Positions 1 to 33,188 of a DNA stretch of 33,188 nucleotides are shown here, in pieces. Source of the stretch: Magnetococcales bacterium HCHbin5 (GTDB lineage Bacteria; Pseudomonadota; Magnetococcia; Magnetococcales; Magnetaquicoccaceae); assembly GCA_002753505.1 (NCBI GenBank), contig PEAG01000040.1:1-33188 (forward strand), read 5' to 3'. How positions within the stretch are numbered: position 1 is the first letter of the stretch; the number at the start of each line of letters is the position of its first letter. Both the position numbers and the translations under genes were made by a program. The notes under the pieces were generated by a model. The model saw nothing but the letters and a program-made list of their open reading frames with translations, ran no database searches and was not told the DNA's origin.

Positions 1-109
1 TTGTAGTCAGGTCGCCCTTCAACAAGGGGATCAGGCTACCGGGCGAACGGACAATTCCCCGGATTGACACTTCTCGGTCAATATGGATGCAAAAACATCT
101 CGGACACAC

Positions 110-256
110 CCCCTGCACCCCACTGGGGAGCGTGACGCTCCCCAGACCCCTGCAATCGTTAAAAAGAAGACCGCAATCATGTTAGCGCATATGGGGCTTG
201 CCCCTGCACCCCACTGGGGAGCGTGACGCTCCCCAGACCCCTGCAATCGTTAAAAA
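110..256 (-). repeat. Two tandem ~91-bp hairpin repeat units
   Basis: Two near-identical copies, offset by 91 bp, of a GC-rich unit that recurs across the window. Read on the minus strand each runs from AACGATTGCAGGGGTC through a perfect inverted repeat (GGGGAGCGT/ACGCTCCCC) to GTGGGGTGCAGGGG. The copies are joined by a linker containing ATGTTAGCGCATAT, also found near 5443, 16729, 16849 and 33015. The array lies about 45 bp past the recQ stop codon, so it may act as its terminator. Bases 1-109 hold nothing I can assign. One plus-strand frame stays open from base 3 into the repeat and could be the tail of an upstream gene, but I do not recognise it. Confidence 0.85.
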
Positions 257-299
257 AACAGAAACGCTACAGTTGATGAGACATTGTTCTTATCCATCC

Positions 300-2132
300 T
301 TATTCACCTTCCCGCAATAATTCCAATATCTGTTTCCCATAAGCCTGCAATTTCCGCTTGCCAATCCCATGCACCTCCGCCAACGCCTCCTCCGTCAACG
401 GCCGCGTTTCCACCAACGCCCGCAACGTGGCATCATGGAAAATGAGAAAAGCCGGCAACCCCTGCTTCTGGGCAATCTCCTGCCGCAAGCCACGCAACAA
501 CTCCCACAACCGCTGCGCTTTTGGCTCGGCAAAAGGCTCGGAATCTTTTCGGACACGGCGGGTTTTGGCAACACTGGTGACCAACGCCTTGGGATCCTGC
601 CGGAAACGAATCGCCTGCTCTCCCCGCAAAACAGGCCGACTGCGCGCAGTCAACCGCAAAGAACCCTGCTCAGCATCCACCGCCAACAGATCCGCCGCCA
701 CCAACTGCCGATAAACCGATTGCCACTGCTGGGCCGTCAACTCACGACCAATACCAAAGGTGCTGACCGTGTGATGACCAAACGATACCATACGCTCACT
801 CTCCTTGCCCAACAACACATCAATCAGATAACTGGCCCCAAACCGCTGCCCGGTCCGATAGACACAAGACATGGCCTTCTGAGCCGCAACCAAACCATCC
901 CAGGTGGCCACCGGAGCCAGACAGGTGTCACAATTTCCACACGGATCGGGATAAACCTCGCCAAAATGGTGCAACAATACCTGCCGACGACAGCGCGTCG
1001 TCTCACAATACCCCAACAACAGATCCAACTGACGTCGCGCCACCCGCTTCAAAGGCTCCTCCATGAGCGAATTGGCCACAAACTGACGCAACTTGATCAC
1101 ATCTTCATAACCATAGGTGAGAAAGGCGTTGGCAGGCAAACCATCCCGCCCCGCCCGCCCGGTCTCCTGACAATAGGCCTCCAGACTCTTGGGCAGATCC
1201 AAATGGGCAACAAACCGCACGTCCGGTTTGTCAATCCCCATCCCAAAAGCAATGGTGGCCACCATGATGACACCCTCTTCCCGCAAAAAAATGGCCTGAT
1301 GCCGCTGCCGTACCCCCTTGTCCAGGCCTGCATGATAGGGGAGAGCCCTCCAACCACACTCGTTGAGCCACTGCGCCACCTCCTCCACCCTGCTGCGAGA
1401 GAGACAATATACAATACCCGCATCCCCCGGATGCTCAGCCTCCAAAAACCGCTTCAACTGATTCTTGGCCTCTTTTTTGGCAACCACCGTGTAATGAATA
1501 TTGGGACGGTCAAAACTGGCAACAAACAGTTTTGCACTTTGCAAATGGAGCAGCTTGATCATATCAGCCCGCGTGGCCCCATTGGCGGTGGCAGTCAGGG
1601 CAATGCGCGGCACCTGGGGAAACCGCTCCTGCAAACAGGAGAGCCCCAGATATTCCGGCCGGAAATCATGCCCCCACTGGGAGACACAATGGGCCTCGTC
1701 AATGGCAAAGAGAGCCAGAGGAATCTGGGAGAGCAAAGCCAAAGTACCCTCCATCAACAACCGTTCCGGTGCCATGTAGAGCAGGTCCAACTGACCATCC
1801 CGCGCCTGCTGAACGACCGTCCAGACCTGCGCAGCACTCAAGGTGGAGTTGATATAAGCCGCACGAATACCGTTTTGCCACAAGGCATCCACCTGATCCT
1901 GCATCAGGGCAATCAGAGGGGAGACCACAATGGCAACACCAGGCCTCAACAGGGCAGGAATTTGATAACAGAGGGATTTGCCACCACCGGTTGGCATCAG
2001 GGCAATGGCATCCCCGCCCGCCAGCAGATGATCAATAATCGGCTTCTGGAAACCTCGGAAAGACTCAAACCCAAAATATTGGCGCAAAACGGCCAGAGAG
2101 GGTTCCACTGTTTGACGCTCCGTATCACACAC
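300..2132 (-). CDS. recQ: ATP-dependent DNA helicase RecQ
   Basis: A superfamily 2, 3'-to-5' DNA helicase acting in recombination repair and stalled-fork processing. About 610 aa, the usual RecQ length. Visible in order: the RecQ motif 0 region ([10 protein letters not shown]), Walker A (TGGGKS, near residue 50), the DEAH box in [16 protein letters not shown], helicase motif VI ([10 protein letters not shown]), a zinc-binding region with four cysteines (CETTRCRR then PCGNCDTC), a winged-helix region and a C-terminal HRDC domain ending in [14 protein letters not shown] chose the GTG start at 2132 because GCGAGG lies 6 nt upstream. A TTG at 2150 would add six residues but has a weaker ribosome site. 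The gene is monocistronic and divergent from the flagellin gene. Function is secure from the motifs; only the start is uncertain. Confidence 0.96.
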
Positions 2133-2317
2133 GACAGACCTCGCAACCAAAAAAACCTACGGTACAACAGAGAGATTGTCAGCGTCCAGGTTTCTCCATG
2201 CCGCCGGACAAACAGGGATTGAAACGGTGGGGTAAAATTTTCCCATACCCAATAGGGCAGGAGGATGGCCCACAAAAGACAATATCCGCAAAAAAAATTT
2301 CCCACGCAAAAAAATAC

Positions 2318-2344
2318 TCAAGCTTCCCTATTAAATCCCGATAA
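2318..2344 (+). promoter_or_regulatory. Sigma-28 (FliA) promoter-like site 1
   Basis: TCAAGCTT, exactly 11 bp, then CCCGATAA. The flagellar sigma-28 consensus is TAAAGTTT-N11-GCCGATAA. This is the most distal of three such sites ahead of the flagellin gene. Confidence 0.6.
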
Positions 2345-2413
2345 ATTGATCAAGTGGTTTTTTTGATTCTTTCGTGGCTTGGCAAAAAAAGCGGGAAGCG
2401 AACAAAAAAATGC

Positions 2414-2440
2414 TCAAGTATGGGAGAGTGCCACCGATAA
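2414..2440 (+). promoter_or_regulatory. Sigma-28 (FliA) promoter-like site 2
   Basis: TCAAGTAT, exactly 11 bp, then ACCGATAA. Same spacing and near-identical core to the sites at 2318 and 2513. Confidence 0.65.
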
Positions 2441-2512
2441 AAAGAGTAAGGGTTGTCTTTTCTTTGTTTTGTGGTGTTTTTCGCAAACAGGGGGGGGCAG
2501 CAAAAAAAGTGC

Positions 2513-2539
2513 TCAAGTTGAACGAGGAGTGACCGATAA
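2513..2539 (+). promoter_or_regulatory. Sigma-28 (FliA) promoter-like site 3
   Basis: TCAAGTTG, exactly 11 bp, then ACCGATAA. It is the site nearest the flagellin gene. A start just downstream would still leave an untranslated leader of about 240 nt before the ATG at 2784. Confidence 0.68.
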
Positions 2540-2698
2540 AAAGAATAAGGGGCTTTTTGGCATGTAAAGTGAGCAAGGGCTGGAAACCTCCTGATCTGCC
2601 TTCTGTTGCTGTTCTTGGATGCGGTCGGTTGGCACGGTTTAACAAGATGTCTGATTTGGTTTTTAGGTATTGGTCGGCACTGCACACGAATGGGGAGC

Positions 2699-2729
2699 CT
2701 GGTGGGTTCTTCGGCAAGTGGCCCACCAG
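2699..2729 (+). other. Leader hairpin upstream of flagellin
   Basis: A perfect 8-bp inverted repeat, CTGGTGGG (2699-2706) and CCCACCAG (2722-2729), with a 15-nt loop. It lies in the presumed flagellin leader, about 55 nt before the start codon. It could affect mRNA stability or translation, but only the pairing is visible. Confidence 0.4.
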
Positions 2730-2783
2730 AGTGTCGGTACACAATCATTTTGGTCTACAACACCTTAATAAAGGGGCTTGACA

Positions 2784-3638
2784 ATGGCTTTGAACATTAA
2801 CACCAATATTACCTCCCTGTTAGCTACTCAAGCCATGGAGGCTAACGGCAAATCACTGGCGAAAACCTTTGAGCGGTTGATCACTGGTTCGCGCCTCAAC
2901 AGAGCCGGGGATGATCCGGCCGGGTTTTCCGTCTCCCAGCGGTTGACGGCCAAGATTCGCGGCTCCAATTTTGCGGTTCGCAATGCCCAGGATGCGGTTT
3001 CCGTGACGCAGGTGGCCGATGCCGCCATGCAGGAGACCTCCAATTCACTGCAAAAAATGCGTGACATCATGGTGAGTGTCGGCAATCCCAGTGTGACTGC
3101 CAGCGACCGGATTGCCATGCAATCGGAGCTTGAGGGGTTGATCACGGAGATTCAGCGTATTGCCACCGGGACCAACTTTAACGGCAAAAAGTTGCTGAAC
3201 GGCTCCTATAATGGCCAGCGGGTGCTGATCGGGGCTGAGGTGACCGAGGTTCTCTCATTCAGCATTGGCGGTCTGAGCAAAGAGGCGTTGGGGATGGTGT
3301 TGGGTGATACCATCGTCAGCTTCAATGGCAGTGGGCTGACAGCCGAGGAGTTGGGGCAAAATATCAGCACCAATATTGCGCGTATTGATGCGGCCATCTC
3401 TTCCGTTTCCGCCATTCGTGCCAAGTTGGGTGCGGTGCAGAACCGCTTCAACTCCATCATTGTTGGTTTGGATTCGCTGGTTACGGCGACCTCTGAGTCC
3501 CGGGCGCGCATCCTCGATACCGATATGGCTGCTGAAGCGGCGGAGATGGCCAAGCAGCAGATCAAGCAGCAGGTGGGTGCGGCGATCTTGTCTCAGGCCA
3601 ATCAGTTGCCCAGTGCCGTGTTGACGTTGCTGCGTTAA
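2784..3638 (+). CDS. fliC: Flagellin
   Basis: Structural subunit of the flagellar filament, exported by the flagellar type III system. The 284-aa product has the conserved N-terminal D0/D1 segment (ALNINTNITSLLATQ, then RLITGSRLNRAGDDPAG) and the C-terminal D1/D0 segment (ILDTDMAAEAAEMAKQQI to VLTLLR). The middle is short, so the variable outer D2/D3 domains are much reduced. The ATG at 2784 is preceded by AAAGGGGC at good spacing; an in-frame TTG at 2778 is less likely. Three sigma-28-like promoters lie upstream, fitting late flagellar expression. No other flagellar gene is in the window, so this is an isolated flagellin locus and may be one of several paralogues. Confidence 0.95.
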   Translation: MALNINTNITSLLATQAMEANGKSLAKTFERLITGSRLNRAGDDPAGFSVSQRLTAKIRGSNFAVRNAQDAVSVTQVADAAMQETSNSLQKMRDIMVSVGNPSVTASDRIAMQSELEGLITEIQRIATGTNFNGKKLLNGSYNGQRVLIGAEVTEVLSFSIGGLSKEALGMVLGDTIVSFNGSGLTAEELGQNISTNIARIDAAISSVSAIRAKLGAVQNRFNSIIVGLDSLVTATSESRARILDTDMAAEAAEMAKQQIKQQVGAAILSQANQLPSAVLTLLR

Positions 3639-3657
3639 CCATCGGTTGGCAGCATGA

Positions 3658-3705
3658 TTCTTGGGGGTGGAGCGCGGGGATGTTGCCCGCTCCACCCCCG
3701 AAGAA
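3658..3705 (+). terminator. Strong hairpin between flagellin and bioF
   Basis: A 12-bp perfect stem, GGGGGTGGAGCG (3663-3674) with CGCTCCACCCCC (3688-3699), extended by TTCTT (3658-3662) pairing with AAGAA (3701-3705) across a one-base bulge. There is no U-tract, so it may be a 3'-end stabiliser or leaky terminator rather than a classic terminator. It also argues against a bioF start within it. Confidence 0.55.
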
Positions 3706-3720
3706 CACCGCGAGGTTTCT

Positions 3721-4878
3721 GTGCCTATTGCCGCCTATCACCGTTTTTCGCAGGCACGTCAGAGGAGTGGGGGCTGGCGTCAGTTGCGGACGATAGGCCC
3801 CTCCCAGGGTGGCCGCACCGAGGTGGCCGGTCGGGAGGTTCTCAATTTTTCATCCAATAATTACATGGGGTTGGCTTCTCACCCCGCCTTGGTCCAGCGT
3901 GCCATGGCGTGGAGTGAGCGGTGGGGTGTGGGTGCCACCGCTTCCCGGTTGGTTTGTGGCAACCTGGCCCTGTTCGAGCCGATCGAGGCCAAACTGAGGC
4001 AGGGCAAGGGCACCGAGGCCGCTTTGGTGTTCAATGCGGGCTTTCAGGCCAACAGCACCATCCTGGCGGCTTTGTTGGATCAGGCGGTGTTGGGGGGTGA
4101 GCCGTTGCTCTTTGCGGACCGTTTGAACCATGCCAGTCTCCATCACGGTTGTCAGGCAGCCGGGGTGCGACAGTTGCGCTATCGTCACAATGATCTCAAC
4201 CATTTGGAGCATTTGCTCAAAAAACATGCGCTGCAGGCCGGACCGCGTTTTATTGTCTCTGAAACCGTATTCAGTATGGATGGGGATCGTTGTGATCTGG
4301 CCGGGTTGTTGGCTCTCAAGGAGCGGTATGGGGCTTTTCTCTATTTGGATGAGGCTCATGCCACTGGGGTGTTGGGTGCGAACGGTTTTGGGTTGGCGGC
4401 GGACCATCCTGGTCAGGTGGATCTGGTTATGGGGACTTTCAGCAAGGGGTTGGGTGGTTTTGGGGCTTATGTGTGTTGCTCCGAGTTGTTGAAGGGCTAT
4501 CTTGTCAATCGGTGTGCCGGTTTTATCTATTCGACGGCTTTGCCGCCTGGGGTATTGGGGGCCATGGATGCGGCGTTGGAGTTATTGCCTGCCATGGCGG
4601 GGGAGCGGCAGCGGTTGCAGCAGGGTGCTGCCGAGGTACGTCGGGCTTGGCGGGGGTTGGATACGGGGTTGTCCAGCACTCAGATTATTCCGTTGTTGTT
4701 AAAAACGGAGCAGGAGGCGTTGGCCATGAGTCAGCGGTTGGAGTTGGCGGGCATTTTGGCGGTAGCCATTCGGCCGCCCACGGTTCCTGCGGGGGGGAGT
4801 CGGATTCGTTTTTCGCTGACGGCGTTGCATAGTGAGCAGGATTTGCGTTATCTGGTGGAGACGGTGTTGGATCTTTGA
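3721..4878 (+). CDS. bioF: 8-amino-7-oxononanoate synthase (BioF)
   Basis: PLP-dependent alpha-oxoamine synthase that condenses pimeloyl-thioester with L-alanine in biotin synthesis. About 385 aa, the family's usual size. Visible: FSSNNYMGLASHP, the substrate-loop signature ADRLNHASLHHG, RYRHNDLNHLEHLL typical of BioF, the PLP-contacting LDEAHATGVLG, and the Schiff-base lysine (about K242) in GTFSKGLGGFGAY. I chose GTG 3721, with GAGG 5 nt upstream. The alternative TTG at 3661 would place coding sequence inside the intergenic hairpin and would exceed the normal family N-terminus. No bioA, bioB, bioC or bioD is nearby, so another alpha-oxoamine synthase activity is possible, though the loop sequences favour BioF. 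Confidence 0.88.
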   Translation: MPIAAYHRFSQARQRSGGWRQLRTIGPSQGGRTEVAGREVLNFSSNNYMGLASHPALVQRAMAWSERWGVGATASRLVCGNLALFEPIEAKLRQGKGTEAALVFNAGFQANSTILAALLDQAVLGGEPLLFADRLNHASLHHGCQAAGVRQLRYRHNDLNHLEHLLKKHALQAGPRFIVSETVFSMDGDRCDLAGLLALKERYGAFLYLDEAHATGVLGANGFGLAADHPGQVDLVMGTFSKGLGGFGAYVCCSELLKGYLVNRCAGFIYSTALPPGVLGAMDAALELLPAMAGERQRLQQGAAEVRRAWRGLDTGLSSTQIIPLLLKTEQEALAMSQRLELAGILAVAIRPPTVPAGGSRIRFSLTALHSEQDLRYLVETVLDL

Positions 4879-4893
4879 TGCTTTTTCTAATCT

Positions 4894-5430
4894 TTTCAAA
4901 CTATTGCAGGGGTCCGGGGACCGTCACGGTCCCCGGTGGGGTGCAGGGGCAAAGCCCCTGCATGTAACGGGCGCGCTTTCACAGAAGCCCATTTGCGCAG
5001 CAAATGGGCGCAGCGCGCCCAAAACGCCCCGCAGGGGCACTCCTGGAGGGCGGCAGCCCGACCGAGAGCGGGCAAAGGGTTATTTGGTTTGGAAAAAAAC
5101 CGGTCCTGGCCTTGTGTCAAACGAGAAGCCTAATACAATAAAGCCTAATACAATAAAGCCTAATACAATAAAGCCTAATACAATAAAGCCTAATACAATA
5201 AAGCGTAATATCCGAACGTTCTGCTTTTTTATCCAAACATTTTTCATAACATAACCGTGCGAGTCGGGCTGCCGCCCTCCCAAGGTCGCCCCTGCGGGGC
5301 GGTTTTGGGCGCGTTGCGCAAATTTTCTGCGAAAATTTGCTTTGGGAAAACGCGCCGTTCATGCAGGGGCTTTGCCCCTGCACCCCACTGGGGACCGTGA
5401 CGGTCCCCAGACCCCTGCAATCGTTTAAAA
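4894..5430 (+). mobile_element. Composite inverted-repeat element, copy 1 (non-autonomous)
   Basis: Two long imperfect inverted arms of roughly 175 bp (about 4900-5070 and 5260-5428) flank a unique centre. Each arm starts at its outer edge with the TTGCAGGGGTC hairpin unit, then a GC-rich module containing CGCCCC/GGGGCG and a GCAAAT- or GCAAATTTTC-type hairpin, and ends in GGGCGGCAGCCCGAC. The element aligns end to end with the reverse complement of 27298-27720, including part of the centre (ATATCCGAAC, ATCCAAACATTTT, CATAACCGTGCGAG). Copy 1 is longer because of an extra hairpin (GCCCATTTGC 4987-4996 with GCAAATGGGC 5000-5009) and a 15-bp tandem repeat. It encodes no protein. A MITE-like or REP/BIME-like element is the best description. 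It fills the gap between convergent bioF and the phosphatase gene. Confidence 0.75.
5128..5210. repeat. 15-bp tandem repeat, five copies
   Basis: Five exact copies of GCCTAATACAATAAA (5128-5202) followed by a diverged partial copy (GCGTAATA). It lies at the apex of the composite element. The other full copy of the element lacks the array, so it expanded in this copy only. The unit is AT-rich while the arms are GC-rich. Confidence 0.95.
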
Positions 5431-5520
5431 GAAGATCGCAACCATGTTAGCGTATATGGGGCTTTGCCCCTGCACCCCACTGAGGACCGTGACGGTCCCC
5501 AGGCCCCTGCAATTATTTAA
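5431..5520 (-). repeat. Extra ~91-bp hairpin unit abutting the composite element
   Basis: A further copy of the hairpin unit with linker (ATGTTAGCGTATAT near 5443, then CCCCTGCACCCCACTG, then GAGGACCGTGACGGTCCCC). It is in tandem with the right arm of the composite element. Its outer edge (5517-5519) supplies the TAA stop codon of the neighbouring phosphatase gene. Confidence 0.8.
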
Positions 5521-6086
5521 CACCTATCTGCCGGCTGCGCCAAAATCCACTGCGCCGCCTCCCAAACGGAGTCCGCCCGATAATGCGGCACCTCGGTCAA
5601 CGGCTCTCGATACCCCCGATCAATAAAAATGGTCCTGCACCCCATGGCCCGCCCCGCCGCCAAATCACTGGAACGGTCCCCCACCATGAAAGAAGAGAGC
5701 GGATCCAACCCCAACCGCGCCACCGCCTCCGCCAACAAACCAGGCTTGGGCTTGCGACACGCACAACCCTCTCCCTGCTTGTGGGGACAGGTAAGAACCA
5801 AATCAACCGGCAACGCATCCTGCAACTGCCGATGCATCAAAGCCACCTCATCCGCAGTGGTCAAACCATTGCCAATATCCGGCTGATTGGTGACGACCAC
5901 CACAACAAATCCAGCCCCCTTCAACGCCTCCACCGCCTGCGCTGCCTCAGGATACAACGCAAAATCAGCCAAACAGCGGGGCGCATACCCCTTGCCATCC
6001 CGAATCAAGGAGACACTCAACACACCATCCCGATCCAGAAAGACAGCCCGCCGACCATGGACAACATCACTCCCTGCTCCGCTCAT
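5517..6086 (-). CDS. GmhB-like HAD phosphatase (heptose-bisphosphate phosphatase family)
   Basis: A 189-aa HAD-superfamily phosphatase of the GmhB/HisB-N type; family members remove the 7-phosphate of glycero-manno-heptose 1,7-bisphosphate or act on histidinol phosphate. Visible: nucleophile motif FLDRDGV (D18, D20), VVTNQ (residues 64-68), a zinc loop with C100, H102, C108 and C110, the catalytic lysine in CRKPKPG, and GDRSSD (136-141). The start overlaps the upstream glycosyltransferase stop by 4 nt (ATGA), implying translational coupling. Its neighbours point to sugar metabolism for a surface glycan rather than histidine synthesis. The exact sugar substrate is not readable from sequence. 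The stop codon lies in the adjoining repeat element. Confidence 0.87.
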   Translation of the reverse strand: MSGAGSDVVHGRRAVFLDRDGVLSVSLIRDGKGYAPRCLADFALYPEAAQAVEALKGAGFVVVVVTNQPDIGNGLTTADEVALMHRQLQDALPVDLVLTCPHKQGEGCACRKPKPGLLAEAVARLGLDPLSSFMVGDRSSDLAAGRAMGCRTIFIDRGYREPLTEVPHYRADSVWEAAQWILAQPADRC

Positions 6087-7348
6087 GCCCCCTCCACCAC
6101 GCTGTCACCTGCAAAAGCGAGCCTGCCCTTGCGCAATCCAACCATCTCCACCGACTCCTCCTCAATGGTTGGGGTAAAATTTTGCCAGCGGACCGTCGGC
6201 CACACATGCCCCAGAAACCCCGGATTCAACCGGATAAACTCCAGACTGATACGGCCATCGCTTAAATAACTCATATAAAAAGGGTTGCGCCGCCCCTTCT
6301 CCCTCGCATTGAAAAGCTTGCGCAATACATGAGCCTTCTCCTCAATGACCGCCACCTGCCTTTGAACATGGGCCGCCTCCTCTGTGTAGGGATAGCTCCC
6401 ATCCAACAGAGTCTCCATCTCCCAAGTCGCCGCCAATAACTCAGCAGGGCTGTTCTCAATCAATTGGATCCCGGACTGCTCGAACAACTGCGTCAAATTA
6501 TAATCCACCACCGGACTGGTAATCGCCTCCTCATAGCTGAGCAGACGACCCAACTGAGTGGAAAAATATTTTTTATAAACCAGGATGTCCCGATGGGTCT
6601 CCGGGGCGATCGGCAAAAAAGGATAGTTGGTCAACAGGCTGGGAATGTCAAAAACCCGCGCCAAAGACATGGGACCAGAGGGAACCCCCAGATAAAAGCG
6701 GCTGCTGGCAATAAAATAGGGCTCAAAAAAAGGCTCGTAGGCCGGGTGAAAGGGGGCATCGATCACCTGCGGCGGCAAATCTTCCAGTTTTTGCATGCTC
6801 TTATCCCCCAACCGCACAACCCAGTACCCCCTGTTGACCAGGTAACGGATGGCAGGATAATAATTTTTTATGTTGGCATCCCGATAGTTGTGATAGTTCA
6901 GGTTGGGGACATAGCCCCCCTCCCGCACATGCAAAGTAACCAGCCGGGCCGTCGCAGGAATCCCCAACCGACTGCGCAACTGCTGACCCCGCGCCTGCTC
7001 CTCGGCCGTCAAGGTGCAAAAAAATGTCCTCTCATGACCATAAACCCGAGCGTACTCCTCTTCAGGATGATGACGATCATCCTCAATAAACAGGAAGGCG
7101 GGATCCTGCTGCTGAATCCGCTGGTAAACAGCCAACAACTCCTCCCGGGAGCGCACCTGAACCGTCTGCAACCCCCGGCAAAGCATCTCCATGACCGCTG
7201 CATTGGCGACCGGACGCAAGACCGGCCAGACAACAGTCAGATCAAAATCAGAGGCAGGATGGAGATTGCGGACCCGGTTGATCTGGTCACAGGCCTCGCC
7301 AATACGCTCGGGTTGTCCCAGATAATAGACCGCCTTTCTCCTGGCCAT
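6083..7348 (-). CDS. TIGR04372-type putative glycosyltransferase
   Basis: A 421-aa protein that resembles the TIGR04372 putative glycosyltransferase family, seen in the core stretch NYHNYRDANIKNYYPAIRYL followed by GYWVVRLGDKSM. Later, FIASSRFYLGVPSGPMSLA looks like the donor-binding region of GT-B-like enzymes, in which a stretch of the surface-glycan families carries a G-x-PSGP type turn. No signal peptide or membrane segment is evident, so it should be cytoplasmic. I chose ATG 7348, which has TTGGAG 9 nt upstream; a TTG at 7363 would add five residues. It lies 18 nt after the aldolase gene and overlaps the phosphatase gene by 4 nt, so the three are very likely one transcript. Acceptor and sugar are unknown; a lipopolysaccharide, capsule or protein glycan is possible. 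Family assignment is by memory of the motif. Confidence 0.72.
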   Translation of the reverse strand: MARRKAVYYLGQPERIGEACDQINRVRNLHPASDFDLTVVWPVLRPVANAAVMEMLCRGLQTVQVRSREELLAVYQRIQQQDPAFLFIEDDRHHPEEEYARVYGHERTFFCTLTAEEQARGQQLRSRLGIPATARLVTLHVREGGYVPNLNYHNYRDANIKNYYPAIRYLVNRGYWVVRLGDKSMQKLEDLPPQVIDAPFHPAYEPFFEPYFIASSRFYLGVPSGPMSLARVFDIPSLLTNYPFLPIAPETHRDILVYKKYFSTQLGRLLSYEEAITSPVVDYNLTQLFEQSGIQLIENSPAELLAATWEMETLLDGSYPYTEEAAHVQRQVAVIEEKAHVLRKLFNAREKGRRNPFYMSYLSDGRISLEFIRLNPGFLGHVWPTVRWQNFTPTIEEESVEMVGLRKGRLAFAGDSVVEGA

Positions 7349-7366
7349 GCCCAATGACTCCAACCA

Positions 7367-8053
7367 CTACAGCAATTTTTTCAACTTGTCCGCATCATCC
7401 AGAAACATGCGCACCGTCTCTTTGGTGTAGGGATGCACAATCATGCCCTGAATCAAACCGGGGGTGCAGGTGACAATATGGGCACCGGCGTCCAACCATT
7501 CGATAATATTCAACACCTCCCGGGTGGAGCCAATGATGATTTTGGCATCCAACTGCAAGGTATCCAGCAACGAACGCAACTTGGCAATCTCATCGCAGGC
7601 ATTGTAGCCCATATTATTGACGCGACCGCCAAACAAGGAGACATAGGTTGCACCCGCCATGGCGGCCAGCAGACACTGCTGGGCACTCATCATCGCCGTC
7701 ACATTGACCCGAACATCATGGCGGCTCTCCAGTTCATGGATCACCTCCAGATTTTCCATCTCCCCCTCCGGGCCATGAATGGTGATTTTGACATTGATGT
7801 TTTCCGCCAGACCGGCCAACATCTTGGCCTCTTCAATCATGCCATCCCGGTCATTGGTGGTGACCTCCACCGACAAGGGGAGGGGGGCGATCAAGCGGGC
7901 AATCTCGACGGTCCGCTTTTCAACCCCCTTCATGCCACCTGTGACACCACTGCGCAACAAAATGCTGGGATTGGTCGTCACCCCCCGGATAATACCCATT
8001 TTGCGATAGGTCTCGATCTCTTCTATTTTGCCGGTATCCAAAAAGATGGCCAT
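7367..8053 (-). CDS. Transaldolase / fructose-6-phosphate aldolase-like protein
   Basis: A 228-aa class I aldolase of the short transaldolase (TalC/FSA) family. Visible: FLDTG with D6 near the N-terminus, GVTTNPSIL (N28), the probable Schiff-base lysine K89 in NINVKIT, and VNVTAMMSAQQ in place of the usual N-x-T stretch. SLFGGRVNNMG and IIIGSTREV also fit the family barrel. ATG 8053 is preceded by AGGAGT. It is the first gene of a three-gene set with a glycosyltransferase and a HAD phosphatase, so it may make or rearrange a phosphorylated sugar for that pathway rather than serve the pentose phosphate pathway. Bases 8054-8125, between it and lon, show no clear terminator. Confidence 0.85.
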   Translation of the reverse strand: MAIFLDTGKIEEIETYRKMGIIRGVTTNPSILLRSGVTGGMKGVEKRTVEIARLIAPLPLSVEVTTNDRDGMIEEAKMLAGLAENINVKITIHGPEGEMENLEVIHELESRHDVRVNVTAMMSAQQCLLAAMAGATYVSLFGGRVNNMGYNACDEIAKLRSLLDTLQLDAKIIIGSTREVLNIIEWLDAGAHIVTCTPGLIQGMIVHPYTKETVRMFLDDADKLKKLL

Positions 8054-8125
8054 GGTGCATCACTCCTGGTTTGTTTGCATGGTTGTTGCTGAATAATGGG
8101 GCATTTCAAAGCGTGCCAGCCGCTG

Positions 8126-10582
<2,457 letters not shown>

Positions 10583-10680
10583 GCCATTATCCTTATACGT
10601 GTACGCTGGGAAGAGGTTCCTGCTGCAAATTTTGGGTATCTGTTTTGAGACAGCTGTTTTTTTTAATCTTTTAAATAACC

Positions 10681-10719
10681 GCAGGGGTCTGGGGACCATA
10701 ACGGCCCCCAGACCCCTGC
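10681..10719. terminator. Repeat-derived palindrome between clpX and lon
   Basis: GCAGGGGTCTGGGG (10681-10694) pairs with CCCCAGACCCCTGC (10706-10719), a 14-bp perfect stem around a short loop. The sequence matches the outer ends of the composite element joined face to face. It lies about 105 nt past the clpX stop codon and could terminate or process the clpX transcript. The rest of 10583-10824 holds an AT-rich stretch (10655-10680) and nothing else I can assign. Confidence 0.6.
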
Positions 10720-10824
10720 AATTGTTTTGAAAAAATTCAAAAAAGCACGGACATCACCGGCGCGCGCGGAGGCCGGTTCCCACCGACTGCAACAACAACC
10801 AGAGCCAAAGCGGATGACACCGTC

Positions 10825-12090
10825 TCAACCATGGGCCTCCATGGGTAAATCCTCATAGATCAACAGAGGAACGGCATCGTTTTCGATGGACTCCTTGTTG
10901 ATCACCACCTCCCGTACGTGAGAGAGGGAGGGAATATCATACATGATATCCAGCAGGACATTTTCCAGAATGGCCCGCAACCCTCGCGCGCCAATTTTGC
11001 GTTTGATCGCCTTGGTGGCTACCGCACGCACAGCCTCCTCGGTAAAGGTGAGGCTGACATCCTCCAACTCAAACAGCCGCTGATACTGCTTGAGCAGGGC
11101 ATTCTTGGGCTCTCTCAATATTCTGACCAGGGCCGCTTCATCCAACTCCTCCAGGGTGGCCACCACCGGCAACCGACCGACAAACTCGGGAATCAGGCCA
11201 AACTGCAACAGATCCTCCGGCTCCAACTGGGCCAGCAGATCGTTAAGCTTGTCTTTTTCCGATGTTTTTTTGATCTCGGAGCTGAAACCGATGCCCTGAT
11301 GCTTGTTGGAACGGCGTTCAATCACCTTTTCCAGGCCATTGAAAGCCCCGCCGCAGATGACCAGAATATTGGTGGTATCCACCTGCAAATATTCCTGCTG
11401 CGGATGTTTGCGTCCTCCCTGGGGGGGCACATTGGCGATGGTGCCCTCAATGATTTTCAGCAGAGCCTGTTGCACGCCCTCACCGGAGACATCCCGGGTA
11501 ATGGAAGGATTTTCCGACTTGCGGGCAATTTTGTCAATTTCGTCGATAAAAACAATGCCTCGCTGCGCCTTTTCCACATCATTGTCGGCTGCCTGCAACA
11601 GGCGCAACAGAATGTTTTCCACATCCTCGCCCACATAACCCGCTTCGGTGAGGGTGGTGGCATCGGCAATGGTGAACGGGACATCCAGGATGCGTGCCAG
11701 GGTTTGCGCCAGCAAGGTCTTGCCGGAACCGGTGGGACCGATCAGCAAAATGTTGCTTTTGGCAATCTCCACCCCGCCATCCAGACTGTTCTCCGCCGTC
11801 AACCGCTTGTAATGGTTGTAGACAGCCACCGCCAGCACCTTTTTGGCCCGGTCCTGACCAATGACATACTCGTCCAGGATGGTCTTGATCTCGATGGGGG
11901 TGGGAACACCACCCTGTTTGCGTCCGGTCTGCTCCTCTCTCTCTTCCTTGATGATGTCCCGGCAGAGGTCGATGCATTCGTTGCAGATAAAAACCGACGG
12001 GCCCGCAATCAGTTTGCGGACCTCATGCTGATTTTTGCCGCAAAACGAACAGTGCAATACGCTACCCGTTCCTGTCAATTTTTTTGCCAT
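10825..12090 (-). CDS. clpX: ATP-dependent Clp protease ATPase subunit ClpX
   Basis: AAA+ unfoldase that recognises substrates and feeds them to ClpP. 421 aa, normal length. The N-terminal zinc-binding domain has C14, C17, C36 and C39 ([18 protein letters not shown]). Then Walker [13 protein letters not shown], pore loop [10 protein letters not shown], Walker [13 protein letters not shown], and the ClpP-docking IGF loop in [10 protein letters not shown]. The C-terminal small domain includes [10 protein letters not shown]. It starts 16 nt after the clpP stop, so the two are almost certainly co-transcribed. Confidence 0.98.
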
Positions 12091-12106
12091 TGTGTACTAC
12101 TCCCAA

Positions 12107-12724
12107 TCAGTGGACTGGTTCCGCACCGTCTTCTTCGTCCACAGTGCGTTTTTCAATCGTCTTGTCTGCCAGTCCATAAGAACAGGCCTCGGTGGCCGTC
12201 AAGAAAAAATCCCGTTCCGTATCCCGGGAGATGCGCCGCAAGGTCTGACCAGTATGATGGGCCAGAATTTCATTCAACCGTTCCCGCATCCGGGCAATCT
12301 CCCGGGCCTGGATCTGAATTTCGGTGGATTGACCACTAAACCCGCCCAGGGGTTGATGGATCATCACCCGGGAGTTGGGCAACAACAACCGCTTGTTCTT
12401 GGCCCCAGCGGCCAGCAGCACCGCCCCCATGCTGGAGGCCTGACCAACGCAAAGGGTGCTGACATCCGGGCGGATAAACTGCATGGTGTCGTAGATGGCC
12501 AGACCAGAGGTGACATGACCGCCCGGAGAGTTGATATAAAAATGGATATCCTTCTCCGGGTTTTCCGACTCCAGAAACAGCAGTTGGGCAATGATCACGT
12601 TGGCGACATGGTCGTCAATGGGCCCCACCAAAAAGATGACACGCTCCTTGAGCAGTCTGGAATAAATATCGTAAGACCGCTCACCGCGGTTGGTGGTCTC
12701 CACCACCATTGGAACCAAATTCAT
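12107..12724 (-). CDS. clpP: ATP-dependent Clp protease proteolytic subunit ClpP
   Basis: Serine peptidase forming a double-heptamer chamber; partner of ClpX. 205 aa. The catalytic triad is visible: S98 in GQASSMGA, H123 in [10 protein letters not shown] and an aspartate in [32 protein letters not shown] is the typical substrate-binding strand. ATG 12724 is preceded by AAGGG at 7-8 nt. The N-terminal propeptide is short, about ten residues. It lies 106 nt after tig; the gap shows no terminator or promoter I can call. Confidence 0.98.
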
Positions 12725-12830
12725 GCAAACACCCTTGTCTCACTGTAGCGTGCCATCATGGCAGAGTTTTCCCCGACGCACAAACCGTACCAGCTCTGGC
12801 CAACCCCTGTCTCTCAACCAACCCCACCGG

Positions 12831-14159
12831 CTACTCCGCCCCTTGTGCCATCAATTCGGCCAGGGTACACGACTTGTCCGTCACGGTGCTGTTCTGACCG
12901 ATCCAGTCAATCACCTGTTGCTCCAGCACGGAGGCGCGGAGGGTATCCATCCGCTCTTCACTCGACCGAACCCATTGCTTCATGGCGGCGGCCCGCTCCC
13001 CGTAGGCGGCCCCCATCTCGTCCAGTCGTGCAGCCACATCGGCCTCGTTGACCTCCAGCTTCTCCTTCTCGGCAATTTCTGCCAGCAGCAGCCCCAAAGT
13101 GACCCGTTCCTGAGCCGGTTGCACAAACTGGGCCGCCAGTTGCGTCTCATCCATGCCCATGTCAGCCAGGGTCACTCCCTGGCGTTCGTACTCCCGTTTG
13201 GCTTGTGAGGCCATGACGCGGCACTCCCGGTCCACCAGGCGACTGGGCAACTCCAGCGGATTGGCCTGCAGCAGTTGATCCAGCAGGGCCTTTTTGAAGC
13301 GTTGCCTGCTCTCCTCCTCAACCTGGTTACGCAAGGTCTGCTCTATCTCAGCCCGCAGGGCAGCCAGACCGCCCTCCTTCACGCCCACCAGAGTGGCCAG
13401 ATCATCGTCCAACGGCGGCAATACCCGCACCCGCACCTCGTGGACAGTACAGTCAAAAACCGCCTCCTTGCCCGCCAGGCTCTCCACCCGGTAGTCGGTG
13501 GGAAAGGTGACCTTGACCGCCCTGTTATCCCCGGCCACACAGCCGACTAACTGGGCTTCAAAGCCGTCGATAAACTGTCCCTTGCCCAGTTCCAGGGGGT
13601 GATTGCTGTTTTTGCCTCCCGCGAACCGCTCCCCGTCGATACTGCCGTCATAATCCAGCAACACCTGGTCCCCCATCACTGCCGGACGCCCCGCCTCGGC
13701 GACAAATTTGCTCTGTTCCGTGCGAACCTGCTCCAGCACATTGTCGACATCGGTTGCACTGATCTCTACCTGGTGGCGGGTTAATGCCAAGCCGGTGTAG
13801 CCTTTGGGCTCTATGGTCGGGTAGACCTGAAAGAGGGCCGTATAGCTGAAAGGCTCGCCCCGTTTGACCTTGCCCAAGGTCAATTTGGGCTCATGATCCA
13901 CCGGCTGCAGGGATTGCTGAGCCAGGGCCTTCGGGTAGGTCTCATGGATCAGCTGTTCCAGAACAACCCCGGACAGTTGATCACGAAAGCGTGTTTCCAG
14001 AACCTGTTTTTTGATTTTTCCCGGTCGGAAACCCGGCAGGCGGGCCGTCGTCGCCAGCCGTGCCAACTCCTGGTCCAGCAGCGCATCCACCTGATCAGCG
14101 GGGACGCTGATGGTGACTTCCCGGTCAAAAAGTGCTGTTTCTTTAACGATGACGTCCAT
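12831..14159 (-). CDS. tig: Trigger factor
   Basis: Ribosome-bound chaperone and peptidyl-prolyl isomerase acting on nascent chains. 442 aa, normal length. The N-terminal ribosome-binding domain carries the signature LPGFRPGKIKKQVLE. The middle FKBP-type isomerase domain (about 150-245) includes GDQVLLDYDGSIDG and FIDGFEAQLVG, and the C-terminal helical chaperone domain extends from about 250. ATG 14159 has GGAG 6 nt upstream. First gene of the tig-clpP-clpX(-lon) order common in proteobacteria. Confidence 0.97.
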   Translation of the reverse strand: MDVIVKETALFDREVTISVPADQVDALLDQELARLATTARLPGFRPGKIKKQVLETRFRDQLSGVVLEQLIHETYPKALAQQSLQPVDHEPKLTLGKVKRGEPFSYTALFQVYPTIEPKGYTGLALTRHQVEISATDVDNVLEQVRTEQSKFVAEAGRPAVMGDQVLLDYDGSIDGERFAGGKNSNHPLELGKGQFIDGFEAQLVGCVAGDNRAVKVTFPTDYRVESLAGKEAVFDCTVHEVRVRVLPPLDDDLATLVGVKEGGLAALRAEIEQTLRNQVEEESRQRFKKALLDQLLQANPLELPSRLVDRECRVMASQAKREYERQGVTLADMGMDETQLAAQFVQPAQERVTLGLLLAEIAEKEKLEVNEADVAARLDEMGAAYGERAAAMKQWVRSSEERMDTLRASVLEQQVIDWIGQNSTVTDKSCTLAELMAQGAE

Positions 14160-14191
14160 GGATCTCCACTCATTACTCGGTTAAAAATAAC

Positions 14192-14221
14192 ATAGTACCC
14201 TCAACACCCCGAATTGCGCAA
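14192..14221 (-). promoter_or_regulatory. Sigma-70-like promoter for tig
   Basis: On the minus strand TTGCGC (14216-14221), 18-bp spacer, TACTAT (14192-14197), about 33 bp before the tig start. Both boxes match the consensus at four of six positions. It lies in the divergent 210-bp gap between tig and the FHA gene. A plus-strand TATACT at 14285-14290 could be the -10 box for the FHA gene, but it has no convincing -35 box. Confidence 0.4.
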
Positions 14222-14369
14222 CGTATCCCGATGGAGAATCGGCAATCTGTAAATACAGCCTTTTCTCTGTCCGTTGCCTTCTGTTATACTCCATCTGCTG
14301 GGAGGGGTTTTTGGCGGCCCGGTTCCGGCTGCCAAAAACAACAACGCATCGGTGGGGAGAGTGTACGAT

Positions 14370-15098
14370 ATGGCAAGGGTTATCGTCAAATTCAGGGATG
14401 TGGTGCGCAAGAGCATCCCGTTGCAGAAAGAGACGACCACCATTGGTCGCACCCCCACCAATGACATTGCCATCGAAAACCTGGCCGTCTCGCGCCATCA
14501 CGCCGAAATCATCCAACAGGGGAAGGGTTTTTTCCTGCGCGACCTGACCAGCAGCAACGGCACCTTTGTCAATGGGGTGCGGGTGGTGGAGCAGCCGTTG
14601 CGGGATGGGGATACCATTCTGATTGGCAAACATATCCTGACCTTTGTCGAAAATGACGAACTGGCAGCCGCCATTGCGGCTGCACCCAGGAACAGTCAAG
14701 ATCCCGACACCTTTCTCCGCTCCACCATGGAGTGGGAAATTCCAGCCGAAGAGGTTGACGCCGAAACCACCCTGCAAATTCCTCTCCCCCGTCAGGTTGA
14801 CACCCCGGCCGCCCTGGTGGTCCGGGCTGGAACCCTGGCCCAGGAACGCTATCTGCTGCGGGGGGAGGCCACCATCATCGGTGCCGCCCCCTACGCGGAC
14901 ATCCGCCTGGTTGCCCCCAACGCCCCTGCGGTGGCTGCCGTGATCCGGTATCTGGGCAATCACTATGAAATCTCTCCCTCAGAGACCGGCCTGCTGTTGA
15001 ACAAACGCAAACTGATCCAACAACAACCCCTGGAGAACGGCCATTTGATCACCATTCAAGGGGTGGTGTTCGAGTTTTTGGCAGCCGAAGTGGATTAG
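14370..15098 (+). CDS. Tandem FHA-domain protein
   Basis: A 242-aa cytoplasmic protein with no signal peptide or membrane segment. The first FHA domain (about residues 5-90) keeps the phospho-threonine-binding signatures: TIGRTPTNDI, SRHHAEI and TSSNGTFVNG. A second FHA-like domain (about 155-240) can be followed through GEATIIGAAPYADIRL and NGHLITIQGVVFEF. It lacks the SRxH and SNGTxVNG motifs and so probably cannot bind phosphopeptides in the usual way. ATG 14370 is chosen because MARVIVKF begins the FHA fold and GGGGAGA lies 9 nt upstream. The next gene starts 4 nt after its stop, so they are coupled. No Ser/Thr kinase is in the window to supply the phosphorylated partner. Confidence 0.88.
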   Translation: MARVIVKFRDVVRKSIPLQKETTTIGRTPTNDIAIENLAVSRHHAEIIQQGKGFFLRDLTSSNGTFVNGVRVVEQPLRDGDTILIGKHILTFVENDELAAAIAAAPRNSQDPDTFLRSTMEWEIPAEEVDAETTLQIPLPRQVDTPAALVVRAGTLAQERYLLRGEATIIGAAPYADIRLVAPNAPAVAAVIRYLGNHYEISPSETGLLLNKRKLIQQQPLENGHLITIQGVVFEFLAAEVD

Positions 15099-15102
15099 CC
15101 AG

Positions 15103-16707
15103 ATGAATCGATTGAGCAGCGCACAAGAGGGGGCTCTCGGGATGGCTGAACAGAGTGGGAGGGCAGACACAGCAGGCTTGCCCGGGGTGCAAGGGGGCTG
15201 CTCTGCATACGAAAATGGCCTGCTGGCCTTGTGGGATGCTGTCATGGCAACGGCGACCGACGAAAGGGCAGCGGGGCGGGGGTTGGATCTGGCGACCATG
15301 ATTGACCTTGTCCAGCGTCACCGTGGGGTGGCACAACCCTCTGATTGGGTGGCCGGAGTGCAACGTCTCGCCGCCCATATCGCTCCCATCCAGCACCAAC
15401 TGGAGCAGGCCCTTGCACAATGGGAGCTGATCAAGGGGATAAAGAGCCATGCCCTGGGTCAACTGGATCAGTCGCTTCCGTTGCTGCAAAAAATTCTGGC
15501 CAGAGAGGCCGGTGAGGCCGGGCTGACCTCGCCCGCCCGTGATGCCGATCAAAAAAGATGGAATTTTCTGAAAGAGAACAGACTCTTTTTCCGTACCGTG
15601 TTTTTGCAGATGGATGCCCTGCGTGCCCGACTCGACCATTTGGAGCCAAAAGAGTCTCTGTTGAACCGACACAGTGTGGATCTGGGGCGGGATTTGGAAA
15701 AACAGGCGGTCATGCTGCATGATTTTTTGCAGAACAGCCTGGATTTTCTGGAAAACCGGGGGGATGGCGCGGGTTTGACCGCTGCCCTGGCGGCGTTGTC
15801 TTCCGCTCCTGCTGTCGGACAGACGGCTGTGCCGGTTACCTCGGCTCCTGTCGTGGCCTCTCCTCTCACACGCTCTGCCCCGGCAACGGTGACCCGCACT
15901 GCAGAATCGGTGGATGCCTTGGTTGATCGGGTGCGGGAGCGTTGTCTGCAGGCCAAGCAGGTGCTGTTGCAGATGAGCCTGTGGGAGTGGGATCTGCTGA
16001 AAAAACCGATTCCACCACCGGAACTGCTGCGTGCCATTCGCACCCAGCAACCTGCGGTGGACCGGGCCTGTCTGGCGGTGGAAGAGATTCTGGAGAGTCT
16101 GGAACGGCTGACCCGCTGGCATGATGGCGAACTGGGCGTGGTGCTCGGCAGCCACCTTTCCACCCTGGAAAAGTTGCAAGGGGAGGCGGACGATGCCCTG
16201 GAGCAATTACATACATTGTTTGATCGCGTCTCTTTGCCGGCCCATGTGGACCGTCGCTCTCAGCTGGCTGTCACCCGATTTTTGCAGGAGAGGGCGGCAA
16301 AACGGCGGGCCGGGCTGCCGCTGCCATCGGAGCAGCGTACGGATGCCAGCAGCCGTCGGGTGGATGAACGCATTGCCGTGCGGTGCCGCATTGAGGTGCA
16401 ATCGCTGGAGGGAGGCGTGCCGATACTGGGGGTAACCCGGGATGTCAGCACCAAGGGGTTTTGCCTGGAGGCTGATGGCGTACCCGGTGGCGTTGCTTCC
16501 GGCATGTTGATCAGCTTCAAAATTTTGTCGGATGCCCAGCGCACCCTGTTTTTTGGCACTTTGTACCGCACCAGCGGTACCTTGCTGGTCATTTTGTTGG
16601 ACGCCGGCTGTGAGACGCAGTTCATGACGTTGATTCGGGCGGAAATTTTACAAAATCGGGAGGAGGGGGCGGGGATCCTCCCGTTAAAGCCGACGACGCC
16701 CTCCTGA
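15103..16707 (+). CDS. PilZ-domain protein, 534 aa
   Basis: A soluble protein with a C-terminal PilZ domain (about 414-520), expected to bind cyclic di-GMP. The two binding motifs are intact: RxxxR in RRVDER and DxSxxG in RDVSTKG. Upstream is a mostly helical region with two segments of unknown function: KENRLFFRTVFLQMDALRAR (about 156-175) and, after an Ala/Pro/Thr-rich linker, MSLWEWDLLKKPIPPPELL (about 290). Both segments recur, almost unchanged and in the same order ahead of a PilZ domain, at the C-terminus of the 1590-aa protein encoded downstream, so the two are paralogous there. It starts 4 nt after the FHA gene. Effector target unknown. Confidence 0.85.
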   Translation: MNRLSSAQEGALGMAEQSGRADTAGLPGVQGGCSAYENGLLALWDAVMATATDERAAGRGLDLATMIDLVQRHRGVAQPSDWVAGVQRLAAHIAPIQHQLEQALAQWELIKGIKSHALGQLDQSLPLLQKILAREAGEAGLTSPARDADQKRWNFLKENRLFFRTVFLQMDALRARLDHLEPKESLLNRHSVDLGRDLEKQAVMLHDFLQNSLDFLENRGDGAGLTAALAALSSAPAVGQTAVPVTSAPVVASPLTRSAPATVTRTAESVDALVDRVRERCLQAKQVLLQMSLWEWDLLKKPIPPPELLRAIRTQQPAVDRACLAVEEILESLERLTRWHDGELGVVLGSHLSTLEKLQGEADDALEQLHTLFDRVSLPAHVDRRSQLAVTRFLQERAAKRRAGLPLPSEQRTDASSRRVDERIAVRCRIEVQSLEGGVPILGVTRDVSTKGFCLEADGVPGGVASGMLISFKILSDAQRTLFFGTLYRTSGTLLVILLDAGCETQFMTLIRAEILQNREEGAGILPLKPTTPS

Positions 16708-16728
16708 GAAAGGGGGGGGAGGTGAACC

Positions 16729-16862
16729 ATATGCGCTAACATAGTTGCGGTCTTTCTTTAAAACGATTGCAGGGGTCCGGGGAGCGTCACGCTCCCCGGA
16801 CCCCCGCAATCGTTTTAAAGGACTAGAAAAAGCATGGGTATAGCCATCATGTTAGCGCATAT
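16729..16862. repeat. Large self-palindrome built from hairpin repeat ends
   Basis: An outer 14-bp inverted repeat, ATATGCGCTAACAT (16729-16742) and ATGTTAGCGCATAT (16849-16862), encloses a 63-bp palindrome (16757-16819). The palindrome is centred on C16788, and its 31-bp arms have one mismatch. The inner part equals two ends of the composite element joined face to face with no interior. It begins 21 nt after the stop of the 534-aa PilZ gene and may terminate or attenuate the transcript before the next gene. Confidence 0.9.
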
Positions 16863-16917
16863 GGGGGGGTGAACACGGTGGACAGCAATTCACTGCGGTG
16901 GCTCAAGGGACAACAGA

Positions 16918-19900
16918 GTGGCTGAACTGACAACCATTCGGCGGGACAACCCGTTGTTTATTCGCTACGGTTCGTTGGTGGAGCGTTGTTTTGCCAACAA
17001 TGCGCCGGTGGGTGCCCCGTTGTCTCTTTTTCCCACGGTAGGGCGGGGGAGCAAGGAGGAGGGGGGGAGAAAACATCTGGATTCCTATGCCGACCCGGAG
17101 GAGATGGCGGCCGCGCAAAGATCGGTGGACAAACTGCGGGCGGCTTTGCAGGCAGAACTGGCGGCGGTCGCCGATGGTGGCCACAATGGCCCGTCGGTTG
17201 TCCAGCAGTTGCAGGATTTTCGCTTCGGATTGCAGCGTGGCAAGGAGGTGATGCTGGAGGAGAATCCATTTTACGGGTTGGCGGGCCTCTTTTACCGAAT
17301 CAATCTGACCGCCTTGAAAAATGCCTTTGTTGCCACTCAGCGGGAGGCTTCGGACAATCCGCCCCGCCCCATCACGGTCTCCCGTTCCTACCGCCATATC
17401 TGGAGCAGCGACAGCTCCATCGCCAGCCTGGGCCAAAAACTGCGGGAAACTGTGGGTAAAATGGGTTCGTTGGGCAAGTTGATTGTGGGGCTGTTGCTCT
17501 TTGCCGGATCTACCCTGACCACCGCCAAGGGGGTGATTGATCTGGTGCAACTGCCGGGTTTTATTGCACTGTTCGGGGATCGTCTGGCAGGCAGTGCCAG
17601 CGAATCGGCCCGTATAACTTTTGCCATAATCGTCGGTTTTACGCTCTCCTCCATCATTCTGGACTATAAAAGCCGCCTGTTTCTGGGGGCAGCGGAGTCG
17701 GGTCGGGTTTTTCGGGGCTACTATGTGGCGTGGCGACGTCATCCCCGCTGGGTGATTATCGCTGCTTTCTTGACCATGATCTCCATCTGGACCAACTATG
17801 ATGGCATTGTCCTGTTGCTCTCCAAAACCGAAGATTTGGCCTACCAGTGGCAGAAGATCGAGCAACAGGTCGGCAGTGCCATGGGGGATGCAACGAGGCG
17901 GGATACCGAAAATCCCGCCTCGTTGCGGGATCTGCAGGCCACTTTGCATAAACAGGCGGCGGCTGCCATTCTCCAGTTCAAAAAGGTACCGGAAGATGAG
18001 ATGAGTGGCGCGGCCTCCAGTGGGGTGGCCAAAATGGGGCCTCGCTACTGGGCCAAGCGTTTTATTGTAGAGGGGGGCTACCTTCCTGGTCAAAACGATG
18101 TGGCCAAGGTTTTCAAAGGCAGCAGTCTGGTGGGCCAGATTGATGGCATGCTGCGGCGTTCCGGCCTCGATTTGCAACAGGGGCTGGAAGAGAAGATCGG
18201 CCGGATTTTGGCAACATATGACAGTGCATTCCAACAGAGTGAACGGGCCGTTCAACAAAAAATGGCGGTCCTTTCCGGCAGGATGACCTCCAGGGAGTAT
18301 TCACTGGAAGGGTTGATCACCTTGTTCAAGCTGGAGTCCTACCACATCAACGAAGGGGTGCAGGGGATTGTTGTCCATCTGGAGGAGAACAAGGAGGCCT
18401 TTGCCAAAGCGGCCCGGGAGATCAACCAACTGGCAGAGAGCCATATCGCTCTGCTGCGGGAGGTGGACAAGACAGGCGTTGCGACAAACAATGACTATAC
18501 CGTTGACATCAACATGGGCATTCCCAAACTGGAAGCCATCGACCAGTTGAAACAGGGGAGCATCCCCATGGCCAAACGGCATAATCTGGTCGAGTTGAAA
18601 GAGATTATGCTGGAGCGTTATGGGGTTTTCCTGGGGGGGATCTTTCTCTTTTTCGTCCTGTTTCTCGCCGTTTTCATGGATCTTTCCGATCCCATACTCT
18701 ATTCGGCCATGGTGGCTCGCTGGGGTCGGCGGGATCGCCATTTTCTGGATGAAAATGTCAAACGGTTCCAGGAGTGGGAAGAGAACCATGTTCACCACCT
18801 GCACCGCTTTTTGGTCCGTTCGGATGTGCTGGCCCTGTTGCCCAAGCTGCCTACGCCCAAAATTTATCTTTTCCATCACCGCTATAACCATTTTCTGGAG
18901 GCTGTGGAGCCCCGGGTCAAGGATCCGGCCAGTCGCAGCTGGTGGGAGCGGATCCGGTTCTGGTTTTCCGGGCTTTTCCAGGGCTCCCGGATTGACCATG
19001 TGGAGGGTTACAACGCCCGTCAGACCGCACTGACCCGATGTTTGCGGGATCCTGAAACCTTCGCGCCCCGTATTCTGAATACGGTTTTTCCCGGTCTGTT
19101 GGAGCCGGTGCAGATCGGAGTTGACCATTTTGATTCCGTGTTTGACAAGATTTATGCCCGGATGAAACAGAATGAGCGGGAGTTTGAACAGGCTTTGGCC
19201 CGTTATGCACCGGAGTCGGTGGCTCCGGATCCGGTGGCTCTGGAGCCGATGGCGGTTGATGGCGAGTCGTTGCAGCGGCTGGGTCTGTTCCGGGGATCTT
19301 TTCAGAATACGGCCTTGTACGATTTGTGGTCTCTGCTGCGTTCCTGGTTCCGTCTGTTGCTCTGGCAACCCGTGGATGCCCCGTCTCCCACCTTTCCACT
19401 GACCCGCATCAGCCAGATCCGGGCTTTGGCCTTATCCCACTACCAGTCCCGCAGCCACATCAGCCAACTGGCCGAGTTTGTGCCCAGCCTGCGCCATTTT
19501 GTGCGGCAGCGTCTGTTTGTCATCAAGCAGGATCTGTTGCAACCGATCGGCGAGACGCTGGCTAAAATTCCCAATGGCAACATGCTGATCTACTCTTTTC
19601 GGATCCACGAATTGCAGGAGGAGTATGCGCAACTGGAGCGGGGCTTGTTGGAACTGTTGGGGCTCTCCCAGTTTCAGGGCATTCAGATCAGTGAGCAGAT
19701 GGTGCATACCATCGTAGAGCAGTCGGGTGTGGATGAGATTGCTGGTATCTATCTGCGTGGTGATCTTCAGGAGGAGATACTGGAAAAGCGTATCGGCAAG
19801 CTGGAGTTCCGGCTGGCGCGGGCCTACAAGCTGATCAGGGATCTGGTGGAGGGGCAGGATACCCTGATATTTACCTTGACCCGTATTCGGCGGGAATATT

Positions 19901-21690
19901 TGAGCCCCATCCAGCATGCCCTGGCACCGTTGCACACCCGTGGCCGGATCGAAGAGGCGTTGGGGCTGCATAAAATGAAAGAGGATCTCGCGGTGATCGA
20001 GAGCTGCCTGCTGGAGCTCTGGGATCCCACCATACCTCCGATAGGGGTGGAACCGGCGGTGGCCGGAGCGGGTTTGGGGGCTATTATCGATCTGATTCGC
20101 CGCAACAGTGCGGTGGGGCAGGAGTTTGATCTGGTTCTGTACGTCAAACAGCTTGAAATCCGCATGGCGGCCATCCATAAGCAGTTGGATACGGCCATTT
20201 ATCAGCTCAGCATGGTGGACAAGATCACAACCAACGCCCTGGGTCTGCTGGACCATGCGGTAACCCTGGTCCAGCAAATTTTTGTCAAGGATGAGGAGAC
20301 GCAAAACTTTGCCCTGCTGCCATCCCATGAAGATCAGAAAAAGTTTGATTTTCTGGAGGAGAACCGGCTTTTTTTCCGAACCGTTTTTTTGCAGGTGGAT
20401 GCGCTGCGGGCCCGGTTCAACACGCTGGACATGAGGGAGTGCCTGCTCGGGGGACACGGCATGGATCTGGCGCGGGATCTGGAAAAACAGGCCATCATGT
20501 TGCGTTATTTTCTGAAAAATGCGTTGGATTTTCTGGAGGACAAGCGGGACAGTGTCGGTCTGTCGGCAGCATTGGCGGAGTTGCAGCCCCACACCCGTCC
20601 TTCCGTTTTGCGGCAGGCTCAGCGTCCGCTTGCGGTGGCGGAAACGTTCGCTTCTGTTGCGGAGAGTCTGTCGGATACGCCACCGCCGACCGTTGTTCCC
20701 TCTGCGGAGGCGGGGTCGGAACCGTCGGAGTCGGTTGTATTGGCGCAGGTTGCGGCGGAGTCTGGCGCGGATGGGGTGGCCGCCGGGGAGCAAGCTGTCA
20801 TCCCTCCGACTGCGCCGCCCACGGTTGCAACCAGGGCGGAGGTGGATGCACAGGTGGCCGTTGTGCAGAGCTGCTGCATGGAGGCCAAAGAGGTTTTGCT
20901 GGAGATGAGTCTCTGGGAGTGGGATTTATTGAAAAAACCCATTCCCCCGCCGGAGTTGTTGCATACCATTCAGACCCGGCAGCCTGAGGTGGACAGGGCT
21001 TGTCTGACGGTGGAGGGGATTCTGGTGACGTTGGAGGGGTTGACCCGTTGGCATGATGGGGCGTTGGGGGAGATCCCCGGCGGTCATGTTGCCACCTTGC
21101 AGGCGTTGCGGTCGGAGGCGGAGGAGGCCCTGGAAAAGTTGTACACGCTGTTTGATCAGATCTCCCTGCCCCCCTTTGTGGATCGCCGCTCCAAGGTGGC
21201 TGTGAACCGCTTTTTGAAGGAAAAGGCTGAACAGCGGCGCAAAGAGGCACGCTCTGCGTCGACGCAACGGTCGGAGCGTGGCAGTCGTCGGTTGACGGAG
21301 CGGGTTGCCGTGGGGAGCCGCATGGAGGTACAGGCGGTGGAGGGGGATCTGACCATGGTGGGTGTGACCCGTGACGTCAGTGCCAAGGGGTTTTGCATGG
21401 AGGCTGATGGTGTGCCCGGCGGGATTATCTCCGGCATGGAGGTCCGTTTTAACATTTTATCCGACGCGGAGCGTACGCCCTTTTTTGGCAGGCTGTTTCG
21501 TACCAGCGGCACCTTGCTGGTGGTGCTGTTGGAGGCCGGGCATGAGGTACAGTTTATGGCCTTGATTCGGGCTGAGATCTTGCGGGGTCGGCAGGGATCG
21601 GGCATGTTGCAGTTGAATCTGGATGCCCTGACCCGGGAGGAGGGGCTGGGGGCAGAGGTGTTCGACGACCTGCAACCATCGGGGGTTTAG
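16918..21690 (+). CDS. Large membrane protein with C-terminal PilZ domain, 1590 aa
   Basis: Not a protein I can name. Predicted membrane segments lie at about 188-206, 233-251, 278-297 and 568-588. A roughly 270-residue region between segments 3 and 4 would be extracytoplasmic if the N-terminus is inside, leaving about 1000 C-terminal residues in the cytoplasm. That part is largely helical and ends in the same module as the 534-aa neighbour: ENRLFFRTVFLQVDALRARF (about 1148), a Pro/Ala/Val-rich linker, MSLWEWDLLKKPIPPPELL, and a PilZ domain (about 1453-1560) with RLTER and RDVSAKG intact for cyclic di-GMP. The GTG start at 16918 has AAGGGA 7 nt upstream. The next gene starts 12 nt after the stop. 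It may be a cyclic di-GMP-responsive membrane scaffold or sensor; function is inferred from domains only. Confidence 0.85.
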   Translation: MAELTTIRRDNPLFIRYGSLVERCFANNAPVGAPLSLFPTVGRGSKEEGGRKHLDSYADPEEMAAAQRSVDKLRAALQAELAAVADGGHNGPSVVQQLQDFRFGLQRGKEVMLEENPFYGLAGLFYRINLTALKNAFVATQREASDNPPRPITVSRSYRHIWSSDSSIASLGQKLRETVGKMGSLGKLIVGLLLFAGSTLTTAKGVIDLVQLPGFIALFGDRLAGSASESARITFAIIVGFTLSSIILDYKSRLFLGAAESGRVFRGYYVAWRRHPRWVIIAAFLTMISIWTNYDGIVLLLSKTEDLAYQWQKIEQQVGSAMGDATRRDTENPASLRDLQATLHKQAAAAILQFKKVPEDEMSGAASSGVAKMGPRYWAKRFIVEGGYLPGQNDVAKVFKGSSLVGQIDGMLRRSGLDLQQGLEEKIGRILATYDSAFQQSERAVQQKMAVLSGRMTSREYSLEGLITLFKLESYHINEGVQGIVVHLEENKEAFAKAAREINQLAESHIALLREVDKTGVATNNDYTVDINMGIPKLEAIDQLKQGSIPMAKRHNLVELKEIMLERYGVFLGGIFLFFVLFLAVFMDLSDPILYSAMVARWGRRDRHFLDENVKRFQEWEENHVHHLHRFLVRSDVLALLPKLPTPKIYLFHHRYNHFLEAVEPRVKDPASRSWWERIRFWFSGLFQGSRIDHVEGYNARQTALTRCLRDPETFAPRILNTVFPGLLEPVQIGVDHFDSVFDKIYARMKQNEREFEQALARYAPESVAPDPVALEPMAVDGESLQRLGLFRGSFQNTALYDLWSLLRSWFRLLLWQPVDAPSPTFPLTRISQIRALALSHYQSRSHISQLAEFVPSLRHFVRQRLFVIKQDLLQPIGETLAKIPNGNMLIYSFRIHELQEEYAQLERGLLELLGLSQFQGIQISEQMVHTIVEQSGVDEIAGIYLRGDLQEEILEKRIGKLEFRLARAYKLIRDLVEGQDTLIFTLTRIRREYLSPIQHALAPLHTRGRIEEALGLHKMKEDLAVIESCLLELWDPTIPPIGVEPAVAGAGLGAIIDLIRRNSAVGQEFDLVLYVKQLEIRMAAIHKQLDTAIYQLSMVDKITTNALGLLDHAVTLVQQIFVKDEETQNFALLPSHEDQKKFDFLEENRLFFRTVFLQVDALRARFNTLDMRECLLGGHGMDLARDLEKQAIMLRYFLKNALDFLEDKRDSVGLSAALAELQPHTRPSVLRQAQRPLAVAETFASVAESLSDTPPPTVVPSAEAGSEPSESVVLAQVAAESGADGVAAGEQAVIPPTAPPTVATRAEVDAQVAVVQSCCMEAKEVLLEMSLWEWDLLKKPIPPPELLHTIQTRQPEVDRACLTVEGILVTLEGLTRWHDGALGEIPGGHVATLQALRSEAEEALEKLYTLFDQISLPPFVDRRSKVAVNRFLKEKAEQRRKEARSASTQRSERGSRRLTERVAVGSRMEVQAVEGDLTMVGVTRDVSAKGFCMEADGVPGGIISGMEVRFNILSDAERTPFFGRLFRTSGTLLVVLLEAGHEVQFMALIRAEILRGRQGSGMLQLNLDALTREEGLGAEVFDDLQPSGV

Positions 21691-21702
21691 GGGGAGGGCA
21701 GG

Positions 21703-22137
21703 ATGGAAAATCTGGTTACCGCAGAGGAGTTGATCAACTTTTTGGCTACCGTGGAGGGGTTGAAGGAGATTCCAACCGAAGATTTGGATGCGTTTGTCGT
21801 GCCGCTCATCAGCATTGCCACCTATGAGACGGGTCAGTCCATCATTGCCCGTGGGAGCATGGGCAGCCACCTTTTTATCCTGTATGAGGGGCAAATACGC
21901 GCCAACGTGTCGTATCCCGATGGCAAGAGTCGGCATTTTATCATGGAAAAGGGCTCTATTGTGGGTGAAATGTCTTTGGTTTCCAATCTTCCGGCCCGGG
22001 CTGATGTGGTGGCTGACAAGCCTTCCACCTTGTTGTTGCTTGACATAGAGACCTGTCAATCCCTGATGGTCAATCTGTGGCGGGTGACCAGGGCCTTTGC
22101 GGGTCTTATTGGTAGGCGGATGGCCAATCAGGCCTGA
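21703..22137 (+). CDS. Small cyclic nucleotide-binding domain protein
   Basis: A 144-aa protein that is essentially one CRP/CAP-type cyclic nucleotide-binding domain (about 25-125). GSHLFILYEGQIRANVSY is the beta-roll, and GEMSLVSNLPARADVVA is the phosphate-binding cassette with the E and R normally used to hold the nucleotide. No DNA-binding helix-turn-helix, kinase or membrane segment follows, so it would act through protein contacts. ATG 21703 has a purine-rich GGGGGAGGGCAGG region upstream. It sits 12 nt after the 1590-aa PilZ gene and is probably co-transcribed with it, bringing a second type of nucleotide input to the same locus. Confidence 0.87.
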   Translation: MENLVTAEELINFLATVEGLKEIPTEDLDAFVVPLISIATYETGQSIIARGSMGSHLFILYEGQIRANVSYPDGKSRHFIMEKGSIVGEMSLVSNLPARADVVADKPSTLLLLDIETCQSLMVNLWRVTRAFAGLIGRRMANQA

Positions 22138-22151
22138 TGGAGAAGATACCG

Positions 22152-22183
22152 GGGGGTGAGGAGCGTCACGCTCCCCAACCCCC
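22152..22183 (+). terminator. Hairpin after the cyclic nucleotide-binding gene
   Basis: GGGGGTGAGGAGCGT (22152-22166) and ACGCTCCCCAACCCCC (22168-22183) form an inverted repeat with small mismatches. The GGAGCGTCACGCTCC core is that of the window-wide hairpin family. It begins 14 nt after the stop codon and is followed by an A-rich stretch rather than a U-tract. Bases 22184-22385 hold an AT-rich segment (22220-22258) that could contain a promoter for the next gene, but I see no clear boxes. Confidence 0.5.
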
Positions 22184-22385
22184 TGACATTGTGAAAAAAG
22201 GGTAAAAGACGTGTCCGTTTTTATTGAACGGTAAAAAAACGGTTTCGATAATTTTAGCATGATTTTTGCTTTCCAACCCCCAGTGGGTTGATTTTTTTGA
22301 TCATCATGCGGCCATCTACGGGGTGCTGCAAGAAAATCGTGACACGATCCCTGTCGGTGTGTCCAATACTTTGACGGAGAGCCGT

Positions 22386-25300
22386 ATGCTGGACTGGACT
22401 CTACAGTTGTTGAATCATGCCTGGGCACCCTGGGTTGTTGCCGGCTTGCTGCTGGTGTGGGGGGCCGGACACTGGGTTGCCTTGCAAGGCAACTTTTTTC
22501 GCCCATTGCACCAACAGTTGCTGGAGATGCGGCGGCAGTTGGAGGAGACGCCGGAGGATCCGATCGCCTTTGCCGGCCGATTTCTGGATATAGGGGAACC
22601 TTTGACCCGACTGCATCTGCTGGCTCCCGCCTGGTCCCTCTTCAGCAAAAGCCTGGTGGTCTCTCCGGTTCGTGGTGTTCCGCTGTATGGCAGCCGGGAG
22701 CCGCGCCATTTTTTTAACGTGGATGGCCTGATGGGGCGGGAGGCGGCTCACTATTACTACCGCACAATTCCCAACATGCTGTTGGGGATTGGGGTGTTGG
22801 TGACCCTGATCGGTCTGGTGGCAGCGATCCATTTTACCATTCAGGGGATGGACAGCGGGGATCTGTATGCAACCCAGAGTGCCTTGATGGGGCTGTTGAA
22901 CGCGGCTTCGATCAAGTTTCTCACCTCCATTGTCGGTCTTGCGGTGGCGATGCTCTTTTCCTGGGAAGAGAAGCGGCAGCGGCATCGGCTGGAGCGGGAT
23001 GTGGAGCAGATTTGCCAGTTGTTGCAAGAGCGGATGGCATGGACCGCGGACGATCAGGTGGGGCGGGATCAGCTGCAGGCGACCCAAGCCCAATCCCGCC
23101 ATCTGCAGGAGATTGCCGACCGTCTGCATCAGGTGATTACCCAACCCAGTTTTCAGGCCAATGCGGGCAAATCCAGCGGGGAGCCCCTGTTGACCGAGGG
23201 GATTGCGGAACGGTTGGCCAGCCAGTTTGATGCCAGCATGGCGCAGCTGCGGCAGACGGTGTTGGCGTTGGGGGAGAGCATTAAAAAGCTGCCGTTATCG
23301 GAGCCACCGTCGTCGCCGGCTGCCGGGGTGGTTCAAAACGAGGTGTTGGAACGGTTGTCCGCCCAACTGGGGGCGCAGGTGGCGGCATTGACGGCCCATG
23401 CAGAGAGCCAGTCGGTGGCCCAGACCGCGTTGTTGGAGCGATTGGCCGCCCGGATGGAGCAGAGTGTGGCCGCTGTGGTGGCCAAGGCGGCGACGGTTGG
23501 GGTGGGGGTTGCCGACCTGGAGCCGTTGCTGAACCGTATGCAGCAGGATGGCGAGCGGTTGTTGCAGGCCAACGAAGCGGCCATGGGCAGAATCCTGGCG
23601 GCGGTGGGCCAGCAGGTGGCGGGTTTGCAGACGGAGAGCTCGCTGGCTCTGTTGCGACCGGATGAACGGAGTCAGCTGGTTGAGAGCGTGGTCTCCCGCA
23701 TGGAGCGGGCGATGGCACTTGTGGGGGACGCGGGCCTGTCGCCTTTCCACCGGATTGCCGGTCAGTTGGAGCGGGCGATCACCCGGCTGGATGATCGGGT
23801 AAACCCGGTGGGTGTGGCGGATATGGCTTCCCTTGTGCTGGCCTTGCGGGCGGAAGGGGAGCGGATGCATGCGGCCCATACCGAGATGATGGAGACGTTG
23901 CGTTCGACCTGGTCCGCTGGTCCGGGTGGCGGGGCGTCTCAACTCTCTGCGGCGGGCTTGCAGACCGAATGGTTGGCACAGATTGCCCAGCAGATGGAGG
24001 AGAGCATAACCGCTTTGGTGGCCAAGGTGGGTACTGGTATGGGGGTTCCGGATCTGGAACCGTTACTGAGCCGCATGCAACAGGATGGGGAGCGTCTGCT
24101 GCAGGCCAATGAGGCGGCCATGGGGCGGTTGGTGGCGGTGATTGGGCAGCAGATTGGGGCTTTACAGACCGATGCGACCCTGGCGGCATTGCGGCCGGAT
24201 GAGCGGAGTCAGCTGGTTGAGACCGCAGTGGCTCGCATGGAGCAGGCGATGGCCCATGTGGGGGATGCGACCTTGTCGCCGTTCCATCGGATTGCCGGGC
24301 AGTTGGAACATGCGGTAATCCTGCTGAATGATCGATTGGCTTCGGCGGCTGCCCCGGCGGCGGATGTGACGCCGCTGGTGGCGGCCTTGCGGGCGGAGGG
24401 GGAGCGGATGCAGGCGGCCCACGCCAGCGCGATGGCGGGGCTGTTGTCGGCCTTGTCCCACCGGAGTCAGGAGAGTGGCCACCCGGCCGCTGTCGATGAC
24501 TTGCCTGGTCTGATGGAACGGATGGGTTTTCAGATCGAGAATGCCATCGCCTCGTTGGGGGAAAAGATGGAGGCATCCTTTTCCCATGCAGGTTTGGAGC
24601 GGTTGGCGCATACAGTGCGTCAGGAGGGGGCCCAGCTGGTTCGTGCCAATGAGGTGGCGATGCAAAACCTGTTGGAGCTGGTGAGCCAGCGATTGGCCGA
24701 TGCGACGGCGACGGCCACTCTGTCCGAGTTGCAGCCTGCGGAGCGGGAAGGGTTGTTGGAGCGGGTGGCTGCGCGGATGGAGCGGGCAGTGGCCAGCCTG
24801 GGAGAGGTGGGGTTGGCTCCCTTCTTTGACAGTATACGGCGGGAGATGGAGCAGATTCCCGGGGTTGGTTCGTCGGCTCTCAACGAGACGTTGCAGGGCA
24901 GTTTTGCCCGTATCACCCAACAATTGGACAGTGTGACCGCCGCTTTGGAGAGCAAGGTGTGGGCGGCGGAGACGGTGCCGGATATGGGCCAGTTGGTGAA
25001 GGCCATTCGCGGTGAGGGGGAGCGGTTGTTGCAGGCCAATGCGCAGGCGGTTGATCGGCTTTTTGCCGAGCTGAGTCAGAGGAGTGGGATGGGGGGATCG
25101 GCTGGCGAGGAGAGGCAGGCGGCTGTTCTCAATCGGATCGCCGACCAGATGGCTGCCCTGCATCAGGTGTTGACGGAGAGGTCGGCGTGGACGGAAACAT
25201 CGGTGGTCTCCTCTGCTTTGTTGCCCGACATGGAGAGCCTGGTTGCCCGTATTCAGCGGGAGGGTGAGCGGTTGGTGCAGGCCAATGAGCGTGCCATGGC

Positions 25301-27242
25301 GGGGTTGTTGAGTGAGGTGGCGCGGCGTTTTGCGGCTGTTTCCGCCACGACGGCGTTGGCGGAGTTGCATCCGGTGGAGCGGTCGGAGTTGCTGGACGGG
25401 GTGGCTGTGCGGATGGAGCGGGCTGTTGCCAGTCTGGGTGAGCTGGGCTTGACGCCGTTTTTTGATGGGATGCGCCATGAAATTGGCCAGTTGATCAAGG
25501 CCAACCAGCAGGCGGTGACCGAGTTGGTGCATGAGATCAACCAGCGCAGCCGGGAGCAGGGCAGTCAGGAGGCTCAGTTGTTGGAGAGTGTGGTTGCCCA
25601 GGTGGGTCAGACCATCACCCGGATGGGGGAAAAGTTTGCAGCGGCGGTGCCTCAGACGGCCACCCTCATGTCGGAGGAGATTGGCCAACTCATTCGCAGG
25701 GAGGGGGAGCGGTTGCAGGGGACGCATCAGCAGTTGCTGGGGCAGTTGGAGCGGTTGTTGAGCCAGTTGGCTGCTGGTCACTCTGCGGCGGTCTCTGCTG
25801 CGCCGGTTGCGGTGGGGGAGGTGGTTGCCGTGTTGGACGAGCAGAGCATGCAGCCGTTGCTGGATGGTTGGCGTCGGGAGGGGGAGCGGTTGGTGTTGGC
25901 CAGTGAAGCGGCCTTTGAGCGGTTGCTGGAGGAGTTGGGGCAGCAGTTCGCCCAACTGCGCAGTGGCGAGGGGGTCGCCTTGTTGGAGCAGGTTTCCAGC
26001 CAGTTGCACCGTTCCGTGCAGGCAGTGCGGGAGCCGGCGGCGGAGTTGGAGGCGGAGGGGGTTGATGCGGAGGGGATGATAGCGGAGGGTACGGCGGTTA
26101 CGGTGGGGAGCCATGAGTCGTTGCGACCTGTTTTGTTGGAGATGAATCGCATTATTTCCCAGCAGCGGCGCGAGGAGCGGCGATTGTTGAAGCAGGTGGT
26201 CAATGAGGTCAACCGTTCGGTGGCGGCGTTGGATGCCAAGATTGGTCGTGCCACCCCGTTGAACATGAAGACGCTGGTAAGCACGGTACAGGATCAGGGG
26301 GAGCGGTTGTTTGCCACGGTCAACACCTTGGCACCTGCGCTGGCTGAGATGACCCAGTTGATTGCCCGGCAGCGGGGGGAGGAGATGCAGCTGTTGGAGC
26401 GGGTGGCCACGGAGGTGAACCGTTCGGTGGCGGCGTTGGATGCCAGGATTGGCCGTGCCACGCCGTTGCAGCTGAAGAGTTTGCTGGATACGGTGCAGGG
26501 TCAGGGGGAAAGGTTGTGGGCGGGGAGTCAGGAGATTGTGCGGGAGTTGCGTTCCACGCGGGCGGTATTGCAGCCGGGCGGTCGTCGGGTAGAGTCGGGT
26601 GGTGCTGCTTCGGCTGCTGCTGATACCCGGGGTGCTGAAGCAGAGGAGGTTGTTGCGCCGGTTGCTGTGGTATCGACCGATCTGCCTGCGGGCATGGAGG
26701 GGGTGCATCGTTTGTTGGAGGCGTTATCGCAGCCTGCTGCTGTTGGGGTATCGGCGTCGGTTACCGTTGCGGAGCGGGGTTCTGCGGCTTTGGATCAGGG
26801 GGTTGCGCCGGTTGAGTCGGGTTTGTTGTTGGCTTATGAGTCTGCTTTCCGTTCGGATGGGGTGGTTCGTACGGACTCCTCTTCCTGGGTAGCGGCCAAG
26901 GTTGAGGGCAGTCTGCCTTCTGTTCCGAAGGTCAAGCCGGCGGTGGCGTCGTTTGTGCGTCTGTTGCCGGAGATGGTGGGGCGGACGCGGGCTCCGTTGC
27001 GGCTGCCGTCTCGTGAGGAGGCCAAGCCTTTGGTGGTTGTTGCGGCCGAGCAGGGGGGGCGTTCGGGGTCAGAGGTGGGTGGTCCGGTGGGGGATCTGGC
27101 GGTGCGTCCGTTGGTGCCCACCTTGTTGCAGGAGTTTGGCAGCAAGAAAAACCGTTCCTGGCAGCCCTTCACTGTTTTTGTCGAGCGGCAGACCTCGGAC
27201 TCCTATGACAGTCAGAAGCGGTTTTCGTTGTTCAAGGGCTAG
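22386..27242 (+). CDS. ZorA/MotA/ExbB-like membrane protein with giant repetitive tail
   Basis: A ~1618-aa protein. The N-terminal head has three predicted membrane segments: about 15-33 (WVVAGLLLVWGAGHWVAL), 129-149 (NMLLGIGVLVTLIGLVAAIH) and 175-192 (KFLTSIVGLAVAMLFSW). The middle stretch FFNVDGLMG...IPNMLLGIG and the LLNAASIKFLTSIVGL run resemble ZorA, the MotA/ExbB-type ion-channel subunit of Zorya anti-phage systems. Polar Thr/Ser lie in segments 2 and 3, where that family carries them. Residues 193 onward form a Gln/Glu/Ala/Leu-rich, presumably helical and cytoplasmic tail made of repeats around LLxRMQQDGERLLQANEAAM. ATG 22386 has GGAGAG close upstream; an in-frame TTG at 22266 would add 40 residues. 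No ZorB/MotB/TolR-type gene with an OmpA domain is nearby. It ends the FHA-PilZ-PilZ-cNMP gene block. Confidence 0.78.
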   Translation: MLDWTLQLLNHAWAPWVVAGLLLVWGAGHWVALQGNFFRPLHQQLLEMRRQLEETPEDPIAFAGRFLDIGEPLTRLHLLAPAWSLFSKSLVVSPVRGVPLYGSREPRHFFNVDGLMGREAAHYYYRTIPNMLLGIGVLVTLIGLVAAIHFTIQGMDSGDLYATQSALMGLLNAASIKFLTSIVGLAVAMLFSWEEKRQRHRLERDVEQICQLLQERMAWTADDQVGRDQLQATQAQSRHLQEIADRLHQVITQPSFQANAGKSSGEPLLTEGIAERLASQFDASMAQLRQTVLALGESIKKLPLSEPPSSPAAGVVQNEVLERLSAQLGAQVAALTAHAESQSVAQTALLERLAARMEQSVAAVVAKAATVGVGVADLEPLLNRMQQDGERLLQANEAAMGRILAAVGQQVAGLQTESSLALLRPDERSQLVESVVSRMERAMALVGDAGLSPFHRIAGQLERAITRLDDRVNPVGVADMASLVLALRAEGERMHAAHTEMMETLRSTWSAGPGGGASQLSAAGLQTEWLAQIAQQMEESITALVAKVGTGMGVPDLEPLLSRMQQDGERLLQANEAAMGRLVAVIGQQIGALQTDATLAALRPDERSQLVETAVARMEQAMAHVGDATLSPFHRIAGQLEHAVILLNDRLASAAAPAADVTPLVAALRAEGERMQAAHASAMAGLLSALSHRSQESGHPAAVDDLPGLMERMGFQIENAIASLGEKMEASFSHAGLERLAHTVRQEGAQLVRANEVAMQNLLELVSQRLADATATATLSELQPAEREGLLERVAARMERAVASLGEVGLAPFFDSIRREMEQIPGVGSSALNETLQGSFARITQQLDSVTAALESKVWAAETVPDMGQLVKAIRGEGERLLQANAQAVDRLFAELSQRSGMGGSAGEERQAAVLNRIADQMAALHQVLTERSAWTETSVVSSALLPDMESLVARIQREGERLVQANERAMAGLLSEVARRFAAVSATTALAELHPVERSELLDGVAVRMERAVASLGELGLTPFFDGMRHEIGQLIKANQQAVTELVHEINQRSREQGSQEAQLLESVVAQVGQTITRMGEKFAAAVPQTATLMSEEIGQLIRREGERLQGTHQQLLGQLERLLSQLAAGHSAAVSAAPVAVGEVVAVLDEQSMQPLLDGWRREGERLVLASEAAFERLLEELGQQFAQLRSGEGVALLEQVSSQLHRSVQAVREPAAELEAEGVDAEGMIAEGTAVTVGSHESLRPVLLEMNRIISQQRREERRLLKQVVNEVNRSVAALDAKIGRATPLNMKTLVSTVQDQGERLFATVNTLAPALAEMTQLIARQRGEEMQLLERVATEVNRSVAALDARIGRATPLQLKSLLDTVQGQGERLWAGSQEIVRELRSTRAVLQPGGRRVESGGAASAAADTRGAEAEEVVAPVAVVSTDLPAGMEGVHRLLEALSQPAAVGVSASVTVAERGSAALDQGVAPVESGLLLAYESAFRSDGVVRTDSSSWVAAKVEGSLPSVPKVKPAVASFVRLLPEMVGRTRAPLRLPSREEAKPLVVVAAEQGGRSGSEVGGPVGDLAVRPLVPTLLQEFGSKKNRSWQPFTVFVERQTSDSYDSQKRFSLFKG
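23461..24540 (+). repeat. ~540-bp in-gene tandem duplication in the tail region
   Basis: Two consecutive segments of the ZorA-like gene, starting at 23461 and 24001, share clear nucleotide similarity (for example GGTGGCCAAGG and CTGCAGGCCAA-type blocks). They encode near-identical protein: DLEPLLNRMQQDGERLLQAN versus DLEPLLSRMQQDGERLLQAN, then RPDERSQLVE and LSPFHRIAGQLE in both. More diverged copies of the same unit follow to about 25900. A separate pair near 26210 and 26410 encodes EVNRSVAALDA-IGRATPL twice. Confidence 0.85.
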
Positions 27243-27254
27243 CAACTCTGCTTT

Positions 27255-27297
27255 TTTAAAACGATTGCAGGGGCCTGACTGCGTGCGGTCTTCCCTG
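27255..27297 (+). repeat. Truncated hairpin repeat unit
   Basis: TTTAAAACGATTGCAGGGG followed directly by GCGTGCGGTCTTCCCTGTAA, as if a ~91-bp unit had lost its central hairpin. It is in tandem with the full composite element that starts at 27298 and begins about 13 nt after the stop codon of the ZorA-like gene. Confidence 0.65.
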
Positions 27298-27720
27298 TAA
27301 ACGATTGCAGGGGTCCGGGGACCGTCACGGTCCCCGGTGGGGTGCAGGGGCAAAGCCCCTGCTGAATGGCGCGTTTTCCCAAAGCAAATTTTCGCAGAAA
27401 ATTTGCGCAACGCGCCCAAAACCGCCCCGCAGGGGCGACCTTGGGAGGGCGGTAGCCCGACTCGCACGGTTATGTGATCGAAAATGTTTGGATAAGAAAG
27501 CAGAAGGTTCGGATATTCAGGTTTTTTTCTGATACAAGGCCAGGAATGTTTTTTTCCAAGCCAAGCCCAATTTGGCCAGCGTTCAGTCGGGCTGCCGCCC
27601 TCCAGCAGTGCCCCTGCGGGGCGTTTTGGGCGCAGCGCGCCCGTTACATGCAGGGGCTTTGCCCCTGCACCCCACCGGGGAGCGTGACGCTCCCCGGACC
27701 CCTGCAATCGTTTTAAAAGA
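27298..27720 (-). mobile_element. Composite inverted-repeat element, copy 2
   Basis: Second full copy of the element at 4894-5430, in opposite orientation. Its reverse complement matches copy 1 from end to end: outer hairpin unit, GC-rich arm, the central AAAAAAA-CCTGGCCTTGT-type segment, ATATCCGAAC, ATCCAAACATTTT, CATAACCGTGCGAG and the opposite arm. It lacks the extra left-arm hairpin and the 15-bp tandem array, which explains its shorter length (423 versus 537 bp). No transposase or other gene lies inside, so any movement would need an enzyme from elsewhere. Confidence 0.75.
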
Positions 27721-27734
27721 AAAGAGCATGGGCA

Positions 27735-27790
27735 GCGTTGGCGCGCCCCTGCACCCCACTGGGGAGCATGACGCTCTCCATACCCCTTTG
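27735..27790 (-). repeat. Partial hairpin repeat unit
   Basis: CCCCTGCACCCCACTGGGG, then AGCATGACGCTCTCC and ATACCCCT: a decayed copy of the hairpin unit with mismatches in the central stem. It ends about 23 bp before the PAP2 phosphatase start codon. Confidence 0.65.
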
Positions 27791-27812
27791 ATGTATCGGC
27801 TGGAACTACCCT

Positions 27813-28415
27813 ATGGAATCACTGAACCATTCACTGTTTTTACTGATCAACGCCGGGGCCGAACCCTCGCCTGTCCTGTTGTACGGGGCCATTTTTTTTG
27901 CCAAGTGGCTGGTCTATTCGTTGCCTGTCCTGTTGCTGGCCATGTGGCTGTGGGGTCGCTCTTACCATCGGGAATTGGCGACCAAGGCGGTTTTGTCCAT
28001 CGTACTGGGCCTGTTGGTCACAGCCCTGATTCGGTGGCTTTGGCCGCACCCGCGCCCTTTCGTCGTTGGCCTGGGTTATACCCACCTGGCGCATGCACCC
28101 GATGCCTCTTTTCCAAGCAACCACGCCGTCTTTTGTTTTTCGATGGCCTTCTCCCTGTGGTGGAACGCGGTACGCAAACGGGCTGCCTGGATACTGCTGG
28201 GCGTGGCCCTGTCGGTGTGCTGGGCGCGGGTCTACCTGGGGGTCCACTTCCCGTTGGATATGGTGGGCGGGGCGGTCGTGGCACTGCTGTCGGTCTGGCT
28301 GGTCAACCGCCTGCTGCGCATCAACCGCCTGGGGGACCGATTGGTCATCAAGCTGGAAACGACCTACGGCCGTATCATGGCACGGGCCATCGCCAAGGGC
28401 TGGATCTCGGAATAA
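27813..28415 (+). CDS. PAP2-family membrane phosphatase
   Basis: A 200-aa integral membrane phosphatase of the type 2 phosphatidic acid phosphatase family. The three signature motifs are intact: R-x6-RP in RWLWPHPRP, PSNH in SFPSNHAVF, and R-x5-H-x3-D in ARVYLGVHFPLD. About five hydrophobic segments surround them, including WLVYSLPVLLLAMWLW and VVALLSVWLV. Length and order resemble BcrC/YbjG-type undecaprenyl-diphosphatases that recycle the lipid carrier for peptidoglycan and glycans. Phosphatidylglycerophosphate or lipid A phosphatases of the same fold cannot be excluded. ATG 27813 has only a weak ribosome site. It converges on guaA, with 44 nt between the two stops. Confidence 0.85.
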   Translation: MESLNHSLFLLINAGAEPSPVLLYGAIFFAKWLVYSLPVLLLAMWLWGRSYHRELATKAVLSIVLGLLVTALIRWLWPHPRPFVVGLGYTHLAHAPDASFPSNHAVFCFSMAFSLWWNAVRKRAAWILLGVALSVCWARVYLGVHFPLDMVGGAVVALLSVWLVNRLLRINRLGDRLVIKLETTYGRIMARAIAKGWISE

Positions 28416-28459
28416 ACTCCTGATTTTGTTAAATGATCGGTAGGGGAGCGCAGTGCAGA

Positions 28460-30052
28460 CTACTCCCACTCAATGGTTCCCGGCGGCTTTGAAGTAATAT
28501 CATAGGTAACCCGATTGATCCCTTGCACCTCATTGATGATACGCCTGGCAATGCGTGCCAACAACTCATGGGGCATGGGATAATAGGCAGCCGTCATATA
28601 ATCCTTGGTCTCTATCGCCCGCAAGGCCACCACATACTCATAACTCCGCCCATCCCCCATCACCCCCACACTCTTGACCGGCAAAAAGACGGCAAAAGCC
28701 TGATCCGTTTTTTGGTAATGACCGGAATTGTACAACTCCTCCATATAGATGGCATCCGCCTGCCGCAACAGATCCGCAAACTCCTTGCGCACTTCACCCA
28801 GAATACGCACCCCCAAACCGGGACCGGGGAAAGGGTGCCGATGGATCATGCGCGGCGGCAACCCCAACTCCAAACCGATCTGCCGTACCTCATCCTTGAA
28901 CAGCTCGCGCAACGGCTCCAGCAGAGCCAACCCCATCTTTTCCGGCAATCCTCCCACATTATGATGCGACTTGATGGTGGTGGCCGTCGCCGTCTTGCTG
29001 CCCGCCGACTCGATGACATCCGGATAAATGGTGCCCTGAGCCAACCAGCGAACCCCTGCAATCTTGTGGGCCTCCTCTTCGAACACCTCGATAAAGGTGT
29101 GGCCGATGATCTTGCGCTTCTGCTCCGGGTCCGTCACCCCCCGCAAACGGGAAAGAAACCGCTCCTCGGCCCCGACCCGGACCACCTTGACCCCTAAATG
29201 TTGGGCAAAGGTGGCCATCACCTCATCCCCCTCATTCAGACGCAACAACCCATTGTCAACAAAAATACAGGTGAGTTGAGAACCAATGGCCCGATGCAGC
29301 AACGCCGCCACCACCGAGGAGTCAACCCCGCCAGACAAACCCAGAATCACATGGTCCTGCCCCACTTTTTGACGGGCAATCGCAATCTCACGCTCTATCA
29401 CCCCCTGCGGTGTCCACAACCCTCGACACCCACAGAGACCATGGACAAAATCATGAATCAACTGCTCCCCGTTTTCGGTATGATTTACCTCGGGATGAAA
29501 CTGCACCCCCGCCATTCGCCCATCCTTGGAGACAATACCGGCAACGATGCCGTTGTCACTCTTGGCAAAGAGCTGAAACGAGTTGGGAATTTGCGTCACA
29601 TGATCCCCGTGGCTCATCCAGACCTTGTTGGGCAAGGGGCGGGCTCCAAAACCAACCACATGCCCCTGCTTGAGAAAGTTGGGAAAAGGAACGGGATACA
29701 ACGCATCGGGCCACAAGGTGGCCGGCCCGTACTCCCGTGTCTGGGAGGGCTTGACCTCCCCGCCATAATGGCGGGCCAGCAGGTGCATACCATAGCAGAT
29801 ACCCAGCACCGGAACGCCCAGGGCCAATACCGCCGGATTCAAATCCGGCGCGCCCGGATCGTAGACGGAACGGTGACCACCGGAGAGAATAATCCCCTTG
29901 GGATTGAAGGCCAGAATGGCCTCCTTGCTCATGCTGTGGGGGTGAATTTCACTGTAGACCTGCACCTCGCGGACCCGGCGGGCAATCAGTTGGGTATACT
30001 GGGAGCCGTAGTCGAGAATCAATATTTTTTCATCGTGAATAGGGTCAATCAT
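28460..30052 (-). CDS. guaA: GMP synthase (glutamine-hydrolysing)
   Basis: Converts XMP, ATP and glutamine to GMP, the last step of guanine nucleotide synthesis. 530 aa. The N-terminal class I glutamine amidotransferase domain has nucleophile C86 in LGICYGMH and the His-Glu pair in QFHPEVNHT. The ATP-pyrophosphatase domain has the P-loop [11 protein letters not shown], and the C-terminal dimerisation domain ends in the conserved [11 protein letters not shown] 30052 follows AGGAG at good spacing; longer in-frame extensions upstream would overlap guaB. A small oddity is [14 protein letters not shown], where a proline usually follows the GG. It lies 17 nt after guaB and is clearly co-transcribed. 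Confidence 0.97.
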
Positions 30053-30069
30053 GGTACGCTCCTTACGCC

Positions 30070-31530
30070 CTAATCCAGGTGATAATTGGGGGCCTCTTTG
30101 GTGATGCTGACATCGTGCACGTGGGATTCCCGCAGCCCGGCCTGGGTAATCTGGACAAAGGCCGGCTTGGTGCGCAAGGTTTGAATATCGGGGCAACCGG
30201 TATAGCCCATGGCAGCCCGCACACCGCCGAGAATCTGCTGGATCAGGGGTTGCAGGGGGCCTTTGTAGGGAACACGTCCCTCCACCCCTTCGGGCACCAG
30301 TTTGTGGGCCTCGATCCCCGCCTGGGCATAGCGATCTTTGGAACCCTGCACCATGGCCCCCAGGGAGCCCATGCCCCGATAGGTTTTATAGCTGCGTCCC
30401 TGGAAGAGAAAAACCTCGCCGGGAGCCTCTTCGGTACCTGCAAACATGGAGCCCATCATGACCGAAGAGGCCCCGGCGGCGATGGCTTTGGCCACCTCTC
30501 CCGAATATTTGATGCCACCATCGGCAATGATGGGTACGTTGTAACGGTCGGCCTCGGCAGCGCAGTTGGCGATGGCGGTGATTTGTGGCACCCCGACGCC
30601 GGCCACAATGCGGGTGGTGCAGATGGAGCCGGGACCAATGCCCACCTTGACGGCATCGGCTCCGGCGGCGATCAGATCGCGGGTAGCCTCTGCCGTCGCC
30701 ACATTGCCGGCAATCACCTCTGCGGTGGGATACTCCCGTTTGATCCAGGCCACCATCTCCAATACAGCCTCCGAATGGCCGTGGGCGGTATCCACCACGA
30801 TCACATCCACCTCTGCCTCCATCAGGGCCATGGTCCGTTTTTGACCATCCCGGCCCACGCCGATGGCGGCCCCGGTGCGCAGGCGGCCAACGGCATCCTT
30901 GCAGGCGTTGGGATTGGTCTGGCTCTTTTCAATATCCTTGACGGTGATCAGCCCCACGCAACAAAAGGCGTCGTCCACCACCAGCAATTTTTCGATGCGA
31001 TGATAGTGCAGCAGCCGTTTGGCCTCATCCATGGAGACCCCTTGGGTGACAGTGACCAGTTTTTCCCGCGGGGTCATCAGTTCGGCAATGGGTTGTTGCT
31101 GATCGGTGGCAAAGCGGACATCCCGGTTGGTCAGGATGCCGTGCAGACGGCCATTCTCCTCGGTGACCGGAATGCCGGAAATATGATGTCTTTGCATCAG
31201 TTCAATGGCAGTGTGCAGCGGTGCGTCGGGGCGTATGGTCCAGGGATCGGCCACCAGGCCAGAGACAAACCGTTTGACAATGCGCACCTGACCCGCCTGC
31301 TCTTTGACCGACATGTTTTTGTGAATGATGCCGATGCCTCCCTCCTGGGCCATGGTGATGGCGGTACGGGCCTCGGTGACGGTATCCATGGCGGCCGACA
31401 GCAGCGGGACATTCATCTGGATGTTGCGGGTCAGGCGGGTGGACAGATTGGCATCCCGGGGCAACAGCTGGGAACGGTCGGGAAGCAGCAAGACGTCATC
31501 AAATGTTAAAGCCTGTTGGAGGATCCTCAT
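30070..31530 (-). CDS. guaB: IMP dehydrogenase
   Basis: NAD-dependent oxidation of IMP to XMP, the committed step of guanine nucleotide synthesis. 486 aa, normal. [12 protein letters not shown] opens the barrel. A CBS-domain pair is inserted at about 95-205. The catalytic cysteine is in [17 protein letters not shown], with the phosphate-binding [15 protein letters not shown] and the flap [13 protein letters not shown] 31530 has AAGG at about 7 nt. It lies 35 nt after rlmE and directly precedes guaA, its pathway partner. Confidence 0.98.
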
Positions 31531-31565
31531 GGCAATGCCTTATAATAGACGATTCAGGTGAAAGA

Positions 31566-32225
31566 TTAACGGTGAAACCCCAGCCCCAGCAGGTATTGCT
31601 CAGAGCTGCGGTCACGGCTGGCACGGGGTTTGATGAGTTTTACCCGCTCGAACAGTTGGCGGGCATGGCTGACAATGTCGTGAAAACTGGTGCCTTGAAA
31701 CACCTTCAACACCAGACTGCCGCCTGGATGGAGTCTTTGCTCTGCAAACTGAAAGGCACTCTCCGCCAGCAATTCGCCACGGGCCTGGTCGACGCACGGG
31801 ATGCCGCTCATGTTGGGGGCCATGTCGGAGAGGATGACATGGGCCAGGCCCGGGGTGCCCAACGTTGCGGTGATTTGGTCGAGTATGGCCTCATCCAAAA
31901 AGTCCCCTACAATGATCTCTGCCCCGGCAATGGCTGCGAAGGGCAAAATATCGGCTGCGACGACACGTCCGCGCGGCCCCACCAGTTTGACCGTCACCTG
32001 GGTCCAACCGCCGGGGGCGGCTCCCAGATCCACCACGGTCATGCCCGGTTGAATCAGCAGGTTGCCTGGGCGGCCGGGCGAGGGGTGTTCTTTTGGAAAG
32101 GTTTGCAACTCCAAAAGTTTGAAAGCGGCACGCGAGCGGTATCCCTCTCGTTTGGCGGCTGCCACATAGGGGTCGTCTCGGTGTTCCTGCAGCCAGCGGG
32201 CACTGGATGGACGACGTTGGGGCAT
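31566..32225 (-). CDS. rlmE: 23S rRNA (uridine-2'-O)-methyltransferase RlmE
   Basis: SAM-dependent methyltransferase (RrmJ/FtsJ) that modifies U2552 of 23S rRNA during large-subunit assembly. 219 aa. Visible: YRSRAAFKLLEL with the first catalytic lysine, SAM-binding VVDLGAAPGGWTQV, catalytic aspartate in VILSDMAPNMSG, second lysine in LVLKVFQG and the late acidic residue in SSEQYLLG. Together these give the K-D-K-E tetrad. The gene lies 15 nt after greA and 35 nt before guaB, so it is inside the same transcript. Confidence 0.96.
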   Translation of the reverse strand: MPQRRPSSARWLQEHRDDPYVAAAKREGYRSRAAFKLLELQTFPKEHPSPGRPGNLLIQPGMTVVDLGAAPGGWTQVTVKLVGPRGRVVAADILPFAAIAGAEIIVGDFLDEAILDQITATLGTPGLAHVILSDMAPNMSGIPCVDQARGELLAESAFQFAEQRLHPGGSLVLKVFQGTSFHDIVSHARQLFERVKLIKPRASRDRSSEQYLLGLGFHR

Positions 32226-32240
32226 GGGATGGCCTGTGTT

Positions 32241-32714
32241 TTAGTAACTGATTTGAATAATCTCAAAGTGGCGATCACCGCCCGGGGCGCGTACCACCAC
32301 CTCATCGCCGACCTCTCGTCCGATCATGGCGCGTGCCATGGGGCTGGTGAAGGAGATCATGCCCTGTTCCAGGTCCGCTTCATCGACTCCCACAATCTGG
32401 TAGGTCATCTCCCCATCGGTTTCCAGGTCCACCACGGTCACTTTGGCCCCAAAGACGGCCTTGCTGGAGCGGATGGCAGCCGTATCAATGATTTCTGCAT
32501 TGGCCAGGCTGGTTTCAATCTCCTTGATGCGGCCTTCGTTGAAGGATTGTTGCTCTTTGGCGGCGTGGTATTCGGCGTTTTCGGAGAGGTCGCCATGTTC
32601 CCGTGCCACCGAAATGGCTTCGACAATACGGGGGCGTTCCACGCTTTTGAGCCGTTTCAGTTCGGCTTTGAGCTTTTGCTCTCCTTGCAACGTCATGGGA
32701 ACCTTTTGGGTCAT
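32241..32714 (-). CDS. greA: Transcription elongation factor GreA
   Basis: Binds the secondary channel of RNA polymerase and stimulates cleavage of backtracked transcripts. 157 aa, typical. The N-terminal coiled-coil carries the acidic tip in [12 protein letters not shown], and the C-terminal domain has the FKBP-like fold ending in a GDE-VRAP-GD type stretch. ATG 32714 is preceded by a weak TTGAGA. It appears to be the first gene of greA-rlmE-guaB-guaA. The 230 bp upstream (32715-32945) has no gene and no promoter I can assign to greA with confidence. Confidence 0.97.
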
Positions 32715-32927
32715 TTTTCTATCTCAATATCAGTCGTGTTACGGTTATGATTCGTGTCACATTTCAACCGATCTCTCCCTGTTGGGGGGGATACCGCTTG
32801 GCAAGTGGGTGAGTCTACCTCCAGAGCAGACGCCAGTCAACTTTGGATTCGGTGATCAGGTGACAATTTCACGCTGACAGGTGGGAATCTCTTGTGTCAT
32901 GATGGTGCGATTATGGTGGTTTGGTTC

Positions 32928-32956
32928 TTGACATACCGTTCTGTTGTTCCTTTAAA
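32928..32956 (+). promoter_or_regulatory. Sigma-70-like promoter pointing into the terminal repeat
   Basis: TTGACA (32928-32933), 17-bp spacer, TTTAAA (32951-32956). The -35 box is perfect. The -10 box is formed by the edge of the hairpin repeat, so the match could be chance. It would transcribe rightwards into the repeat and out of the window. Confidence 0.3.
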
Positions 32957-33042
32957 CGATTGCAGGGGTCCGGGGAGCGTCACGGTCCCCGGTGGGGTGC
33001 AGGGGCAAAGCCCCATATGCGCTAACATGGTTGCGGTCTTTC
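32951..33042 (+). repeat. ~92-bp hairpin repeat unit
   Basis: TTTAAACGATTGCAGGGGTC, hairpin core GGGGAGCGTCACGGTCCCC, GGTGGGGTGCAGGGGCAAAG, then the linker ATATGCGCTAACAT and GTTGCGGTCTTTC. It is directly followed, at a 92-bp period, by the next unit. Confidence 0.85.
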
Positions 33043-33188
33043 TTTAAACGATTGCAGGGGTCCGGGGAGCGTCACGGTCCCCGGTGGGGTGCAGGGGCAA
33101 AGCCCCTGCATGAACGGCGCGTTTTCCCAAAGCAAATTTTCGCAGAAAATTTGCGCAACGCGCCCAAAGCCGCCCCGCAGGGGCGACC
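33043..33188 (-). mobile_element. Composite inverted-repeat element, third copy, cut by window end
   Basis: Outer hairpin unit followed by the arm module GCGCGTTTTCCCAAAGC, the GCAAATTTTC/GAAAATTTGC hairpin and CGCCCCGCAGGGGCGACC. This is the same order and arm type as the start of copy 2 (27298 onward), so it is in the same orientation as copy 2 and runs off the end. Confidence 0.75.

Follow-up and report, generated by a model that had tools for sequence, protein, structure and literature searches.

A Magnetococcales variant of the ZorAB motors and its probable link to magnetosome genes

The DNA analysed here (the window) is an entire contig of Magnetococcales bacterium HCHbin5, 33,188 nucleotides in length. 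An intact open reading frame of 1618 aa runs on its + strand, as do all window genes described below, from an ATG at 22386 to a stop codon ending at 27242. The start is supported by three close relatives from the same genus, which begin at the same MLDW residue. Upstream lie a 1590-aa membrane protein, termed BIG (16918-21690), and, between BIG and the long frame, a 144-aa protein with a cyclic-nucleotide-binding domain (21703-22137; Pfam PF00027, 1.6e-14), which is a recurrent neighbour of BIG. A PAP2-family phosphatase (27813-28415) follows downstream and serves as a synteny marker, being found beside ZorA in three genomes of the genus. The 534-aa product of 15103-16707 is 43-61% identical to residues 999-1575 of BIG and keeps PilZ-like motifs (PilZ, 0.0079); it is a paralogue that arose as a partial duplication of BIG's C-terminal half. 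A dispersed 21-bp palindromic repeat, given without strand, occurs upstream of BIG (16779-16799) and downstream of the long frame (27317-27337, with another copy at 27677), so that copies flank the three genes; others are present at 4916 of the window and near the unlinked ZorB gene described below (L163, 13756-17789). At 5126-5210 of the window a 15-bp unit (AAGCCTAATACAATA) is repeated in tandem 5.7 times.

The product of the long frame is a real ZorA-type protein of the Zorya branch of the MotA/TolQ/ExbB superfamily. Its head (residues 1-219; 22386-23042) contains three long membrane helices and matches the PADLOC ZorA1 profile at 1.8e-25, far beyond chance. A head profile built from 23 relatives (A1) matched the solved ZorA 8qyh at 1.9e-17, and ZorA was the only protein matched below E = 1. 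The AF2 model of residues 1-900 shows long helices at about 14-53, 120-155 and 160-216, the pLDDT of the head being mostly 83-95; in Foldseek searches with this head ZorA ranked first (8qyd, 6.7e-8), with ExbB and TolQ structures well behind. The initial annotation had proposed a ZorA-like channel head from three membrane segments and the stretches IPNMLLGIG and KFLTSIVGL. These observations bear it out, as both stretches align with transmembrane segments of E. coli ZorA. Pfam MotA_ExbB (PF01618) does not match the protein. The full-length frame gave only weak, irrelevant Pfam matches (DUF6511, Apolipoprotein), and a phmmer search of the PDB with the full-length single sequence gave no match, the head profile being required. 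Alignment to 8qyh places T140 (22803-22805) at E. coli ZorA T147 of the polar ring and S181 (22926-22928) at S184. Both positions are kept, as in 13/13 canonical ZorA, and are regarded as ion-path residues because a Ser/Thr ring around the Asp of ZorB lines the ion path in ZorAB (PMC11890865).

The protein is not a flagellar stator MotA, given the missing PF01618 match and the separate MotA and MotB genes of the genome, in which a single motA also adjoins two tandem motB genes (G000:C1:7481-10032). Nor is the locus a Zorya system by membership, having neither an adjacent ZorB nor the ZorC and ZorD pair. As had been annotated, ZorC and ZorD are absent from the window (PADLOC scan and neighbourhood check); the ZorE nickase of type II had no match among the window proteins scanned. 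The EH_Signature model of ZorC found nothing in the whole genome, with positive controls detected. Matches to the ZorD model in this genome were rejected as helicase regions (about 280 bits vs 1115 for a true ZorD).

The tail of about 1400 residues is two to three times the usual length of a ZorA tail, the known tails having roughly 430-560 residues, and its unusual length was correctly noted at the outset. Over residues 220-1450 hydrophobicity has a period of 3.667, corresponding to 11-residue repeats (power 1.01 vs 0.23 after shuffling) and fitting the long helical tail that marks ZorA proteins, and the composition includes 3.1% Pro and 7.5% Gly. The cytoplasmic tail (23043-26570) is organized in modules of about 179-212 aa, evident at the DNA level as five copies of a 103-nt unit starting at 23518, 24055, 24595, 25231 and 25849 and spaced by 537-636 nt. 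A low-complexity stretch begins at about residue 1395. Three close relatives have 1056, 1146 and 1436 aa, and in the within-genus alignment whole stretches are gained or lost between conserved parts. The C-terminal tip (SWQPFT.F...QT...DSQKRFS.FK; 27123-27239) follows a variable linker and is conserved at 47-68% identity in the last alignment bin, after a stretch with 26-29%. The modules, the gain and loss of whole stretches and the periodicity together mark the tail as a rod that is built of modules and can be extended, not as a single helix. A single continuous helix of 0.2 micrometre, as first proposed, is unlikely considering the Pro and Gly content, the modules of about 180 aa, the low-complexity end and the broken, low-confidence helices that AF2 gives for the tail; tail lengths in micrometres are upper limits.

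BIG has four predicted transmembrane helices, a helical periplasmic domain and a C-terminal PilZ-like domain (alignment A2, AF2; pLDDT 83.5 for residues 1-760). The periplasmic domain is predicted at about residues 300-565 (17815-18612) from hydropathy and the positive-inside rule. The PilZ-like domain (21289-21597) was located by motif search, with RxxxR at R1458-R1462 and DxSxxG from D1486. Several relatives exceed the Pfam PilZ cut-off. The motif pattern used is kept in only 18/61 members, so that c-di-GMP binding is not general in the BIG family. No relative was found when genome contigs were searched with the single BIG sequence; with alignment A3, all 44 relatives in named genomes belonged to Magnetococcales. 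Viral sequences scanned with A3 contained no BIG relative, and hence there is no sign of phage carriage. Foldseek gave no confident match for the BIG fold; the VIA-align rows are helical bundles with no OmpA-like fold among them, and were rejected as evidence of kinship for being generic. BIG often adjoins the cyclic-nucleotide-binding protein, with or without ZorA; it recurs beside long ZorAs and often stands in a fetched stretch lacking any ZorA. In the sister genomes G002 and G005 neither BIG nor the cyclic-nucleotide-binding protein is beside the long ZorA. BIG was speculatively put forward as a substitute for ZorB. This idea is not supported, in view of its all-helical periplasmic bundle, its four transmembrane helices, its absence from these two sister loci and its co-occurrence with ZorB. 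Five relatives (L049, L055, L060, L061, L078) encode both proteins, so BIG is not itself a ZorB; it is a membrane protein specific to Magnetococcales that carries a PilZ (c-di-GMP) motif.

The annotated lack of ZorB holds for the window, in which no homologue was found, and fails for the genome. A profile of ZorB-like partners (A4) gave one strong match in it (1.8e-51; contig C153, 28268-31174), a protein whose N-terminal transmembrane helix contains Asp (KFLLILMDLGLTLLFLVMIV) and whose C-terminal part is an OmpA domain. The gene lies in the magnetosome (mam) cluster of this genome; C153 also carries mamE, mamI, mamH, mmsF, parA, ycjX and ycjF, arranged as in sister genomes such as G005. One gene of that arrangement is missing, namely the short ZorA that G005 has between parA and ZorB, and about 240 bp lie in its place; draft metagenome-assembled genomes could hide missing genes. 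Apart from a paralogue on contig C135, the window gene is the sole match of the head profile in the genome, so the window ZorA is the closest available relative of the missing short ZorA. From phylogeny and gene loss we infer that the C153 ZorB is the best partner candidate of the window ZorA. The C135 paralogue (L083:9784-12942) is a second ZorA-like protein of 1052 aa with four transmembrane helices. Its apparent ZorB is unlinked (G000:C1:187275-188075), and relatives have the pair together (L141). Gene order in relatives assigns this OmpA protein to the C135 protein, and it was rejected as a partner of the window ZorA. Another OmpA protein, on C52, was dismissed as a ZorB for having no acidic residue in its transmembrane helix. 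Searches of the genome with SPOR and MotB_plug models gave no further ZorB-like candidate.

Magnetococcales are magnetotactic cocci. The head profile detected ZorA-like heads in 47/48 Magnetococcales genomes and in 24/350 other genomes of the phylum, where the frames mostly encode 630-790 aa. Among 13 such outside loci inspected, eight contained ZorB-ZorC-ZorD and two more ZorB with ZorD. ZorA-headed open frames of the order range from about 290 to 4577 aa, and tail length spans about 70 to more than 4300 residues, on heads that stay similar. The largest, of 4077-4577 aa, lie beside BIG and cyclic-nucleotide-binding protein genes (L057:682-14415; also L054, L055, L058); these giants have lost the S184 equivalent, and a SPOR-type protein with Glu in its transmembrane helix is encoded nearby. 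In several giants and in all eight ZorAs linked to mamT, the residue at the S184 position is one of Ala, Val, Leu and Ile, and the partners examined of such ZorAs have Glu instead of Asp. Loss of the Ser/Thr together with the partner Glu means that some members may not conduct ions, so that a static or altered role is possible there.

At 24 of the 44 ZorA loci counted, which leave out canonical Zorya and the separate C135-type clade, a mam gene is present in the fetched stretch, and at 23 it is within 5 kb. The stretches are unequal in length and the genomes related, so this fraction is descriptive; chance proximity would be about a few percent if the mam cluster takes roughly 100 kb (own estimate) of a 4-Mb genome. 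MamH, MamE, MamT, MamS, MamB, MamQ, MamP, MamI, MamK and MamZ were recognized beside ZorA-like genes with NCBIfam models, the matches of MamE and some of MamA being under the curated cut-off though that model ranks first. Four contexts can be distinguished. In M1, ZorA and ZorB are followed by a ZorC consisting of the N-terminal part plus Hpt, adjoin mmsF-mamHIE and lack ZorD. M2 is ParA-short ZorA-ZorB-YcjX-YcjF, located in several genomes beside mamHIE or mamK. M3 is mamQBST-ZorA-ZorB, in places followed by BIG, and here ZorA is 3-33 bp from mamT (eight loci). M4, including the window, is BIG-cyclic-nucleotide-binding protein-long ZorA; the window copy is not part of the mam cluster, no mam gene having been found on its contig. 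A ZorD-like protein was detected at none of the 44 loci, and none of the three canonical Zorya I systems with ZorD in Magnetococcales (L082:200-8012, L182, L183) is near mam genes. The M1-type ZorC-like protein is exemplified by L069:14580-15854, in which the EH_Signature N-part leads into an Hpt phosphotransfer domain that takes the place of the usual C-terminal portion. A 533-aa protein in L073 (2-1603) joins a MamI-like N-terminus to a YeiH-type sulfate exporter, and a family of about 200-230 aa ('LATEDVPMDNRFGN') is met near ZorB, ZorA or BIG in mam clusters (L163:14491-15174, L061:5358-5960, L060:1890-2534).

In a tree of 63 ZorA heads the four species of the window clade (100/99) have the short M2 ZorAs of the same genus as their sister group (98/93). 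M2, M3 and M4 heads group together apart from canonical ZorA (94/83, slightly below the tool's own threshold). M1 heads cluster with other ZorA branches, and mam linkage may therefore have arisen more than once. In all, gene arrangement argues strongly for a link of this Magnetococcales ZorAB variant to magnetosomes.

In papers on the mam clusters of Magnetococcales, genes downstream of mamT appear as hypothetical or as 'putative phage-related' (PMC3934378, PMC6783814), one of the latter kind lying immediately after mamT (PMC6783814); this gene may belong to the ZorA family described here. Within the open-access literature, to which the search was confined with subscription papers outside it, the accessible text held no link of Zorya or TolQ/ExbB-type motors to magnetosome gene clusters and no ZorA or motor identity for genes downstream of mamT. 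The one magnetosome-TolQ paper matched concerns, as far as its accessible part goes, Mg2046 and redox status.

The preferred reading, given a probability of roughly 45%, is that the protein serves as the ZorA-type subunit in an ion-driven 5:2 motor resembling ZorAB and comes from a mam-tied Magnetococcales lineage devoid of phage-defence effectors. Five copies of the window ZorA would surround two C153 ZorB, the OmpA domains of which would grip peptidoglycan, and ion flow would turn or switch the head and thereby move a five-stranded cytoplasmic rod. The conserved rod tip would contact a cargo, which would most likely be either a component of the magnetosome/MamK/ParA apparatus or a signalling partner. 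BIG, through PilZ and c-di-GMP, and the cyclic-nucleotide-binding protein would gate the motor, and its output would be to position or tether magnetosomes or to sense the load on them. At its simplest, the window ZorA would work as the known ZorAB do, with the rod tip acting on a target other than a phage nuclease. Because the closest relatives and the candidate ZorB are mam-linked, the best guess at its task is to position or tether magnetosomes or to sense force; the function would be that of a motor or tether that is anchored in the envelope, bears a rod and serves magnetosomes or magnetotaxis. It is possible, though rather doubtful, that a Zorya-type rotary motor has become a magnetosome machine of magnetotactic cocci, with a peptidoglycan-anchored, ion-driven rod that holds, moves or force-senses the chain and reports via the ZorC-Hpt, PilZ and cyclic-nucleotide partners.

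The head, being closest to ZorA, and the ZorC-like N-terminal part kept in one mam-adjacent clade would also suit a divergent, Zorya-like defence against phages, with BIG or an unlinked protein as effector in place of ZorC/D or ZorE. This is unlikely, as no ZorD-like protein was seen at the 44 loci and the genome itself has no ZorC, and as canonical Zorya with ZorD exists separately in the order; near-universal presence and a fixed spot beside mam genes are also unlike patchy defence islands. Variation in tail length over similar heads, and the loss of the S184 equivalent in 8/8 mamT-linked ZorAs and several giants, would in turn fit a static device, a tether or ruler between envelope and cytoplasm, in which the length of the tail sets a distance and no ion-driven rotation is used. 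Such a device has a low probability for the window protein, its clade keeping both polar residues and the candidate ZorB its transmembrane Asp. That BIG itself acts as the axle in place of ZorB is very improbable: its adjacency here, its recurrence beside long ZorAs and its periplasmic domain speak for this role, but relatives encode it together with ZorB, it has four transmembrane helices and a helical periplasmic part, and it often occurs without ZorA in the fetched stretch.

Phage defence is where ZorAB motors are known to act. The presence of the family inside the mam cluster of related species suggests that a phage-defence motor family has been re-used for magnetosomes. A family that is near-universal in one order, mostly without nuclease, and found repeatedly in or beside the mam cluster points to co-option of a defence motor for an organelle, or to the reverse. 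Unnamed genes beside mamT and mamHIE gain a concrete identity, and two questions become testable: how cocci position magnetosome chains, and whether any protein reads force on them. If a Zorya-type motor has indeed become a magnetosome machine, the rod device is a candidate for chain positioning or active magnetoreception.

Taken together, these Magnetococcales proteins form a variant within the ZorAB motors. In the known ZorAB motors, which have 5:2 composition, ZorB binds peptidoglycan and the ZorA tails form a rod that is needed for function (PMC11890865). The window protein resembles Zorya type I ZorA (8qyd/8qyh, 8vvn; PMC11890865) in head fold, polar ring residues and long cytoplasmic tail, and an OmpA-type ZorB is present in its lineage. 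It differs in tail length (about 1400 aa, and up to about 4300 in relatives, vs roughly 430-560 aa), in the lack of ZorC and ZorD, in the unlinked ZorB and in the linkage to BIG and the cyclic-nucleotide-binding protein, with mam genes in relatives. The MotAB, ExbBD and TolQR 5:2 motors share the MotA/TolQ/ExbB core and the predicted transmembrane arrangement while lacking the long tail. In Magnetococcales mam clusters, to which the window copy is external, members of the ZorA lineage stand directly after mamT or beside mamHIE.
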